A DNA stretch of 64,000 bases from Fulvivirga ligni. GTDB lineage: Bacteria > Bacteroidota > Bacteroidia > Cytophagales > Cyclobacteriaceae. Below the pieces are notes generated by a model that was not told the DNA's origin, did not search any database, and saw only the letters and a list, made by a program, of their open reading frames with translations. Made by a program: the position numbers and the translations under genes. Below, in pieces: positions 1 to 64,000 of the stretch; the first letter of the stretch is position 1; the number at the start of each line of letters is the position of its first letter. The DNA lies in assembly GCF_021389935.1 (NCBI RefSeq), contig NZ_CP089979.1, positions 2,585,001 through 2,649,000 of the forward strand, in the 5' to 3' direction.

Positions 1-336
1 ACAATTGATGCACTCAGAAATGCTGATCCAAATAGCAACCAGATTAAGCTTTTTGAAAATCATGGATCTTCCGGAGAAAGTGGTAATTTCCAAATGTCTA
101 CAGCTAGGTTAAATGGTCAAGGGAGTATGGAAATGTCACTGGGGGCATTTTATTTTCATGCTAAAGAAAGTCAAACTAGATTCTTATTCTTTAGTTGGTC
201 TACAAAGGACCTTAATCTCTATGCAGGTTCTCAAACTATAGTGCTGAATGAGGAAATATACGCTACTGTAAGAAATGCTATTACTGAGAAGTTAGGAGAC
301 AAGGCTAAAACCTTTGTGGATTCTCTTGATATCTAA
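1..336 (+). CDS. 3' end of an unidentified protein
   Basis: Frame 1 is open from the first base of the window to a TAA at 334-336, so this is the C-terminal 111 residues of a gene that starts outside the window. The visible part has no membrane segment and no T9SS sorting domain. It looks like a compact alpha/beta domain ending in a helix (NEEIYATVRNAITEKLGDKA). An internal ATG at 94 exists, but the frame stays open upstream of it, so it is probably not the true start. I do not recognise the family. A hairpin terminator follows 16 bases after the stop, so the gene is the last of its transcript. Confidence 0.6.
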   Translation, partial: TIDALRNADPNSNQIKLFENHGSSGESGNFQMSTARLNGQGSMEMSLGAFYFHAKESQTRFLFFSWSTKDLNLYAGSQTIVLNEEIYATVRNAITEKLGDKAKTFVDSLDI

Positions 337-352
337 TCCAAAATGAAATAGA

Positions 353-377
353 AAAGGTCTCCAATTTGGAGGCCTTT
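353..377 (+). terminator. Rho-independent-like hairpin after the first gene
   Basis: AAAGGTCTCC pairs with GGAGGCCTTT (one G-T wobble) around a short AATTT-type loop. It is followed by a T/A-rich stretch and lies 16 bases downstream of the stop codon at 336. Confidence 0.7.
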
Positions 378-500
378 CTATATAATTTAATTTAAAATAT
401 ATTTTATAATAATTATCATTTTTTTTATATATATTAAATAATGGTTCTGATGAGCCATGAGTACTATACTATGTTCAACCTTCAATAAAACCTAAATCCT

Positions 501-1370
501 ATGAAAAAATCAATTTTACTATCAGTTCTATTACTATTTGCCGTGATTTCTTCTTATGGTCAAATTATTAATGTTACAGGCGGTCCTGGTCGTGTAAATA
601 ACAATACTGTTATTAAGGGCCAACCGTTTACGGCTACCGTTACGGGGTTGAACGGCACACCACAGAAATGGTCTGTAGGTATTGGTACCATAAACGGCCA
701 ATTAATCTACAGCACGTCGAGTACAACCGTTTCTAATGCCATAGTTGACCGTACCTTAACGGGAAATACTGCTCTTATATCAGTTGGTGCAACTAATGGA
801 AGAGGTGTAGCCAGGTATTTAACTGTTCAGGATCCACCTACACCGTGTTTGTCGCAAGTAAGGTTTCTATCAGCAGAAGATTGCTCAATAGTAGCGGCCA
901 TTTTAACGCCTGTGCCAGATGGTGCTACAGGTTATAGTTGGACAGTTACACCTTCCATACCTTTTACTAACTATGGAAATTATATACAACTGAGAAATTT
1001 AAATCCTTTTAGCACCTACAATGTGTCCATAACGGTTACTGGAGGCACATGTAATGGAGCTACATTTAGGGGAACCTATAGAACAGGAGATTGCAATGGT
1101 TTTGAAGAACCATTTGGGCAGGAGGATGAAATGACTTTATTTCCTAACCCAGTAGATAACAAACAGCTTAATGTGTTACTTAATCCGAATTCGGGTAAAT
1201 ATCAAATTGAGGTAATGGATGAGTCTGGGAATATTCTTAAAGGCATACCAATGAGCTCTGAAGATAATATTGCCACATTCGACCTTCAATCACTTAAATC
1301 GGGTACCTACTACTTAAAATATATAAGTGGTAGTGGTAAGGAAGAGGTGAAACGTTTTGTATTAGAATGA
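501..1370 (+). CDS. T9SS-secreted protein with type A sorting domain
   Basis: A 289-residue exported protein of unknown binding or enzymatic role. Residues 1-20 form a classical signal peptide (MKKSILLSVLLLFAVISSYGQ) with the usual Bacteroidota cleavage before Q. The middle is beta-rich and resembles fibronectin-III-like domains (VPDGATGYSWTV and TYNVSITV patterns). The last 75 or so residues carry the type A T9SS C-terminal sorting domain: FPNPVDN, then IEVMDESGNIL, LKSGTYYLKY and a terminal KRFVLE. Such domains direct passage through the type IX translocon and surface attachment. The gene stands alone between two terminators. The export route is clear from sequence; the substrate or partner is unknown. 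Confidence 0.85.
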   Translation: MKKSILLSVLLLFAVISSYGQIINVTGGPGRVNNNTVIKGQPFTATVTGLNGTPQKWSVGIGTINGQLIYSTSSTTVSNAIVDRTLTGNTALISVGATNGRGVARYLTVQDPPTPCLSQVRFLSAEDCSIVAAILTPVPDGATGYSWTVTPSIPFTNYGNYIQLRNLNPFSTYNVSITVTGGTCNGATFRGTYRTGDCNGFEEPFGQEDEMTLFPNPVDNKQLNVLLNPNSGKYQIEVMDESGNILKGIPMSSEDNIATFDLQSLKSGTYYLKYISGSGKEEVKRFVLE

Positions 1371-1387
1371 TACTTTAAAACATAATT

Positions 1388-1421
1388 AAGAAGGTCTCAA
1401 TCCGCGGGTTGAGACCTTCTT
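1388..1421. terminator. Bidirectional terminator between convergent genes
   Basis: AAGAAGGTCTCAA and TTGAGACCTTCTT form a perfect 13-bp stem around an 8-base loop that contains the palindrome CCGCGG. It lies 17 bases after the + strand stop at 1370 and 4 bases beyond the end of the - strand acyl-CoA dehydrogenase, so it can serve both genes. Confidence 0.85.
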
Positions 1422-1425
1422 ATTA

Positions 1426-2745
1426 TTATAAGAATGAACTGATACCAGTTATATCCCTACCTACAATCAGTGAATTTACTTCCTTGGTTCCTTCATAGGT
1501 GTAAATAGCTTCAGCATCGGCAACAAACCTTGCTATGTCATGCTCTAATAATATACCATTGCCTCCGAAAATTTCTCTTGCTTTACCTACAATTTCACGT
1601 GTATGGCGGCTGCAGGCTACTTTCGCAAGGGATGCCTGTTCATCGGTCATAGTGCCTTCATCTTGTAATTTAGAAAGGTGGAAAGCCATACTCTGAATAG
1701 CTGTGAGGTCAGTGAGCATTTCTACTAACAGATCTTGAATGAGCTGAAAGGCACCGATCGGTTTGCCAAATTGATATCGCTTGTGCGAATAATCAAGAGC
1801 CAATTCATAGGCACCGCGGGCACAACCTACTGCCTGCCAGGCAACGCCAGCACGAGTGGCTTTTAATACTTTGGCAGTGTCTTTAAAACTGTGACATTCC
1901 TGAAGTCTGTTTTCTTCGGTAATTTCACAATCTGTTAGCGTGATAATGGCATTTTGAACTGTACGAAGGGCCATTTTGTCTTTTTGCTTCTCTGCTTTAA
2001 ACCCTGGATTATCTTTCTCCACGATAAAGCCATGCACTTTATGATTTTCAACATTCCTTGCCCAGATAATGATCAAGTCAGCAAAGGTGGCATTACCAAT
2101 CCATTTTTTCTGTCCGTTGAGAATCCACTTATCGCCCACTTTTTTACAGGTAGTTTCCAGCCCTCCGGCTACGGCAGAGCCTACATTAGGTTCGGTGAGT
2201 CCAAAGGCGCCTATCTTTTCCATACGCTGCATGGCAGGGAGCCATTTTTGCTTTTGCTCTTCACTGCCACAGAAATAGATACTGCCCATAGCCAGCCCGC
2301 TGTGTACTCCAAAAAAGGTGGAAATAGATGTATCAACCCTGGCCATTTCCATGGTAATAAAACCCTCCAAAAGATAGCTTCCTTTTGGGCTGTTGTACCC
2401 CTGATAAGTAAGGCCAGAAATATTTAACTCAGCCATTTTCGGGATCAAATGCATAGGGAATTCGGCCTTATTCCAATATTCATTGGCTATCGGCTTCACT
2501 TCACTATTCATAAATTCTCTTACCTGAAGTTGCTTTTCTCTTTCTTCTGCTGATAGGAATCGAGCTAATTGATAGTAGTCGCCTTCAATGGCAGGCGGTG
2601 TATAAGGCTTTGATTTAGATTTGATTACGCTCATGATCTGGTACAGATCTGTTCTGTCCAGCTTACCTAGCGCCTCGAGCGTTTCTGAGACGTCTATTTC
2701 AGAGACAACCTTACCAAACTTGCGTATACTTTTAAATATTGACAT
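1426..2745 (-). CDS. Acyl-CoA dehydrogenase, glutaryl-CoA dehydrogenase / plant ACX4-like clade
   Basis: A 439-residue flavoprotein of the acyl-CoA dehydrogenase superfamily, oxidising an acyl-CoA at the alpha-beta carbons. The N-terminal helical domain contains AEFPMHLIPKMAEL. The mid beta domain contains the FAD/substrate signature GAFGLTEPNVGS and WIGNATFADL. The C-terminal helical domain has RYQFGKPIGAFQL and FGGNGIL. The segment IYTYEGTKEVNSLIVGRDITG-like carries the catalytic Glu position (YEGT) typical of glutaryl-CoA dehydrogenases and of plant short-chain acyl-CoA oxidase 4, whose N-terminal EYWEKAEFP pattern it closely follows from memory. About 50 extra N-terminal residues precede the core. 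It is a single gene with a shared terminator. Whether it passes electrons to ETF or to oxygen cannot be told from the sequence. Confidence 0.88.
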   Translation of the reverse strand: MSIFKSIRKFGKVVSEIDVSETLEALGKLDRTDLYQIMSVIKSKSKPYTPPAIEGDYYQLARFLSAEEREKQLQVREFMNSEVKPIANEYWNKAEFPMHLIPKMAELNISGLTYQGYNSPKGSYLLEGFITMEMARVDTSISTFFGVHSGLAMGSIYFCGSEEQKQKWLPAMQRMEKIGAFGLTEPNVGSAVAGGLETTCKKVGDKWILNGQKKWIGNATFADLIIIWARNVENHKVHGFIVEKDNPGFKAEKQKDKMALRTVQNAIITLTDCEITEENRLQECHSFKDTAKVLKATRAGVAWQAVGCARGAYELALDYSHKRYQFGKPIGAFQLIQDLLVEMLTDLTAIQSMAFHLSKLQDEGTMTDEQASLAKVACSRHTREIVGKAREIFGGNGILLEHDIARFVADAEAIYTYEGTKEVNSLIVGRDITGISSFL

Positions 2746-2797
2746 GTCATTTAGTTTTGTTATAAAACAGCCCTAAATATACAATGTTCATTAAAGT

Positions 2798-2819
2798 AGG
2801 GTGCCCATCCGGACACCCT
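2798..2819 (-). terminator. Terminator hairpin of the GH43 gene
   Basis: AGGGTG and CACCCT pair with an additional CC/GG step and one mismatch. The hairpin is 8 bases beyond the stop of the - strand glycosidase gene. Confidence 0.55.
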
Positions 2820-2826
2820 TATTTGT

Positions 2827-5508
2827 TTATTGTTTTACGAATTTTGTAACCACACTTTCTTCGGCTTGTAATAAGTAAATGCCTGGGCTAAGTTCCTCAA
2901 CATTAACACTGTTATTTTCCACCTTTACTGTTTTTATTAAACGACCATCGGTACTGTATATGTGCAGCGTTGAGTCATTATATTGATCGTCTTTCAACAT
3001 CAAAACATCATTTACCGGGTTAGGAGAGTGATGCTTCATGGACTCAGTAGTGCCAGCTTTTCGGGCATTATTTGGAGTTCCGTTTACACTGAAATTATTA
3101 AAGAATGTTCTGGTGGCATGTGATCTTAATCCCACCCGTCCATTAATAAAAGGATCGTTATCTGTGTGATTGATTACCAATGAGTTATTGACATATATCT
3201 GAAAATTATTATCATAAGCTCTCACTGAAATATTATACCATTGCCCTGCACTTAACGCATATGGCGCTGAGGCCAGCTCTTGCCATTCATAGTTTTCTTT
3301 GCCTAGCACTATATTGCCAGATTGTATACCAACATAATAGCCTTGGAAGAAGTCTGTGCCTAGCTGAGAATCATTTCCTGCACCGCCGTTTGCAGGATTT
3401 TTAACTCTAAACATAATGCCTGCGTTACCAGTGGCAGGGCAGATAATGTCAGCACTTACAGTATAATTATGCCATTCTGAAGATCCCATTACTCTTTTTC
3501 CAAAGTCAGGTGAGTAAGCATTTCCGTTCGAAATGGTCCAATCTCCATTGCTATAATTCCATAGGTTATTGTAACCTGAATCGAAATTATCACCTCCGGA
3601 AGCACTATTGTTGGTAGACTTTACGAATTCTAAGGTGTAAAAATCAAACTCACCTTCTACTGTTTGAAGTTTGATAATGTGCTCTCCTACAGGTAGGTAT
3701 AAATTCTTTAGGTTGTGTGTTATCCAATTATTCCAATCGCCAGTGCTGGGTAAAGACGTAACACCTGTCACATCGCTGTTGTCACATTGAATCTTTACTT
3801 TGCTGGAAGCGAAGGTGGTTGCATACCTTAATCCTAAATTGTAAAATCCTGATTCTTTTACATTGACCTTATATTCATACCATTCGCCAGTGGCATTCCA
3901 GCCAATGTTGAAGCCACCTTCAGGATTTGCCCTTATATCTACGTTGCCGCTTCTATAGCCACCACCGATATTGCCGCCAGAATTGTCATATGCATTGCTG
4001 AAATGAACAGCCTGTACTTCACCAGGAATGGGCTTAGGAATATCATAGATGGCGCTACCATTCACAGCATTGTTAAAAGCAATATATCCAAAATCGGCAT
4101 GATCATTAAAAGTGGTGACACCTATCTTTCCTCCGTTTAATGCTTCGTTTCGGGTGAATTTCAGCATACCGTCTATATACACTTTAAAGACATTGCCACT
4201 TTTTTCTACTCTCATGGAGTGCCATTTCTGATAATCATAACCAGCGGGTAGGTTCACAAACTGTTCTCCAGTCCAGCCACCGTTTACTTTAAAGTTTACT
4301 TCTATTCTGTTAAGAAAGCTACTCAATACGGCCTGGCCATAGTTGTTTTCATCAGTATAACTGAAGACCACTCCAAACCTTGCGTTATCAGCTCCTCTAC
4401 CCATTTCTTTCATATTGAACTCAGCTGTATAATCAGAAGCTGTGCTGCTGGAGGAGACTTGTCTAAACCAGCTGGAGCCGGTTCTATTGTCTTGCCATAA
4501 TAACTCCTGATTGTAGATTCCCCAGTTTCCGCCATTAATATTTTGCCAGTTGTTTCCAATGTTGTTTCTGTCCCAGCGGTCATAGAATGCTGGTAATCTG
4601 GGTGCTTGCTGAGACCAATTAGTAGGCCCCAGTACACTGAGCTGATTACCGTTAAAAGCTACTGGATCAATGTTGAGCTTTCTGTTAGGACCTATAATGG
4701 AGCTTTGTCCTAAAAGATTGTGATATGCGATATACCATGTGTCCAGATCAGGGCCAATGATATTACAGCTATGCCCCAGGCCGAAGAAGCTACCTTCGCT
4801 GTGCAATACAATCGGGTTTTCTTTTTGTCTATTGTATGGGCCTAACGGATCAGTGCTGGTGGAGCAGTACACCCGGTAGCCTTTGCTAAAAACATGATTG
4901 CCAGTGTAGATTACATAATAAAGGCCATTTCTTTTGAATATTGTGCTGCCTTCAGTCCAGCCTCTGCTCCTGGCATTGATGTTTACTGCGGCGCCGTTTA
5001 CGGTAATCATATCGCTCATGGTTGCGGCCTGTATACCGTCGCCACCAGCGTATGAAAAATACTTGGAACCATCATCATCTATGAACACCGAACCGTCAAT
5101 GGTTCGTCCAAAATTGCCTGTTCTTAAAACAAAAGGTCCGGTAGGAGAGGCACTTGAAAGCACATAATGGCCACGACCAGCCGGTGATGTGTACATGTAG
5201 AAAGTGCCATTCCAGTAGTTTACTTCAGGTGCGTAAGCCCCTTTAGTGATAGATTCTGTGGTGACCAAGCCTTCATAATTCCAATTGGTCATATTCCAGC
5301 TGCTCCAGCATTTTACGCCCGTCTGATCATCTCTGGTACTGCAGTATAAATAGTATTTACCCCTGAATTTTAACATGTAGGGGTCGCCGATGCCATATTC
5401 TCCCCATTCTTGCGGTAGCGTTCGGGGATTAATTACTTGAGAAAATGCTGAGAAGCTTATGAGTACACAAGCCATCAGCAGGATGGTGAGGTGAAGTGTT
5501 TTTTTCAT
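2827..5508 (-). CDS. Secreted multidomain GH43 glycoside hydrolase with CBM6-like module and T9SS type A tail
   Basis: An 893-residue exported enzyme probably acting on arabinose- or xylose-containing plant polysaccharide. Residues 1-23 are a signal peptide. The GH43 five-bladed propeller spans about 25-310: the general-base Asp lies in GIGDPYMLK, the pKa-modulating Asp in RTIDGSVFIDDDG, and the acid Glu in GWTEGSTIF. A concanavalin-like jelly roll follows (about 315-490), then a CBM6-like carbohydrate-binding domain (about 500-635: VQAVHFSNAYDN, EWYEYKVNV, GEHIIKLQTVEG). A second LamG-like domain lies at about 645-810. The end is a type A T9SS sorting domain (SPNPVNDVLML ... GIYLLQAEESVVTKFVKQ). 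No SusC/SusD genes are adjacent, so this is not a classical polysaccharide utilisation locus. The substrate is inferred from family only. Confidence 0.88.
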   Translation of the reverse strand: MKKTLHLTILLMACVLISFSAFSQVINPRTLPQEWGEYGIGDPYMLKFRGKYYLYCSTRDDQTGVKCWSSWNMTNWNYEGLVTTESITKGAYAPEVNYWNGTFYMYTSPAGRGHYVLSSASPTGPFVLRTGNFGRTIDGSVFIDDDGSKYFSYAGGDGIQAATMSDMITVNGAAVNINARSRGWTEGSTIFKRNGLYYVIYTGNHVFSKGYRVYCSTSTDPLGPYNRQKENPIVLHSEGSFFGLGHSCNIIGPDLDTWYIAYHNLLGQSSIIGPNRKLNIDPVAFNGNQLSVLGPTNWSQQAPRLPAFYDRWDRNNIGNNWQNINGGNWGIYNQELLWQDNRTGSSWFRQVSSSSTASDYTAEFNMKEMGRGADNARFGVVFSYTDENNYGQAVLSSFLNRIEVNFKVNGGWTGEQFVNLPAGYDYQKWHSMRVEKSGNVFKVYIDGMLKFTRNEALNGGKIGVTTFNDHADFGYIAFNNAVNGSAIYDIPKPIPGEVQAVHFSNAYDNSGGNIGGGYRSGNVDIRANPEGGFNIGWNATGEWYEYKVNVKESGFYNLGLRYATTFASSKVKIQCDNSDVTGVTSLPSTGDWNNWITHNLKNLYLPVGEHIIKLQTVEGEFDFYTLEFVKSTNNSASGGDNFDSGYNNLWNYSNGDWTISNGNAYSPDFGKRVMGSSEWHNYTVSADIICPATGNAGIMFRVKNPANGGAGNDSQLGTDFFQGYYVGIQSGNIVLGKENYEWQELASAPYALSAGQWYNISVRAYDNNFQIYVNNSLVINHTDNDPFINGRVGLRSHATRTFFNNFSVNGTPNNARKAGTTESMKHHSPNPVNDVLMLKDDQYNDSTLHIYSTDGRLIKTVKVENNSVNVEELSPGIYLLQAEESVVTKFVKQ

Positions 5509-5624
5509 AGCGTTTTAGGTTGAGTATATTCTTAAGAGTGACTAAAAATGAAAATCTCACTCATTTTTAACTAAATCTGTGGACACCATCTGCTAAATCA
5601 TTAGTCATCTAGCACTTAAGACCT

Positions 5625-5632
5625 TATTTTTG
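5625..5632 (+). promoter_or_regulatory. Possible -7 element upstream of hutI
   Basis: TATTTTTG fits the Bacteroidota -7 consensus TAnnTTTG and lies 4 bases before the hutI ATG, which would give a nearly leaderless transcript. No good -33 TTTG is visible at the usual 19-21 base spacing, so the call is weak. Confidence 0.3.
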
Positions 5633-5636
5633 CCTC

Positions 5637-6875
5637 ATGGATATTCTTATTAAAAATATAAAGCAGTTAGTTCAGGTAAGGGAAGAGTCACTGAAATGGG
5701 TGGCAGGAGATGATATGGCGAACCTCCCTGTACTTGATAATGCTTTTTTATATATCGAAAATGGTAAAATTGCTGACTATGGCTCAATGGCAGACTTAAC
5801 CATTAATACCGCAGAAGAAGTAATTGATGCTACCGGAAGATTCGTTTTCCCTTCATTTGTTGACTCTCACACGCACTTGGTGTTTGCAGCCAGCCGAGAA
5901 GAAGAGTTTGTAGATAAAATTAAAGGGTTATCCTATCAGGAAATAGCGGCGAAGGGCGGAGGAATTCTTAATTCGGCTAAAAAGCTACAGGCTACTTCGG
6001 AAGATGAACTTTTGGAAAGAACGCTCAAAAGAGCCTGGGAAATTATAGGCTTTGGAACTGGTGCAGTAGAGATAAAGAGTGGCTACGGTCTTACGCTAGA
6101 AGATGAATTGAAAATGCTCAAAGTGGCCAAAAGGGTAGGGGAGTTAACCCCATTGACGGTGAAAACTACTTTTTTAGGGGCTCATGCTTTTCCAAAAGAG
6201 ATGAGCCGAGAGGACTATATAAAGCTTATAAAAGATGAAATGATTCCTGCAGTTGCGGAGCAAAAATTAGCTGAATATATTGACGCATTTTGTGAGCAAG
6301 GATTCTTCACCGTTGAGGAAACGGAAGATATTATGGAAGTGGGCAAGCGTTATGGATTAATTCCAAAAATTCATGCGAACCAGCTGAGTATCAGTGGAGG
6401 TGTACAAGTAGGAGTAAAGACGGGCGCGCTTAGTGTTGATCATTTAGAAGCTATGGGAGAGGCGGAGATTAAGGTGCTACAGGGCTCTGAAGTGATGCCT
6501 ACTTTGCTTCCGGGTGCAGCATTCTATTTGGGTACTAGCTTTCCTCCCGCTCGGGATATGCTTAATGCAGGTTTACCATTAGCCTTGGCTACAGATTATA
6601 ACCCAGGAAGTGCTCCTTGTGGTAAGATGGCTTTCATGCTGTCATTAGCATGTATAAAAATGAAAATGACCCCAGAAGAGGCCATTAATGCTGCTACCAT
6701 TAATACGGCATACGCCATGGATCTATCTGATTCTCATGGAAGTATAACCCGCGGTAAAGTTGCTAACGTATTTATAACCAAAGAGATACCTTCTTATAGT
6801 TTTATGCCTTATTCTTTTGGAGGCGATGTAATTGAAGAGGTAGTTCTCAATGGAAAATTAGTTGAAAAGCATTAA
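5637..6875 (+). CDS. hutI: Imidazolonepropionase (histidine degradation)
   Basis: A 412-residue amidohydrolase that hydrolyses 4-imidazolone-5-propanoate to N-formimidoyl-L-glutamate, the third step of histidine catabolism, in the cytoplasm. The metal-binding HxH is at 78-80 (DSHTHLVF). Further family signatures are KSGYGLTLEDELKML, IHANQLS, SVDHLEAM and LATDYNPGSAP. The length is normal for HutI. It is monocistronic here: the histidase gene hutH lies about 49 kb away in this window, and hutU/hutG are not seen. Its last codons form one arm of an inverted repeat shared with the convergent osmC-like gene, whose stop codon begins at the very next base. Confidence 0.95.
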   Translation: MDILIKNIKQLVQVREESLKWVAGDDMANLPVLDNAFLYIENGKIADYGSMADLTINTAEEVIDATGRFVFPSFVDSHTHLVFAASREEEFVDKIKGLSYQEIAAKGGGILNSAKKLQATSEDELLERTLKRAWEIIGFGTGAVEIKSGYGLTLEDELKMLKVAKRVGELTPLTVKTTFLGAHAFPKEMSREDYIKLIKDEMIPAVAEQKLAEYIDAFCEQGFFTVEETEDIMEVGKRYGLIPKIHANQLSISGGVQVGVKTGALSVDHLEAMGEAEIKVLQGSEVMPTLLPGAAFYLGTSFPPARDMLNAGLPLALATDYNPGSAPCGKMAFMLSLACIKMKMTPEEAINAATINTAYAMDLSDSHGSITRGKVANVFITKEIPSYSFMPYSFGGDVIEEVVLNGKLVEKH

Positions 6876-6892
6876 TTACTGCTTTTCAACTA
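6859..6892. terminator. Inverted repeat spanning the 3' ends of two convergent genes
   Basis: TAGTTGAAAAGCA and TGCTTTTCAACTA form a perfect 13-bp stem around an 8-base loop containing both stop codons. The stem itself encodes the last residues of both proteins (VEKH of HutI and VEKQ of the OsmC protein). It can act as a bidirectional transcription terminator, although no long U tract follows the stem. Confidence 0.6.
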
Positions 6893-7280
6893 CTTCAGTT
6901 TCGAATGTAATGTCCGCTTTCAGTGATGATGCCACTGAGCAATATTTTTCAAGGCTAAGCTTGGTTGCTTTGTAGAGCTCATCATTGTTAGCATCTGGAG
7001 ATACTAAGGTGAACTTCAGGTGGATATTAGTGAAGTATTTTGGAGCTTCACCATTGCGAGTTCCCTCAGCATCAATAATTAGGTCTACCAAAGTTTTTCT
7101 TCGTTTTTTGATTACCAAGGCTATTTCAACGGCAATACATCCGGTCAGTGCAGAAAGTACTAACTGCATGGGAGACTGGTCAGTTTTGCCAGCATCTTTC
7201 ATGTCTATCTTCACTTTCTGACCTTCTTCAGTAGTGGCTACATATTCGTAGTCCGATATATAATTAGTAGTAATTTTCAT
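6876..7280 (-). CDS. OsmC/Ohr family protein
   Basis: A 134-residue small cytoplasmic protein of the OsmC family, thiol peroxidases that reduce organic hydroperoxides. The two family cysteines are present: Cys48 in LTGCIAVEIALVIKKR, at the start of the central helix, and Cys114 in KYCSVASSLKAD. The ordering MQLVLSALTGC followed by the long helix is typical of the YhfA-like subgroup rather than of Ohr. It is a single gene, convergent with hutI without any intergenic base. The peroxidase substrate is inferred from the family. Confidence 0.87.
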   Translation of the reverse strand: MKITTNYISDYEYVATTEEGQKVKIDMKDAGKTDQSPMQLVLSALTGCIAVEIALVIKKRRKTLVDLIIDAEGTRNGEAPKYFTNIHLKFTLVSPDANNDELYKATKLSLEKYCSVASSLKADITFETEVVEKQ

Positions 7281-7351
7281 TTGCTATAATCTTGTGTTTC
7301 GCTGCAAAGATGAGAAATAATTAAGGTTTCAGCCGAAATTATGAGTTTTGT

Positions 7352-7756
7352 TTATAGGAAATATTTTTGATGAAGATCTTTTACAATCTCTTCGGTAAGT
7401 GGTTTTGAGATGTATTCCTTTACTTCCGGATAGCTTTTGGCTCTGTCTATATCTTCTTTATAAACAGATGAGCTAAGCATGCATAAGATGGTTTTTTTAG
7501 GAAAATGTTTACTTACACTGCGGTAGTTTTCCAGAAAATCCCAACCACTCATAACGGGCATATTAATGTCCAGAAAAATGAGATCGGGAAACTCGTCACT
7601 GTTCAGCTCGGAATGTTTTATGAGGTATTCAATAGCCTTGCTGGCCTGCGGGAAAGTCATAATCTGCTCTGAAACCTCAGCCATTTCTATCACCTTCTTA
7701 AATATAAAATTAGCTACACTGTCATCATCTATGATGAGAATGTTCTTCAGTTTCAT
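7352..7756 (-). CDS. Single-domain response regulator (CheY/Rcp1-like)
   Basis: A 134-residue receiver domain with no output domain. The acidic triad is at 10-12 (IIDDDS), the phospho-acceptor Asp at about 63 (LIFLDINMPVMSGWDF), the Ser/Thr switch in CMLSSSV and the conserved Lys in YISKPL. I chose the ATG at 7756. The frame stays open upstream to 7816, but that would put 20 non-family residues in front and overlap the kinase gene. It starts 7 bases after the stop of the upstream histidine kinase, so the two form a two-component pair. This type of regulator usually acts through phosphorelay or protein contact rather than DNA binding. Confidence 0.9.
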   Translation of the reverse strand: MKLKNILIIDDDSVANFIFKKVIEMAEVSEQIMTFPQASKAIEYLIKHSELNSDEFPDLIFLDINMPVMSGWDFLENYRSVSKHFPKKTILCMLSSSVYKEDIDRAKSYPEVKEYISKPLTEEIVKDLHQKYFL

Positions 7757-7763
7757 TCTAACG

Positions 7764-8387
7764 TTATTTTCTATCACTGTTATTGGTGAAAATGACCTTG
7801 AAGGTAGAGCCAACATCTGGGGTGCTGGTTAATTCTATTTTCCCTCCCATGGACTCAATTTGCGATTTTATAATATATAATCCAAGACCTTTACCTTCCT
7901 TGTTTTCATGGAAACGCTCGTACATTCCAAAAATCCGTTTGCTGTTCTTCTCCAGATCTATACCCAGACCATTGTCTCTCACCGTCAGGTAGATAGTGCC
8001 ATTTTCATCTTTATCTGTAGTTATATCGATCTGTAGAGGCTCTTCTTTTCTGTATTTGATGGCATTAGTGAGTAGATTAAGTAATATGCTTTCTAATAAC
8101 GGCTTTTTATACATCACGGCTTTCACCTTGAAATCTGTATTTATAGTAGCTTCAGCACTTTTTATTTGAGTCTCAATACTATTGTAAACACTTTTATAGA
8201 CCTCTCCAAAATAGATTTTTTCATCAGCCTGATATTTTTGATCTCTGATGGCCACCAGCTTAATAAGGTCGTTAAGGCTAGAGTTAAGTTGATTGAAAGA
8301 CTGCTCAATCTTGTCTATCACCACAGGGTTGCCCGGGTCACTCCAGTCATCTTTATTCAAGAATTTGATCAGTGCACCAATATTCAC
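7764..8387 (-). CDS. Fragment 3 of the split histidine kinase: DHp remainder and ATPase domain
   Basis: 207 residues from a GTG at 8387, which lies inside the dimerisation domain just after the His motif SHNLRGPI. It holds the HATPase_c N, G1 and G2 boxes and stops 7 bases before the response regulator. The phospho-accepting His lies upstream of this frame's first start, so the fragment alone would lack it. Confidence 0.6.
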   Translation of the reverse strand: MNIGALIKFLNKDDWSDPGNPVVIDKIEQSFNQLNSSLNDLIKLVAIRDQKYQADEKIYFGEVYKSVYNSIETQIKSAEATINTDFKVKAVMYKKPLLESILLNLLTNAIKYRKEEPLQIDITTDKDENGTIYLTVRDNGLGIDLEKNSKRIFGMYERFHENKEGKGLGLYIIKSQIESMGGKIELTSTPDVGSTFKVIFTNNSDRK

Positions 8388-8484
8388 AATAGGACCCCGA
8401 AGATTGTGTGAAGTGATATAAGCAAATTGCCTTAACTCATGGTTAGAACTAGTAAGTTCTTCGGTGAGTTTTAGCAGTTCTTTC

Positions 8485-9945
8485 TCATTTTTTTTTTCTT
8501 ACTGAAATGTCAGAGATCATGAGTAGAATAGCTGACTCTTCAGCTATGGTGATGATCTCAGCAGAGAGCACCACATCCTTAAAGCTGCCATCACTCACCC
8601 TGATTTCTGCTTCATAGTCATAGACTCTTTTGTTTTTGTTGAGTTCACCCACAAAGTCTTTTCTGGAGTGTTCAGTTTTCCAAAAATTAAGGTCTAATGA
8701 CGTTTTGCCTATAATATCCTCTCTTTCAAGTTTCACCAGATCAGCAAAGCGCTGGTTTACATCTATCAATTCGCCATTTTTTAGATGGCTGATAGTTACA
8801 GCAATAGGGCTAATATGGAAGGCAGTGTAGAAACTCTTTAAAGATTGAGCGGCATTCAGCTCATCTTGTTTGGCCTTGGTTACGTCTCTGATGATACTCA
8901 GGACCTGGCCAAGCTTATGTTTCACAATCCGTGCTTCGAAATATTTCCTGTCATTATCTAAAATAAGTTCGAACTCAAGGGATTGACCACTATTGGTTTT
9001 ATATGCTGCGAGGAATTTTTTCTGTAATGTATTAGCTATATTTTTTGGGAAAAGAGCTTCCAAATCTTTACCTACCACTTGAGCCCTCGAAACATTCAAA
9101 GATGTGTTTTCAGGTAGCTCAAAATCCAGAAAGGTGCCATCCACCTGATGGGTGAATATCATATCAGGAATAGCTTTAAGCAAGGCTTTGTTCCTAGCTT
9201 CACTTTCTTTCAGTGCCACTTCTGCCAATTTGCTTTCAGTGATATCCTGCATGGTGCCCAATAAGGTATTACCGTCTTTACTCAGCTCAGTTCGAACTTG
9301 CGTAAAACGTACCACGCCATCAGCTCGCACTATTCTAAATTCGGTCTGTTTCCTAAACTCCTTCTTGTCAATTCCTTTCAGCTTAGTCTCCAGTTTTTTT
9401 CTATCACTAGGGTGAACAAAGCTTATGGCTGTTTCAATACTGGGCTTGAACTCTGCGCGCTTTGCTCCGCAGATCTTGAACAGCTGGTCTGACCATAGCA
9501 TTTCTTTAGTAGTTAGATCCAGCTCCCAGCTGCCGATGTTGGCCACATCTTGTGCATGCAGCAGGTTCATCCTACTTTTATTCAAGTCAGATTCTAATGC
9601 CTTTTGGTGACTTACATCTAGCAAGATGCCTTCTACCGATAAAAGCTGTCCATTTTGATCAAAAACACCCTGACCGCGCTCTACAATTTCTTTTATAGTC
9701 CCACCTTTGGTCTTTATTCTATAGTTGACCTCAAAAGGCTGCTTCTTTTTTAAACTTCTTTCAATAGTATTCCAAACATATTCCCTGTCTTCTGGTAAGA
9801 TTAGTTTGGTGAAGTTGGTAGTGCTTTCCTTTTTGAAGTCCTCAGGGCTGTATCCGGTAAGCTCAAGAGAGGCGCTACTTACAAACTGGATGGTCCTGTT
9901 CTGATCTCCAGAGCAACTGTAGGCCATACCAGGAATGTTTTCCAC
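8485..9945 (-). CDS. Fragment 2 of the split histidine kinase: four PAS domains
   Basis: 486 residues from the first ATG in this frame, which is internal to a PAS linker, so the ATG is probably not a real start. It contains four PAS/PAC units (SLELTGYSPEDF, NIGSWELDLTTKEM, MIFTHQVDGTFLDF, IAVTISHLKNGELIDVN) and stops directly after the A10 tract. Confidence 0.6.
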   Translation of the reverse strand: MENIPGMAYSCSGDQNRTIQFVSSASLELTGYSPEDFKKESTTNFTKLILPEDREYVWNTIERSLKKKQPFEVNYRIKTKGGTIKEIVERGQGVFDQNGQLLSVEGILLDVSHQKALESDLNKSRMNLLHAQDVANIGSWELDLTTKEMLWSDQLFKICGAKRAEFKPSIETAISFVHPSDRKKLETKLKGIDKKEFRKQTEFRIVRADGVVRFTQVRTELSKDGNTLLGTMQDITESKLAEVALKESEARNKALLKAIPDMIFTHQVDGTFLDFELPENTSLNVSRAQVVGKDLEALFPKNIANTLQKKFLAAYKTNSGQSLEFELILDNDRKYFEARIVKHKLGQVLSIIRDVTKAKQDELNAAQSLKSFYTAFHISPIAVTISHLKNGELIDVNQRFADLVKLEREDIIGKTSLDLNFWKTEHSRKDFVGELNKNKRVYDYEAEIRVSDGSFKDVVLSAEIITIAEESAILLMISDISVRKKK

Positions 9946-10025
9946 GAGAGTACTTAGCTTCTTCTGGCTACTTTTTACCAGTTGCTCGTTTTTCTTCCGA
10001 TCAGTAATAAACTCTGTAAACAGGA

Positions 10026-10388
10026 TTACACCGCTGATCTCCTTTTTTCATTACGCCAAGGACGAACATCCCATCTTAAATATTCCTTTTCACCATTGGC
10101 TTTAACAAACTCATCACTATCATTAAATTCAATGGCTCCTTTTAAAGCTCTCTTGTGCACACTTTTCCAATAGGGTGCCACATCATCAAAAAGATCATAA
10201 TGATTTTTACCTATGACTTCAGGGATGGTGATGGGTTTTTCCTGCACCCACCAGTCAGCCAGCCATTTTTGGCTACAGGCCACATAGTTCATCTCCTTAT
10301 CAAACATAGCTACCGCCACCGGTGCATACTGGATGAAATGAAGGAGGTCTGAGTATGATTCAGAGTTGTTGATTGATTGTGAAGTCAT
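10026..10388 (-). CDS. Fragment 1 of the split histidine kinase: N-terminal PAS domain
   Basis: 120 residues from ATG at 10388. A PAS domain (FIQYAPVAVAMFDKEMNYV ... GKNHYDLF ... YLRWDVRPW) runs to the A6 tract, after which the frame ends in five unrelated residues. It is unlikely to be functional alone; see the full-length entry. Confidence 0.6.
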   Translation of the reverse strand: MTSQSINNSESYSDLLHFIQYAPVAVAMFDKEMNYVACSQKWLADWWVQEKPITIPEVIGKNHYDLFDDVAPYWKSVHKRALKGAIEFNDSDEFVKANGEKEYLRWDVRPWRNEKRRSAV

Positions 10389-10550
10389 TAATTAAGACTC
10401 AATTACAATTATGGAGGCATAAGATAATAAATAATCCCAAATAAGAGATAAGTTTTTATGTCATTGTAATCTACATAGTTGTGATCGGTTAAAGTAAAAT
10501 AAATGCGCGTTATAGCATAACATTAGTATAGCGATCCTGTTCTTAAATAG

Positions 10551-11141
10551 ATGCAGCATTTTTCTGATATACCGGTTTTCCCGTTAGCCATTTTACCATT
10601 ACCAAACGAGTTAGTACCTCTGCACATTTTTGAACCTCGCTATAAGCAAATGCTGAAAGATGTGGAAGAAAAAGGAGCGTTATTTGGTATTTACTACAGC
10701 CATGGTTTGAATAAAGATAGGATGGGAGGGATCATGAAGCTTGAGAGTATTTTAAAAAGATATGAAACGGGCGAGTGTGATATATTAGCCAAGTGCGTAG
10801 ATACCTTCTTGCTTACCCAATATTATAATAAATGGAAAAAGAAGCTCTACCCAGGGGGTAAAGTTTATCAACTTGATGCCTCGAAGATCGAACCTATGAG
10901 TGCTCCATTTGTGGAGAAATTCAAAGCCTATATGGCTCTCAAAAATGTCACCGACATAGATGACGATTTTGATATCCACGATATTGCCAATGAGCTAAAT
11001 TTAGATATTGGTGACAGGATCAAGTATTTGAAGCTATTGAGCAATATGAAACGCGAGAAGTTTCTTTTGGAGCGCTTGAAGTATCAGAAATTCATTTTGC
11101 AGCAGGAGCAAAAACATAAGGACAGCTTTTACCTCAATTAG
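10551..11141 (+). CDS. LON substrate-binding-domain protein
   Basis: 196 residues resembling the N-terminal (LAN) domain of Lon protease without its ATPase and protease parts. The signature is at the start: IPVFPLAILPLPNELVPL followed by HIFEPRYKQML. A helical C-terminal half (IGDRIKYLKLLSNMKREKFLLERL) matches the stand-alone bacterial LON-domain proteins. The function of these free-standing proteins is not established; substrate recognition is inferred from the domain. The gene has its own terminator and is divergent from the PAS kinase, with a 162-base gap in which no gene or clear promoter was seen. Confidence 0.85.
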   Translation: MQHFSDIPVFPLAILPLPNELVPLHIFEPRYKQMLKDVEEKGALFGIYYSHGLNKDRMGGIMKLESILKRYETGECDILAKCVDTFLLTQYYNKWKKKLYPGGKVYQLDASKIEPMSAPFVEKFKAYMALKNVTDIDDDFDIHDIANELNLDIGDRIKYLKLLSNMKREKFLLERLKYQKFILQQEQKHKDSFYLN

Positions 11142-11151
11142 CCTAAAATAA

Positions 11152-11179
11152 AAGAAGGCAACCTTTCAGCTGCCTTCTT
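11152..11179. terminator. Bidirectional terminator between the LON-domain gene and icmF
   Basis: AAGAAGGCA and TGCCTTCTT form a perfect 9-bp stem around a 10-base loop. The hairpin is 10 bases after the + strand stop and 8 bases beyond the - strand icmF stop, with A/T-rich flanks on both sides. Confidence 0.8.
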
Positions 11180-11187
11180 CATTAATT

Positions 11188-14100
11188 TTACATATTTCTT
11201 CGGTATTCGCCACCCACTTCAAAAAGTGAGGTAGTTATCTCACCCAGGGAGCAATATTTCGAAGCTTCCATAATAGACTCAAAAATATTTTCGTTTTGAA
11301 TGGCCGCATTCTTAATCAAACCAAGTTGCTTTTGTGATTCATCTGCATAATGGTTGTGTAAGCGTCCGAGCATATCTATCTGGTATTCTTTTTCATCTTT
11401 GGTAGCTCTGATCACCTCCTGCGGTATAACCGTAGGAGACCCTTTTGAGCTTAAGAATGTATTCACACCTATGATAGGATATTGTCCTGAATGTTTCAGT
11501 GTTTCATAGTGAAGGCTCTCTTCCTGTATCTTACTACGTTGATACATGGTTTCCATCGCACCAAGAACACCACCACGTTCAGTAATTCTATCAAATTCTG
11601 TGAGTACCGCTTCTTCTACTAAATCCGTAAGTTCTTCGATAATGAATGAACCCTGTAGTGGATTTTCATTTTTGGCTAGCCCCAATTCTTTGTTAATGAT
11701 TAACTGAATAGCCATAGCTCGTCTCACAGACTCTTCCGTAGGAGTAGTGATAGCTTCATCATAAGCATTGGTATGCAACGAGTTACAGTTATCATAAATA
11801 GCGTATAATGCCTGAAGGGTAGTTCTGATATCATTAAAATCAATCTCCTGAGCGTGCAACGAACGACCTGAAGTTTGAATGTGATATTTTAACATCTGAG
11901 ATCTGGCATCAGCTCCATATTTTTCTCTCATGGCTTTCGCCCAGATTCTTCTTGCCACTCTACCGATTACCGCATATTCAGGATCAATTCCGTTAGAGAA
12001 GAAGAAGGATAGGTTAGGAGCAAACTTATTGATATCCATACATCTGCTCAGATAGTACTCTACATAGGTGAAGCCATTAGCTAATGTGAAGGCTAACTGT
12101 GTAATTGGGTTAGCCCCAGCCTCAGCAATGTGATACCCTGAAATGGATACAGAATAGAAGTTTCTTACGTTTTGTTCAATGAAATACTCCTGCACGTCAC
12201 CCATTAATCTTAAGGCAAATTCAGTAGAGAAAATGCAGGTGTTTTGCGCCTGATCTTCCTTTAAGATGTCTGCCTGAACGGTTCCTCTTACCGTGGCTAA
12301 AGTTTTCTGTTTGATGTTCTCATAAACATCAGCAGGTAGCACCTGATCACCAGTTACGCCTAATAGCATTATTCCTAAGCCATCATTGCCTTCAGGTAAA
12401 TCTCCCTGATAAGTTGGTCTTTCATCTTCACGACCTTTGTAAATGCTCTTTATCTTTGCTTCTACCTCATCTTCGAGTCCATTTTCTTTGATGTATAGCT
12501 CGCATTGCTGATCAATGGCGGCATTCATAAAGAACCCTAGAAGCATAGGAGCAGGCCCATTGATAGTCATGGAAACTGACGTTAATGGATCTGCTAGGTT
12601 AAATCCAGAGTATAGTTTTTTAGCATCGTCAAGGCAGCAGATGGAAACTCCGGCATTACCAATTTTACCATAGATATCTGGTCGGTAATCCGGGTCGTTA
12701 CCATATAAGGTTACAGAGTCAAATGCGGTAGAAAGCCTTTTGGCAGGCATATCCTTACTCACATAGTGAAATCTTCTGTTCGTTCTCTCAGGGCCACCTT
12801 CACCAGCAAACATTCTAGTTGGGTCTTCACCTTCTCTTTTGAATGGATAAATACCTGCGGTATAAGGAAACTCCCCAGGAACGTTCTCCTGAAGGATCCA
12901 CTGCAATCTATCTCCCCAACCTTCGTATTTAGGTAAGGCTATCTTTGGTATCTGAGAATGAGATAATGACTCCGTATGTGTTTTTATAGAAATCTCTTTA
13001 TCTCTTACTTTAAAAGTATATAATTCTTTGCCGTATTTGTCCTTTTTCTCAGACCAGTCATCAAGCACTTTCTGGTTTTTCGGATCGAAGTTAAGGGCCA
13101 CTTTTTCATAAGATTCCTGTAATCCCTTAATCAAGCGGTCTTTATCTTCGATGTCAGAATCTTTCAGCGTGTCTATCGACTTTTCAATGGCATAGAGCTT
13201 TTGGGCTACATCAGCCTGATTTTTAGCCCATTGATCATAGCCACGATTGGTCTCAGCTATTTCTGAAAGGTATCGGGTTCTATGTGGAGGAATAACAAAA
13301 ATCTTTTCAGACATTTCATCTGTGATTTCGAAAGTAGACTCCAGGCTGGCTCCGGTCTTCTTTACAATCACATCCATTACCTCCTTATAGAGCCTGTTCA
13401 TGCCAGGATCATTAAATTGAGAAGCGATAGTGCCATAAACAGGGATGTCCTCATCAGGAGTCTCCCAAAGTTGATGGTTGCGCTTATATTGTTTCTTTAC
13501 ATCGCGTAAAGCATCCAAAGAACCTCTCTTATCGAATTTATTAACGGCGATTACATCTGCAAAATCAAGCATATCGATCTTTTCCAGCTGCGTGGCGGCG
13601 CCGTATTCAGGCGTCATCACGTATAGACTCACATCAGAGTGGTCAGTGATTTCAGTATCTGATTGGCCGATACCAGAAGTCTCCAGAATAATAAGATCAA
13701 AAGTGCTGGCTTTCAATATTTGAATGGCCTCTTTTATATGCTTAGAAAGCGCCAGATTAGATTGTCTGGTAGCTAATGAACGCATGTAAACACGATTGTT
13801 CTTGATAGCGTTCATGCGAATTCTATCTCCTAGTAACGCTCCGCCTGTCTTTCTTTTAGACGGATCTACAGAGATAATTGCGATATTTTTATCTTCAAAG
13901 TCAATTAAAAACCTTCTTACAAGTTCATCTACTAAAGACGATTTTCCTGCACCACCGGTACCAGTTATACCTAGTACTGGTATTTCTACTTTGTCTGCCA
14001 GAGTGTGTACCTCATTCAGGTATTGCTGGTTCTTTTCCGGGAAGTTTTCGGCGGCAGATATTAACTTGGCTATGGCCAATGGAGACCTTTCTGGTAGATG

Positions 14101-14568
14101 AGCCACCTCACCGTTTAGGGATTCTCCAGTAGGGAAGTCGCACTGCTCTATCATGTCATTGATCATGCCTTGCAGACCCATAGATCTACCATCATCAGGA
14201 GAGTAGATGCGGGTTACACCATACTCGTGCAATTCTTTAATTTCTTCAGGGAGGATAACACCGCCACCTCCGCCGAATATCTTGATATGATCTGAACCCT
14301 TTTCTTTGAGTAGATCATACATATATTTAAAATACTCTGTGTGACCACCTTGATAAGATGTCATGGCTATGGCCTGAGCATCTTCTTGTATGGCCGTATT
14401 TACTACCTCTTCTACACTTCTATCATGCCCTAAATGTATCACTTCACAGCCTGTAGACTGAATGATTCTGCGCATGATATTAATGGCAGCATCATGACCG
14501 TCAAAAAGGCTGGCAGCGGTAACGATTCTTATCTTATTCTTGGGCTTGTAAGGCTCTACTTGCTTCAT
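11188..14568 (-). CDS. icmF: Fused isobutyryl-CoA mutase IcmF (B12-binding, G-protein chaperone and mutase domains)
   Basis: A 1126-residue adenosylcobalamin enzyme interconverting isobutyryl-CoA and n-butyryl-CoA. The N-terminal cobalamin-binding domain has the lower-ligand motif FDGHD at 22-26 and [10 protein letters not shown]. The MeaB-type GTPase domain follows with P-loop GTGGAGKSS (203-211), ETSGIGQSD (296-304) and NKFD (343-346). The C-terminal TIM-barrel mutase spans about 540-1126. Two specificity positions read as isobutyryl rather than methylmalonyl type: Phe at about 587 (RMFAGEG, Tyr in methylmalonyl-CoA mutase) and Gln at about 775 (DQAQNTCIF, Arg in methylmalonyl-CoA mutase). 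The length and domain order match IcmF. The role is probably branched-chain or short-chain acyl-CoA metabolism. It is followed by its own terminator. Confidence 0.93.
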
Positions 14569-14629
14569 GATGGGTATTTATGTTCAGAAGCCAAAAATAA
14601 AGATTAAATAGGGATTATGCTAACAATCA

Positions 14630-16936
14630 TTAGTTAGCCTGTGTGGGCTTGCTTTCTAGCGTCTCCTTTAAGGATTTAAGTGCGTTTTGATTGGATTTTG
14701 TCCCCAGAGTGTTGATTAAGCTGGTTTTTTCTCTACTGGTAAGTCGCCAACTCAGTGAGGCTCTCTTGATGTTCTCCATCCTTAAACTGTCAGTTTTAGG
14801 GAGGTTTTCTTTCATATATTCCTGTGGAATATATTGAATATCAATTCTCTCTATGCTTCCTGAAAACCAGTTTTTAGCATATTCCACTCTATCGTCATTG
14901 GTAATATCCTGCAGACTTTGAAAGTTTTGATATATGCTGCTAATGGGCAGAGAGAATTTCTCGAATAAGGAAAGCTTTTCTTCCTTCTTTATAGGCTCCT
15001 CTTTTTCGGAATCTCTAATAGATAGTATTACTACACCTGACGTGTTTTCAGCTATCCAACCTTTAAAGGCATATAGGAATCTTACAGCATCTGATATTCC
15101 AAAATTATCTGTAATACCCGCGTCCATAATTTCCATAGGAGGGTAGCTGGGTAATGTAATGTTGGGAGTGATGTATGGGAAGGTGGCACTCATTCTTAAA
15201 CCACTTAAAAAGCGGAGGCTATCACTACTTTGTTTATTGAAAAACCTTAAAAACTCAATACCATTGATCTTCTCACCATGATAGATGGAGTCATTTACAT
15301 CCATCATATAGGAAACATGCTGAGGTGAGATGTATAATTTCCGGCCATCGTTTATGATGGTGGGTGCTAAAATCAGCATAGGGATTTGAGCGCTGGTTTC
15401 AGCTGCTTTATAAGCAGAAATGGGTTTGTCCAAGACAGAACCTGTATTTCTATTGAGCTGCTGTTCAAAGGCATAGCCCCGATCTTTGGAGTAGTCCTGA
15501 CCTTTATAATTGAAATCTTGAAAACCTACAAAGGTATCGTTCATGAGCAGGCTGAAGATTACGGCATTGAGGTTGTCGCTACCCAGGCTGTCAAAGTAAA
15601 CCTTTGAGTATAAATCACATATCTTTTGCTGCTGTTGTCTTAAGTAAAGCTCTCTGTAATAGCTAGCTCCAATAAGCCCACCAGAGGCACCTGTAATCAG
15701 CATGGTGTGCTTCATTAGATCTCCGCCAGTGAGACTGTCTGCTTGCTGCAGCGCATGTAATGTCCAGAGAGCAGCACGCTGACCACCGCCGCTAACGCAG
15801 AGAAATACCATCTTTGGCTTTTCATCTGCAGGGAATTTTTTGCGCCAGTTATTAAGGATTACTTGTGTTGACTTTTTGTCTTCATCTAAGATCTCTGGTG
15901 CCGTAAGCTCATCTATTCTATCCAGATTATAGTTGGCAGGTTTTGCATCATAGTTCAACCCATAGGCCATATAAGTTTGATTAAATATGCCTTCTTTCAC
16001 TAGTAGATTGATAGAAAGTATCATAATCACTGCTACCGTGCTGGACCAATTACCAAACCAGTAAGCAAATGCACCTGCAAACATCACGAAGATGGTGAGA
16101 AATAGCACAAAGCTGGCTGCGGCTGGCAACTGGAAGATCTCGTGATCTCTAAAAATGCCCATAACAAATAATAAGGCCAAGATCAATAACTCAATGATTA
16201 CCAGATTGAAGTGGTTTTGATCGAACACCTGAAGAATGGTATTTCTGTCATAGAATCCTTGTGCTTCATCGGCTCTTTGAAAATCAAACTTCAAAGACAT
16301 ATAGTGATCCACTCTTATTTGCTTTTTCTTGGCAATATTGAGTTTCTTCATGGCGCTGGCTCGCGTAGCCTTGAAATTTTGCTTCAGCTTTTCATCAACC
16401 TTGCATACCACATATTTGAAAATATCCTTATTGGTAAACCAGAAGTAAGAATATAATGCGAGCAACATGATGGCATATCCGCAAATAAGCCCCAGGATAT
16501 TTATGAAGAGACCATCAAAGGAAACATATTCATTAGATACCTGATATTGAATGATATAGATGACATAAGTGAATAGGAATAGAAAAGGTATCACACTGTT
16601 ATTCAAGCTGAATACGGTGAAGGGCTTTGAAACTACTCCTATAAATGAAAATCTATGCCCATCATTTATGTAGGTGGTAATGTGGAAAGCTACGCTGAAC
16701 CCGGAAATAACCACCCCCATTATAAAGAAGCTTGAGAAGCTTACTTTATTCAAATAAACAGGGTCAAGGAATAAATAGGGGATTCCCAGATAGTTGCCGA
16801 AGTTGCCAGAAATTATAGAAAATAGGATAAGCCAGCAAAGAAGTAAAACGTAGTTTCTCTTTACATGATTTACCAGTAGCTGTATAGGAAATAGGTAATA
16901 AAAATTCTCCCCAATTACTCTTATCCTCTCTATCAT
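14630..16936 (-). CDS. Membrane-anchored patatin-like phospholipase
   Basis: A 768-residue protein with about six or seven hydrophobic segments in the first 315 residues (for example near 28-48, 66-90, 115-133, 143-167, 243-262 and 268-312). A cytosolic or periplasmic patatin domain follows at about 370-690. Catalytic features are the oxyanion motif GGGQR (383-387), the nucleophile Ser418 in GASGG, and the dyad Asp605 in MDAGITDNFG. It should be a serine lipid acyl hydrolase acting at the membrane. It ends 61 bases downstream of icmF's start and begins 12 bases after the rRNA methyltransferase gene, so it may be co-transcribed with the latter. No signal peptide precedes the first membrane segment. 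The substrate is unknown. Confidence 0.85.
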   Translation of the reverse strand: MIERIRVIGENFYYLFPIQLLVNHVKRNYVLLLCWLILFSIISGNFGNYLGIPYLFLDPVYLNKVSFSSFFIMGVVISGFSVAFHITTYINDGHRFSFIGVVSKPFTVFSLNNSVIPFLFLFTYVIYIIQYQVSNEYVSFDGLFINILGLICGYAIMLLALYSYFWFTNKDIFKYVVCKVDEKLKQNFKATRASAMKKLNIAKKKQIRVDHYMSLKFDFQRADEAQGFYDRNTILQVFDQNHFNLVIIELLILALLFVMGIFRDHEIFQLPAAASFVLFLTIFVMFAGAFAYWFGNWSSTVAVIMILSINLLVKEGIFNQTYMAYGLNYDAKPANYNLDRIDELTAPEILDEDKKSTQVILNNWRKKFPADEKPKMVFLCVSGGGQRAALWTLHALQQADSLTGGDLMKHTMLITGASGGLIGASYYRELYLRQQQQKICDLYSKVYFDSLGSDNLNAVIFSLLMNDTFVGFQDFNYKGQDYSKDRGYAFEQQLNRNTGSVLDKPISAYKAAETSAQIPMLILAPTIINDGRKLYISPQHVSYMMDVNDSIYHGEKINGIEFLRFFNKQSSDSLRFLSGLRMSATFPYITPNITLPSYPPMEIMDAGITDNFGISDAVRFLYAFKGWIAENTSGVVILSIRDSEKEEPIKKEEKLSLFEKFSLPISSIYQNFQSLQDITNDDRVEYAKNWFSGSIERIDIQYIPQEYMKENLPKTDSLRMENIKRASLSWRLTSREKTSLINTLGTKSNQNALKSLKETLESKPTQAN

Positions 16937-16948
16937 TCAGTGAATATA

Positions 16949-18109
16949 CTATTTTTTTCTAGTGCCTGAATATAATTCATATTCTAACAAACGGCAGTCG
17001 ATTTTTGCGTTGAAAAACTCGATCCTGCGTTTTGTTCTAAGGCCTATCTTTTTAGCTAGATTCAGGTTTCCGGTGAAAATGTAACCGATATAACCTGATG
17101 CTTTTTGTTTGAAAAAATCTCCTATTTCCTGATATGTTTTCTCCAGAGCTCTCTCTTCACCCAGCCTTTGTCCATACTCAGGGTTGATGAATATCACTCC
17201 CTGGTTTTCCTGAGGCAGTTCGGTATCTCGGAAATCACAGGTTTTAAAGTCAATATATTCTTCTACGCCGGCAGCTATGGCGTTTTGTCTGGCAGCTACA
17301 ATGGCGGCAGGATTAAGGTCTGTGGCTATGATTTTGAAAGGTAAGTCTTTCTTTTCCATAGCTTTAGCTTCAGTCTTAAGTTTATCCCAAATTTCAGGTT
17401 TGAAAAGCTTCACATGCATAAAACCAAAGTTTTCTCTGGTTACATTGGTGAATTTCTGCTTGGCAATCAAAGCTGCTTCAATGGCAAGGGTACCGCTACC
17501 ACACATGGGGTTGATGAAGTGGCTTTTGCCATTCCAGGCAGAGGCCATGATGGTGCCGGCAGCCAATGATTCCATCATAGGTGCCTTCATGGGGATTTTT
17601 CGATAGCCATGTTTGGCAATGGTTTCACCGGAAGTATCAATGTATATAGAGGCCTGGCTTTCAAACCAGTGAAGGAAGAGTACAGTCTGAGATAGGTCTT
17701 TGCCGGAATCAGGTCTTTTGCTATACTTCTCCATGAAATAGTCAGCAATGGCATCTTTCGCCCTCAGGCTGGCAAACCTTTGATCGAGAATTTTTTCATG
17801 TTTCACAAATCCTTTGATGCTGAAATAACCATCAACATCAAATATATTATCCCACTGGATTTGCTTAACTTTTTTATAAAGCTCATCAGGATGGTTGATT
17901 CGAAAGCTCGATATTTCAAATAATACCCTGTTAGCAGATCTTAAATACATATTTAAGCGCAGAGTATCATGAAATGAGCCCGTAAGCTCTACGTTCTGAT
18001 GATTGATGCTGGTATCCTTAAAACCCAACGCTTTTACCTCTTGCTCTACTACACTGCTCATTCTGGGGGAGCAGGTGATAACTATTTTATGTTTTCTATG
18101 ATCTTGCAA
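16949..18109 (-). CDS. THUMP-domain class I RNA methyltransferase (RlmL/YcbY N-half-like)
   Basis: 386 residues: an N-terminal ferredoxin-like/THUMP RNA-binding region (about 1-160), then a Rossmann methyltransferase. The SAM-binding motif I is NPMCGSGTLAIEAAL, the acidic motif is IATDLNPAAI, and the catalytic motif IV reads NPEYGQRLG instead of the commoner NPPYG. By family it should methylate guanine N2 of 23S rRNA, as the N-terminal half of E. coli RlmL does. The RlmK half is absent, as is usual outside gammaproteobacteria. It is probably the first gene of a two-gene unit with the patatin gene. Confidence 0.85.
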   Translation of the reverse strand: MQDHRKHKIVITCSPRMSSVVEQEVKALGFKDTSINHQNVELTGSFHDTLRLNMYLRSANRVLFEISSFRINHPDELYKKVKQIQWDNIFDVDGYFSIKGFVKHEKILDQRFASLRAKDAIADYFMEKYSKRPDSGKDLSQTVLFLHWFESQASIYIDTSGETIAKHGYRKIPMKAPMMESLAAGTIMASAWNGKSHFINPMCGSGTLAIEAALIAKQKFTNVTRENFGFMHVKLFKPEIWDKLKTEAKAMEKKDLPFKIIATDLNPAAIVAARQNAIAAGVEEYIDFKTCDFRDTELPQENQGVIFINPEYGQRLGEERALEKTYQEIGDFFKQKASGYIGYIFTGNLNLAKKIGLRTKRRIEFFNAKIDCRLLEYELYSGTRKK

Positions 18110-18147
18110 TGCTTTCTTCCTTCCTTTTTATTTCCGCAAAACTATAT

Positions 18148-18179
18148 AAAAAAAGGCTACTTCGCTTTGAAGTAGCCTT
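18148..18179 (-). terminator. Strong terminator of the aconitase gene
   Basis: AAGGCTACTTC and GAAGTAGCCTT form a perfect 11-bp stem with a 5-base loop. On the - strand the stem is followed by a run of seven T. It starts 23 bases beyond the aconitase stop. Confidence 0.9.
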
Positions 18180-18202
18180 CGGTATATTGTTGATGCAAAA
18201 TT

Positions 18203-20473
18203 TTAGTTTGCTTTTTCTTTCTCTTTGATAAGATTAAGAGCAGAACCAGCTTTGTACCATGCAATCTGCTGATTGTTGTACGTGTGGTTTGCCTTGATAG
18301 TATCTTCAGATCCATCAGCGTGCTTAACTAGTAAAGTTAACGGCTTTTCTGGAGCGAACTGATCAAGATCTAAGAAGTCGAAAGTATCGTCTTCCTGGAT
18401 TTTATCATAGTCAGCTTCGTTAGCAAATGTTAAACCAAGCATACCTTGTTTCTTAAGGTTGGTCTCGTGAATTCTGGCAAATGATTTCACCAATATCACT
18501 TTCACACCTAAATGTCTTGGCTGCATTGCTGCGTGCTCACGAGAAGAACCTTCACCGTAGTTGTGGTCTCCCACTACTATTGTAGGGATGCCTTCTGCTT
18601 TGTAAGCTCTTTGTACTGCGGGAACAGTTCCGTACTCACCAGTGATCTGATTTTTAACAGAGTCAGTAGCATCGTTAAAGAAGTTTACTGCACCTGTTAA
18701 AGTGTTATCAGAAATGTTATCTAAGTGACCTCTGAATCTTAACCATGGACCTGCCATTGAAATGTGGTCAGTAGTACACTTGCCTTTAGCTTTAATTAAA
18801 AGCTTCATTCCAGTGATGTTGTTGCCATCCCATGGTTTGAATGGAGTCAATAACTGCAGACGCTTAGAGTCTGGAGCTACTTTTACCTCTACATCGCTAC
18901 CATCTTCTGCAGGAGCCTGGTATCCGTTATCTTCCACATCAAAACCTTTCTCAGGTAATTCAAATCCTGAAGGAGGGTCTAACTTTACTTGCTCGCCGTC
19001 AGCGTTTGTCAAAGTATCAGTAAGTGGGTTGAAACCAAGGTCTCCACTAATAGCTAAAGCAGCTACTAATTCAGGAGAAGTTACAAAGGCATGTGTATTT
19101 GGGTTACCATCAGCTCTTTTAGAGAAGTTTCTGTTGAAAGAGTGGATGATAGTGTTTTTCTCTTTTTTGTCAGCACCAGCTCTGTCCCACTGACCGATAC
19201 AAGGACCACAAGCGTTAGTAAAGATTCTTGCACCAAGATCTTCGAATACTTGTAGGATACCATCGCGGTCTACTGTGAAACGGATTTGCTCAGAACCAGG
19301 GTTAATACCGAAGTCTGATTTTGCTGTAATTTTCTTATCTATTGCTTGCTGAGCGATGGATACTGCACGTGTTAAATCTTCATAAGAAGAGTTAGTACAT
19401 GATCCGATTAGTCCCCACTCAACTTTTGTAGGCCAACCATTTTTCTCAGCTTCTTCTCTCATTTTGGACACTGGAGTAGCTCTATCTGGAGTGAATGGTC
19501 CGTTAATGTGTGGCTCTAAAGTAGAAAGATCAATTTCGATAACTTGATCGAAGTATTTCTCAGGGTTAGCATATACCTCATCATCACCAGTAAGATGCTC
19601 TCTTACAGCGTTAGCGGCATCAGCTACATCTGCTCTTCCTGTTGCTCTTAAATATCTCTCCATGCTATCATCATAGCCGAAAGTAGATGTAGTAGCACCA
19701 ATTTCAGCACCCATGTTACAGATAGTTCCTTTACCTGTACAAGACATTGAGGTAGCACCTTCACCAAAATATTCTACAATAGCACCAGTACCACCTTTTA
19801 CAGTAAGGATACCAGCTACTTTTAATATAACATCTTTAGGAGCAGTCCAACCGTTTAATTTACCGGTAAGTTTTACTCCAATCATTTTAGGCATTTTAAG
19901 CTCCCAAGGCATTCCGGCCATAACGTCTACTGCGTCAGCACCACCAACACCAATAGCCACCATACCTAAACCACCAGCGTTTACTGTATGAGAATCGGTA
20001 CCGATCATCATACCACCAGGGAATGCATAGTTTTCAAGAACCACCTGGTGAATAATACCAGCACCTGGCTTCCAGAAACCTATACCATATTTGTTTGATA
20101 CTGATTCTAAGAAGTTAAATACCTCTCCACTTGCAGTTAATGAACTCTTTAAATCTTCTTTAGCACCTTCCTTGGCCAGGATAAGGTGGTCACAGTGTAC
20201 TGTAGAAGGTACAGCTGCTTGTTTCTTTCCTGCTTGCATAAACTGCAAAAGGGCCATCTGTGCAGTAGCATCTTGCATAGCTACACGGTCTGGAGCAAAG
20301 TTTACGTATGATTTCGCTCTTACGAAGTTTTCTAGGTTCTGCTCTTCGTGAAGGTGAGAGTAAAGTATTTTTTCAGATAAAGTAAGCGGCTTGTTTACCA
20401 CTTTTCTGGCGGCTTCAATTTTTTCTCCCATGCTGGAGTAAACCGCCTTTATCATGTCAATATCAAATGCCAT
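18203..20473 (-). CDS. Aconitate hydratase, mitochondrial type
   Basis: A 756-residue TCA-cycle enzyme converting citrate to isocitrate via cis-aconitate. The three [4Fe-4S] cysteines are visible: Cys359 in IGSCTNSS, and Cys422 and Cys425 in [10 protein letters not shown]. Other active-site segments are [15 protein letters not shown], the swivel-domain [17 protein letters not shown] and [10 protein letters not shown]. The length and the short N terminus fit the mitochondrial-type aconitase common in Bacteroidota rather than AcnA or AcnB of enterobacteria. It is monocistronic, with a strong terminator and about 270 bases of upstream DNA without a gene. Confidence 0.95.
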
Positions 20474-20511
20474 ATGTCTTAGCGTCTTTGTTTTTAATTT
20501 GAAATGAGTCG

Positions 20512-20519
20512 CAAAATTA
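20512..20519 (-). promoter_or_regulatory. Possible -7 element for aconitase
   Basis: On the - strand TAATTTTG matches TAnnTTTG and is followed by C, 38 bases before the aconitase ATG. No convincing -33 TTG was found at 19-21 bases upstream. Confidence 0.35.
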
Positions 20520-20719
20520 CAAAATAATATTGCTTTTTGTATTAAGAGTTATTACGGTGTCCTTATTTATATCTTCTTTAAATAATGGATGCAATTTGTG
20601 CTACTTAAAAACCTCATTTTTTACTTACTAACAGCTCTTTTGCATAAGAGTTCTGTTTATTTTATAGGTTCCGCCTATAATGAAATAGATATTTTAAATA
20701 TTACACCCATATAAATGAT

Positions 20720-20742
20720 AAAAGCCACTTTAAGTGGCTTTT
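20720..20742 (-). terminator. Terminator of folE
   Basis: AAAAGCCACTT and AAGTGGCTTTT are almost contiguous inverted repeats, giving a roughly 10-bp stem with a very tight loop ending in T on the - strand. It lies 3 bases beyond the folE stop. Confidence 0.7.
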
Positions 20743-20745
20743 AAG

Positions 20746-21435
20746 CTATTTTGCATTAATGTAATTCAGAAACTCGTTTTTGATCTGGTTTTCTTTAAAT
20801 TTTCCAGAAAAATAAGCTGTTCCTGTTTTGCTATTAGTATCGCCTACACCTCTTGAAGCTACGCAAAGGTGAGTGGCATCGATTACTATACCTACGTCTT
20901 CGGTATTGAGGGCTTTCTTTAGCTCATTGCCAATCTGTACCGTGAGCCTTTCCTGTACCTGAGGTCTTTTGGCGAAATACTGTACTATTCTATTGATTTT
21001 AGAAAGGCCGATTACTTTCCCGGAAGAAATATAAGCTACATGAGCTTTACCAAAAATGGGTACGAAATGATGCTCGCAATGCGAGTAGAAAGTAATGTCC
21101 TTCTCTACCAGCATCTGATCATACTTGTATTTGTTATCAAAAAGTCTGGCTAAAGGCTTGTTTGCCGGATTTAAACCGCTGAAAACCTCTTTAACAAACA
21201 TTTTGGCTACTCTTTTCGGGGTGCCTTTAAGGGAATCATCCGTAAGGTCCAAGCCTAAGGTTTCCATGATTTCTTTAAAGTGGCCTTCTATTTTGACCAT
21301 TTTCTCCTCATCACTCATGTCGAATGCGTCTGGCTTTAGTGGAGTGTCAGCAGCAGAACCCACGTGATCATCACCTATCTCGTCAAATTCTTCTTTATCC
21401 AACGGGGTATTCGACAAAGTTTCTTTCTGTTTCAT
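20746..21435 (-). CDS. folE: GTP cyclohydrolase I
   Basis: 229 residues that convert GTP to 7,8-dihydroneopterin triphosphate, the entry step of folate and other pterins. The zinc ligands are Cys120 and His123 (SHCEHHFVP) and Cys191 (ATHLCVASRG), with the same spacing as E. coli FolE. The decamer-core segment VIGLSKINRIVQYFAKRPQ and QERLT are present. About 45 acidic N-terminal residues precede the core. The start overlaps the end of the upstream pyruvoyl-tetrahydropterin synthase gene by 41 bases, so the two are translationally linked and supply consecutive pterin steps. Confidence 0.95.
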   Translation of the reverse strand: MKQKETLSNTPLDKEEFDEIGDDHVGSAADTPLKPDAFDMSDEEKMVKIEGHFKEIMETLGLDLTDDSLKGTPKRVAKMFVKEVFSGLNPANKPLARLFDNKYKYDQMLVEKDITFYSHCEHHFVPIFGKAHVAYISSGKVIGLSKINRIVQYFAKRPQVQERLTVQIGNELKKALNTEDVGIVIDATHLCVASRGVGDTNSKTGTAYFSGKFKENQIKNEFLNYINAK

Positions 21436-21805
21436 ATAGTCTTATTTTTAACTCCAAATCAGCGTCAATTTCCTTTCTTAGGATGTCGTATATAATTACG
21501 GCAATATTTTCAGCAGTTGGAATTTTGTCTTTAAAATATTCTGTATCCAGATTTAGGTTTTTGTGATCGAACTTTTTAATGACGTGCTCACGAATTACAT
21601 CGCTTAAGAGCTTCATATCATATACGTAACCTGTTTTAGGATTTACCTCACCTATAAGTTGTACGTAAAGTTCATAATTATGGCCATGATAATGCGGATT
21701 ACTGCATTTGCCAAACACCTTGAAGTTGGTGTCATCATCCCAGTCAGGGTTAAATAGCCTGTGGGCAGCGTTAAAATGTTCTTTTCTGAAAACAGCTACT
21801 TTCAA
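21395..21805 (-). CDS. 6-pyruvoyl-tetrahydropterin synthase / QueD family protein, animal-like motif
   Basis: 136 residues acting on dihydroneopterin triphosphate, the FolE product. Zinc ligands are His15 (NAAHRL), His40 and His42 (HYHGHNY). The catalytic Cys34 lies in FGKCSNPHYHGHNY, with Cys-to-His spacing as in mammalian PTPS. FDHKNLN, PTAENIA and YETERNFVEY also follow the animal enzyme closely from memory. The family includes 6-carboxy-tetrahydropterin synthase (QueD, queuosine) and true PTPS (biopterin). The motif arrangement favours PTPS-like chemistry, but no queuosine or sepiapterin-reductase gene is adjacent to settle it. Confidence 0.85.
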   Translation of the reverse strand: MKVAVFRKEHFNAAHRLFNPDWDDDTNFKVFGKCSNPHYHGHNYELYVQLIGEVNPKTGYVYDMKLLSDVIREHVIKKFDHKNLNLDTEYFKDKIPTAENIAVIIYDILRKEIDADLELKIRLYETERNFVEYPVG

Positions 21806-21856
21806 ATCGTATGCTTTTTGATTGATTTTTGAGGTGTGAATATACGTGTTAAAACA

Positions 21857-21887
21857 TTAAGTTTAAGGAATAGTTTCCTTAACTTAA
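21857..21887 (-). terminator. Hairpin downstream of the PorP/SprF gene
   Basis: TTAAGTTTAAGGAA and TTCCTTAACTTAA pair with one bulged T around a 4-base loop, 23 bases beyond the stop at 21910 on the - strand. The following T run is weak, so the terminator role is tentative. Confidence 0.45.
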
Positions 21888-21909
21888 ACAAACCTCAATT
21901 ACCAGCATA

Positions 21910-22812
21910 CTAGAAATATCTTTCGCTCAGGAAGTGAAAGTCAAAGATTTCAAAGTCAACTCCAAGGGTGATTTCATGGGTTGAATAGCTGGTGCCTACG
22001 GAGTTATTTCCAGGCACTTCAAATACATAACCCAGTCGAAAATGATCTTTGAAATTGAATTGGGCCAATAGGCCATAAGTGTTAAAGTTTCGGCTAAATA
22101 CGCCGGCTGTATACTTGTCATGAATGACCACACTGGCATTATAGTCTACCGATAGGGGAGCATTAGATACACCTTTGAGAAGAACGGAAGGTTTTAAAGC
22201 TAATTCGGCATTTAGGTGATAAACATAACCGGCGGCCAGGTACACATGACGTTGATAAATTTCCCCTTCTAAATTGCCAAAATCCGCCGTACTATTGATC
22301 ATTCTGGGTATGGAAAGACCTAGATAATAATCTTTTGCCTTTAAGGCTACACCAGCACCAAAGTTGAACTTTGAAAAATTTTGGTCTCCTTCAAATAGCT
22401 TGTCAGGATCTTTTACGTTGAGCTCGCTGTTGCTCTCTTTGTAACCGACTACTCCAGCCTGTAAGCCAAATGAGAACGTAGCATCGCCTAAATCAATTTT
22501 GTAAGATCCTGTGGCGCTAAATTCTGTATTAGTGATATTAGCTATGCCATCTCTAACGAAGATTAATCCAACCCCAACTTTATTGTCTACCAGCGAAGTA
22601 TGCGCTGTAAAGCTGGTAGTTTCGGGAGCTCCGCTAAATCCGCTCCACTGGCTCCGATGACTTAAGGTAGCGTTAAATACATTATTGATTCCTGAATAAG
22701 CAGGATTGAGCACTAAAGGGTTATTCAGATATTGGGCATGAAGTGGATCTTGCTGGCTATAACCGGTCACATAGGTGACAATCATAAGTATTGGAAGTAG
22801 AAGTTTTTTCAT
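21910..22812 (-). CDS. PorP/SprF family type IX secretion outer-membrane protein
   Basis: A 300-residue predicted outer-membrane beta barrel. The signal peptide is residues 1-19, ending in GYSQ. The family hallmark follows at once: DPLHAQYLNNPLVLNPAYSG, then SHRSQWSGF. PorP/SprF proteins act with the T9SS; SprF of Flavobacterium is needed for surface display of SprB. The ATG overlaps the stop of the upstream type B cargo gene in an ATGA, so translation is coupled. This is probably the dedicated partner for that cargo's export or attachment. Confidence 0.9.
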   Translation of the reverse strand: MKKLLLPILMIVTYVTGYSQQDPLHAQYLNNPLVLNPAYSGINNVFNATLSHRSQWSGFSGAPETTSFTAHTSLVDNKVGVGLIFVRDGIANITNTEFSATGSYKIDLGDATFSFGLQAGVVGYKESNSELNVKDPDKLFEGDQNFSKFNFGAGVALKAKDYYLGLSIPRMINSTADFGNLEGEIYQRHVYLAAGYVYHLNAELALKPSVLLKGVSNAPLSVDYNASVVIHDKYTAGVFSRNFNTYGLLAQFNFKDHFRLGYVFEVPGNNSVGTSYSTHEITLGVDFEIFDFHFLSERYF

Positions 22813-25469
22813 AGTCCTCTTTTTAGTACCACGTTCCCTTTATAAGTGCCTGAAGATGTTTTAATCTTATAGAAGTAGATGCCGGATGGCAGGTCTTTCC
22901 CTTTGTTACTGGTGCCATCAAAGCGAGTTAAGTCATTGTCATAATCAACAGCATCATAAACCAAATCACCCCATCTGTTATAGAGCTCCACTTTATTAGG
23001 TAGTGATATGTTTTGAATGTCCCAATAATCATTAGCTCCATCACCATTGGGAGATATGGCTGTATAAATGTTAATATCTGAATTTGGAGGTTCTGTGCCC
23101 ACCGTAATGGTCCAGCTGGTTAGCTCTGCATTATTATGGGTTGGATCTGTATTGTCATAATCAGTGGCGTATACTTCAAGCGTTTTAATGGTGGCTTGAG
23201 CATTTTCGTTGCTGTTTTTGTAGATCAAGCTTTGCAGGGCATCCATATACTCTGAAATTTCTGCACGGCCACTGAAAACTAATTCTTCCGTGGAGGCATT
23301 GAAAGATCCGGTGATGTTATCCGTATTGGTGAACTCCAGAATGTCTTCATCGGCATCATAGCCAGAGGTAAATCTTACCACTGCACTAATAATCAGATCA
23401 TCGTCTGTATCTGTAATGGCCAGGTTTGAGGCAATTTCAATGGCTGTATCTTCCGTTGGGTTATAATTCAGATCGGTGAGTCCTGTTATGCTTGGAACCT
23501 CGTTCTGGTTTTCGTAGTATTTTATTTGCCCAGAATATGAGCCCACGAGTATATCTAAATCGCCATCACCATCAATATCCTGAAAAACAGGGGCTTTGGA
23601 TACTTCATCATCACTTCTCTCCATGAAGGTCACTGGATCAGCAAACTGAGGAGCAGTGGGTGTACCTATGTTTTGTAGCATATGAACCATGCCGTATTTT
23701 ATCCCCAGAAAGGCATCCAGATCTCCGTCATGATCAATATCTGCGAAAGCTATATTAACATCATAACCAAAGGAGGTCGATGTTAAAGGGTCTGATTCAT
23801 CAATTTTTACATTATAGACGCCGTTATCATTAATATAAAATTGTAATAATCCATCATATCCGCTTATAAATACGTCTAAGTCTCCATCACTATCTATGTC
23901 AGTGAAATTTAGGTCTTCCAGGAAAAATGATTGATCAACATCCTTAAAAGGGTTATTATCGGTAGATGTCTGATTCTCGTAAGAATCAGCAGATCTCGCG
24001 AAGTACATCAGATCATAAGAGAAATAGGCATAGCTGGTGAAAATATCCTGATCGCCATCTTTATCATAATCAACCAGAAAGCTTTTAAAGCGGCCAGCAT
24101 CAAATCCGATTTGAAAACTGAGATCTTCTATAAAATCATCAGATTCAGCATATTTAAAATCACCGGTATTCTCATAGTATTTACAGTTAGCGAACTGATT
24201 GTTATACTTATTGCCTGAAATGAAAACATCAAGATCGCCATCGTTATCCATATCTACCAGCTCAGGATTCGAATAACTCATCACATCCACTCCATCCACC
24301 GGGTTTGCAAGGCCCTCCTTCAGTTCCATCTGGAAATCGCCATTGTTTTTTATGTAAAATAATGGGCCAGCTTCTGAATAACCTGAATATGTAGTAAAAC
24401 CTGATATAACATCCAGGTTGCCATCATCATCTAAATCAGCAAATATGGGGGAGGCGTTATATTCGTCAATGCCTACATTCAGTAATGGATTTCCCTTTTT
24501 GGTAGCAGGGTTCCAGGGGTTAGGTTCAAGGGTGTATTCATCATTATTGTTGATGTATAACTCAAAATCACCATTATTCTTACCAATGAAAAGGTCCATG
24601 TCTCCATCATCATCAATATCTGTCATCATAGGAGCGGCAAAAACATATGACTGGATATTTCTGAATGGAGAAACGGCATCTAGTTCTTTTTCAAAAACAT
24701 TGTTATCATTTTTAAAATAAAGGACTGAGCTACCTGATTCATAGCTGGCTGATCTTCCAATTAATAAATCCAAATCGCCATCGCTATCTGCGTCAGCAAA
24801 ATGCGGATGTATATTAGCCGAAAAGTATGAACTTGAGAAATTTTGACCTGCAAAAGGGTTAGCATCGTCATCTCTCGTGAAACTTCCGTTGTTATTATCA
24901 AAGTAAATTAGATTTCCTGCCTGGTTTCCCACAAATAAATCCATGTCACCATCACCATCTAGGTCGAAGAAGGCCGGTGAAGCGTTGCCACCTACCCTCA
25001 CTTGTTTAAAGGGATTGTCCTCATCATTCACCGAGTTGAATCTAGGCTCCGTAGCAGTGCCAATGTTTTCGAAGAGGTGCACATTGCCGTACTTATCGCC
25101 ATCTACCAGATCAAAGTCGCCATCATCATCAAAATCAAAAAGGGCAGGTGCATTTACAAGAGATGTATTAACCGGAGGTGGTAAAGGATTCTTTAAAGGA
25201 TTATTTACAAATGGACCAAGCTGCTGTGCCTGAGCAGCGGTGGCACTTAGTATTAAACTTAAAGAGCCAGCGGCCACTCCTAGTTTCAATTGTAGGCCGA
25301 GAGCCTTTAATCTTTTGTATAGCTGCTCAACCTTTTTGATTAAGGAAAATTGCTTTCTTTTAGAAAACTGATAGAAACGCCCTGACTTTAAATTCTTGTC
25401 GAGCCTCCCTTTGAACTTACGATACTTCTGTAAAGTTTCGCTGTAGAAGGTTTGATGGTAGCGATGCAT
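22809..25469 (-). CDS. Large calcium-repeat surface protein with T9SS type B sorting domain
   Basis: An 886-residue secreted protein. It has an unusually long, basic N-terminal extension (about residues 1-60, rich in Lys, Arg and Tyr) before the hydrophobic signal core LGVAAGSLSLILSATAAQA, with likely cleavage after residue 81. Residues about 90-650 carry roughly ten FG-GAP/VCBS units with a calcium-type loop such as DLDGDGDMDLFVGN, DIDDDGDMDLFIG and DIDGDGDLDILVG, consistent with a beta-propeller pair or rod. A cadherin-like region follows (about 655-790). The last 85 residues are the gliding-motility-associated C-terminal (type B) domain: SPNGDGANDYWDI, VELYNRWGDLVY, LPSGIYFYKI, VLKRGL. The gene is the first of a coupled pair with the PorP/SprF gene. 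Confidence 0.9.
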   Translation of the reverse strand: MHRYHQTFYSETLQKYRKFKGRLDKNLKSGRFYQFSKRKQFSLIKKVEQLYKRLKALGLQLKLGVAAGSLSLILSATAAQAQQLGPFVNNPLKNPLPPPVNTSLVNAPALFDFDDDGDFDLVDGDKYGNVHLFENIGTATEPRFNSVNDEDNPFKQVRVGGNASPAFFDLDGDGDMDLFVGNQAGNLIYFDNNNGSFTRDDDANPFAGQNFSSSYFSANIHPHFADADSDGDLDLLIGRSASYESGSSVLYFKNDNNVFEKELDAVSPFRNIQSYVFAAPMMTDIDDDGDMDLFIGKNNGDFELYINNNDEYTLEPNPWNPATKKGNPLLNVGIDEYNASPIFADLDDDGNLDVISGFTTYSGYSEAGPLFYIKNNGDFQMELKEGLANPVDGVDVMSYSNPELVDMDNDGDLDVFISGNKYNNQFANCKYYENTGDFKYAESDDFIEDLSFQIGFDAGRFKSFLVDYDKDGDQDIFTSYAYFSYDLMYFARSADSYENQTSTDNNPFKDVDQSFFLEDLNFTDIDSDGDLDVFISGYDGLLQFYINDNGVYNVKIDESDPLTSTSFGYDVNIAFADIDHDGDLDAFLGIKYGMVHMLQNIGTPTAPQFADPVTFMERSDDEVSKAPVFQDIDGDGDLDILVGSYSGQIKYYENQNEVPSITGLTDLNYNPTEDTAIEIASNLAITDTDDDLIISAVVRFTSGYDADEDILEFTNTDNITGSFNASTEELVFSGRAEISEYMDALQSLIYKNSNENAQATIKTLEVYATDYDNTDPTHNNAELTSWTITVGTEPPNSDINIYTAISPNGDGANDYWDIQNISLPNKVELYNRWGDLVYDAVDYDNDLTRFDGTSNKGKDLPSGIYFYKIKTSSGTYKGNVVLKRGL

Positions 25470-25569
25470 CTAATTCGGTTAAAGGTTGAAGGAGGTATCT
25501 ATATATTAATATAATTTTGGTAAATTTTCTTAAAAAAGGAAACTAAATCATCTTTAAATTAATATAGTA

Positions 25570-26046
25570 TTGAAACTAATTGATAAGTACCAGGCTTCAG
25601 TTCATAAGCAAAAAGTCATCGATTTTTGGAATCATCTGCATGCGTTGCCTTCCGGAGTAAATCCTGAGGACCGTGTGAAAGAAGTAATATATGTAGCACA
25701 AAATGAAGAAGGCCAGGTAATTGGTGTAACTACTGCGGTAAGAAATGTGGTAAAGAAGCTGAATAATAGCCCTATGTTTTTGTTTCGGACCTTGATTCAT
25801 CCTACAACCAGGATTCCCGGGCTTGTAGATAAGTTGGCGGTGGAAACAAAGAATTACCTACAAGATCAATACTTAGCAGGCAAAACAGACTGTATTGGAA
25901 TAATAGCGGCCATTCAGAATAAACAACTCATGGCGGCTAAACCAGAAGCGGTATGGCCTTCCACAGGGCTTACTTTTATTGGCAATAATAAAGATGGCTC
26001 TCAAATAAGGGTAGTTTATTTCGAGAAGGCAAAGATCAGCATTTGA
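25570..26046 (+). CDS. Hypothetical protein, possibly GNAT-fold
   Basis: 158 residues from a TTG; an in-frame stop lies 12 bases upstream and no ATG occurs until about residue 60, so the TTG is the best available start. The pattern of an alternating strand (VKEVIYVAQNEEGQVIGVTTAV) followed by a helix with PGLVDKLAVETKNYL suggests an acyl-CoA N-acyltransferase-like fold, but the acetyl-CoA-binding loop is not obvious. It has no signal peptide or membrane segment. It overlaps the end of the convergent P450 gene by 11 bases. I do not recognise a specific function. Confidence 0.55.
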   Translation: MKLIDKYQASVHKQKVIDFWNHLHALPSGVNPEDRVKEVIYVAQNEEGQVIGVTTAVRNVVKKLNNSPMFLFRTLIHPTTRIPGLVDKLAVETKNYLQDQYLAGKTDCIGIIAAIQNKQLMAAKPEAVWPSTGLTFIGNNKDGSQIRVVYFEKAKISI

Positions 26047-27229
26047 TGTTCAGATTTTTTAAAGAACGGATAGCAATGTTGTTGTTCCATTCATAGTCAA
26101 AATGCTGATATTCAGGATGTGATGAAAGAAAATTGGCTATGACTTTTTCCGTTTGCTTTACCGCCAAATGATCGCCCAGACAAAAATGAATGCCTGAGCC
26201 AAAGGCTAGATGGCGGTTGGGGTTGCGGTCTAGCCTAAACTCATCAGCATCAGGAAACTGATCAGTATCTCTATTGGCGCTGGCCACGCATAATGTCACT
26301 GTCTCACCTGCTTTTATCAGTTTTTCATCAATCAAAATATCCTCTGCAGCTATTCTTCCCAGCAAGTGTACAGGGCCATTAAATCTGAGCAGTTCATTCA
26401 CAAAGGCTGGAATTAGCTGATGGTTTATAGAAAGCTTTTGCCGTTCAGCTGGCTTTTGAGAGAGAAACAAAAAAGCATTTGAAATGAGGCTCGAGGTAGT
26501 TTCCTGCCCTGCTACAAAAATGAAAATGCATATGGAGATTAATTCTCGTTCTGTTAAAGAATCATCTGTTTTTGTGTTTTCGAGGATAATACGACTAATA
26601 AAGTCATTGCCAGGATGATGTTTTTTGGTTTCAATCTGTGCTATGAAATAGTCGATAAATTTTCGGGATGCAGAATCAATATTCACCAAATCTTCCAGGC
26701 TATTGTAAAGGTTTAACACTTTCACCAGATGCTGGCTTAGCTTTTGGAGTGCTCTATAATCATCCAAAGGAATGCCCAATAAACTACAAATGGTAAGTAA
26801 AGGTATAGGAGAGGCAAGTTCTTGCACGATCTCTATTTCAGCTTTGTCAGATAAATCTTTTAAAACCCCTGAGATATTTCTATCCAAAATTTCATTGAGA
26901 TTAACATAACTCCAGTTTTTAGCTATAAACTTTCTAATGCGCTCATGTTCAGGTGGGTTAATGAGCAAGATGAACTTGTTGATGGCATCTGCAATGGCAG
27001 AGAAATCCTGATCTTTACTTTCGAAATAGGTGATAGCATTATTGACCCAGTCTAGCTTGTTGCCGGTTTTGAAGCGCCCATCTCTTAAGATTGAGTTCAC
27101 CAGATTAAACGAAGTAACAATCCATTCGCCGGTCTGACTTTTATACATGGGGCTCTCTTCCCTTAGTTTTTGATACATAGGAAAAGGATCCTTCATGTTT
27201 TCTGGGGAGAGGGGAGACCAGAGTGTCAT
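26036..27229 (-). CDS. Cytochrome P450
   Basis: A 397-residue soluble class I bacterial P450. The heme-thiolate Cys350 lies in LAFGSGIHFCLGDHLA. The I-helix oxygen-activation motif is AGQETTS (240-246). The K-helix ExxR is Glu279-Arg282 (NELLRF). NPPEHERIRK is the C-helix region. There is no membrane anchor, so electron donors (ferredoxin and reductase) must come from elsewhere. The gene starts 3 bases after the acyl carrier protein stop, which suggests the P450 works on a carrier-bound substrate. No acyltransferase, synthase or adenylation gene is in the window next to it. Confidence 0.95.
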   Translation of the reverse strand: MTLWSPLSPENMKDPFPMYQKLREESPMYKSQTGEWIVTSFNLVNSILRDGRFKTGNKLDWVNNAITYFESKDQDFSAIADAINKFILLINPPEHERIRKFIAKNWSYVNLNEILDRNISGVLKDLSDKAEIEIVQELASPIPLLTICSLLGIPLDDYRALQKLSQHLVKVLNLYNSLEDLVNIDSASRKFIDYFIAQIETKKHHPGNDFISRIILENTKTDDSLTERELISICIFIFVAGQETTSSLISNAFLFLSQKPAERQKLSINHQLIPAFVNELLRFNGPVHLLGRIAAEDILIDEKLIKAGETVTLCVASANRDTDQFPDADEFRLDRNPNRHLAFGSGIHFCLGDHLAVKQTEKVIANFLSSHPEYQHFDYEWNNNIAIRSLKNLNIKC

Positions 27230-27232
27230 GGC

Positions 27233-27493
27233 TTAAGCGGCGAAGTTTTCATGAAAGATTTTCTCAGACAATGAGTTTATAGTGGGATAATCCCAAAAAT
27301 CCATAGGGCTCATTTCTATATTGAATTGGTTTTGAATTTGATCCATGAAATATAGGCAGCTTATAGAATCAAAACCGAGCTGGTGAAAAGTAGCTGTGGT
27401 GGTGATCTGGCTCGAATCTGTTTTCATTTCCTGAGCAGCTAACTCACGTAGATAAGCTGCTATTTCATTGCTATTTTGAGGTGACATAATCAT
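27233..27493 (-). CDS. Acyl or peptidyl carrier protein
   Basis: An 86-residue four-helix carrier protein. The phosphopantetheine attachment Ser43 lies in LGFDSIS (compare the DSL-type consensus). The rest (NQFNIEMSPMDFWDYPTINSLSEKI) matches stand-alone ACP/PCP proteins of secondary metabolism rather than the housekeeping fatty-acid AcpP, which is strongly acidic around DSLD. The start could also be the Met at residue 3. It overlaps the end of the upstream TIGR03032-like gene by 23 bases and is followed 3 bases later by the P450, so it is the middle of a three-gene operon. Confidence 0.88.
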   Translation of the reverse strand: MIMSPQNSNEIAAYLRELAAQEMKTDSSQITTTATFHQLGFDSISCLYFMDQIQNQFNIEMSPMDFWDYPTINSLSEKIFHENFAA

Positions 27494-27992
27494 CTTTCTT
27501 TAGAGCCCAAAAGTCGCCTTCTGGGGAGGTAATGGCTATTTTACTTTCTTCTCGGTCAGGGCTGAGTAATCCTGGTCTTTTCAGGTTGGGAATAATTTTT
27601 ACATCATAAATTTCATCTACACTGTTTTCATATTTTAGAGATGCCACTTGGCTCATGGTAGGAAGATGTAATACAGTGATTCCACAAAAGATTGACCGTT
27701 TCGCTATGGGTAAGTCATTAAAGGCCGAGCTATTTTCTCTCAATCGGGATGATCCTATGAACAGGTAGTCGCCATATAGATCCATGCCCCTCACAAAGCC
27801 ATCAAACTGCTTTAAGGTGGTTGTTTTTCCATTGGAAGGGTCAATGCTTATGAGTTCTCCGCTACAGATAATAGTGCATACAAGGTGCCATTGTACAATC
27901 GTGGGGAGTGAGGCATGGCCAGTCCTTCGGCTACAATGGTGTTTTCTTTCACATCCATAACTATACCTCCGCTGGTTTTGGTCGCCCTCCAT
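27471..27992 (-). CDS. C-terminal fragment of the TIGR03032-like protein
   Basis: Only the part from about 27863 down to the stop at 27471 is family sequence (SGELISID onward). The first 43 or so residues of this frame are an out-of-frame reading of the upstream fragment, and there is no convincing start codon. Confidence 0.45.
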   Translation of the reverse strand: MEGDQNQRRYSYGCERKHHCSRRTGHASLPTIVQWHLVCTIICSGELISIDPSNGKTTTLKQFDGFVRGMDLYGDYLFIGSSRLRENSSAFNDLPIAKRSIFCGITVLHLPTMSQVASLKYENSVDEIYDVKIIPNLKRPGLLSPDREESKIAITSPEGDFWALKKDDYVTSK

Positions 27993-28549
27993 CCTTCCGC
28001 ATCTGATGATTTTCCCAGAGCTGTAACATACTTTGGTTCACCGTTTTGCATGGCTACACCATTTAGATGACAGCAGTCTCCTGGCTGAAGTTCGTTAATG
28101 AAATATGGTTTCCATTTAGGTTTAAAACTGTAGGTATGGTCTACCGTAGCCAGGCATGAAAACAGGGTGTTCACCATCCAAAGCTCATCATTTACCCATT
28201 CCAGATCATGCACATTCATTGGGCCGGTGTAATAGGAGGCACGTGGAAGGTACAGTGCATCGTACGTATTTCGTTGTTTAGGGTAGTTGGGGGCCATTTT
28301 GCTGGCATTGGCCAATAGAATAATGCTGTCTTCAGTGGCCAGGGCCATTTCATTATTTCTGAAACTTATGCCCATAGGCTTATTAAAATTTCTGGGCAAT
28401 TGTATTAGCTTTTGATCGTCTATGGCGCTGAGGAAAATGACTTTTCCAGCCTGATAAGTGCTAATGGCTATGGTGCATTCAAGTTGGTTTAAAAGCTCAG
28501 GCAGATTAGGTGAATGGGTACAGCTAAATGGAGGTAAAGGTTTATTCAT
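27848..28549 (-). CDS. N-terminal fragment of the TIGR03032-like protein
   Basis: 233 residues from ATG 28549. The genuine family sequence runs to about residue 227, and the last few residues (VAENS) are out of frame. See the full-length entry. Confidence 0.55.
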   Translation of the reverse strand: MNKPLPPFSCTHSPNLPELLNQLECTIAISTYQAGKVIFLSAIDDQKLIQLPRNFNKPMGISFRNNEMALATEDSIILLANASKMAPNYPKQRNTYDALYLPRASYYTGPMNVHDLEWVNDELWMVNTLFSCLATVDHTYSFKPKWKPYFINELQPGDCCHLNGVAMQNGEPKYVTALGKSSDAEGWRATKTSGGIVMDVKENTIVAEGLAMPHSPRLYNGTLYALLSVAENS

Positions 28550-28636
28550 GGCTGATATTTTAACCTAAACTAATTTTTGACGTAGTTAAAGTCCAGAGAT
28601 ATTTTATTTTTTATTTTCAAATGGTATTCAATTGAA

Positions 28637-28644
28637 TAACTTTG
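28637..28644 (+). promoter_or_regulatory. Probable -7 promoter element of the APS reductase gene
   Basis: TAACTTTG matches the Bacteroidota TAnnTTTG consensus, 25 bases before the GTG start. At 19-base spacing the -33 position holds TTTTC, one base off TTTG. Confidence 0.45.
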
Positions 28645-28655
28645 ACCTAACCAAA

Positions 28656-28662
28656 AAGGAGG
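28656..28662 (+). promoter_or_regulatory. Perfect Shine-Dalgarno upstream of a GTG start
   Basis: AAGGAGG lies 7 bases before the GTG at 28670 and decides this start. Strong Shine-Dalgarno sequences are unusual in Bacteroidota, where the anti-SD of 16S rRNA is normally sequestered in the ribosome. Confidence 0.65.
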
Positions 28663-28669
28663 TGTATTA

Positions 28670-29326
28670 GTGAATTTTGATGAAATAAAAAGGCAGCTAG
28701 AGATATATAAATCGGAAGGAAGAACCATGTTTACCACTTCTTCTTTTCAATCTCACAGTATTGTATTGCTTCATATTTTAAGCAGAATAGATAATAGCAT
28801 TCCTGTGGTGTTTATAAACACCGGATATCATTTTCCTGAAACTGTAGAGTTTAAAGATAAGGTGGCTACGGAGTTCAATTTAAATGTGATTGACCTGAAG
28901 TCAGAAACACCCAAGTTTATGCAGAAGGACCCTGATGGTAAGTTACTATTTACCTCTGACCCTGATCATTGCTGTTTTTTAAATAAGACGCAGCCTGTGA
29001 ATAGGCTTTTAATGCAATATGATATTTGGATCAACGGTGTAAGAGCTGACCAGAGTGCGGTGCGTAAGGCTATGCAAGTAGAGCAGCCAGCCCCAAATGA
29101 TACCGTGAGATTTCATCCCATGCTGGATTGGAATGCAAAAATGATTTATCAATATCAAAAAGAGTATAATTTACCTAAACATCCACTTGAAAATGCCGGC
29201 TATCTCAGCATAGGATGCGAGCCATGCACCCGCAGGGTAGATCCTGAAATGATGGAAAGAGAAGCGCGCTGGTATGGCATGAATAAAACAGAATGTGGAT
29301 TACATACTGATCTGGTAAGTAAATAA
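28670..29326 (+). CDS. cysH: Adenylyl-sulfate (APS) reductase, [4Fe-4S] CysH type
   Basis: 218 residues that reduce APS to sulfite in assimilatory sulfate reduction. The cluster ligands of the APS-type enzyme are present: Cys101-Cys102 (DHCCFLNK) and Cys183-Cys186 (GCEPCTR). The catalytic Cys209 lies in ECGLH. The nucleotide-binding region (TTSSFQSHSIVLLH, FINTGYHFPET) is near the N terminus. The presence of both Cys pairs argues for APS rather than PAPS as substrate. The start is GTG, supported by a perfect AAGGAGG 7 bases upstream. No ATP sulfurylase, sulfite reductase or sulfate transporter gene lies next to it. Confidence 0.93.
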   Translation: MNFDEIKRQLEIYKSEGRTMFTTSSFQSHSIVLLHILSRIDNSIPVVFINTGYHFPETVEFKDKVATEFNLNVIDLKSETPKFMQKDPDGKLLFTSDPDHCCFLNKTQPVNRLLMQYDIWINGVRADQSAVRKAMQVEQPAPNDTVRFHPMLDWNAKMIYQYQKEYNLPKHPLENAGYLSIGCEPCTRRVDPEMMEREARWYGMNKTECGLHTDLVSK

Positions 29327-29418
29327 TTATGAAAAAAGCGGCATCCTGAATTATCCTGTTATGAGGGAAAGGTTTGCCTGCTACAATTCCATTTGACCAT
29401 TAAAAGAACATTATATAA

Positions 29419-30345
29419 ATGAAAGTTTTAGTAACGGGTGGTGCTGGTTATATAGGCACTGAATTAGTAAGTCTGCTCCTGGAAAGAGATGATGTAGAAG
29501 AAATAGTGGTGTATGATAATTTGAGTAAGAATAACGTTAATTTTTTCTTAGGTCATTCTTTGCCTAATAACTCTAAACTTAAGTTTGTAAAGGGTGAGCT
29601 TTTAGACTCACGGTTCTTGAATAAAGCATTGAAGGGTATTGATGTGGTTTATCACCTGGCGGCTAAGGTTACTACACCATTTGATAATACTGATCCTCAT
29701 TTTTATGAGCAGGTAAACCACTGGGGTACGGCTGAGCTTATTTATGCTATTGAAGAAAGCGACGTGAAGAAATTTATCTTCGCTAGCAGTACTGGTGTTT
29801 ATGGTTCTGCTAAAGAGGCTGTGGATGAGAGTATTACGCCTAATCCTAGAACCTTCTATGGCATCTCTAAAATGAGAGGCGAAGAGCACGCCAGCCGCTT
29901 GAAGGATAAAATGGATACTTACATTTTTAGATGCGGAAACGTATACGGCTATAATAGAAGCATGCGTTTTGATGCTGTTATCAATAAATTCGTTTTTGAA
30001 GCCCATTTCTACAAGCGCATTTCCATTCATGGAGATGGTAGACAGCAAAGGGCTTTTATCCATATAAAAAGGGTAGCTAAAGCTCTATGCGGTGTTGTAG
30101 ATGGTGGACTAGATTCTGGTATATATAACCTGGTAGACAGAGATATGCAGGTGTTGGATGTGGTGGATACCCTAAAGGAACTGATACCGGAGTTGGAATT
30201 CATTTTTGTAAATCAGCATCTTAAGCTAAGACAGCTAAAGGTACAGCCTAATGAAGAGCTCAATAAAAAGCTCGGATTACAAAGCGAAAAGTCTTTCAAA
30301 GAAGAGATAGAGGAGTTTAGAGAGCGATTTAGCTTTTCGTTATAA
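29419..30345 (+). CDS. NAD-dependent epimerase/dehydratase (extended SDR)
   Basis: A 308-residue Rossmann-fold sugar-nucleotide enzyme. The dinucleotide-binding GGAGYIG is at residues 7-13, followed by an Asp-containing strand end (VVYDNLSK) that favours NAD. The catalytic Ser/Thr lies in FASSTGVYG, and the YxxxK pair is YGISK. The product of the reaction cannot be fixed; relatives act on UDP- or GDP-sugars for surface polysaccharides. It lies 53 bases before ldhA and 92 bases after cysH; these small gaps hold no visible gene or terminator. Confidence 0.88.
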   Translation: MKVLVTGGAGYIGTELVSLLLERDDVEEIVVYDNLSKNNVNFFLGHSLPNNSKLKFVKGELLDSRFLNKALKGIDVVYHLAAKVTTPFDNTDPHFYEQVNHWGTAELIYAIEESDVKKFIFASSTGVYGSAKEAVDESITPNPRTFYGISKMRGEEHASRLKDKMDTYIFRCGNVYGYNRSMRFDAVINKFVFEAHFYKRISIHGDGRQQRAFIHIKRVAKALCGVVDGGLDSGIYNLVDRDMQVLDVVDTLKELIPELEFIFVNQHLKLRQLKVQPNEELNKKLGLQSEKSFKEEIEEFRERFSFSL

Positions 30346-30398
30346 TCAGTTCTGAGGTGAGAAGGTGAAGTTGGTTAACATTATCAATTACCTAATCC

Positions 30399-31391
30399 AT
30401 GAAAATAGCAGTTTTTAGCAGCAAATCTTACGATAAAGAGTCTCTAGAGAGTCATAACAACGGCATTGAATTTAAATATTTCGATGCCACATTAAATAAA
30501 GATACCGTTCAGTTAGCAAAGGGTTTTGATGGCATTTGCGCTTTTGTAAATGATCACCTTGATGCTGATGTTTTGCATGTGCTGGCCGCCAATAATATTA
30601 AAATAGTGGCCTTAAGGTGTGCAGGATCCAATAATGTGGACCTGGCTGTGGCCGATCAGTTGGGCATTAAAGTATATAGGGTGCCAGCTTATTCACCGCA
30701 AGCTGTGGCTGAACATGCTTTGGCCTTGATTCTTACTCTCAATAGAAAAACTCATAAAGCTTATAATCGGGTAAGGGAAGGTAACTTTTCTTTAGAGCGC
30801 CTTTCAGGCTTTGATATCTATAACAAAACAGTAGGTGTGGTAGGCACGGGAAAGATAGGGAGCATCTTTGCCAAAATGATGAACGGAATTGGCTGTAAGG
30901 TGATTGCTTATGATGCTTACGAAAATGATGAGATGAAGAAGTTGGGTATCGAATACTTACCCTTTGAGGAGCTCTTAAAACAGTCGGACATCATTTCCCT
31001 TCACTGCCCATTAACTCCTGAAACACATCACCTGATCAATAAAGATAGTTTTGCTCATATGAAAGATGGTGTAATGCTTATAAACACCAGTAGAGGAGCT
31101 TTAATAGATACTAAAGATGCCATTGAAGCCTTGAAAACCAGGCGCTTAGGTTATCTGGGTATTGATGTTTACGAACAAGAGGAGCATCTCTTTTTCAGAG
31201 ATCTATCAGAAAGTGTAATAGCGGATGATATGATCACCCGCCTTATTTCATTTTCTAACGTGCTGATCACAGCTCATCAGGGATTCTTTACCTCAGAAGC
31301 TTTAAGCCAGATAGCCATTACTACCATTAAGAATATTAATGACTTTGCTGCTGGCGTTGAAAATGCTAATGAAGTAGCTGTGGAAGCTTAG
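30399..31391 (+). CDS. ldhA: D-lactate dehydrogenase, fermentative type
   Basis: A 330-residue D-2-hydroxyacid dehydrogenase reducing pyruvate to D-lactate with NADH. It aligns by eye along its whole length with E. coli LdhA: FVNDHLDADVL, ALRCAGSNNVDL, VPAYSPQAVAEHA, NFSLERLSGF, the NAD-binding GVVGTGKIG, and LHCPLTPETHHLIN. Catalytic residues are Arg in NTSRGALID, Glu in GIDVYEQEE and His in TAHQGF. The acidic and basic residues expected around the NAD ribose are present. The stop overlaps the stop of the convergent yfhO-like gene in the four bases TTAG. Confidence 0.93.
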   Translation: MKIAVFSSKSYDKESLESHNNGIEFKYFDATLNKDTVQLAKGFDGICAFVNDHLDADVLHVLAANNIKIVALRCAGSNNVDLAVADQLGIKVYRVPAYSPQAVAEHALALILTLNRKTHKAYNRVREGNFSLERLSGFDIYNKTVGVVGTGKIGSIFAKMMNGIGCKVIAYDAYENDEMKKLGIEYLPFEELLKQSDIISLHCPLTPETHHLINKDSFAHMKDGVMLINTSRGALIDTKDAIEALKTRRLGYLGIDVYEQEEHLFFRDLSESVIADDMITRLISFSNVLITAHQGFFTSEALSQIAITTIKNINDFAAGVENANEVAVEA

Positions 31392-33838
31392 GCTTCTGAA
31401 GCTTTTTGTTTAAAGCTCCAGGCTATGCTTCCCAGGAATATTACTAGCATCAAGATGCAGGCAATCAGAGCAATACTATCTCCCACCGTGTAGGCGGCAG
31501 GAGCAAATGTAAAGGTGATTGTATGTTTCCCTGCAGGTACATTGAGAGCTCTTAAAACGAAATTGGCTCTTATAATCTCAGACTCATTGCCATCTATGGT
31601 GGCGGTCCATCCTTTCGGGTAATAGATCTCTGAGAATACTGCAATACCATCTTTAGAGCTGTTAGACTCATAAACGAGCTCATTAGGCTTGTGCTTAAGC
31701 AGTTTAATACTGGCTGATGCATCATAGCTATTTTCGGCAACGGAGAATTTAGATACATCAATAACAGCCTCTTTAGAAGGATCTATTTCACAGGTGGCTG
31801 CAAATTCTTCGTCGGCAGAATTAACTTTCTTTATTGATGGCGCAAACCATGCATTTCCTAAAGCCTCGTCGTTTTTCAATATCGCATTCTTTGTTGCTCC
31901 AAACACGATATATTTGGTGTTCAGCATGTTAAGCACACCATAACCGCTCACTGAACGACCACCATTTTGAATACTGGAGATCAATTCATTAGTTTCTTTT
32001 TGAATACATCCATTAAAGAGCTCTTCATACCTTCTTAACCTGGCACCGTTGTATCCGCCTAATGATTGGTGATAATAACTTGTACGGGCATCCATGAAAG
32101 TTCCTTGAGGGTTATAAACTCTATAACTCAGGTCTTTATCTTTCTTAATTTCCTTATCGGCCTCTGTTAAGTTAAAAAATGAGTTATCTCTAGATCGTTT
32201 GTAGTTGTCTTTGCCAAAATAGCGACTGTCTACATTCCAAAGATCAATCAGAACGATCAGAGCTAGTGCCGCTGCCATAATTCCGAATGAAAGCTTTTTC
32301 TTAAGGTGAAAGAAAATGAGTGCAAAGCCAATAAGTATGAATATCAATGATCTGAAAGCATCTCCTCTCAATAAGCTTTTTCTGTCATCTTGAAGTGCTT
32401 TAAGGAACCATAATGGCAATTGACCTTCTCCTTCTCTGGTAAATGAAGCCATGCCTGCAAAAACTATTACGAGTAGGCAAAAACCACCTGTAGCGCCAAG
32501 AGCTATGAAAAACTTCTTTTGGGTTTCTTTATTTAATCCTTTGCTTAGTAAATTCTCTAGACCAATAAGTCCTAATAAAGGCATGGCCAGCATAGGCATG
32601 ATCATGGTGAAAGTAACTGATCTGAATTTGTTGTAACCTGGTAAGTAGTTGAATAAGAAATAGTTAAATGAATCAAAATTACTACCCCAGCTAAGCATAA
32701 TTCCTAAAACGGATACTACGGCTAGCCATATGATGTATTTTTTTTCAGCGAAAGCGCAACCAATAGCAAACAACAGACATATAACAGCACCTGCATAGTA
32801 TGGAGCTGTGTAGGGCTGACTACCCCAATATGAGGAGGTATATCTAGCTAATTGATTAGCTGTTTGAGGGTCATTGATACGTTGAAGCGCTTTTAATACT
32901 TCACTATCCTTATCCTGAACTAATAAATGGCCGCTACTGCCACCATAATAGTCAGGGATCATCATTACGAATGGTTCTAAAATGCCATTACTGTATTTGA
33001 AAGCATAGCTCTTTGAAAGTCCTTCAGTGTTTTCATTTTCTGAAAGCGAAGTAGATAATTCTGATTTACCTCGCTGTGAATATTTACTGAACTCGTAAGT
33101 AGACCACATACGACCCAGAGACGTTCCTAGCGCTATAACGCCAGCTACTAATAATAAAGCGATGGTGATTGCAAAATCCTTGGTTCTATTCGTCTTTACA
33201 AATGAAACTAGCTGAACTATGCCATAAACCACTAAAATCATAAATAGATAATAGGTGATTTGAGGGTGGCCTTCTCTTAATTCTAGCGCTGTAGCTACAG
33301 TGGTGAGACCAAAACCCAATATTTTATTTTTAGTAAAGGTAAGGTGAATACCCGCTATCACCAGTGGCATAAAAGCTATTGCTCCAATTCTTGCATTATG
33401 ACCTGCCCCTAGGCCGATGATCATATAAGAAGATAGACCAAAAGCCAATGCTCCGGCTATAGCTAGATAGGGCCGTACTTTAAAGGCCAGCAGCATGATG
33501 TAAAAGCAAAGGAAAGCTAAAAAGATATTACATACTGGGTGAGGAAGCCATAGAGAGGCCACTCTTTTAATACCTGATATTATACCATCACTCCACTGAA
33601 TATTTACGAGATAGGCCGGCATGCCCGCAAATTGGGAATTATTCCAAAGCCCTTCTTCACCAGTTTCATTTCTATAATCTATGAGTTCCTGAGCGCCACC
33701 TTTCCATTGGTTAATGTCTTCCTGAGATATACTCTTGCTGTCAAAAAAAACGGGGCTGAAGAAAATTATTGTTACAATTAAGAATGCCAGAACGGCAATA
33801 ACATGAGGTAAAACCTGTCTCTTAAAATTGATTTTCAT
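31388..33838 (-). CDS. YfhO-family polytopic membrane protein
   Basis: 816 residues with about a dozen hydrophobic segments over residues 10-540, a soluble extracytoplasmic domain at about 545-775 and a last membrane span before the C terminus (DSIALIACILMLVIFLGSIAW). Family-like signatures are the early loop with NSQFAGMPAYL, HPVCNIFLAFLCFY and the C-terminal GWTATIDG followed by ANFVLRALNVPAGKHTI. In Gram-positive bacteria YfhO glycosylates teichoic acids using lipid-linked sugars; in Bacteroidota its substrate is unknown. A GT-C-type glycosyltransferase role is inferred. It is monocistronic. Confidence 0.85.
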   Translation of the reverse strand: MKINFKRQVLPHVIAVLAFLIVTIIFFSPVFFDSKSISQEDINQWKGGAQELIDYRNETGEEGLWNNSQFAGMPAYLVNIQWSDGIISGIKRVASLWLPHPVCNIFLAFLCFYIMLLAFKVRPYLAIAGALAFGLSSYMIIGLGAGHNARIGAIAFMPLVIAGIHLTFTKNKILGFGLTTVATALELREGHPQITYYLFMILVVYGIVQLVSFVKTNRTKDFAITIALLLVAGVIALGTSLGRMWSTYEFSKYSQRGKSELSTSLSENENTEGLSKSYAFKYSNGILEPFVMMIPDYYGGSSGHLLVQDKDSEVLKALQRINDPQTANQLARYTSSYWGSQPYTAPYYAGAVICLLFAIGCAFAEKKYIIWLAVVSVLGIMLSWGSNFDSFNYFLFNYLPGYNKFRSVTFTMIMPMLAMPLLGLIGLENLLSKGLNKETQKKFFIALGATGGFCLLVIVFAGMASFTREGEGQLPLWFLKALQDDRKSLLRGDAFRSLIFILIGFALIFFHLKKKLSFGIMAAALALIVLIDLWNVDSRYFGKDNYKRSRDNSFFNLTEADKEIKKDKDLSYRVYNPQGTFMDARTSYYHQSLGGYNGARLRRYEELFNGCIQKETNELISSIQNGGRSVSGYGVLNMLNTKYIVFGATKNAILKNDEALGNAWFAPSIKKVNSADEEFAATCEIDPSKEAVIDVSKFSVAENSYDASASIKLLKHKPNELVYESNSSKDGIAVFSEIYYPKGWTATIDGNESEIIRANFVLRALNVPAGKHTITFTFAPAAYTVGDSIALIACILMLVIFLGSIAWSFKQKASEA

Positions 33839-33897
33839 TTGTGTTGTTTTGGTTTTAGATCACCCTTAGGTTAGTCAAGTGCTGCAAAATAGCCGTT

Positions 33898-34677
33898 TTA
33901 TAAATCATTAAAAAAATTATCGAGATGAAACAGATGATCATTTAATATTTTCATGCTCGCAATAAATATCAGAATGGCAGTGGTGCGCTGTATGGTTCTG
34001 TTGTTAAACTTCATCACCGAAAGCCTAGAGCCAATTTGTCCTCCCAGGAAAACGGCTAAAAGCAGCGGCCAGGCCCACTCAAGGTCAATTTCTAAGGGAT
34101 GTTGAAACCACTGTCCTACCAGGCCGGCTATTGAATTTACCAGGATGAAGAGACTGGAAATTGCGGCTATTCTCTTGGCTTTGTTCCAGTTGATGAAATT
34201 GAGAACTGGTGACAGGAAAATGCCACCACCTATGCCTACCATCCCAGATATAAATCCAATAGCTCCACCTATTCCGGAAGCGATGTAAGCATTTCTATTT
34301 TCTAATCTGCTCTCGGATAAGGTTTTAGTGTTTTTAAACCATAACAATATGGCTGCTAATAGCAGTGCGAAGCCGAGAATGATGAATATGAGTTTGGCTC
34401 TCAAAGGCAGATAGCCGCCAATAAAGGCTAAAGGCACACTGGCTAATACCAAAGGTAAGGAGCGTCTTAAGTTTAAATATCCTTGTTGGTAGAAGATAAT
34501 AGTGCCACTTGTGACTACAATTATATTGCACATCAGGGAAGTAGATCGGAGTGTGAAGAGGTCAACACCAGCCAGAACAAGAATGGCCAAATAGCTTGAT
34601 CCACCTCCAAATCCTACTGATGAATAGAATATGGCTACCAGAAAAAAGAATATGGCCAGGTAAAACGGATCTTCCAT
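33898..34677 (-). CDS. TauE/SafE-family anion exporter
   Basis: 259 residues with about eight membrane spans and the two internal glycine-rich repeats of the family (VGFGGGSSYLAIL and GMVGIGGGIFLSPVL). Members export sulfite, sulfoacetate or related organosulfur anions. Its start codon overlaps the moaA stop in TAATG, so the two are translationally coupled. That link may point to sulfite or another oxyanion handled by a molybdoenzyme, but no such enzyme is in the window. Confidence 0.88.
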   Translation of the reverse strand: MEDPFYLAIFFFLVAIFYSSVGFGGGSSYLAILVLAGVDLFTLRSTSLMCNIIVVTSGTIIFYQQGYLNLRRSLPLVLASVPLAFIGGYLPLRAKLIFIILGFALLLAAILLWFKNTKTLSESRLENRNAYIASGIGGAIGFISGMVGIGGGIFLSPVLNFINWNKAKRIAAISSLFILVNSIAGLVGQWFQHPLEIDLEWAWPLLLAVFLGGQIGSRLSVMKFNNRTIQRTTAILIFIASMKILNDHLFHLDNFFNDL

Positions 34678-35663
34678 TATCCTCCTATGGTTGACATTGA
34701 TTCTTCAACATTGGTGCTGCGTGCTGCTTCGGCAGCATGGCCATCTTTGTGCCTGTGTGTAAGAGCATGTGTAATAGCCTGTTTTAACTCTAAATCGCTA
34801 CCGCCCGATCTTAATATAGCTTTCAGGTCTAGCTGTGTCTGATCGTAAAGACAGGTTTTAATATTACCCTCAGAGGTAAGACGTATTCTGTTGCAGCTGC
34901 CGCAGAACGTTCTCGTGTAAGCAGCAATAATGCCTATATTCCCCTGATATCCAGGTATTTGATAATTGGAGGAGGTGCTAAATTGAGGGTCTTGAAGCTT
35001 GGTAAGTGAGCCATAGTGAGTATTAAGAGTATTTAAAATTTCACGATGATTCCACTTTATAGAATTATGACCATTTCCATTAAATGGCATTTCTTCAATA
35101 TATCGAATAGATAGCGGTTTGTCCTTTGTAAGGTCGGCCATCGGGATGATGTCATCTTCATTCTGCCCGTCCATCACCACCATATTTATTTTGGTGTCAA
35201 TGCCTGAATCCAACAGTTTATTCAGAGTTTCTTCCACCTGAGTGAATACGTCTCTTCGTGTTATTTTAAAGAATCGCTCAGGATTTAAAGAGTCAAGACT
35301 TAAATTGATGGAGGCTATACCTAATGCTTTTAGCTCATCTATATATTGGGCAGTGAGAACGCCGTTGGTTGTGATGTGAAGTTCATTTAGACCAGCAGTT
35401 TCGCTGAGCTGCCTTAAAAAACTCATCAGATCTCTTCTTACAAAAGGTTCACCTCCCGTAATCCGAATCTTGTTAACGCCCATTTCACAGAATACCTGCG
35501 CGAGTTTGAGCATTTCTTCGTAGGTGAGTAGTTCTTTTTTAGGTAGGTAATTGATTCCCTCAGCAGGCATACAGTAGTAACACCTTAGGTTGCAACGGTC
35601 CGTTACAGCCATCCTTAAGTAGGTGATAGGTCTGCCAAAATTATCAATTATACCTTGAGACAT
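34677..35663 (-). CDS. moaA: GTP 3',8-cyclase (molybdenum cofactor step 1)
   Basis: A 328-residue radical SAM enzyme that, with MoaC, turns GTP into cyclic pyranopterin monophosphate. The first [4Fe-4S] ligands are Cys24, Cys28 and Cys31 (DRCNLRCYYCMP). The second, substrate-binding cluster is in FCGSCNRIRLTSEGNIKTC. The protein ends in the conserved Gly-Gly (MSTIGG) needed for activity. It is coupled to the downstream TauE/SafE gene and lies 16 bases after the sterol-desaturase-like gene. The other cofactor genes lie on both sides of a foreign-looking operon 2-9 kb away. Confidence 0.96.
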   Translation of the reverse strand: MSQGIIDNFGRPITYLRMAVTDRCNLRCYYCMPAEGINYLPKKELLTYEEMLKLAQVFCEMGVNKIRITGGEPFVRRDLMSFLRQLSETAGLNELHITTNGVLTAQYIDELKALGIASINLSLDSLNPERFFKITRRDVFTQVEETLNKLLDSGIDTKINMVVMDGQNEDDIIPMADLTKDKPLSIRYIEEMPFNGNGHNSIKWNHREILNTLNTHYGSLTKLQDPQFSTSSNYQIPGYQGNIGIIAAYTRTFCGSCNRIRLTSEGNIKTCLYDQTQLDLKAILRSGGSDLELKQAITHALTHRHKDGHAAEAARSTNVEESMSTIGG

Positions 35664-35679
35664 AATTCAAATGTAAGCG

Positions 35680-36597
35680 TTAGTGATCAGATTGTCCATC
35701 AGATTCACTTGTTTTCCCGAAGCCATATGTAACCTGCCCTTTAAAATCATGTGGAAAGTGCTGATCTTCATCAATTCCAATCTCTATATCTCTGCCATTA
35801 TATGGAATATAGGCCGTTCCAAAAAGATAGTCCCAAATGCTCAGCGACAGGCCGAAATTGACACCATATCTTCTTTCTGCAGGCAATGTCTTGGCATGAT
35901 GCCATATATGCATGGACGGGTTGTTGAATATATATTTTAAAGGGCCAATGTTTAAATTAAAGTTAGCGTGATTCCAATGGCCTATAAATAGCGCGAAAAT
36001 GTGCACTAAAAAGAAATCATCTATACCGAAGCCTATCATGGCCAGTGGTATGTATTCTATGGTTCTATAGGTAACAGTTTCCATCCAGTGAAAACGTAAA
36101 TGGGCGGCAAAACCCATCTGCTCCACAGAGTGATGAATTTTATGAAATTGCCATAGCCTGGGGCTGTAGTGAAGTAGTCGGTGCACCCACCAGTGAATAA
36201 AATCCCTAAGTATAAAGAGTATCAAAAGTTGAAGTCCTCTAGACCAGCTGCCTATTTCAATGGCCACTAGATTCTTTAAGCCAAAAAGAGCTAAAAAATC
36301 ATTGAAGAGATTTACAAATACATCTGAAACAGCATTGTAAACTACAAGAGAGAAAAGGAAGAAGTTAAAGAACATGTAGAATAGATCTAGCCAAAAATCT
36401 TTACGAAATTTAGGTTGATCTTTTCTCCATGGTTGCACCCATTCTAATAAAAAAAATATAAGACTTATTATAATGAGTCCCCAAAAGTAATTAGCGTACC
36501 AGGGTTTGTAAGAATAATTAAAAATCATCTCGTTTTTCAGGTATTCAAAGTAGCCTATATAGGCATTTTTTGCTATTTCGAGGTATTTGCTAACCAT
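35680..36597 (-). CDS. Sterol desaturase / fatty acid hydroxylase family membrane protein
   Basis: 305 residues with four or so membrane segments and the eight-histidine di-iron motif set: HWWVHRLLHY, FHKIHHS and HIWHHAK, with an additional His in HWNHANFN. Members hydroxylate or desaturate lipids using oxygen. N-terminal spans are near 33-52 and 75-100. The gene is upstream of moaA on the same strand (16-base gap), so it may be co-transcribed with moaA, although its role is unrelated to molybdopterin. It is divergent from moaD, with a 62-base gap. Confidence 0.9.
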   Translation of the reverse strand: MVSKYLEIAKNAYIGYFEYLKNEMIFNYSYKPWYANYFWGLIIISLIFFLLEWVQPWRKDQPKFRKDFWLDLFYMFFNFFLFSLVVYNAVSDVFVNLFNDFLALFGLKNLVAIEIGSWSRGLQLLILFILRDFIHWWVHRLLHYSPRLWQFHKIHHSVEQMGFAAHLRFHWMETVTYRTIEYIPLAMIGFGIDDFFLVHIFALFIGHWNHANFNLNIGPLKYIFNNPSMHIWHHAKTLPAERRYGVNFGLSLSIWDYLFGTAYIPYNGRDIEIGIDEDQHFPHDFKGQVTYGFGKTSESDGQSDH

Positions 36598-36659
36598 CCT
36601 GTAAATTTGGATAATATTTCTATGAACTGATTATTTTAAATAATAGTTTAGTTCTCAAT

Positions 36660-36905
36660 ATGAAATTGAAGATATTATTATTTGGTATTACAAAAGACAT
36701 TATTGGCTCTGAAAGTCATGAACTTACAGTAGATAAAAAGTCTGCTAAAGTGAAAGATTTGCGAGCTGTTTTGGTAGCTGATTATCCTGATTTGGAGAAG
36801 TTAAATTCTTTGATGATTGCGGTAAATAACGAGTATGCCGAAGATAACCAAGCTATAGAAGAAACTGACGAAATAGCCTTAATTCCTCCTGTTAGTGGAG
36901 GTTGA
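36660..36905 (+). CDS. moaD: Molybdopterin synthase small subunit
   Basis: An 81-residue ubiquitin-like sulfur carrier. The beta-grasp pattern (MKLKILLFGITKDIIG ... IALIPPVSGG) ends in the Gly-Gly that is adenylated and thiocarboxylated to donate sulfur to the pterin. It ends 3 bases before moaE, the other synthase subunit, so the two are one transcription unit. No MoeB-type adenylyltransferase is found in the window. Confidence 0.95.
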   Translation: MKLKILLFGITKDIIGSESHELTVDKKSAKVKDLRAVLVADYPDLEKLNSLMIAVNNEYAEDNQAIEETDEIALIPPVSGG

Positions 36906-36908
36906 TAT

Positions 36909-37319
36909 ATGATTAAAATAACCGAGCACCCATTAAACCCAGATGACGTAGTAGGTACAGTTTATGATGACGAAGCTGGCGCTACTAACGTGTTTATTGG
37001 TACAGTAAGAGCCCACACCAAAGATAAGAAGGTAAGGAAACTTGAATTCGAGACTTACCTGAACATGGCTATTAAGGAAATTGAGAAAATCATAGAAGAT
37101 GTTAAGGCTAAATGGCCGATCCATCATATCACCATTCATCATAGAGTAGGGGTGTTGACTATTGGAGAGGTAGCCGTGGTAATAGCCGTAAGTTCACCCC
37201 ACAGAAGAGAGAGCTTTGCAGCCTGTGAGTATGCCATTGACACCCTAAAGAAAACTGTACCTATCTGGAAAAAGGAAGTTTTTGAAGATGGTGAGCAGTG
37301 GGTGAGTGCTCATCCTTAA
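36909..37319 (+). CDS. moaE: Molybdopterin synthase catalytic subunit
   Basis: 136 residues that insert the dithiolene sulfurs into precursor Z together with MoaD. Signatures are GATNVFIGTVRAHTKDKKV, LEFETYLNMA, HRVGVLTIGE, SPHRRESFAACEYAIDTLK and the lysine-bearing TVPIWKKE. The size is normal. Downstream it is followed within 70 bases by the ECF-sigma operon, without a recognisable terminator. Confidence 0.96.
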   Translation: MIKITEHPLNPDDVVGTVYDDEAGATNVFIGTVRAHTKDKKVRKLEFETYLNMAIKEIEKIIEDVKAKWPIHHITIHHRVGVLTIGEVAVVIAVSSPHRRESFAACEYAIDTLKKTVPIWKKEVFEDGEQWVSAHP

Positions 37320-37366
37320 TTTTTTATAAAAAAAACTGTATCTTTTTTTAATTCTTGCATTAATAG

Positions 37367-37386
37367 GGTTGTAAATTAAAACAACC
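37367..37386. repeat. Inverted repeat at the head of the ECF sigma operon
   Basis: GGTTGT and ACAACC are perfect 6-bp arms around an 8-base A/T spacer. They sit between moaE and the sigma gene, directly in front of the TTG at 37387 and 42 bases before the preferred ATG. It could be an operator for a dimeric regulator, or an RNA hairpin. No T run follows, so it is unlikely to be a terminator. Confidence 0.35.
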
Positions 37387-37428
37387 TTGGGAAATTCATT
37401 ACGATTAACTTATTCGAAAAACCTGGAG

Positions 37429-37968
37429 ATGGAGCGCTCTGAGTTGGATCTCATAAATGAGTCCAAGCAGAATCCGCGAGCGTTTGAACCACTATATAAG
37501 AAGTATTTTGATCAACTATACTCCTTTATTTTCTATCGCGTAAATGACGCCGATACCGCTAAAGAAATTACTTCTCAGGTTTTCCTCAAAGCCTTATCGA
37601 AAATTCATCAATTTCAGTACAAGGGTCTGCCTTTTTCTTCGTGGCTATATAGAATAGCTATTAATGAATGTAATATTCATTACAGAAGTTCTAAACATTC
37701 TCGCATTGTCGTCCTAGATGAGAAAACCATTGACTACTTAACTAGTGAAATGGGAACCAGCACCATATTCGATGAAGATCTCTTTCAGCAACTAGAGCTT
37801 GTCATTCAAAAGCTTAAGCCTGAGCAGGTTCAACTTGTTCAACTGAGGTTCTTTGACGAGTTGTCATTCAAAGAGATAGGGCAAATCTTAGATGTAACTG
37901 AAAATAATGCCAAGGTGAAATTGTATCGGGTTTTAGATAAAATCCGCTCTAAAATGAATGTCCAATGA
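37429..37968 (+). CDS. ECF RNA polymerase sigma factor
   Basis: 179 residues from the ATG at 37429 (MERSELDLINESKQNP). A TTG at 37387 would add 14 residues that do not look like the family. Region 2 is FEPLYKKYFDQLYSFIFYRV, with the core-binding and -10 recognition helix through TAKEITSQVFLKALSKI and FSSWLYRIAIN. Region 4 is the helix-turn-helix LRFFDELSFKEIGQILDVTENNAKVKLYRVLDKI. It has no extra C-terminal domain. Its stop overlaps the start of the next gene in ATGA; that gene encodes a one-TM protein in the usual anti-sigma position. Confidence 0.92.
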   Translation: MERSELDLINESKQNPRAFEPLYKKYFDQLYSFIFYRVNDADTAKEITSQVFLKALSKIHQFQYKGLPFSSWLYRIAINECNIHYRSSKHSRIVVLDEKTIDYLTSEMGTSTIFDEDLFQQLELVIQKLKPEQVQLVQLRFFDELSFKEIGQILDVTENNAKVKLYRVLDKIRSKMNVQ

Positions 37969-38732
37969 AAAAGTATAGAGTTTTAAAAAATCGGAAGCCG
38001 TTAACCAACTCTGTTTTATCTGAGGCGAAGGACTTTGATGGGCTGATGGATCAGTTTGAGAGTAGAAAACAGCTTAAAATAGATCGTAAGTTCTATATAA
38101 GCACGGGCATAACCATAATAGTGGTAATAATTTTTATGGCATTTCTTAATGAAGTCTTTGTGGTAAAGCCAGCCAATGATGAGGATGCTTTTGAACAAAA
38201 TAAATTACCTGAAAAGTCTATGCCGCTGGAGGCAAAGAAGCCGCAACTGGAAGTTGAAGTGCTTGATAGTGGTAAGGGTCGAGACTTGCATCAACCTTCA
38301 AAGTTACCCCAACCGGAAGTCGTAAAACCAGCGCTAAAAGAAACCCGGAAAAATGAGAGTGTGGCAGTAAAGGATTTACCAAAGTCACAAGTTGATGATA
38401 CTTCAAATCCGGAAGTTACTAAAGAGGAATATGAGTATGTTGAGGCCAGGCCAATAGACGGTATGGAGGAGTTTTATTCCTATTTTGATCATAACCTGAA
38501 ATATCCCCGATCAAGTGTCAAAGATTCGATCAGTGGCGTCACGCTTGTGTCCTTTTTTATAGATGTTTCTGGCCGACCTGTTGATATTTCAATTGATAAG
38601 TCTCTTGGGGCTGCATTTGATGAAGCGGCCATTGATGTGATTAAAAATATGCCTGATTGGCACCCGGCCACTATTAATGGAAAAGCCGTGAAAACTAAAT
38701 TGAGTGTTCCTTTAACTTTTAATCTGAAATAA
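37965..38732 (+). CDS. Single-pass membrane protein with TonB C-terminal domain, in anti-sigma position
   Basis: 255 residues. A cytoplasmic basic N-terminal stretch (1-42) precedes one membrane helix (about 43-66: FYISTGITIIVVIIFMAF). A Pro/Lys/Glu-rich periplasmic spacer follows (about 70-160), then a TonB C-terminal domain (about 170-255: YSYFDHNLKYPRSSV, GVTLVSFFIDVSGRP, LGAAFDEAAIDVIKNMPDW, PLTFNLK). Position and topology are those of an anti-sigma factor, but the periplasmic sensor is a TonB-type domain that normally contacts outer-membrane transporters. It could therefore sense or energise an outer-membrane partner encoded downstream. The gene is 1 base from the cargo gene. Confidence 0.85.
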   Translation: MKKYRVLKNRKPLTNSVLSEAKDFDGLMDQFESRKQLKIDRKFYISTGITIIVVIIFMAFLNEVFVVKPANDEDAFEQNKLPEKSMPLEAKKPQLEVEVLDSGKGRDLHQPSKLPQPEVVKPALKETRKNESVAVKDLPKSQVDDTSNPEVTKEEYEYVEARPIDGMEEFYSYFDHNLKYPRSSVKDSISGVTLVSFFIDVSGRPVDISIDKSLGAAFDEAAIDVIKNMPDWHPATINGKAVKTKLSVPLTFNLK

Positions 38733-38733
38733 T

Positions 38734-41115
38734 ATGAGATACTGTATTTTTATTGTCTTCAGCTTAATAACCATCGGCCTGAGGGCGCAAAATTTCATCC
38801 CTAAAGATTCCGTTGAGATAGGACTCACACAAGTAGTACACTCTGAATGGAATGATCTGAATAATGACGGATTATTAGATTTCATTTTCATTTCCCATGA
38901 TGGCAAGTTCATGAAGGTCCTAAACTCAGATTCCTTGTATCTGGATACATTATTTTCTTCTTACCAATTCACTGATATTTTTAAGGTGGATGATATGAAT
39001 AATGATAATCTTCTGGATGTGATTATGCCTATTCACCATTTAGGAGAAAGTAAGTTGGCCATTTTCTATCAAAAGCAAGATAGCACATTTGATTTACCAT
39101 ATTTCCCCGGTGGGGCCAAGATTAAAGATTATGCTATTGCTGATTTTAATAATGATGGAAGAAAAGATATCGTTTTTACAGATTCACTCAGTAATTCTGA
39201 CCTTAATTTTCTGTATCAGTCATCATCTAATTTTGAATTAATATCAAGTTCAAGTGAAACGGTTAACATATCCTCAATACAAATACTTGACTATGATAAT
39301 AACGGCTATAAGGATTTACTTTATTCTGATGCTTCAGCAGATGAAACTCATGTTTTTTTAAATGAGTGTGAAGAATGGAGGGACTCACTACTATTTTCTC
39401 TGAGCTATCTTGAAATGGATTACACCGATTTTAATGCAGATGGTAAACCTGATCTCCTTCTTGGTGGTACCTCAAGCAGTAAGTCGTTTTTCAGTATATT
39501 ATATGGAGAGTCGCCTGAAGAAATAGATTCACTTTCAGGTAAAAGCTATGATCAGATTTTTATAGCAGATATGAATAGTGATGGTATTGTAGACGTCTCT
39601 CTGTATTCTTCAAGCGGCTCACAAACGGTACTAAGTGATAGTATAAACCAAAGTTATTTTTGGGATAATACTGACAATGGAAATGTACTTTCATACGGAG
39701 ATATTGACTGGGATGGGGATTTAGATAGGGCAATTTTAAGAAATGGATACTTGGTATGGATGGAGAATCTCACTGTACAAAATTTAGCACCGTTGATACC
39801 ATATAATAGTTTCGTTTTTCAGAAAGGCGATGGAGATGTTATAATCTCTTGGGAATCAGGTGGTGATGACCATACTCCGAATGCCAGCTTGACCTTTGAT
39901 GTTTTTGTTGGAAGTGATTTAAGTTCTAATGAGTTTTTATCATCTAATCTTGATTTAAAATCAGCAGAACGGCTTAAAGTGGCGCATGGAAACTCTGGTT
40001 ATCAAAGGCAAATTTTCGTCAATAGTTTAAGCCCAGGAGAATATTTTTATGGTATTCAATCGGTAGATAATTCTTTTTACTCTGGCTTTAGACCAGGTCC
40101 GGGAAATGGTAATAGTTGTAATCAATTACCCATAGAATGTGGCTCATTCATAATTTGCGAACAAATTAGTTATCACACATACCCCACTTGTGATGGAGAT
40201 GTAGATATTCAAGTGGCAGAAAATGTGGGCTGGTATTCAGAGACCTATGGTTATTTGGGGTTTACGAATCATATTGAGTACACTGTAACAGCATCGGATG
40301 TATTATACACTTCTAAGCCTGACCCTTCAAGTTGTGATGATATGCAGGTTTATATAATCACCTTTAATGAGCCATATTTATTAAATGACACCACTATTTG
40401 TGTAGACCAAACCTTAAATCTCCAGTTTCCTTTTGACCCTGAGAGTGTTGTGTGGTCATCAGAGTCGGCTGGTGTTATTTCGAATTCAAACTTCTTTAGT
40501 TATCAATTTAGTGAAGCGGAAACCATATATTATACATATACCTTTCAAGGGTGCACTGTTAGCGACTCTATTTTAGTTGATGTTAGTGAACCCGTTTTAA
40601 ACCTGGTAGGTAATAGTTTTCAGACTTTAAGAGGGGATGGGGTGCAGCTCAGTGCTTCGGGTGCTGAAAGTTATCAATGGACACCTTCATCAGGGCTTAA
40701 TAACCCTAATATCCCAAACCCATTCGCTACACCAAATGAGAGCACCACATATATGGTTATAGGTGTAGATTCTATCGGATGCTCTGCTGAGGGTGAAGTA
40801 CTTGTTATTGTTGTAAAACAGGCATTCTTACCCAATCTGTTTAGTCCTAATGGAGACGGGAACAATGATGTGTTCTTAGCATATGGATTGCAAAATGTTG
40901 AAGATTTTTATTTTAAAATTTATGATCGTTCTGGAGTAACGGTATATGAAACTAGTAGCTATCAAGAGTTGACTGGAAAGGGCTGGGCTGGAGACTATCA
41001 GGGTAAGATGTTGGCTACGGGGGTGTATTATTGGAAGGTCACTGGTAGCTATAATGATGGACAACCAGTGTTATTTAATGAAAAACGAGAGGGAGCCATT
41101 CATTTAATGCGATGA
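38734..41115 (+). CDS. Large surface protein with FG-GAP-like repeats and T9SS type B sorting domain
   Basis: A 793-residue exported protein. The signal peptide is residues 1-18 (ending GLRAQ). About seven propeller-type repeats cover residues 35-345, for example NDLNNDGLLDFIFI, ADFNNDGRKDIVF, TDFNADGKPDLLLGG and GDIDWDGDLDRAIL. A fibronectin-like domain (about 365-445) and Ig/PKD-like domains follow. The C terminus is the gliding-motility-associated type B domain (LFSPNGDGNNDVF, FKIYDRSGVTVYE, LATGVYYWKV, AIHLMR). It ends in an ATGA overlap with a PorP/SprF-OmpA gene. Lower Asp density in the repeats than the 22.8-25.5 kb cargo suggests weaker calcium dependence. Confidence 0.9.
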   Translation: MRYCIFIVFSLITIGLRAQNFIPKDSVEIGLTQVVHSEWNDLNNDGLLDFIFISHDGKFMKVLNSDSLYLDTLFSSYQFTDIFKVDDMNNDNLLDVIMPIHHLGESKLAIFYQKQDSTFDLPYFPGGAKIKDYAIADFNNDGRKDIVFTDSLSNSDLNFLYQSSSNFELISSSSETVNISSIQILDYDNNGYKDLLYSDASADETHVFLNECEEWRDSLLFSLSYLEMDYTDFNADGKPDLLLGGTSSSKSFFSILYGESPEEIDSLSGKSYDQIFIADMNSDGIVDVSLYSSSGSQTVLSDSINQSYFWDNTDNGNVLSYGDIDWDGDLDRAILRNGYLVWMENLTVQNLAPLIPYNSFVFQKGDGDVIISWESGGDDHTPNASLTFDVFVGSDLSSNEFLSSNLDLKSAERLKVAHGNSGYQRQIFVNSLSPGEYFYGIQSVDNSFYSGFRPGPGNGNSCNQLPIECGSFIICEQISYHTYPTCDGDVDIQVAENVGWYSETYGYLGFTNHIEYTVTASDVLYTSKPDPSSCDDMQVYIITFNEPYLLNDTTICVDQTLNLQFPFDPESVVWSSESAGVISNSNFFSYQFSEAETIYYTYTFQGCTVSDSILVDVSEPVLNLVGNSFQTLRGDGVQLSASGAESYQWTPSSGLNNPNIPNPFATPNESTTYMVIGVDSIGCSAEGEVLVIVVKQAFLPNLFSPNGDGNNDVFLAYGLQNVEDFYFKIYDRSGVTVYETSSYQELTGKGWAGDYQGKMLATGVYYWKVTGSYNDGQPVLFNEKREGAIHLMR

Positions 41116-42668
41116 GACTACTTTTAATCATTTTATTTACCATTTTTTATACCAGTAGCACTGCTCAGTATTTTCAATTTTCTCAGTATGACTTCACTCC
41201 TGAGAGGGTTAATCCGGCATTTATATCTGCTTCTAATCATCTCTCTGGCAGTATTATATATCGAAGACAAAGTGTATCAGAAACATTAAATATTAATACT
41301 GCAGATGTTTTTGTAAGTTATCCGCTTTTGACTAGAAGAAACAAGAGATGGTCAGCGATAGGCCTTTCATTTCTGGATGATAGATCTGGATTAACCAATA
41401 TCTACAAGGTAAACGAAATGGCTCTTACGTATGCATTATATGTTCCTGTAACAAGGAATGATGAGGTGAGTCTTGGGGCAAAAGCATTATACCAAAATAG
41501 ACGCTTTTCTTTAGATGGGCTTTATACCGGGAGTCAATATGTGCCAGATCGAGGGTTTCTACCTAGTGTTGATAATGGGGAGGAGGTTGAGAGCTTTCGG
41601 AGACGATTATATACGCTTAGCTTTGGTTTGGGGTGGAGGCATGTTGATCGCTATGGTCATCAGCAAAGCTATGTTGGGATATCGTTTTTTGATTTTAATA
41701 AACCACAAGAGTCCTTCTATGGAGAAGATGCTCAGCTACCCTCTACGGTGGTGTTAAGTGGTAGCTTTCTTGCGTATGAGCAGGGACCATTAAAGGTGTT
41801 TCCTGAAGCTATCGTAACGAAAAGTTCCTCTAAGGCGGTACTGAACCTCGGCGCTATCACCAGGTATGATCTCATGAGTGGTAGGACGTGGAACGGATCC
41901 GTAAATATAATTACTAAATATAATACAGGCGGTTATGTAATTGGAGGCCTTCAACTTGAAAAAACTGATTTTAAAATAGGATTTAGTTATGACCTTTCTG
42001 TTAGTTCCAAGCCTCTAAATAATGCATTTGAAGTGGGGCTGGCCTATAAAACAGAGAGAACTGCAAAAAGAAGAAATAGGGTGGGCAAACGACGAATATC
42101 TAAAAATAAAAGAAGGAAAGGAAAACGATATAGAAGGAAGGAGCCAGACACAAAGAGCAAAGTGACAAAGACTACTGAGGACGTTAGAAATAAGAGTCAA
42201 GAAAAGGATTCTGTGTTTACAGAAACAGAAGTAACAGAGGCTCAGGAGGATAAAGTTATTGTTGTTGAAGATGCTGATTCAGTTATTACAAGTTCCAGAG
42301 TAGGCGACTTTAAACATCATTCATTGAAATTAGATGAAACCAACGTATTGTTCCATTTCGATTTTAATAGTGTGGATATTGATCAGGAATCTCTAGATTA
42401 CATTCGTGAATTATCCGAGGTATTAAAGAGTGATCCTAATCTTAAGGTGAAAATTGTCGGACATACTGATAGTCGGGGTAGTGCTGAGTATAATAAAAAT
42501 CTATCTCTGACCAGATGTAATTCTGTTAAGAACTTATTACTACAATATGGTGTCAATGAAGATCGAGTAGAGGTGGTAGGTATGGGTGAAGAAGAGCCTT
42601 CAGAAGATAATAATACGGCCGCAGGCAGGGCGAAAAACAGAAGGGTTGAATTTATTTTGCACTATTAA
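41112..42668 (+). CDS. PorP/SprF-family barrel fused to an OmpA peptidoglycan-binding domain
   Basis: 518 residues. The signal peptide is 1-18. The PorP/SprF-type barrel spans about 19-315 and opens with FSQYDFTPERVNPAFISAS. A very basic linker (about 317-345, dense in Arg and Lys) and an acidic stretch (about 350-400) follow. The OmpA C-terminal domain (about 405-518) has VLFHFDFNSVDI, VGHTDSRGSAEYN, LSLTRCNSVKN and AGRAKNRRVEFIL. The OmpA domain should bind peptidoglycan, anchoring the outer-membrane barrel. It is coupled to the upstream type B cargo by an ATGA overlap. The last 17 bases overlap the convergent mobA gene. Confidence 0.9.
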   Translation: MRLLLIILFTIFYTSSTAQYFQFSQYDFTPERVNPAFISASNHLSGSIIYRRQSVSETLNINTADVFVSYPLLTRRNKRWSAIGLSFLDDRSGLTNIYKVNEMALTYALYVPVTRNDEVSLGAKALYQNRRFSLDGLYTGSQYVPDRGFLPSVDNGEEVESFRRRLYTLSFGLGWRHVDRYGHQQSYVGISFFDFNKPQESFYGEDAQLPSTVVLSGSFLAYEQGPLKVFPEAIVTKSSSKAVLNLGAITRYDLMSGRTWNGSVNIITKYNTGGYVIGGLQLEKTDFKIGFSYDLSVSSKPLNNAFEVGLAYKTERTAKRRNRVGKRRISKNKRRKGKRYRRKEPDTKSKVTKTTEDVRNKSQEKDSVFTETEVTEAQEDKVIVVEDADSVITSSRVGDFKHHSLKLDETNVLFHFDFNSVDIDQESLDYIRELSEVLKSDPNLKVKIVGHTDSRGSAEYNKNLSLTRCNSVKNLLLQYGVNEDRVEVVGMGEEEPSEDNNTAAGRAKNRRVEFILHY

Positions 42669-43194
42669 TATTCCTCAACTTCTCACTATCATCCTCAGAA
42701 AGCTCTATCACCTTGACATCACGTGTGTCGAGAAAGGTTTTAGGGCTTTTTTGTCCTGATTTGTAGTAAGCCGTTAGATCAGAGAAACAGGAATTCTCCC
42801 AAATCGCACAGAGGGGTTCTATGAAGCCTTTTTTGAAGCAGGTGGCGGCTTTGTGAGTATCCCTCATGGAAATCAGCTGGTTTAGTAGCTGATCATCCAA
42901 ATAGGGCATATCACAAGCTATCACAAGCCAGCTGACATCGGGAAAAGCCTCATGAGCAGCTATTATTCCGGTGAGCGGTCCTTCGCAAAGCTGGTCTTCA
43001 ATATAGGGGAGATTGACATCAGCTTTTTGAGCAGGGTTACAGCTAAGAAATACTTTTTCGCAGTATTTTTCCAGTAAATTGAATGCATGATCTCGCTGCG
43101 GTACATCATGATAACTGATCAGACTTTTATCAGCACCCATTCTTGAGCTTTTACCTCCTATGAGCACCAGGCCATACAAATCATGCTTGCTCAT
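42652..43194 (-). CDS. mobA: Molybdenum cofactor guanylyltransferase
   Basis: 180 residues that attach GMP to molybdopterin to form the dinucleotide cofactor. The nucleotide-binding motif is LIGGKSSRMGADKSL near the N terminus, and the metal-binding region is VIACDMPYLDD. The length matches MobA. Its start overlaps moaC's stop by 4 bases (ATGA), so moaC-mobA is a coupled pair. Its presence suggests the strain uses bis-MGD-type molybdoenzymes. Confidence 0.93.
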   Translation of the reverse strand: MSKHDLYGLVLIGGKSSRMGADKSLISYHDVPQRDHAFNLLEKYCEKVFLSCNPAQKADVNLPYIEDQLCEGPLTGIIAAHEAFPDVSWLVIACDMPYLDDQLLNQLISMRDTHKAATCFKKGFIEPLCAIWENSCFSDLTAYYKSGQKSPKTFLDTRDVKVIELSEDDSEKLRNINSAK

Positions 43195-43670
43195 TCCCTT
43201 TTAAAGTCTTTCTTGCCTCCGGTTTTACTCATCAGTTGGGTTTGCACAATCTTAATGTCATGAGATAACGCCTTGCACATATCGTACACGGTGAGTGCGG
43301 CTACGCTGGCGCCGGTAAGCGCTTCCATCTCTACACCTGTTTTAGAGGTTGTGATGCACTGGCAGTTGATAATGATTTCATCGTTAACAACCTTTATATC
43401 TATTTTGCAATCATCAAGAGGGATAGGATGACAGAAAGGAATAAGTTCTGATGTTTTTTTAGAAGCCATTACTCCCGCTATAATGCTGGTGTGAAAAACG
43501 GGGCCTTTCTTGGTTTGAATGTCATTATCTTTGAGCTGGCTTAATATTTCTCGGCTGACTATTAACTTACTCTGGGCTTGTGCTGTTCTACGAGTGATAG
43601 ATTTCAGGGAGACATCCACCATCTGAGGGTTGCCTTCATTAGAGATATGTGTAAATTTAGACTCTTCCAT
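43191..43670 (-). CDS. moaC: Cyclic pyranopterin monophosphate synthase
   Basis: 159 residues from the ATG at 43670; the frame is open to a TTG 9 bases further up, but the ATG gives the standard N terminus (THISNEGNPQMVDVSLK). MoaC completes the conversion of GTP to precursor Z after MoaA. Family motifs are SELIPFCHPIPL and GVEMEALTGASVAALTVYD, plus the catalytic-lysine region MSKTGGKKDF at the C terminus. It is divergent from moeA with only 20 bases between the start codons, so both promoters must lie inside or at the edge of coding sequence. Confidence 0.95.
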   Translation of the reverse strand: MEESKFTHISNEGNPQMVDVSLKSITRRTAQAQSKLIVSREILSQLKDNDIQTKKGPVFHTSIIAGVMASKKTSELIPFCHPIPLDDCKIDIKVVNDEIIINCQCITTSKTGVEMEALTGASVAALTVYDMCKALSHDIKIVQTQLMSKTGGKKDFKRE

Positions 43671-43690
43671 ATTTAACAAAACTACAAAAA

Positions 43691-44881
43691 ATGATTCATG
43701 TTGATGAAGCCAGCCGCATAGTGCTGTCTAATACATTTAAACCCGGTACAGAAAAAGTGAAAATCGATGATGCTCTTAACCGTATTCTTAAAGAAGAAGT
43801 GGTGGCAGATAGAGATTTTCCACCTTTCAATAGGGTGATGATGGATGGGATAGCCATTAAATCTGATGAGTGGGAGAGTGGTAGAAGAGAATTTTACATT
43901 GAAGGGGTGCAGACAGCAGGGGCTCCGCAAATGGCGCTTAGTGAATCAGTTAATTGCCTGGAAGTAATGACAGGAGCTATGCTGCCACAATATACAGATG
44001 TAGTAATCCGCTATGAGGACGTGGAAATTCATGATAGCATAGCAAAAGTTCTAATTGATGAAATCACTCCATTACAGAATATCCATTTAAAAGGTACTGA
44101 TAGGCTTGAAGGGGAATCGCTCATTTCAAATCATAAAGTATTATCTCCAGCGGAAATAGCAGTGTTGGCCACGGTAGGAAAAGCTGAAGTAGAAGTACAG
44201 CAGTTAATAAAAGTAGCCATTGTAAGTACAGGAGATGAATTGGTGAGCGTTGACCAGACACCCAACCCTTATCAGATAAGAAGGTCTAATAGCCACGCAC
44301 TATTAGCTGCATTGAAGCAGCATGGATTTACAGCCACTATCTTTCATATTAATGACGATGAAATTACATTAAAGAAAAAACTTCAGGAGATATTGAATGA
44401 TTATGATGCTATTTTATTGAGTGGAGGAGTATCTAAGGGAAAAAAGGATTATGTTCCTGCGGCTCTCGAAAGCTTAAAAGTGGAAAAGCTCTTTCATAAA
44501 GTAGCCCAAAGACCAGGTAAGCCCTTTTGGTTTGGTAAGAATGATAATACTACCGTTTTCGCCTTGCCAGGCAATCCTGTGTCTACGTTCATGTGCTTTT
44601 ATCGCTATGTTCTGCCATGGCTTTATGCATCTTATGAAATTGATGTACAGCCACGCACAGCTCAGCTGGCAGAAGATTTTAAGGTGGTGCCAGATCTAAC
44701 CTATTTTCTGCAAGTGAAAATTAAAAGGTCTGAGTCAGGAGAGGTGATTGCTGTGCCAGTTTCGGGGCGTGGTTCTGGTGATTTGGCTAACCTTTTAGAG
44801 GCTGATGCCTTCTTGGAATTACCTCAAGGCAAAACAGAATTTAAGGCCGGAGAGGTGTATCATAGAATTGACTACAGGTAA
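43691..44881 (+). CDS. moeA: Molybdopterin molybdenumtransferase
   Basis: 396 residues that insert molybdate into adenylylated molybdopterin. Signatures are DRDFPPFNRVMMDGIA (domain with the active-site cleft), VMTGAMLPQYTDVVIRYE, VSTGDELV, LSGGVSKGKKDYV and ALPGNPVSTFMCFYRY. The domain order is that of a complete MoeA. It lies divergently from moaC-mobA. MogA/MoaB, needed for the preceding adenylylation, is not in the window. Confidence 0.95.
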   Translation: MIHVDEASRIVLSNTFKPGTEKVKIDDALNRILKEEVVADRDFPPFNRVMMDGIAIKSDEWESGRREFYIEGVQTAGAPQMALSESVNCLEVMTGAMLPQYTDVVIRYEDVEIHDSIAKVLIDEITPLQNIHLKGTDRLEGESLISNHKVLSPAEIAVLATVGKAEVEVQQLIKVAIVSTGDELVSVDQTPNPYQIRRSNSHALLAALKQHGFTATIFHINDDEITLKKKLQEILNDYDAILLSGGVSKGKKDYVPAALESLKVEKLFHKVAQRPGKPFWFGKNDNTTVFALPGNPVSTFMCFYRYVLPWLYASYEIDVQPRTAQLAEDFKVVPDLTYFLQVKIKRSESGEVIAVPVSGRGSGDLANLLEADAFLELPQGKTEFKAGEVYHRIDYR

Positions 44882-44927
44882 ACTATTAAAAGATGTGCTC
44901 AGTCTTCAATTTAAGTATTGAAATGCT

Positions 44928-44935
44928 TAGTTTTG
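44928..44935 (+). promoter_or_regulatory. Possible -7 element of ffh
   Basis: TAGTTTTG followed by C fits TAnnTTTG, 23 bases before the ffh ATG. The -33 position holds TTC rather than TTG at 20-base spacing. Confidence 0.35.
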
Positions 44936-44958
44936 CATCCCTATAATCCGATTTGAAT

Positions 44959-46287
44959 ATGTTCGATAATTTAAGTTATAAGTTAGATAAGGCATTACAG
45001 AACCTAAAAGGTCAGGGTAGTATCACTGAAGTAAACGTGGCTACTACTGTAAAAGAGATTCGTAGAGCTCTTATAGATGCCGATGTTAACTATAAAGTAG
45101 CAAAGGAAGTAACTGATGATATCAAGGTAAAAGCGCTCGGTAAAGATGTACTTACATCAGTTTCTCCAGGTCAGTTACTTACTAAAGTTACCAATGATGA
45201 GCTTACTGAGCTCATGGGTGGAACTAATGAAGATATTAATATAGCAGGTGATCCTGCCATTATACTTATCGCTGGTTTGCAAGGTTCTGGTAAAACTACT
45301 TTCTCAGGAAAGTTAGCCAGCTACCTAAAAGCTCAAGGCAGACAAGTGCAACTTACAGCTTGTGATATTTACCGTCCTGCGGCGATTGATCAGTTGAAAG
45401 TGTTAGGTGAGCAAATAGGTGTAGACGTATATGCTGAGCCTGAAAATAAAGATGCCGTTGAAATAGCAAGTAACGCTATTAAGCATGCCAAGCAAAACGG
45501 TAAAAAGATAGTCATTGTCGATACTGCTGGTCGTTTAGCAGTAGACGAAGAGATGATGGATGAGATCTCTAAATTGAAGGAGGCTCTGAACCCATCAGAA
45601 ACGCTTTTCGTGGTTGACTCTATGACAGGTCAGGATGCTGTAAATACAGCTAAGGCCTTCAATGACAGACTAAACTTCGATGGTGTAGTTCTTACCAAGT
45701 TAGATGGTGATACCCGTGGTGGAGCAGCTATTTCTATTCGTAGAGTAGTAGAGAAGCCTATCAAATTCATCTCTACAGGTGAGAAAATGGATGCCATTGA
45801 TAAGTTCCACCCAGACAGGATGGCCAACAGGATCCTGGGTATGGGTGACGTGGTGTCATTAGTAGAAAGAGCTCAGCAGACTTTTGATGAAGAAGAAGCA
45901 CGAAGATTAAATAAGAAAATCAGAAAAAATCAATTTGATTTTAATGACTTCTTAACTCAGCTGGAGCAAATCAAGAAAATGGGTAACATTAAAGACCTAT
46001 TGGGAATGATTCCAGGTATGGGTAAAGCTCTCAAAAATATTGATGTAGATGATGATTCATTCAAACCTATTGAAGCAATTATTAGATCTATGACAAATCA
46101 GGAAAGAGAAAATCCTGAAATACTTGACGGAAGTAGAAGAAAGCGTATTGCAAAGGGTAGTGGTACATCTGTACAAGAGGTGAACAACCTAATGAAGCAA
46201 TTTGCAGACATGAAGAAACTGATGAAGACTATGAACAAAATGGGTGGAGGCAAGAGAGGTCTTGCAGCCTTAAATCCATTTGGTTAA
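44959..46287 (+). CDS. ffh: Signal recognition particle protein Ffh
   Basis: 442 residues from the ATG at 44959; an in-frame TTG two codons earlier is unlikely. The N domain (MFDNLSYKLDKALQNLKGQG) is followed by the G domain with P-loop GLQGSGKTTF, DIYRPAAIDQL, DTAGRLAVDEEM and TKLDGDTRGGAA. The methionine-rich M domain (about 295-442: LEQIKKMGNIKDLLGMIPGM, MKKLMKTMNKMGG) binds SRP RNA and signal sequences. No 4.5S RNA gene was recognised nearby. It is a single gene with a strong terminator. Confidence 0.97.
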   Translation: MFDNLSYKLDKALQNLKGQGSITEVNVATTVKEIRRALIDADVNYKVAKEVTDDIKVKALGKDVLTSVSPGQLLTKVTNDELTELMGGTNEDINIAGDPAIILIAGLQGSGKTTFSGKLASYLKAQGRQVQLTACDIYRPAAIDQLKVLGEQIGVDVYAEPENKDAVEIASNAIKHAKQNGKKIVIVDTAGRLAVDEEMMDEISKLKEALNPSETLFVVDSMTGQDAVNTAKAFNDRLNFDGVVLTKLDGDTRGGAAISIRRVVEKPIKFISTGEKMDAIDKFHPDRMANRILGMGDVVSLVERAQQTFDEEEARRLNKKIRKNQFDFNDFLTQLEQIKKMGNIKDLLGMIPGMGKALKNIDVDDDSFKPIEAIIRSMTNQERENPEILDGSRRKRIAKGSGTSVQEVNNLMKQFADMKKLMKTMNKMGGGKRGLAALNPFG

Positions 46288-46309
46288 AACATACATTCTC
46301 AATAGCAAC

Positions 46310-46350
46310 AAAGCGGCCCTGGAATCTAATTCAGGGCCGCTTTTCTTTTT
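46310..46350 (+). terminator. Strong terminator of ffh
   Basis: AAAGCGGCCCTG and CAGGGCCGCTTT form a perfect 12-bp stem with a 10-base loop, followed by TCTTTTT. It starts 22 bases after the ffh stop. Confidence 0.92.
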
Positions 46351-46419
46351 TACCCACCACTCAAGTAAAATATCCTACAGCTTTTTTGACTTCCATTCAA
46401 TGGAGGTTATCTTCAAAGC

Positions 46420-48240
46420 ATGAAAAAAATAATCTACTCCCTGGCATTTGTGCTCTTCTCAGTAATGAGCAGTACGGCACAAAATGCAGATACTATCAGA
46501 TATGATGTAAGCTTTCCTAATATAGCCCATCATGAAGCAGAGATATCAGTTACATACGATCACCTAAAGGCTGGAGAGCCTCTGGAGGTACGTATGAGCA
46601 TTTCTTCACCAGGAAGGTATGCCTACCATCAATTCGGTAAAAATGTATGCCGTGTAAGCGCTAAAAATGCTAAGGGCAAGTCACTAGAAGTTACTCGCAT
46701 AGCTCCTGAGACATGGCAGGTGAAAGGTCATGATGGAAGTTTTACTCTGACTTATACACTTTTTGCTAATCATGCTGATGGTACCTATGCTGGTATTGAC
46801 CCATTATATGCTCATCTCAATATGCCAGCCACGTTTATGTGGGCTAAAGGCCTGGAAAAGAACCCGATAAGTGTACAATATCATTTGCCTGATAATAACT
46901 GGAAAATAGCTACTCAAATGAAGCCAACAGGCTCAAATACATTCGTAGCCTCAGACCTTCAATATTTTATGGATAGCCCTACCATTATTGGTGATTTGAC
47001 TATAAAGGAGTTCACTATTAAAGAAGCAGACGGTAGAAGTAAATTGATCAAGGTGGCGCTCAACAGAGGCGTGAAGGACTACGTTGCTGAGAACTTTATC
47101 ACTATGGTAGAGAAGGTGGTAAAAGCTGAGCAAAAGGTTTACAAGGAGCTGCCGGACTATGACTATGGAGTATATACCTTCTTGTGTGGTTATGGACCTG
47201 AGTTCGACGGTGACGGAATGGAACACAGAAATTCAACGATGATCACTAAAAGTGGCATATTAACTACTGATAACGCTAAGGATTTTATCGGAACAGTTAC
47301 TCATGAGTTTTTCCATTGCTGGAATGTAGAAAGAATACGCCCGGCAGCACTAGAGCCGTTTGATTTTGAAACCGCCAATATGAGCGGAGAGTTATGGTTC
47401 GCCGAAGGGTTTACTTCATATTACACTGAGCTCTCAATAGCCAGAGCTAATATCTGTGATGACAAGGAGTTTGGAGAGCGCTTGGCAAGAGCCTTAAACT
47501 ATGTATTAAACTCCGGAGGAACGGAAATATCCAGCCCTGTGGAAATGAGCAAGCAGGCACCTTTCGTAGATGCAGCTACTTCTGTAGATCCAACTAGCTT
47601 TTATAATACCTTTACCTCATATTATCCGTATGGAGAGGTTATTGGTCTGGCGCTGGATCTAGAGTTAAGAAACAGATACAAAGACATCACGCTTGATGAT
47701 CTTATGCATGCCATGTGGGTGAAGTTTGGTAAGCCATTCAAACCATACCACAATGATGATATTATGAATACCTTAGCTGAACTAACTAAGGATAAGGCTT
47801 TCGCCGAAGAGTTCTTTAATAAGTACGTGTATGGCACTGAAGTGCCTGATTATAAAACACTATTGAAAACAATGGGATATGACCTGGTTCAACCCGATTC
47901 AGCTAAAGCATCATTAGGTACTGTTAGATTCAGCTTTTCAGATGGTATGCAGGTGAGTAGCCAGCCTTCTAGAAGGACAGCGCTATATAAGGCAGGTTTA
48001 GATGTGCAGGATGTTGTTATTGCCTTAGATGGCAAGGCTTTAGCTTCTAAGGCAGAATTAGAAGGTTGGTTAGCCCAGCATAAGCCCGGTGACATAGTGA
48101 AGGTAAAGTACAGTCATTTTGGTGAGGAGGCAGAAACACAACTGACTCTTCAGGGTGGGCCTGCTTATGATGTTGTACTTATAGATGATGCTAAAAAGAA
48201 GGTGGTAGCCAAGAGAGATGCATGGTTGTTTAACGAATAA
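46420..48240 (+). CDS. M61-family (glycyl aminopeptidase-like) metallopeptidase with PDZ domain
   Basis: 606 residues, exported: signal peptide 1-21 (MSSTAQ end). An N-terminal beta domain (about 25-200) precedes the gluzincin catalytic domain. The zinc site is His295-Glu296-xx-His299 (THEFFHCWNVERIRP), with the third ligand Glu329 in LWFAEGFTSYY. A PDZ domain occupies about 500-590 (YKAGLDVQDVVIALDGKAL). The family prefers N-terminal Gly or Ala residues. No T9SS tail is present, so it is probably periplasmic. It is monocistronic with terminators on both sides. Confidence 0.92.
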   Translation: MKKIIYSLAFVLFSVMSSTAQNADTIRYDVSFPNIAHHEAEISVTYDHLKAGEPLEVRMSISSPGRYAYHQFGKNVCRVSAKNAKGKSLEVTRIAPETWQVKGHDGSFTLTYTLFANHADGTYAGIDPLYAHLNMPATFMWAKGLEKNPISVQYHLPDNNWKIATQMKPTGSNTFVASDLQYFMDSPTIIGDLTIKEFTIKEADGRSKLIKVALNRGVKDYVAENFITMVEKVVKAEQKVYKELPDYDYGVYTFLCGYGPEFDGDGMEHRNSTMITKSGILTTDNAKDFIGTVTHEFFHCWNVERIRPAALEPFDFETANMSGELWFAEGFTSYYTELSIARANICDDKEFGERLARALNYVLNSGGTEISSPVEMSKQAPFVDAATSVDPTSFYNTFTSYYPYGEVIGLALDLELRNRYKDITLDDLMHAMWVKFGKPFKPYHNDDIMNTLAELTKDKAFAEEFFNKYVYGTEVPDYKTLLKTMGYDLVQPDSAKASLGTVRFSFSDGMQVSSQPSRRTALYKAGLDVQDVVIALDGKALASKAELEGWLAQHKPGDIVKVKYSHFGEEAETQLTLQGGPAYDVVLIDDAKKKVVAKRDAWLFNE

Positions 48241-48260
48241 ACCATTCCCATTATAACAAC

Positions 48261-48296
48261 AAAAGGCTGATAGAAACTAATCTATCAGCCTTTTTT
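48261..48296. terminator. Bidirectional terminator between the M61 gene and pdhB
   Basis: AAAAGGCTGATAGA and TCTATCAGCCTTTT form a perfect 14-bp stem with a 6-base loop, followed by T on the + strand and preceded by AACAAAA. It lies 20 bases after the + strand stop and 20 bases beyond the pdhB stop on the - strand. Confidence 0.9.
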
Positions 48297-48315
48297 CTTC
48301 TAAAGGAAGAGTATC

Positions 48316-49293
48316 TTATTTATATGTTACTGACTTTACAGCTTCTACTGTTCTCTTCACGCTAGGTAAAATAGCATCGATAAGAGTAGGCGCATAAGGT
48401 AAAGGTACATCCATACTGTTAATTCTATGGATAGGAGCATCCAAATAATCAAAAGCATGTTTTTGAACATGGTAAGTAATCTCAGAGCTAATAGCCGCTA
48501 GAGGCCAAGCTTCTTCTACAATTACTAATCTATTAGTTTTCTTCACTGATTCTACAATAGCAGCATAATCGATAGGTCTTACTGATCTAAGGTCTATAAC
48601 CTCAGCAGAGATACCATCTTTAGCTAGAGCTTCAGCAGCCTGGTCTATCACTTTCATGATTTTACCAAAACCAACTAAGGTTACATCAGAACCTTCTTTA
48701 GTTACTTTAGCAGACCCGATAGGAATAAGGTATTCTCCTTCAGGTACTTCACCCTTGTCACCATACATAAGCTCAGACTCCATGAAAATCACAGGGTCAT
48801 TATCTCTTATTGAAGACTTTAATAAACCTTTAGCATCATATGGGTTAGAAGGTACTACTACCTTCAAACCTGGGCAGTTAGCAAACCAGTTTTCAAAGTT
48901 TTGAGAGTGCTGAGAGCTAAGCATTCCTGCGTTTCCTGTAGGGCCACGGAATACACAAGGAACATTAAACTGACCACCAGACATAGACATCATTTTAGCG
49001 GCACCGTTAATAACCTGATCTATAGCAACAAGAGAGAAATTAAACGTCATGAATTCAATGATAGGTCTTAGGCCGTTCATAGCAGCACCTACACCTATAC
49101 CTGCGAATCCTAGCTCAGCAATAGGGGTGTCTATTACGCGCTCAGGACCGAACTCATCTAGCATGCCCTGGCTCACTTTGTAAGCACCGTTATATTCTGC
49201 AACTTCTTCGCCCATGAGGAAGACTTTTTCGTCCCTACGCATCTCTTCGCTCATAGCTTCGCCTAAGGCTTCCCTAAATTGTATTTCTCTCAT
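48316..49293 (-). CDS. pdhB: Pyruvate dehydrogenase E1 beta subunit
   Basis: 325 residues from the ATG at 49293 (MREIQFREALGEAMSEEM); the frame is open 36 bases further upstream, but that adds non-family residues. It forms the alpha2beta2 thiamine-diphosphate E1 with PdhA and decarboxylates pyruvate. Signatures are MGEEVAEYNGAYKVSQGM, RVIDTPIAELGFAGIGVGAA, RGPTGNAGMLSSQHSQ and DLRSVRPIDYAAI. A branched-chain 2-oxoacid E1 beta is possible, but the pattern matches PDH better. The alpha subunit, E2 and E3 are not adjacent: the gene is monocistronic, which is common in Bacteroidota. Confidence 0.92.
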   Translation of the reverse strand: MREIQFREALGEAMSEEMRRDEKVFLMGEEVAEYNGAYKVSQGMLDEFGPERVIDTPIAELGFAGIGVGAAMNGLRPIIEFMTFNFSLVAIDQVINGAAKMMSMSGGQFNVPCVFRGPTGNAGMLSSQHSQNFENWFANCPGLKVVVPSNPYDAKGLLKSSIRDNDPVIFMESELMYGDKGEVPEGEYLIPIGSAKVTKEGSDVTLVGFGKIMKVIDQAAEALAKDGISAEVIDLRSVRPIDYAAIVESVKKTNRLVIVEEAWPLAAISSEITYHVQKHAFDYLDAPIHRINSMDVPLPYAPTLIDAILPSVKRTVEAVKSVTYK

Positions 49294-49317
49294 TTTATCC
49301 GTTTTAAAATTGGTTTG

Positions 49318-49347
49318 TAAAAATAGCATTCAAGGCTTTAATCACAA
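49318..49347 (-). promoter_or_regulatory. Probable promoter of pdhB
   Basis: On the - strand TTG (49345-49347), a 19-base spacer, then TATTTTTA (49318-49325), one base off TAnnTTTG. It ends 24 bases before the ATG. The spacing equals the Bacteroidota -33/-7 rule. Confidence 0.5.
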
Positions 49348-49360
49348 AATCCATATAAAC

Positions 49361-49400
49361 AAAAAAAGCCCCGAAGAGAATTTCTTCGGGGCTTTTTTTT
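49361..49400 (-). terminator. Terminator of the OmpA/TPR lipoprotein gene
   Basis: AGCCCCGAAGA and TCTTCGGGGCT form a perfect 11-bp GC-rich stem with a 5-base loop, flanked by seven A and eight T. It lies 18 bases beyond the - strand stop at 49419 and just upstream of the pdhB promoter. Confidence 0.93.
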
Positions 49401-49418
49401 AATTTATTTGCTAAGAGC

Positions 49419-51191
49419 TTATTTCAAGATATTTCTGAACTGCTCGTTAGATACATAAGTAGCGAACTCAAGGTCTTCTAGAGCTTTTCCTTTAAGGTCA
49501 GGATCAGCAGCTACAGCGTTTTGTAAGTTCTCATAGATAGCATCTTCATTTCCTAAGTGTGCGTTAGCGATAGCTGCACCATAGTAAGCGATACCCATCT
49601 CAGAATCTTTCTCAGTAGCTTCTTTGAAAGAAGTTAGAGCACTTTGGTAATCTTTGTTTAATACTTGAGCTAAACCTCTGTTGAATGAGTTTACAGCGTT
49701 ATCTTCTGCATTAGCAGTAGACTTCACAGCATCAGGGTATTTAGCAAGCATAATTTCTACAGAACCTTTAACTCCGTTGAAACCAGGGGCCATTTCGCTG
49801 CTAGGGCTCATAGAGTCAGCTTTCTTGATGTACTCATAAGCTTTAGAAGCATTACCTTTCATCAATTCTACTGATGCCATGTTAGCATATACTTCAGCAG
49901 TTTCTTGCTTGTTTTTAGCAATCTCTAATTGAGTCATTGCCATATCACCATACTTATCAGCATCTCCTTCAATAGCCATAGCTACATATACAGCAGCAAG
50001 GTTGTTATGAGCTACCCAGCTGTCAGTTTTCTTAGTAGCAGCTTTATAGATAGCTTCTTTCTCTTGTAAAGAAGGAGTTAAAGTAGCTCCGTAAAGAAGT
50101 TCTTCTTCAGATAAAGTGTCAGCAGTAACTGAACCATCAGCTATACCTTTAGAAAGTACAGAGATTTCAGCATCTGTTTTCTTTTCTTTTACAGTAAGGA
50201 TCTCAGTTTTAGCAACCCTTAATTTAGGATATAAGTCTCTGAAGATTTTCTTATAAGTAGGAAGAGCATGTAATTTATCTTCTTTGTCTTCGTAAGAACC
50301 AGGACCATTAACTACGTCTAAGATAGCTGATTTTTCTTCTGAAGTTACACCTTCATAAGTAGCTAAAGAATCTTTGAATATTGACCAGTCTTCAACAACA
50401 TCTTTAGTAATGAAGTTGATAGAATCTGCCATTCCAGCATAATCATATTTCTTCATTTCTCTTTGGTAGAAGCTCTGGATAGACTCAGCTCTGTCTTTAG
50501 AAAGTCTGCTGTTGATTCTTTCAGCACCTTCAGGAGAGTGAGTACCAGTGATAGTAACAGTTCTTGTAACGTTCTTGTCAGCAATGAATGCATCTAATTT
50601 CTTACCTCTGTCACTTTGTCTCTCAGAGTATCTTAAAGCAGAGCTACCTTGTACGAAGTAGAAGTTAACTCTAGTTGGGATAAGCTCTTCTTGGTTGTTA
50701 TAACCGTGATCAGCATAAGCAGGAGCGTAAACAGCTTCTACTAATTTAGATGTAGTGATAACACCAGGAGCAACTGGCATTCTATCAGTTTCTTTAGATT
50801 TTCCGTTTTTAGGGTCTAGAGCTACACCTTGTACTTCTAACATACCGGTTTTCATAGCTGGAGAATAAGCAAATGCAAATTCTTTAGACTGCTTAGGTTG
50901 CTGCTCATCAGCGTTTGGATAATCATCGGCCTTAAATTCGATAGGATCTAGCGCCACTTCATTCTCCCCGTATTTATAGAATGTATTTACAGAGTAAACC
51001 TTTCCTTTTTTCAGCATTTTAACAGGAAGATTAGCTGACATCTCAAAAGCAACTGTGTCTGCATGAACCTCCAACGGATTTGGAGTAACAGTTAAATTCT
51101 GGTCCTCCGCCATTTTTACCATTTTATTAAGGGTACAACCTGGAAGGTAGAGTACTCCAAATAAAGCTATAGCGTAGAATAATTTTCTCAT
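49419..51191 (-). CDS. OmpA-family lipoprotein with TPR repeats
   Basis: 590 residues. The lipoprotein signal has lipobox LPGC (Cys at 19). An N-terminal beta domain (about 35-165) resembles a surface or Ig-like fold. An OmpA-type domain with NFYFVQGSSALRYSE and TVTITGTHSPEGAERIN plus RLSKDRAESIQSFYQRE is at about 170-260. TPR-type helical repeats fill about 375-590 (WVAHNNLAAVYVAMAI, AEVYANMASVELMKGN, AVNSFNRGLAQVLNKDY). It is probably tethered to the outer membrane and touches peptidoglycan. Codons are strongly biased towards a few forms, suggesting high expression, and a consensus promoter precedes it. It is monocistronic. The biological role is unknown. Confidence 0.85.
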   Translation of the reverse strand: MRKLFYAIALFGVLYLPGCTLNKMVKMAEDQNLTVTPNPLEVHADTVAFEMSANLPVKMLKKGKVYSVNTFYKYGENEVALDPIEFKADDYPNADEQQPKQSKEFAFAYSPAMKTGMLEVQGVALDPKNGKSKETDRMPVAPGVITTSKLVEAVYAPAYADHGYNNQEELIPTRVNFYFVQGSSALRYSERQSDRGKKLDAFIADKNVTRTVTITGTHSPEGAERINSRLSKDRAESIQSFYQREMKKYDYAGMADSINFITKDVVEDWSIFKDSLATYEGVTSEEKSAILDVVNGPGSYEDKEDKLHALPTYKKIFRDLYPKLRVAKTEILTVKEKKTDAEISVLSKGIADGSVTADTLSEEELLYGATLTPSLQEKEAIYKAATKKTDSWVAHNNLAAVYVAMAIEGDADKYGDMAMTQLEIAKNKQETAEVYANMASVELMKGNASKAYEYIKKADSMSPSSEMAPGFNGVKGSVEIMLAKYPDAVKSTANAEDNAVNSFNRGLAQVLNKDYQSALTSFKEATEKDSEMGIAYYGAAIANAHLGNEDAIYENLQNAVAADPDLKGKALEDLEFATYVSNEQFRNILK

Positions 51192-51226
51192 TGGTTTTTG
51201 TTTTTAATGTCTGGTTGAATTGTATT

Positions 51227-51256
51227 CAAAATTATTGTATATAGTGAATTATGCAA
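51227..51256 (-). promoter_or_regulatory. Consensus Bacteroidota promoter for the OmpA/TPR gene
   Basis: On the - strand TTG (51254-51256), exactly 19 bases, then TAATTTTG (51227-51234), fully matching TTG-N19-TAnnTTTG. It gives a leader of roughly 30 bases before the ATG at 51191. Confidence 0.65.
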
Positions 51257-51417
51257 TAATAGTTAAAAAAAATAAGAAATAACTAAGTGACTTTTGATTA
51301 TGTGCTTATTATATTTGTAAAGGCGCATATTTATCGACGAGCCACAAGATATAAAGGATTAACTGTTTAAATTGTTTATTAATAGTTAATTTTTTTTCCA
51401 CTTAAAATGACTTGCAC

Positions 51418-51636
51418 ATGAAAAAAATGCAGCTTTTTTTTGAAAAATACGCTTTTGGTGTTTGCTCTAAGCTTGGAGAAAAGTTAGGTATTGCAAGTTC
51501 TAGTATCAGACTTTACTTTATCTATGCTTCCTTTCTTACCTTCGGTTCACCTCTTATTATTTACCTGGTGTTAGCCTTTGTTTTGAATATGAGAAAGCAC
51601 CTGAGAAGGAAGAGAAATTCTATCTGGTATTACTAG
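51418..51636 (+). CDS. Small PspC-domain-like membrane protein
   Basis: 72 residues from the ATG at 51418; a TTG two codons upstream is also open. A PspC-like pattern is visible: FGVCSKLGEKLGIASSSIRL followed by a membrane helix of about 22 residues (YFIYASFLTFGSPLIIYLVL) and a basic tail (RKHLRRKRNS). PspC in other bacteria belongs to phage-shock membrane-stress responses; stand-alone short copies in Bacteroidota are of unknown function. The 220 or so bases upstream are A/T rich; TATATTTG at 51310-51317 may be a -7 element but lacks a spaced -33. Confidence 0.75.
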   Translation: MKKMQLFFEKYAFGVCSKLGEKLGIASSSIRLYFIYASFLTFGSPLIIYLVLAFVLNMRKHLRRKRNSIWYY

Positions 51637-51647
51637 ACTAAGTCTTA

Positions 51648-52664
51648 CTAAAACGAAATTTCGCTAAATTTTTTCAGCTTTTTGATATAGTAATCAAAGA
51701 CTATAGACCCCTTATATATTGTCTCCAGTTTACGTACTTTAATCCTCTTCTGAACTGCTCTACGCTTTCTGAAATTACTACGATGATTGCTGAAAAAGTG
51801 CCAATGGGCTTTCATCACAGCAATTCCATCTTGAAGGGAATCAAAAAATATGAATTTGAAACAAGCTACCCAGTCTAGCGCTAGTCTTATAGGGAATTTG
51901 AAGAATAGGTCTTTCCTGCTGTAGTTCTTATATAATATAGAAAGGCCATTTCTAAAATTAAGATAGGTTTTCCTTGGGTTAGACTTATGTAAGGTGCCGC
52001 CACCAACATGATATACCGTGCTCTTGCCACTATAGGCTATGGAGTATCCTGCATTATTAATGCGCCAGCATAAATCTATTTCCTCCATATGAGCGAAGAA
52101 GTCAGGGTCGAAGCCTCCGAGCTCATGAAAGACATCCGCCCTAATGAAAAGGCAGGCTCCCGTAGCCCAGAATATTTGTACCTCATCATCATATTGATGA
52201 TTGTCTTTTTCCAGGTCTAGAAATAGTCTGCCTCTGCAGAAAGGGTACCCGAGCTTATCGATAAAGCCACCGCCTGCGCCTGCATATTCGAAATACTCTT
52301 TATTGTCATAAGCGAGAATCTTTGGTTGGGCCGCTACTGTATTAGGATCTTTCTCCATCAAGGCGATAATAGGAGATATCCAGTTGGGTGTTACCTCTAC
52401 GTCCGAGTTGAGTAGAACGTAGTATTTAGCTTTTACCTGTAATAAGGCCTCATTATAACCCGCGCTATAGCCATGGTTGCAAGTCAATTGCACCAAGGTA
52501 ACTTCAGGATGATTCTCTTTGAGGTATTTCACAGAGCCGTCATTAGAGCAGTTATCTGCAACTACTATTTCGCAGCCAGGGCTATTTTTAATGACGGAAG
52601 GAAGAAAAGTACGGAGATAATGCTCTCCGTTGTAATTAAGAATGACTACAGCGGTTTCTTTCAT
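51648..52664 (-). CDS. Family 2 glycosyltransferase
   Basis: A 338-residue inverting GT-A glycosyltransferase. The nucleotide-sugar pocket is VILNYNGEHYLRTFLPSV and VADNCSNDGS. The metal-binding region is LLNSDVEV. The acceptor/base motif is HMEEIDLCWR. The C-terminal part is basic and partly hydrophobic (RKDLFFKFPIRLALDW), suggesting membrane association. It resembles rhamnosyl- and related polysaccharide transferases; donor and acceptor are unknown. It starts directly at the base after the ybaB-like gene's stop, so the two are co-transcribed. Confidence 0.9.
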   Translation of the reverse strand: MKETAVVILNYNGEHYLRTFLPSVIKNSPGCEIVVADNCSNDGSVKYLKENHPEVTLVQLTCNHGYSAGYNEALLQVKAKYYVLLNSDVEVTPNWISPIIALMEKDPNTVAAQPKILAYDNKEYFEYAGAGGGFIDKLGYPFCRGRLFLDLEKDNHQYDDEVQIFWATGACLFIRADVFHELGGFDPDFFAHMEEIDLCWRINNAGYSIAYSGKSTVYHVGGGTLHKSNPRKTYLNFRNGLSILYKNYSRKDLFFKFPIRLALDWVACFKFIFFDSLQDGIAVMKAHWHFFSNHRSNFRKRRAVQKRIKVRKLETIYKGSIVFDYYIKKLKKFSEISF

Positions 52665-52997
52665 TTAGATAATGCCGCTCAGGTCGAGGCCTGGTATGTT
52701 CGGAAGCATACCGTCTGTGCTCTTTTTAATTTCTTCTTTTGCTTTAACGTCCATTTCCTGAATGGCTTTATTTACAGCGGCCACGATAAGATCTTGCATT
52801 ACCTCTTTGTCATCAGGCTTCAGTAGATCATTATCAATGTCCAGTCCGATAAGTTCTTTCTTTCCGTTAACAGTAGCTTTAACCATACCTGCGCCGGACT
52901 CACCCTCGGCTCTTAAGTGGACTAAATTTTCTTGGGCTTCTTTGATTTTGGCTTGCACTTCTTTCATTTTGCCCATCATCTTCATCATGTCAAACAT
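52665..52997 (-). CDS. YbaB/EbfC-family nucleoid-associated protein
   Basis: A 110-residue dimeric DNA-binding protein of the YbaB/EbfC family. It opens with MMKMMGKMKEVQAKIKEAQ (helix of the tweezer-like dimer) and continues with ATVNGKKELIGLDIDNDLL and DLIVAAVNKAIQEM. In most bacteria the partner gene is dnaX or recR; here it is followed without spacing by a glycosyltransferase. It is probably the first gene of the pair. Confidence 0.9.
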   Translation of the reverse strand: MFDMMKMMGKMKEVQAKIKEAQENLVHLRAEGESGAGMVKATVNGKKELIGLDIDNDLLKPDDKEVMQDLIVAAVNKAIQEMDVKAKEEIKKSTDGMLPNIPGLDLSGII

Positions 52998-53119
52998 AGC
53001 TTCTCTTTTTAAGGGTTTATGTTAAAACTGTTATTTGTAAAATCGTATTGTAAAAAATAAAGTTGCAAAAATGGGCTGGTTCATTAGAATAACCAAGTAA
53101 TTGGAGCTTTTTGCATGAA

Positions 53120-55021
53120 TTACTTTCTGATCAGCATTATGGTGCCGGTCTTTTTGATATCTCTGCCCGCCATATCTGTCATTTCTGCAATGAAAGCGTA
53201 GGTGCCCAGTGGCAGTTCTTTCCCATTTAAGGTGCCGTTCCAGGCTTCATTCATATCTTCAGTTGCAAATATGAGTTCACCCCAGCGGTTATAGATTTTT
53301 AAGGCAAAACTGGTGATGTATTTTCCGTTGATTTCGAAGGTGTCGTTGGTACCATTGTTATCTGGGCTGAAGGCATTGGGGTAGTAAATATTATTAGGCT
53401 TTATGAGAGTGATAGTGTTCGAAATACTGCTTTCTACATTGTCATTAGCTTGGGCTATTATCCTGTAAATTACCACTTGCTCATTATCATTGTCATCAGG
53501 GCCTTGATAGGAAATGTTATTGCCAGCATCTATAGTAGTAACTGGTGATCCAGGATAGTTTTTCTCAATAATGTAGCTGGAAATGCCATTAACATACCCT
53601 GTATAATCTGACCACTGCAGGTTCACGGTGTTGTCATTATTGAAATTACCAGTAAGAAGAATAGAGCAAGCGCTGGTGCTCTGGCTGCTTGAATTGCCAC
53701 ACTCATCAGTAGAGCCTATTTGGTAGCAATAGGATGCTTCTGAGGTAAGTAGCTCACTGTCAGTATAGGTAGGTGAGGGGCTGCTGCCAATGATTTCAAA
53801 TCGGGTGTCGTTTCTTCGTTGAATGGTATATTCTCCGCTGCCTTCTACCTCAGGCCAGCTAAGAATGATGTCTGATCCATTAACTACGGTGCTGATGTCC
53901 TGAATTCGATCGGGAGGGGTGTTACTAAAAGCAGTTCCACATCTAGTAAGTGATCTGCTGGTAAATCCACCAGAGTAATTGGCCTGGATGGTGTAACAAT
54001 AATCAACCCCACAGTTAATATCGATATCATTGTATGATCTGGTAACAGAGGCAAATGTCTGGGAAGAAGAATTGCCTTGAGATTCTTTTTCTAAAGTAAA
54101 ATTAACAGATGGGTTGGCGGTTTTCCAGTTAAGCTTGTTGGCGTCGCTAACATTGGTCAAATCGAGCACTATACTGCATATTTCATTAGAGTTGGCAGTG
54201 GTATACGTGTCATCACAAATATTATATGGCCTCACCATAAAGCAATAGAAATTGTCTTTAAAATTGAGACCCGCATTAATCACCTGAGTTTCAATATTGT
54301 AAATGTGGTCACCATACCTTTGCCAACTACCGGAGTTATTAGGCTTAATATAAAGCTGATACAGTATGTCAAGCGGAAGTTTATATCTCAGCTCGATAGA
54401 AGACTCGTCTATTATTTGGAGGTCGGCTATGGTTCCTTCAGGCAGCTGGGAGTTAATAGGATTGACAGATTTAGTATTTGAGGAGCAATTATCGAAGGCA
54501 CTGTTATTTAAGCCTCTGACACTTATATTTCTTATTGTATTGTTACTATATGAATAACTGGCATTAGCAGCATTTGCAGGTACCTGTATAACAGAGGTTG
54601 GCCCTGCTCCGAAGTTGATAACATATTTATCAAATCGATTATCAGTAACTTTGACTTCCACTTGATTGTTGCTGCATTTGTAAATGTCGAATTCAGGAGG
54701 TTCAGGATCTGAGATTTCTATGTCTATGTAATCCAGGCCATCTCCGGGATAAAATACACCTATTCGATAGTTTCCTGGTTCGGTATAAGTATGGGGATTA
54801 GTATCACCTTCTGATGTATCATCAGGATCATATTCGAAATAAACGGTACAATCGTTCTGAGTGGGACAAGGTTTTATGAAGTTAATCGTGACCGTAGTTC
54901 CTGGGCAACCTCCTATATAATCGACTTCAAAAAAGCCCTGAGTAGAGGAGTGTTGAGCCTTTCCTATGAATGATATAGTGCTAAGCAGAAATATTGAAAT
55001 ATAAAAAAGGGCCTTTTTCAA
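53120..55021 (-). CDS. Secreted fibronectin-type protein with T9SS type B sorting domain
   Basis: A 633-residue exported protein. The signal peptide is residues 1-22 (SFIGKAQ). A PKD-like N-terminal domain follows (GGCPGTTVTINF, PHTYTEPGNYRIGVFYPG). Two to four fibronectin-III-like modules span about 200-540 (for example DIILSWPEVEGSGEYTIQRR and TVNLQWSDYTGYVNGISSYI). The C-terminal gliding-motility-associated type B domain closes it (NAFSPDNNGTNDTFEI, LKIYNRWGELIF, LPLGTYAFIAEM, MLIRK). Many paired cysteines suggest disulfides. It begins 1 base after the hutH stop, so it is probably expressed from the hisS-hutH operon. No PorP/SprF partner follows, unlike the other two type B cargos here. 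Confidence 0.9.
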   Translation of the reverse strand: MKKALFYISIFLLSTISFIGKAQHSSTQGFFEVDYIGGCPGTTVTINFIKPCPTQNDCTVYFEYDPDDTSEGDTNPHTYTEPGNYRIGVFYPGDGLDYIDIEISDPEPPEFDIYKCSNNQVEVKVTDNRFDKYVINFGAGPTSVIQVPANAANASYSYSNNTIRNISVRGLNNSAFDNCSSNTKSVNPINSQLPEGTIADLQIIDESSIELRYKLPLDILYQLYIKPNNSGSWQRYGDHIYNIETQVINAGLNFKDNFYCFMVRPYNICDDTYTTANSNEICSIVLDLTNVSDANKLNWKTANPSVNFTLEKESQGNSSSQTFASVTRSYNDIDINCGVDYCYTIQANYSGGFTSRSLTRCGTAFSNTPPDRIQDISTVVNGSDIILSWPEVEGSGEYTIQRRNDTRFEIIGSSPSPTYTDSELLTSEASYCYQIGSTDECGNSSSQSTSACSILLTGNFNNDNTVNLQWSDYTGYVNGISSYIIEKNYPGSPVTTIDAGNNISYQGPDDNDNEQVVIYRIIAQANDNVESSISNTITLIKPNNIYYPNAFSPDNNGTNDTFEINGKYITSFALKIYNRWGELIFATEDMNEAWNGTLNGKELPLGTYAFIAEMTDMAGRDIKKTGTIMLIRK

Positions 55022-55022
55022 A

Positions 55023-56513
55023 TTATAAGATTACGTTTTTCAAAAACTTCTCAGCTTTAGCCATGTCTTCATAAAGCACTCTGTCATCTTCAATAAACGG
55101 AACTTCCTCTCTAAAATTGCTCAACAAATCTTCCAGATATCCTGAAGTTTTTAAAGGTCTTCTAAACTCAATGGCCTGAGCTGCAGTGATTAATTCAACA
55201 CCTAATATACGATATAAGTTGTTTACCACCTTAAAAGTTTTCGTCGCTGCGTTGGCACCCATACTTACGTGGTCCTCCTGTCCGTTAGATGACACTATGG
55301 AGTCTACAGATGAAGGTGTGCAATACTGTTTGTTTTGGCTGGCCAATGATGCCGCGGTATATTGTGGTATCATCAAACCGGAGTTAATGCCCGGGTTGGC
55401 TACCAGATAATTAGGCAGATCTCTTGATCCTGAGATCAGTTGAAAAGTTCTTCTTTCCGAGATGCTTCCTAACTCAGCCAGAGCCATGCTTAAAAAGTCT
55501 AACGGTAAGGCCAATGGCTGTCCATGGAAATTGCCTGCGCTAATGATTTGATCTTCATCAGGGAATACATTTGGGTTATCTGTAACGCCGTTGATTTCAG
55601 TAAGGAAAATATCTCTTACATAAAATATGGCATCGGCACTGGCGCCATGCACTTGCGGAATACACCTAAATGAATAAGGATCCTGAACATGCTTTTTAGC
55701 CTGAGTAATGATTTCGCTGCCCTCCAGAAGTTCTCTGAATTTTTGAGCCACTAAAATTTGGCCTTTTTGTGGTCTTATCTGATGGACTTTAGCGTCAAAA
55801 GGTTCGATGCGTCCGTCAAAAGCATCTAGGGAGATGGCTCCTATGATATTGGCCAAGTCAAATAGCCTTTCAGCATTAATTAATGACCAAATGCCGAAGG
55901 CGCTCATTAACTGGGTGCCATTTAATAAAGCCAAACCTTCTTTCGCTTTAAATTTAATAGGTTCAAAGCCTAGCTTTTGGTTCAGAGCTTTACCCGATAG
56001 TCTTTCACCTTTATAATATACCTCACCCAACCCAATTAGTGGGAGAGATAGGTGAGCCAATGGAGCCAAATCTCCACTTGCGCCCAAAGAGCCCATTTCA
56101 TAAACTACAGGGTATACACCGTGATTGAAATAATCAATTAGACGATTTACCGTGGTGAGCTGTACCCCCGAATGGCCATAAGCTAATGACTGCACCTTTA
56201 ATAGGAGCATTAGCTTAACTATTTCCTGCTGCACTTCATCTCCGGTGCCGCAGGCATGTGATTTCACCAGGTTTTCCTGTAAGATGCTAAGATCTTCCTT
56301 GGGAATGTTTTTATTGTATAATGAACCAAAGCCTGTGTTAATTCCATACACAGGCTCTGATGATGATGCTATTTTATGATCAAGATATTCTCGGCATTTA
56401 ATGATCTTCTTCTCAGCAGAAGGAGAAAGCGCCAAAGAATAGTTGTTATTTATGATTTCCTGGATGTCCTCCAGTGATAGTGGTTCGTCTGAGATGTAAT
56501 GAATTTTACCCAT
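55023..56513 (-). CDS. hutH: Histidine ammonia-lyase
   Basis: 496 residues that deaminate L-histidine to urocanate. The self-formed MIO electrophile comes from Ala145-Ser146-Gly147 (GSLGASGDLAPLAHL). The active-site Tyr lies in VYGINTGFGSL (about residue 56), and LLNGTQLMSAFGIW and DNPNVFPDEDQIISAGNFHG are family signatures. The start overlaps the end of hisS by 8 bases. Its catabolic partner hutI is 49 kb away. Confidence 0.95.
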   Translation of the reverse strand: MGKIHYISDEPLSLEDIQEIINNNYSLALSPSAEKKIIKCREYLDHKIASSSEPVYGINTGFGSLYNKNIPKEDLSILQENLVKSHACGTGDEVQQEIVKLMLLLKVQSLAYGHSGVQLTTVNRLIDYFNHGVYPVVYEMGSLGASGDLAPLAHLSLPLIGLGEVYYKGERLSGKALNQKLGFEPIKFKAKEGLALLNGTQLMSAFGIWSLINAERLFDLANIIGAISLDAFDGRIEPFDAKVHQIRPQKGQILVAQKFRELLEGSEIITQAKKHVQDPYSFRCIPQVHGASADAIFYVRDIFLTEINGVTDNPNVFPDEDQIISAGNFHGQPLALPLDFLSMALAELGSISERRTFQLISGSRDLPNYLVANPGINSGLMIPQYTAASLASQNKQYCTPSSVDSIVSSNGQEDHVSMGANAATKTFKVVNNLYRILGVELITAAQAIEFRRPLKTSGYLEDLLSNFREEVPFIEDDRVLYEDMAKAEKFLKNVIL

Positions 56514-57879
56514 TCGCCTTTATCTTTTCTATAATCCCCTCAATGGTTAATTTTTCTTCTTCACCTGAAGTCATATTCTTAAATGTTAGCTGTCCTGAAT
56601 TCATTTCATCAGAACCGATAACTATGGTGTAAGCAATATTCTTCTTGTCAGCATAACCAAACTGCTTTTTCAGCTTAGCTTTCTCAGGATAAATTTCTGA
56701 TTTTATATCTGCTCTTCTCAGCTTGTTGAGTACTGATAAGCCATATTTTCTGGTATCATCATCAAAGTGAATGATCAAAGCCTCAGTAGAGGTAGTGGCA
56801 TTTTTCGGGAAAAGATCAAGCTCTTCCAGCACATCGTAGATACGGTCTACTCCAAATGAAAAGCCCACCCCAGAAAGATCTTTCAATCCAAATACGCCGG
56901 TAAGGTCATCATATCTTCCACCACCGCTTACGCTACCGATGCTCACATTGTTTACCTTTACTTCAAAGATAGCTCCTGTGTAATAGCTTAAACCTCTGGC
57001 AAGTGATACATCAAAGTCAATGTGATTTTCTTTTAGATCAAATGATTTTAATATCTCCAGAATCTCCTCCATGTCAGCCAGTCCACTAAGACCGCTTTCA
57101 GAATCAGCGAAGATAGTTTTCAGCTGAGCGACTTTTTCTTCAGTGCTACCTGATAGTTCTAAAATTGGAACTGATTTTTTGGCAGCCTCTTCAGAAATGC
57201 CACGATCTACCATTTCTTTGAGCACCTGCTCTAGCCCTACTTTATCAAGTTTATCTATAGCAACGCAAAACTCACTTTCCTTCCCAGCGGCGCCAATAGC
57301 TTCTGTTACACCTTTAAGAATTTGTCGGTGGTTTATCTTTATGTCATAATCTGTAATACCCAGCTGAGCAAACACTTCGTTGATCATAAGTATGATCTCA
57401 GCCTCACAAATCAATGATTTCGTGCCCACCACATCAGCATCGCATTGATAAAATTCTCTATATCGGCCTCTTTGAGGTCTATCTGCTCTCCAAACAGGCT
57501 GTATTTGATACCTTTTAAAGGGCAGAGCAATATCATGCTGATTCATCACCACGTATCTGGCAAAGGGAACAGTAAGGTCATACCTTAGGCCTTTCTCTGA
57601 AATTTTAGGTAACAAAGCTTTGCTTCCACCTGAAATGTCAGCCTCATCGGCTTTAGATAAATAGTCACCAGAATTTAAAACTTTGAATAAAAGCTGATCT
57701 CCTTCATCTCCATACTTACCAGTGAGTACTGATAAGTTTTCCATAGTAGGTGTTTCTAATGGCATAAAACCATACTTTTCAAATACACTTTTTATAGCTT
57801 TGAAGATGAAGTTTCTTTTGGCCATTTGCTCTGGTCCAAAATCTCTCGTTCCTTTAGGTATAGTAGGCTTTTGACTCAT
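56506..57879 (-). CDS. hisS: Histidyl-tRNA synthetase
   Basis: A 457-residue class II synthetase. Motif 1 follows PKGTRDFGPEQMAKRNFI. Motif 2 is YQIQPVWRADRPQRGRYREF. The histidine-specific signatures are ARGLSYYTGAIFEV and SVSGGGRYDDL. The anticodon-binding domain is at the C terminus (about 365-457). It is the first gene of a unit with hutH and a T9SS type B protein, which puts a histidine-consuming and a histidine-charging enzyme on one message. Confidence 0.96.
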   Translation of the reverse strand: MSQKPTIPKGTRDFGPEQMAKRNFIFKAIKSVFEKYGFMPLETPTMENLSVLTGKYGDEGDQLLFKVLNSGDYLSKADEADISGGSKALLPKISEKGLRYDLTVPFARYVVMNQHDIALPFKRYQIQPVWRADRPQRGRYREFYQCDADVVGTKSLICEAEIILMINEVFAQLGITDYDIKINHRQILKGVTEAIGAAGKESEFCVAIDKLDKVGLEQVLKEMVDRGISEEAAKKSVPILELSGSTEEKVAQLKTIFADSESGLSGLADMEEILEILKSFDLKENHIDFDVSLARGLSYYTGAIFEVKVNNVSIGSVSGGGRYDDLTGVFGLKDLSGVGFSFGVDRIYDVLEELDLFPKNATTSTEALIIHFDDDTRKYGLSVLNKLRRADIKSEIYPEKAKLKKQFGYADKKNIAYTIVIGSDEMNSGQLTFKNMTSGEEEKLTIEGIIEKIKANG

Positions 57880-57993
57880 GGCCGCAAAACTACAAAAAAC
57901 CGGACAATTGCACCCTGATTATTCATAAGAGGTGAATTGCAAAAGAGATGAAAATATTTTAGGAACTATATTTTAATATTTGATCTATTCTGC

Positions 57994-58001
57994 TAACTTT
58001 G
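57994..58001 (+). promoter_or_regulatory. Likely -7 element of the small lysine-rich gene
   Basis: TAACTTTG followed by CA is the typical Bacteroidota -7 context, 28 bases before the ATG at 58030. The -33 position holds only T-rich sequence (TTTT) at 19-20 bases. Confidence 0.5.
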
Positions 58002-58029
58002 CAACCTCTTTGACAAAAATATATCGGAA

Positions 58030-58248
58030 ATGGCAGTTACTAGACTTAAAAGAAAAGCGAAAAGAAATAAAGTAAGATCTAAAGTTAGAGTAGAGACTAT
58101 ACAAAGATTGAACACTAAGCCTGTTATCAAGAGTGTAGATGTAGAGCAAATTAAAGAAGAGTTCGCTAAAGACTCTAAAGGTTCTAAAACTGCTAAGAAA
58201 GAAACTAAGGCTAAGAAAGAAGAGCCTAAGGCTGAAAAAGAAGATTAA
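58030..58248 (+). CDS. Small lysine-rich protein of unknown function
   Basis: 72 residues, very basic at the N terminus (RLKRKAKRNKVRSKVRVE) and with a low-complexity Lys/Glu/Ala tail (KTAKKETKAKKEEPKAEKED). The middle TIQRLNTKPVIKSVDVEQI is the only region that looks structured. A good -7 element and a strong terminator frame it, and codons are biased to a few A-ending forms, so it is probably well expressed. Charge and size fit a ribosome- or nucleic-acid-binding protein, but I do not recognise the family. It is divergent from hisS. Confidence 0.75.
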   Translation: MAVTRLKRKAKRNKVRSKVRVETIQRLNTKPVIKSVDVEQIKEEFAKDSKGSKTAKKETKAKKEEPKAEKED

Positions 58249-58267
58249 TTTCTACTAACAATATTTT

Positions 58268-58302
58268 AAAAGGCTACCTTATTAATTGAGGTAGCCTTTT
58301 TT
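58268..58302 (+). terminator. Strong terminator after the small lysine-rich gene
   Basis: AAAAGGCTACCT and AGGTAGCCTTTT form a 12-bp perfect stem with a 9-base loop and two further T. It lies 19 bases after the + strand stop and 6 bases beyond the convergent phosphoesterase stop, so it may work in both directions. Confidence 0.9.
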
Positions 58303-58307
58303 GCGTT

Positions 58308-58811
58308 TCATTGGATTTTACCTTTCTTGCCGAGCTCTATGGCTTGCATGTTCTTCACTTCCTTTCCTTCTATATCAAAGCGCATAATGGTTTTGATTTT
58401 GTGGAAGCCCTGAATACCAGCGGCTCCCGGGTTTATAAAAATCAGATTATTTAATTTAGGATCACGCATTACTTTTAAAATGTGAGAATGACCACAAATG
58501 AATATGTCTGGTGGATCAGCCTGAAGTAATGGCCTCATGTGTGGGTTGTATCTTGGCGGATAGCCACCAATGTGGGTGATCCATACGTTAAGCTCTTCAC
58601 ATTTAAACTTCTGATGTTCCGGGCAAACCGATGTAATCTCCTTATCATCAATATTTCCATATACTGCCTTCACAGGTTTGAAGTCTTGCAGCGGTTGTAA
58701 TACGCCACTCCCAATATCTCCCGCATGCCATATTTCATCACACTCCTCAAAGTAGTCGAATACCTTGGGGTCCAGATGACTATGGGTATCCGATATTAAT
58801 CCTATTCTCAT
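58308..58811 (-). CDS. YfcE/MJ0936-type metallophosphoesterase
   Basis: A 167-residue calcineurin-like phosphodiesterase with a two-metal site: DTHSH (residues 8-12), HAGDIG, VYGNIDD, THIGG and GHSHI. Homologues hydrolyse model phosphodiesters; natural substrates are uncertain. Its start codon directly abuts the stop of the upstream GH97 gene (58811/58812), so the two are co-transcribed. No signal peptide is present, so it acts in the cytoplasm. Confidence 0.92.
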   Translation of the reverse strand: MRIGLISDTHSHLDPKVFDYFEECDEIWHAGDIGSGVLQPLQDFKPVKAVYGNIDDKEITSVCPEHQKFKCEELNVWITHIGGYPPRYNPHMRPLLQADPPDIFICGHSHILKVMRDPKLNNLIFINPGAAGIQGFHKIKTIMRFDIEGKEVKNMQAIELGKKGKIQ

Positions 58812-60785
58812 TTATAATGGTTTTATGATAGCTGCCCAACCGCCGTCGGCTGCCATCTTAATCTCTATTTTGTCTTTGTTAGTTATTTTTTGGTTACTCT
58901 TTTTGTAATCTTCAGCAAACTTATGGGCATTGGCTCCATCTTCCATAATTTCAATGGTGTAATTACCTTCTGGCAAAAAGGAAAGATCTAAAATATAGTC
59001 CTTAGCGTTGGCAGCAGTCATGGCACCAACGTACCAGTTGCTTCCTTTTCTACGTGCCATTATAACATGATCCGCTATTTTACCTGATAAAGCGATGGTT
59101 TCATCCCAGGTGGTAGGGATTTGAGCAATAAAATCGGTGGTTTCCTCTTCCTGGTAGTATCTGGAAGGTGATTCGCAGAGCATCTGTAAAGGACTTTCAT
59201 ATATCACATACATAGCCACCTGATGACATCTGGTACCAAGGCTCATGGGTCTTGAAAAAGATATGTTGTAATTGATTTTATGGGTGTTTACCATAGAGCC
59301 TGGAGTAAAATCCATTGGGCCGGGCACCATTCTGGTAAAGGGTAGGGTCACGGTGTGTTCAGGAGTTATCAGGTCGCTCCATTTATTGTTTTCATTGCCT
59401 TTTACACCCTCATAGGAAAGTAAATTTGGATAAGCTCTGCGCAGACCAGATGGCTTAAATGCACCATGATAATCTACCAGTAGATGATGGGCCGCAGCCA
59501 TTTTAGCGATGCGCTCGTAATAATTAACCATGTATTGGTCAGATCGCTGCATAAAGTCTACTTTGATGCCTTTCACACCCCAGTCCTCATATTGCTGCAA
59601 TAATGTCTCTGCATCTTTATCTAATGGTTTCCATAGCGCCCATAGTATAATGCCAACGTTCTTGTTTTTGCCATATTTCACCAGTTCCGCCACATCAATG
59701 GCTTCTGTAGGTTCTGCAATATTGGTGGTAGATTTAGACCAACCTTCATCCAAAATGACATACTCTATGCCATATTTGGAAGCAAAATCAATGTAGTATT
59801 TGTAAGTGTCATTGTTAATGCCGGATTTAAAATCTACTCCATAGATGTTATTATCATTATACCAGTCCCAGGCTACTTTTCCGGGCTTTATCCAGGTTGG
59901 ATCCTTTATTTGATTAGGTCGGGAAAGCTGATATACGAGCTGATTGGTTAAGAGATCTTTGTCATTTTCAGCTATAGCTAAAACTCTCCAGGGGAAATTC
60001 CTAGCACCTTTAGTCTTAGCAATATAATCAGCGTATTCTAATATCTCATTTCTGTCTCCACCTTGTTCTGTAGGAGTAGCCTTAGTTACATATTTAGGGT
60101 TTTTCGCTTCAAAAATACCATTGTCGGTTTTTGTGAGATAAAGGCCTGGATAGTCATATAGATCAGCTTCGGTAAATAATGCGCTGATGCCATCATTTTG
60201 AAATAACACCGGCAGTGAGCAAAACTTGTCTTTTTTGATTTCGCTAACCTTCACCTTCTCATAGCTTCTTTCATTGTGAGATATAATGCTCTCTTCTTCA
60301 GGGAAATAGCTGATGGTGCTCTCTGGAAATTGTAATGAGATAATTTCAGAGTCTACTATGATTTCTTTATTCTGGGTGCTGATGAAGCGATAAGCCGCAC
60401 CATTATCATAAGCTCTAAATTCAATGTTGAATTTGTGAGAAAACTCTAGCAACAGCGAGTTATAATGGTCGTCAATAGATGACGTTTTTAAAGCCACTAC
60501 CGGCGTGATTTTATTTTGTATGGCTTCAGTTTTCTGCTTTTTAATCTTACTAAAGCTGAGAGGTTTCCCATTGATGGTCAGTCCAATATCGCTGGGATCA
60601 AGTAAGGTTTTGTCTTTAAAGGTTACAGACCATTGAAGGTTTTCATTAGAGGTAATGTGAATGGTGACATTTCCATCCGGTGATTTGAGTTCTTGCCCAT
60701 GGCTTGAAAGAGCATAACATACTAATAACAGCAGGAGTATGTAAGATTTTTTGATAATCTGATGTGTAGGGGCGAGTTTGTTCAT
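58812..60785 (-). CDS. GH97-family glycoside hydrolase
   Basis: A 657-residue exported enzyme: signal peptide at about 12-30 (ILLLLLVCYALSSHG). The N-terminal beta-super-sandwich (about 31-290) is followed by the catalytic (beta/alpha)8 barrel (KVAWDWYNDNNIYG, YVILDEGWS, GIKVDFMQRSDQ, HGAFKPSGLRR, LLSYEG) and a C-terminal beta domain (about 560-657). Asp410 in KVDF sits where retaining GH97 enzymes, such as the alpha-galactosidase BtGH97b, have their nucleophile, whereas inverting SusB-type enzymes rely on Glu residues. Retaining chemistry is therefore inferred. No SusC/SusD neighbour is present. Confidence 0.9.
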   Translation of the reverse strand: MNKLAPTHQIIKKSYILLLLLVCYALSSHGQELKSPDGNVTIHITSNENLQWSVTFKDKTLLDPSDIGLTINGKPLSFSKIKKQKTEAIQNKITPVVALKTSSIDDHYNSLLLEFSHKFNIEFRAYDNGAAYRFISTQNKEIIVDSEIISLQFPESTISYFPEEESIISHNERSYEKVKVSEIKKDKFCSLPVLFQNDGISALFTEADLYDYPGLYLTKTDNGIFEAKNPKYVTKATPTEQGGDRNEILEYADYIAKTKGARNFPWRVLAIAENDKDLLTNQLVYQLSRPNQIKDPTWIKPGKVAWDWYNDNNIYGVDFKSGINNDTYKYYIDFASKYGIEYVILDEGWSKSTTNIAEPTEAIDVAELVKYGKNKNVGIILWALWKPLDKDAETLLQQYEDWGVKGIKVDFMQRSDQYMVNYYERIAKMAAAHHLLVDYHGAFKPSGLRRAYPNLLSYEGVKGNENNKWSDLITPEHTVTLPFTRMVPGPMDFTPGSMVNTHKINYNISFSRPMSLGTRCHQVAMYVIYESPLQMLCESPSRYYQEEETTDFIAQIPTTWDETIALSGKIADHVIMARRKGSNWYVGAMTAANAKDYILDLSFLPEGNYTIEIMEDGANAHKFAEDYKKSNQKITNKDKIEIKMAADGGWAAIIKPL

Positions 60786-60907
60786 GGTTTAGATTCATTA
60801 GGTGTAAACAATTTTCCTTAATCTTGCGTAGATATCAAAGCTTACTTCAGCTAGAAAATCATTTTCTGATATAAAGTAGGCGAATATTATAATCAAAAAG
60901 CTACAAA

Positions 60908-61465
60908 ATGTCTCTTACACCATCAAATATGCTGCCTTTAGGTACGGTGGCTCCGCAGTTTAAACTCTATGATGCTATTTCTGAAAGAACAGTGTCTTTA
61001 GATGAAATTAAATCTGATGTGGCCACAGTGGTGATGTTTATCTGTAACCATTGCCCATATGTGAAGCATATTCAATCAGAGCTGGTAAAAATGGCAGAAG
61101 ACTACATTCCTGACGGTGTGCAGTTTGTGGCTATTAGTTCTAACGATGTAGAGAATTACCCGGAGGACTCACCAGAGTTAATGAAAACAGAAGCCCGCAA
61201 ATGGGGTTATCCTTTTCCTTACTTATATGATGAAACACAGTCAGTAGCAAGGTCTTATGATGCGGCCTGCACCCCAGACTTTTATGTTTTCGATGGACAT
61301 ATGCAGCTTGTATACCGTGGCCAGCTTGATGATTCCAGGCCAGGTAATGAGAAAGAGCTAACCGGTAGAGACTTAAGAAATACACTGGATGATATTATCA
61401 AAGGTAATCCTGTTTCGGAAGATCAAAGGCCGAGCCAGGGGTGTAATATCAAATGGAAAAAGTAA
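60908..61465 (+). CDS. Thioredoxin-like (AhpC/TSA-type) redox protein
   Basis: A 185-residue thioredoxin-fold protein. The redox motif is CNHCPY (MFICNHCPYVKHI), an unusual CxxC with a following Pro-Tyr. FVAISSNDVENYPEDSPE and the cis-Pro loop AACTPDFYVFD are family-typical. It has no signal peptide, so it is probably a cytoplasmic thiol-disulfide or peroxidase-type protein. A last Cys lies in PSQGCNIKWK. It stands 50 bases before a GDSL lipoprotein gene. Confidence 0.88.
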   Translation: MSLTPSNMLPLGTVAPQFKLYDAISERTVSLDEIKSDVATVVMFICNHCPYVKHIQSELVKMAEDYIPDGVQFVAISSNDVENYPEDSPELMKTEARKWGYPFPYLYDETQSVARSYDAACTPDFYVFDGHMQLVYRGQLDDSRPGNEKELTGRDLRNTLDDIIKGNPVSEDQRPSQGCNIKWKK

Positions 61466-61514
61466 CATCCTAAAAGCCGAAAACATAGTAGTTACGTATG
61501 TGTTTTAAAACCAT

Positions 61515-62249
61515 ATGCGTAATTACATGTACATATTTATAACCATATTTCTTTTGTTCGCTTGTGCAACTGACGATAACAACATGCCTGTAAATCAGCC
61601 TTCTACACCAAACAATCCTACTGATAGTCCTGATAATACTGTAGGTCAGTATTCTTTCCTTGCTTTGGGGGATTCATATACGATTGGTGAGAGTGTAGAT
61701 GAAGCTGAGAGATGGCCTGTACAGTTGGCCAGTAGAATAAACAGTGGTGGATATGGTTTTACGCTTAAAGATCCAAAAATAATAGCTCGCACAGGATGGA
61801 CCACCAAAGAGCTCAAGTCTGGTATTGCTTCTACAAATATTGATCAGGATTATGATTTGGTATCTTTATTAATTGGTGTGAATAATCAGTATAGAGGGCA
61901 GAGTGTAGAGACATATAAACCTGAATTTCAGGAGCTTTTAAATATGGCTATTGAATTTGCGGGGGGCAATAAGGAGCATGTGATTGTGCTATCAATACCT
62001 GATTATGGTTATACTCCCTTTGGTGCAGATAGAAAAGAAACCATAAGTAAGGAGATTGATGAATACAATGCCGCTAATAAGCAAATTACGGATGAGCTAG
62101 GTGTCAAGTATTACAATATTACTGACATTTCTCGTTCAGGAGGTGAATCCTTAGTAGCATCAGATGGGCTGCATCCTTCAGGTAAACAATACAGTGAATG
62201 GGTAGCCAAGATCCTGGCTGACTCAAACTTCATTAACACCTACAAATAA
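61515..62249 (+). CDS. SGNH/GDSL-hydrolase lipoprotein
   Basis: 244 residues. The lipobox LFAC puts the lipidated Cys at about 17, followed by a Thr/Pro/Asn linker (to about 45). The SGNH blocks are GDSYTIGES (nucleophile Ser), GVNNQYRGQ and SDGLHPSGKQY (catalytic Asp and His). Family members are esterases or lipases of many specificities, so the substrate is unknown. It is anchored to a membrane, most likely the outer membrane. Downstream, CCTTTTTAAAAGG-type repeats are too short to call a terminator with confidence. Confidence 0.9.
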   Translation: MRNYMYIFITIFLLFACATDDNNMPVNQPSTPNNPTDSPDNTVGQYSFLALGDSYTIGESVDEAERWPVQLASRINSGGYGFTLKDPKIIARTGWTTKELKSGIASTNIDQDYDLVSLLIGVNNQYRGQSVETYKPEFQELLNMAIEFAGGNKEHVIVLSIPDYGYTPFGADRKETISKEIDEYNAANKQITDELGVKYYNITDISRSGGESLVASDGLHPSGKQYSEWVAKILADSNFINTYK

Positions 62250-62388
62250 ATATCTTTCACAATCCTTTTTAAAAGGCCTTTTCTGGCTAATAATTCTTTA
62301 ATTTAAAAAAATATCAGCTTAGGCTGTAACCATTTTCAAATACCTCAGTTTCCCTGCCTGAATAGAGAAACGAAAAAAGAATTATTGA

Positions 62389-62946
62389 TTGGAGTCGATT
62401 TCCGATAATGCATTGATGCTAAAAGTACAGGAGGGTGATCTCGATAAATTGGGGTTGCTATTTGAACGCTATAAAAAGGTTCTGTTCGGGTTCTTTTTTA
62501 ATATGAACCACGATATGAGCCTTAGCGAAGACCTCGTGCAAAACGTTTTCGTACGGATTCTCAAATATAAGCATGGCTTTAAAGCTACAGGTGAGTTTAA
62601 GGTGTGGATGTTTCATATCGCAAGAAATGTGAATATAGACAACTTCAGAAAAAACAAATTCAAACATAGCGATTCACTCGACTCGTGGGAAGATCAGGTG
62701 TTGGATGAAGCCGGTAACCAAGAGATGGAAATGACTAAAATTGATGAGATGAGTCTCCTTGAAAAAGCATTGATCAAAATGGAGCCTGAAAAGAGAGAAG
62801 TCATCACACTTTCCAAAATAGATGGGTTGAAATATAAGCAGATCGGGGAGTTACTAAACTGCTCAGAAGGGGCGGTAAAGGTGAAGGTTTTTAGAGCGCT
62901 TCAAGATTTGAAAGAAAAATATATGCTCCTGGAGCAACGGCTATAA
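62389..62946 (+). CDS. ECF RNA polymerase sigma factor (Bacteroidota HEAT-operon type)
   Basis: 185 residues from a TTG start (MESISDNALMLKVQEGD); the residues before the next ATG at position 10 fit the family's usual N terminus, which supports TTG. Region 2: LGLLFERYKKVLFGFFFNMN, LSEDLVQNVFVRILKY and FKVWMFHIARNVNID. Region 4: KREVITLSKIDGLKYKQIGELL and SEGAVKVKVFRALQDLKEK. It is followed 11 bases later by a membrane protein with HEAT-like repeats, then by a DUF4097-like gene: a recurrent Bacteroidota operon type. Confidence 0.92.
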   Translation: MESISDNALMLKVQEGDLDKLGLLFERYKKVLFGFFFNMNHDMSLSEDLVQNVFVRILKYKHGFKATGEFKVWMFHIARNVNIDNFRKNKFKHSDSLDSWEDQVLDEAGNQEMEMTKIDEMSLLEKALIKMEPEKREVITLSKIDGLKYKQIGELLNCSEGAVKVKVFRALQDLKEKYMLLEQRL

Positions 62947-62957
62947 TATTCTTAAAT

Positions 62958-63737
62958 ATGGAAGCTAAAGATTTAATTGAAAAATATAACACTGTAGGGC
63001 TCAATGCTGAAGAGATGAGGCGGATGGAGGATCTACTGGCCAGCGGAGCTATTGATTTAGATGATTTGAATGTAATCAATGAATTCAATCATAAGCTCGA
63101 TGGTCTTGAAATACCTGGTCCCTCTGAGGGCATGTCAGACGGGTTTTACGCTATGCTTGCCCAGGAAAAGAAGCAATCTAAAGCTTCTGGTTCATTTGAT
63201 TTGGTGCGGTGGTTTACAGTTAAACCAGCATTCAGATGGGCATATAGTTTTGGATTAGTTTTAGTCGGAGTGCTAGGAGGGTACTTTGTGAGTAGGCAAC
63301 CAACTGACAATCAGCAGCTTGATCAGTTGACTTCTGAGGTGGCAGATATGAAGGAGATGATGATGCTAACCCTCATAGATAAGGAATCTACCAGTGACAG
63401 ACTAAAGGCTGTAAATCTTACCTCTGAGATGACCAATGTGAGTCAAAAAGTGACTGATGCGCTGCTAAATACACTGGTTAAAGATGATAATGTAAATGTA
63501 AGGCTGGCGGCTATAGATGCCTTGTATCCATATGCTTCTAATCCAGAGGTTAGGAAAGGTATAATTAGGTCTATAGCAAAACAAGAATCGCCAATGGTGC
63601 AGGTGGCGCTGGCAGAAATGATGGTAAGGCTTCAGGTAAAGGGTTCTGTGAAGGAATTAGAGAATCTGGCAGGTAAGGAAACTACACCGCCGGAGGTGAA
63701 AGAAAAGCTAAAGGAAAGCATAGATATACTCATTTAG
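62958..63737 (+). CDS. HEAT-repeat membrane protein, likely anti-sigma factor
   Basis: 259 residues. A cytoplasmic helical N terminus (about 1-85) with LIEKYNTVGLNAEEMRRMEDLL resembles anti-sigma zinc-finger-type contact regions but has no visible zinc ligands. One membrane helix is at about 92-112 (FRWAYSFGLVLVGVLGGYFV). The periplasmic part has a short coiled coil (QLDQLTSEVADMKEMMML) and two or three HEAT repeats (VNVRLAAIDALYPYASNPEVR, MVQVALAEMMVRLQVKGSVK). Its position after an ECF sigma gene supports the anti-sigma role. The HEAT repeats may be the sensor. Confidence 0.82.
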   Translation: MEAKDLIEKYNTVGLNAEEMRRMEDLLASGAIDLDDLNVINEFNHKLDGLEIPGPSEGMSDGFYAMLAQEKKQSKASGSFDLVRWFTVKPAFRWAYSFGLVLVGVLGGYFVSRQPTDNQQLDQLTSEVADMKEMMMLTLIDKESTSDRLKAVNLTSEMTNVSQKVTDALLNTLVKDDNVNVRLAAIDALYPYASNPEVRKGIIRSIAKQESPMVQVALAEMMVRLQVKGSVKELENLAGKETTPPEVKEKLKESIDILI

Positions 63738-63785
63738 AAACAATAACAACACTCAAATAAATAGGTAAATTAAAACAGTAATTAG

Positions 63786-64000
63786 ATGAAGAAAGGATTA
63801 TTAAGTATAGTGATTTTGGCATTGACCTGCGGGAATTTTATAGTGGCGTTGGCTCAGGATAAAGGTGAATTTGCAGTGCCATTCAGTGATCCTGCCAAGC
63901 GTGGTAAAGTGAATGTGGATATAAAAAGTGGCTTTATAGAAGTAGTGGGAACAAGCAGAAAGGACGTTATGGTTTCCTACGAAAAGAAGAATAGTCATGG
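63786..64000 (+). CDS. Start of a DUF4097-like exported protein (cut by the window end)
   Basis: ATG at 63786, 71 complete codons visible, with no stop before the window edge. A signal peptide is evident (MKKGLLSIVILALTCGNFIV to ALAQ), followed by KRGKVNVDIKSGFIEVVGTS, the first strands of a right-handed beta structure as in DUF4097 proteins. It is the third gene of the ECF sigma/HEAT anti-sigma operon, 48 bases after the HEAT gene. The remaining C-terminal part is outside the window, so the family call is moderate. Confidence 0.7.
   Translation, partial: MKKGLLSIVILALTCGNFIVALAQDKGEFAVPFSDPAKRGKVNVDIKSGFIEVVGTSRKDVMVSYEKKNSH

What the first reader, a model, noticed from the sequence alone, without database searches (positions are those of the whole stretch)
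37387..42668. Self-contained ECF sigma, TonB-domain, T9SS cargo and PorP/SprF-OmpA operon
Four genes run without spacing: sigma factor, ATGA overlap, a one-TM protein with a TonB C-terminal domain, a 1-base gap, a 793-residue type B T9SS cargo, ATGA overlap, and a PorP/SprF barrel fused to OmpA. The TonB-domain protein occupies the slot of an anti-sigma factor. Classical systems (FecIR-type) have the anti-sigma factor contact an outer-membrane TonB-dependent transporter; here the TonB-like domain may itself reach the PorP/SprF-OmpA barrel. The sigma factor could then report export or loss of the surface protein. I know the parts as families, but not a characterised system with this composition.
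Basis: partly seen in the sequence, partly recalled or inferred. Interest (0 to 1): 0.72.

Follow-up and report, generated by a model that had tools for sequence, protein, structure and literature searches.

The report
Sigma operon wired to surface display
A conserved four-gene bacterial operon joins a gene switch, a membrane protein with a TonB-like arm, a secreted surface protein and its outer-membrane anchor, probably letting the cell sense its own surface display and switch the operon by itself.

Summary
Four abutting genes lie at 37387-42668: ECF sigma, one-TM TonB_C protein, FG-GAP type B T9SS cargo, PorP/SprF-OmpA fusion. The arrangement recurs in the same order at 36 loci (window included): 20 genera of one family, plus one genome of another. 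Orphan cargo/PorP-OmpA pairs without the sigma also exist.

Three new results support a regulatory unit. (1) The TonB_C protein's first ~48 residues plus TM helix are a segment unknown to Pfam and NCBIfam. In 38 searched genomes it occurs beside this sigma family (one hit is cut by a contig end), with or without TonB_C behind it: the candidate anti-sigma segment. (2) A bipartite ECF-type promoter (here TGTATCTTTT-N12-ATTA) is matched upstream of the sigma in 35 of 36 operons. It is the window's best site, and other genomic matches are few. (3) Most sigma-linked PorP-OmpA proteins share a short motif before the OmpA domain that 13 of 14 orphans lack: a possible TonB_C docking peptide.

Anti-sigma activity, docking and the sign of the signal are inferred, not shown. 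I rate it a new variant of ECF cell-surface signalling.

The parts
37337..37362 (+). Predicted ECF promoter of the operon: TGTATC (-35 type) ... ATTA (-10 type), ending 24 bases before the sigma start codon
   Evidence: Top-scoring site of both strands of the 64 kb with a model trained without any full-operon locus (21.7; 99.9th percentile of shuffles 16.1); only exact match of the pattern in the window
37387..37968 (+). ECF sigma factor, 193 aa, TTG start
   Evidence: Sigma70_r2 8.1e-12, r4_2 1e-10; orthologue 66% identical in G006
37965..38732 (+). One-TM TonB_C protein, proposed anti-sigma factor, 255 aa
   Evidence: TonB_C 1.1e-15 at residues 177-254; N-in by charge, most hydrophobic stretch at residues 49-67
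37965..38108 (+). Cytosolic N-segment of the TonB_C protein (residues 1-48), proposed sigma-binding segment
   Evidence: Alignment A1; in 38 genomes found beside this sigma family, one hit cut by a contig end; no Pfam or NCBIfam family recurs
38493..38726 (+). TonB C-terminal domain (residues 177-254)
   Evidence: Pfam PF03544; profile A2 matches solved TonB chains, best 2k9k TonB2 E 1.1e-8
38734..41115 (+). Type B T9SS cargo, 793 aa, with FG-GAP repeats
   Evidence: FG-GAP_3 1.9e-19, CHU_C 1e-16, TIGR04131 1.6e-11
40828..41055 (+). Type B C-terminal secretion domain of the cargo (residues 699-774)
   Evidence: TIGR04131 44.2 bits, cut-off 35
41112..42668 (+). PorP/SprF barrel fused to an OmpA-like peptidoglycan-binding domain, 518 aa
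   Evidence: PF11751 residues 17-312, OmpA residues 416-510; TIGR03519 128.3 bits
42294..42311 (+). Juxta-OmpA motif SRVGDF (residues 395-400), candidate TonB_C docking peptide
   Evidence: Motif in the 40 residues before OmpA in 28 of 35 sigma-linked and 1 of 14 orphan PorP-OmpA proteins; expression written after seeing the sequences

Best explanation
An autoregulated cell-surface signalling operon built on the type IX secretion system. The ECF sigma transcribes its own four-gene operon from the promoter at 37337-37362. The TonB_C protein is the anti-sigma factor: its ~48-residue cytosolic segment binds the sigma, one TM helix crosses the inner membrane, and a linker of about 90 residues carries the TonB_C domain to the outer membrane. 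The FG-GAP cargo is exported by the T9SS and held by its own PorP barrel, whose OmpA tail grips peptidoglycan, giving a static surface complex. TonB_C docks on the periplasmic side of PorP-OmpA, most likely on the conserved segment before the OmpA domain. Docking keeps the anti-sigma intact; when the complex is unbuilt, unloaded or disturbed by ligand or force, the anti-sigma is lost and the sigma rebuilds the complex. Shown by sequence: order, domains, topology signature, promoter match, co-inheritance. Inferred: sigma inhibition, docking, and the sign of the signal (the least certain step).
For: Order conserved at 36 loci with close spacing. N-segment: 39 hits over 38 genomes, 37 directly after a sigma (judged by coordinates), 1 after a sigma cut by a contig end, 1 itself cut by a contig end; 2 hits in the own genome against 39 match rows to the sigma. 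The N-segment is kept when TonB_C is absent or replaced (short forms and, in L124, a cytochrome c domain). Sigma and N-segment distances correlate, r 0.86, n 63, maximum of 999 permutations 0.10. Promoter: the first 11 operons score 17.2-26.5 with a model trained without them; of 25 further operons, never used for training, 24 score 13.0 or more against a 99th percentile of 12.8 from shuffles of the first 11 upstream regions. N-in charge in 35 of 36, linker median 89 residues. Juxta-OmpA motif 28 of 35 against 1 of 14. A separate TonB_C gene lies within 700 bp of 17 of 43 short N-segment loci. SprA, the T9SS channel, is in the genome.
Against: No experiment. The N-segment matches no known anti-sigma domain and is recognised by the profile in 33 of the 36 full operons only, not in L103, L111 and L238 (L103 is weakly found). 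The juxta-OmpA motif was found by eye and then counted; sigma-linked and orphan proteins are separate groups, so shared ancestry could explain it, and mean conservation of that segment does not separate them (1.83 against 1.88 bits). 26 of 43 short loci have no TonB_C gene within 700 bp (2 of these are cut by contig ends), so the sigma family as such does not need TonB_C. One operon, L238, lacks the promoter (-3.1), and 5 of the 25 later ones, L238 included, stay below the 99.9th percentile of 16.1. The single-sequence fold was useless (pLDDT 37.6).
Confidence: 0.58

Rival explanations
1. The TonB_C protein is a true force transducer (TonB- or TolA-like) that pulls on or positions PorP-OmpA; the sigma only switches the operon on, and the N-segment is a motor or sigma tether.
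For: TonB_C is a good family member. Two related loci, L134 and L140, carry two TonB_C proteins followed by small genes; in L134 the first of these looks ExbD-like to my eye. A published proposal links the Pal-like T9SS protein PorE to TolA/TonB-like force (PMC12204202, passages).
Against: None of 36 predicted TM stretches holds His; 2 of 36, the window among them, hold an acidic residue. E. coli TonB needs a TM His (recalled). None of the four genes is an ExbB or ExbD. A ~48-residue cytosolic extension is not a TonB feature (recalled), and it tracks the sigma.
Confidence: 0.17
2. Sigma and TonB_C protein form an ordinary sigma/anti-sigma pair that senses a general envelope or periplasmic signal; cargo and PorP-OmpA are only output.
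For: The sigma/N-segment pair exists without cargo or PorP at many of the 75 loci read, and many of those carry a related promoter.
Against: At the 36 full operons TonB_C is in the protein that directly follows the sigma, and most of their PorP-OmpA proteins carry a motif that 13 of 14 orphan copies lack. In a Crocinitomicaceae locus (L088, the one of six whose barrel was scanned) the same sigma family sits before a PorG-like barrel, again an outer-membrane T9SS part.
Confidence: 0.18
3. The gene set is only a co-transcribed adhesin operon; the TonB_C protein is a structural tether and no feedback exists.
For: Cargo plus PorP pairs without these regulators occur, e.g. the window's own 21910-25469 pair, own-genome L023 and most of the 13 loci without sigma.
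Against: The N-segment's pairing with this sigma family and its retention in proteins without TonB_C.
Confidence: 0.07

Closest known systems
FecIR / FoxIR cell-surface signalling
   Same: ECF sigma, inner-membrane anti-sigma and outer-membrane partner act in a chain; in Fox the outer-membrane contact protects the anti-sigma from proteolysis (PMC11637429, abstract).
   Different: No FecR domain, no TonB-dependent transducer, no STN signalling domain found here; the periplasmic reader is a TonB_C domain and the outer-membrane partner a PorP-OmpA barrel with a T9SS cargo.
PUMA3 (VreA-VreI-VreR) of Pseudomonas aeruginosa
   Same: A TolA/TonB-like domain modelled in a cell-surface signalling system with an ECF sigma (PMC2729926, passages).
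   Different: There it is on a mostly soluble periplasmic protein joined to a signalling domain, with a separate anti-sigma; here it is fused to the proposed anti-sigma itself.
PorXY-SigP with PorA of Porphyromonas gingivalis
   Same: A surface T9SS CTD protein is proposed to relay a signal to an ECF sigma that controls T9SS genes (PMC7712824 and PMC4800418, passages).
   Different: Goes through a two-component system whose genes lie apart, and the passages name no TonB_C anti-sigma; here all four parts are in one operon.
Type B cargo / PorP / PorE anchoring complexes
   Same: Type B CTD protein held by a PorP-like barrel and tied to peptidoglycan by an OmpA-like domain (PMC9143113, PMC12618676, passages).
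   Different: Here barrel and OmpA domain are one polypeptide, and the pair is wired to a sigma.
SprB-SprF gliding adhesin
   Same: Type B cargo next to a PorP/SprF carrier.
   Different: SprF's Cys-X-Cys tail that links to GldK (PMC12635249, passages) is absent: no Cys-X-Cys after residue 280 in any of the 36 sigma-linked proteins, one of which is cut by a stop. A static complex is expected.
TolA-Pal
   Same: TonB_C-like arm facing an OmpA-like peptidoglycan-binding domain (recalled; discussed for Bacteroidetes in PMC12204202, passages).
   Different: No TolQR-type motor gene among the four; the arm begins in a sigma-linked segment.

Membership tests
ECF sigma factor | Sigma-70 regions 2 and 4 in a short protein | tested here: met
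   PF04542 and PF08281 over cut-off, 193 aa; best NCBIfam model TIGR02952 below its cut-off (125.7 of 206.45)
FecIR-type cell-surface signalling | Sigma of the Bacteroidota model TIGR02985 (taken as FecI-like from recall) | tested here: not met
   74.4 bits, cut-off 126.4
FecIR-type cell-surface signalling | FecR-type anti-sigma | tested here: not met
   Only TonB_C matched in Pfam at E 1 or better
FecIR-type cell-surface signalling | TonB-dependent transducer with signalling domain in the unit | tested here: not met
   No receptor or STN family in Pfam for the four proteins at E 1. NCBIfam lists the receptor MxcH for the TonB_C protein at 19 of 925 bits, confined to the TonB_C stretch
FecIR-type cell-surface signalling | Anti-sigma binds and inhibits the sigma | not testable with these tools
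   Needs two-hybrid or co-purification and a reporter
TonB energy transducer | TonB C-terminal domain | tested here: met
   PF03544 58.2 bits; solved TonB chains matched
TonB energy transducer | Short N-terminus and TM helix with a His for ExbBD coupling (recalled) | tested here: not met
   TM stretch starts at residue 49 here (median 45 over 36); His in it in 0 of 36
T9SS type B cargo | TIGR04131 C-terminal domain and adjacent PorP/SprF gene | tested here: met
   44.2 bits, cut-off 35; PorP gene overlaps by 4 bases
T9SS type B cargo | Secretion and surface display by T9SS | not testable with these tools
   SprA present in the genome
PorP/SprF family | TIGR03519 / PF11751 barrel | tested here: met
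   128.3 bits (cut-off 90.55) and 82.0 bits (cut-off 22.3)
SprF gliding carrier | Cys-X-Cys periplasmic tail | tested here: not met
   0 of 36 sigma-linked proteins after residue 280; one protein, L220, is cut short by a stop
OmpA-like peptidoglycan-binding domain | GHTD..G...N..LS..R signature (significance recalled) | tested here: met
   33 of 36 sigma-linked proteins, the window among them

The most novel reading that the evidence does not exclude
A TonB C-terminal domain used in reverse: not to push energy outward but to read the assembly or ligand state of a T9SS-displayed surface protein on its PorP-OmpA anchor and carry that state inward, through a previously undescribed short anti-sigma segment, to an ECF sigma that controls mainly this display operon. 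The same sigma/anti-sigma core is reused with other periplasmic readers (cytochrome c, a separate TonB, a PorG-linked module), i.e. a modular T9SS-era counterpart of FecIR signalling.
Probability: 0.42. Interest if true: 0.85.

Novelty: new variant of a known kind. Interest (0 to 1): 0.7.

Why it matters
As far as I recall, cell-surface signalling to ECF sigma factors is known almost only through TonB-dependent receptors and FecR-type anti-sigmas. If this reading holds, Bacteroidota have a second design in which the surface-display complex of the type IX system is the sensor and the TonB domain the messenger. It would give type B surface proteins, many of unknown function, a regulatory readout, offer a compact unit for studying how cells know that a surface protein has been exported, and define a new small anti-sigma segment with a predicted cognate promoter.

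Tried and rejected
Regulon beyond the operon: an exact promoter pattern has 3 matches in the own genome against 3 for its backward control. One lies before an L,D-transpeptidase-like gene (named by eye), but relatives in G002 and G006 show no such site upstream on reading: treated as chance. In 12 genomes a narrower pattern gave 23 matches against 9 in the control; by position 10 are the operon's own promoter and 13 are not, so a small wider regulon is not excluded; not followed.

Housekeeping promoter: TATCTTTT resembles the Bacteroidota -7 box (recalled), but related loci carry TGTGAC or TGTACC in its place with nearly the same spacing to (A/G)TTAT, which does not fit that box well.

Structure: the single-sequence model of the TonB_C protein was poor and is not used. 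No fold search was made.

Phylum search with the PorP-OmpA profile: 0 of 295 genomes other than the own, but only 5 candidates per genome were scored, so this is a weak negative.

17 of 68 rows were not opened; frequencies are lower bounds. The 40 opened loci include 15 without a sigma match, of which L214 and L215 are cut by contig ends. In L220 the PorP-OmpA frame is interrupted by a stop.

De novo motif starts from 12 random seeds: 1 reached the promoter motif, the others other words; one of those had a total equal to it (919.9 against 919.6), all were below the hand seed (1042.2).

Molybdenum link: the operon sits between moaE and a mobA-like gene; the same placement is seen by eye in L097, L098 and L100, but other loci have other neighbours; taken as conserved position, not function.

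Full report
1. What is there. The TTG start of the sigma at 37387 is supported by the G006 orthologue, whose N-terminus aligns from its first residue. The genome (G000, 6.5 Mb, one contig) holds the T9SS channel SprA and 18 PorP/SprF matches, two of which are neighbouring pieces of one locus. The window itself has a second FG-GAP type B cargo with a PorP gene at 21910-25469 that has neither sigma beside it nor OmpA domain.

2. Conservation. In a same-genus genome the whole block lies at the same place, after moaE and before a mobA-like gene, with the same junctions; identities are 66% (sigma), 43% (TonB_C protein), 47% (cargo) and 57% (PorP-OmpA). A search of 98 genomes (own included) with the sigma gave 43 genomes with a match at 1e-20. 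I fetched stretches for the 69 match rows outside the own genome and read 75 loci in all, six of them Flavobacteriales/Crocinitomicaceae. Ten have the full order sigma, TM-TonB_C, type B cargo, PorP-OmpA: L097, L098, L100, L103, L104, L105, L107, L111, L131, L148. A family search with the PorP-OmpA alignment A3 found 55 of 245 genomes (own included) with a match at 1e-60, 68 rows. I opened 40 rows not seen before: 25 have the full operon in the same order, 13 have no sigma, 2 are cut by contig ends. With the window that makes 36 full operons: 35 in 20 genera of the family by the handles' genus labels, and one, G093, in another family of the order. In one of them (L220) the PorP-OmpA frame is interrupted. 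A sample of 295 other genomes of the phylum gave none, with shallow scoring.

3. The TonB_C protein. It has an N-terminal stretch of about 48 residues, a TM helix, a linker and the TonB_C domain. Over the 36 proteins the TM stretch starts at residue 45 (median), the charge rule predicts N-in for 35 of 36, the linker is about 89 residues (median; two of the 36 values are spurious because the domain start was misread), no TM stretch has a His and two, the window's among them, hold an acidic residue. A profile of the N-segment finds it in 33 of the 36; L103, L111 and L238 are too divergent. The segment is shared with the proteins that follow the sigma at other loci even where the rest differs: it was found at 64 of 75 loci. 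It can stand alone with its TM (43 short loci, at least one of them shortened by a contig end; 17 have a separate TonB_C gene within 700 bp), be fused to a cytochrome c domain (L124), or to an unmatched domain before an outer-membrane barrel in Crocinitomicaceae; the one barrel scanned, L088, resembles PorG (NF052316, E 1.2e-14, but 54.6 bits, below its cut-off of 130). Searching 38 whole genomes with the alignment of this segment gave 39 hits: 37 directly after a sigma (judged by coordinates), one after a sigma cut by a contig end, one cut by a contig end itself. Many of these loci were in the alignment, so the test is of specificity, not of sensitivity. No Pfam or NCBIfam family recurs among its 36 members, and no solved structure matches convincingly (best E 0.028). 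Distances of sigma and N-segment correlate (r 0.86, n 63), as expected for partners but also for simple co-inheritance.

4. The promoter. Upstream of the sigma genes lies TGT(G/A)(A/T)C(T/C)TTT, usually 8-9 bases, then tgc(A/G)TTAT: 53 of 72 upstream regions score above the 99th percentile of shuffled sequence with a model fitted to them (4 loci with short upstream stretches were dropped). The six Crocinitomicaceae/Flavobacteriales loci and several short-form loci lack it. Trained without the 11 full operons then known, the model scores them 17.2 to 26.5 (99.9th percentile of shuffles 16.1, largest of 2200 shuffles 18.7), and its best site in the 64 kb window, both strands, is 37337. The 25 operons found later were not used for training: 24 score 13.0 or more (99th percentile 12.8), 20 exceed 16.1, L238 has none. 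So the sigma very probably transcribes its own operon. Other exact matches in the own genome are no more frequent than in the control; over 12 genomes there is a slight excess.

5. The outer-membrane end. The OmpA signature is intact in 33 of 36 sigma-linked PorP-OmpA proteins, and the Cys-X-Cys tail of the gliding carrier SprF is absent. In the 40 residues before the OmpA domain, 28 of 35 sigma-linked proteins with a placed OmpA domain have the pattern A-x-(A/V)-G-x-(I/V/L/F) or a near form, 25 of them 19-20 residues before it and often followed by H-E-P; of 14 orphans 1 has it, at another distance. In G000, G006, G016, G037 and G482 the orphan paralogue lacks it while the sigma-linked copy of the same genome has it (in G016 at a distance of 27). 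The expression was written after looking at the sequences, and the two groups are separate kinds, so this is a lead, not proof.

6. Cargo. FG-GAP repeats form the N-terminal part in 34 of 36 by profile (with the window); L111 has an M43 peptidase domain instead, with the type B domain and the operon kept. The displayed function can be exchanged while the wiring stays.

7. Evolution. In a tree of 97 sigma proteins the full operons need 5 changes of label against 29.4 in shuffles; they are spread over deep branches, while the short forms lie mainly in two groups. The root is not known.

8. Reading. Known systems supply each step separately: type B cargo held by PorP and tied to the wall by an OmpA-like domain (PMC9143113, PMC12618676); a T9SS surface protein influencing an ECF sigma (PMC7712824, PMC4800418); an outer-membrane partner protecting an anti-sigma from proteolysis (PMC11637429, abstract and outline); and a TolA/TonB-like domain in a sigma signalling system (PMC2729926). 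Except for PMC11637429 I saw passages only. What differs here is the combination in one operon and the use of a TonB_C domain on the proposed anti-sigma. Nine searches of the open-access library listed no paper that by its title or abstract start describes this combination (in only the top 10-12 of 23-42 papers were listed); subscription papers and preprints were not searchable, and the ECF classification paper I wanted was not held.

9. Verdict. My odds: operon conservation nearly certain, self-transcription about 0.85, anti-sigma role of the TonB_C protein about 0.75, TonB_C docking on PorP-OmpA about even. The sign of the signal is a guess guided by the Fox system.

Noticed in passing
window 21910-25469 (-): A second FG-GAP type B cargo with a PorP gene, without sigma, TonB_C or OmpA domain.
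   Followed up: partly
window 34677-44881: The operon interrupts a molybdenum cofactor gene cluster (moaA-like 34677-35663 minus, moaE 36909, mobA-like 42652 minus, moaC-like 43191 minus, moeA-like 43691); only moaE was checked by family search, the rest named by eye. Same placement by eye in L097, L098, L100.
   Followed up: partly
L051 (G000 591.5-593.1 kb): A sibling locus in the same genome: sigma interrupted by two stops, an intact short N-segment protein and a separate TonB_C protein.
   Followed up: partly
L124: The N-segment fused in a 624-residue protein with a cytochrome c domain, next to the same sigma family: a possible redox-reading variant.
   Followed up: no
L087-L092: Crocinitomicaceae/Flavobacteriales loci: sigma, TM protein (N-segment matched in 5 of 6) with another periplasmic part, then an outer-membrane barrel (PorG-like in L088, the one scanned); they lack the promoter motif of the others.
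   Followed up: partly
L134, L140: Sigma followed by two TonB_C proteins and small genes; the first of these in L134 looks ExbD-like by eye.
   Followed up: no
L102, L108, L125, L166 and similar: Short N-segment loci followed by a ~200-residue exported-looking protein; the one scanned (L108) has no Pfam or NCBIfam match.
   Followed up: no
G503:C9:205944 and G029:C1:1578062: Strong promoter-like sites away from the operon; possible second targets of the sigma.
   Followed up: no
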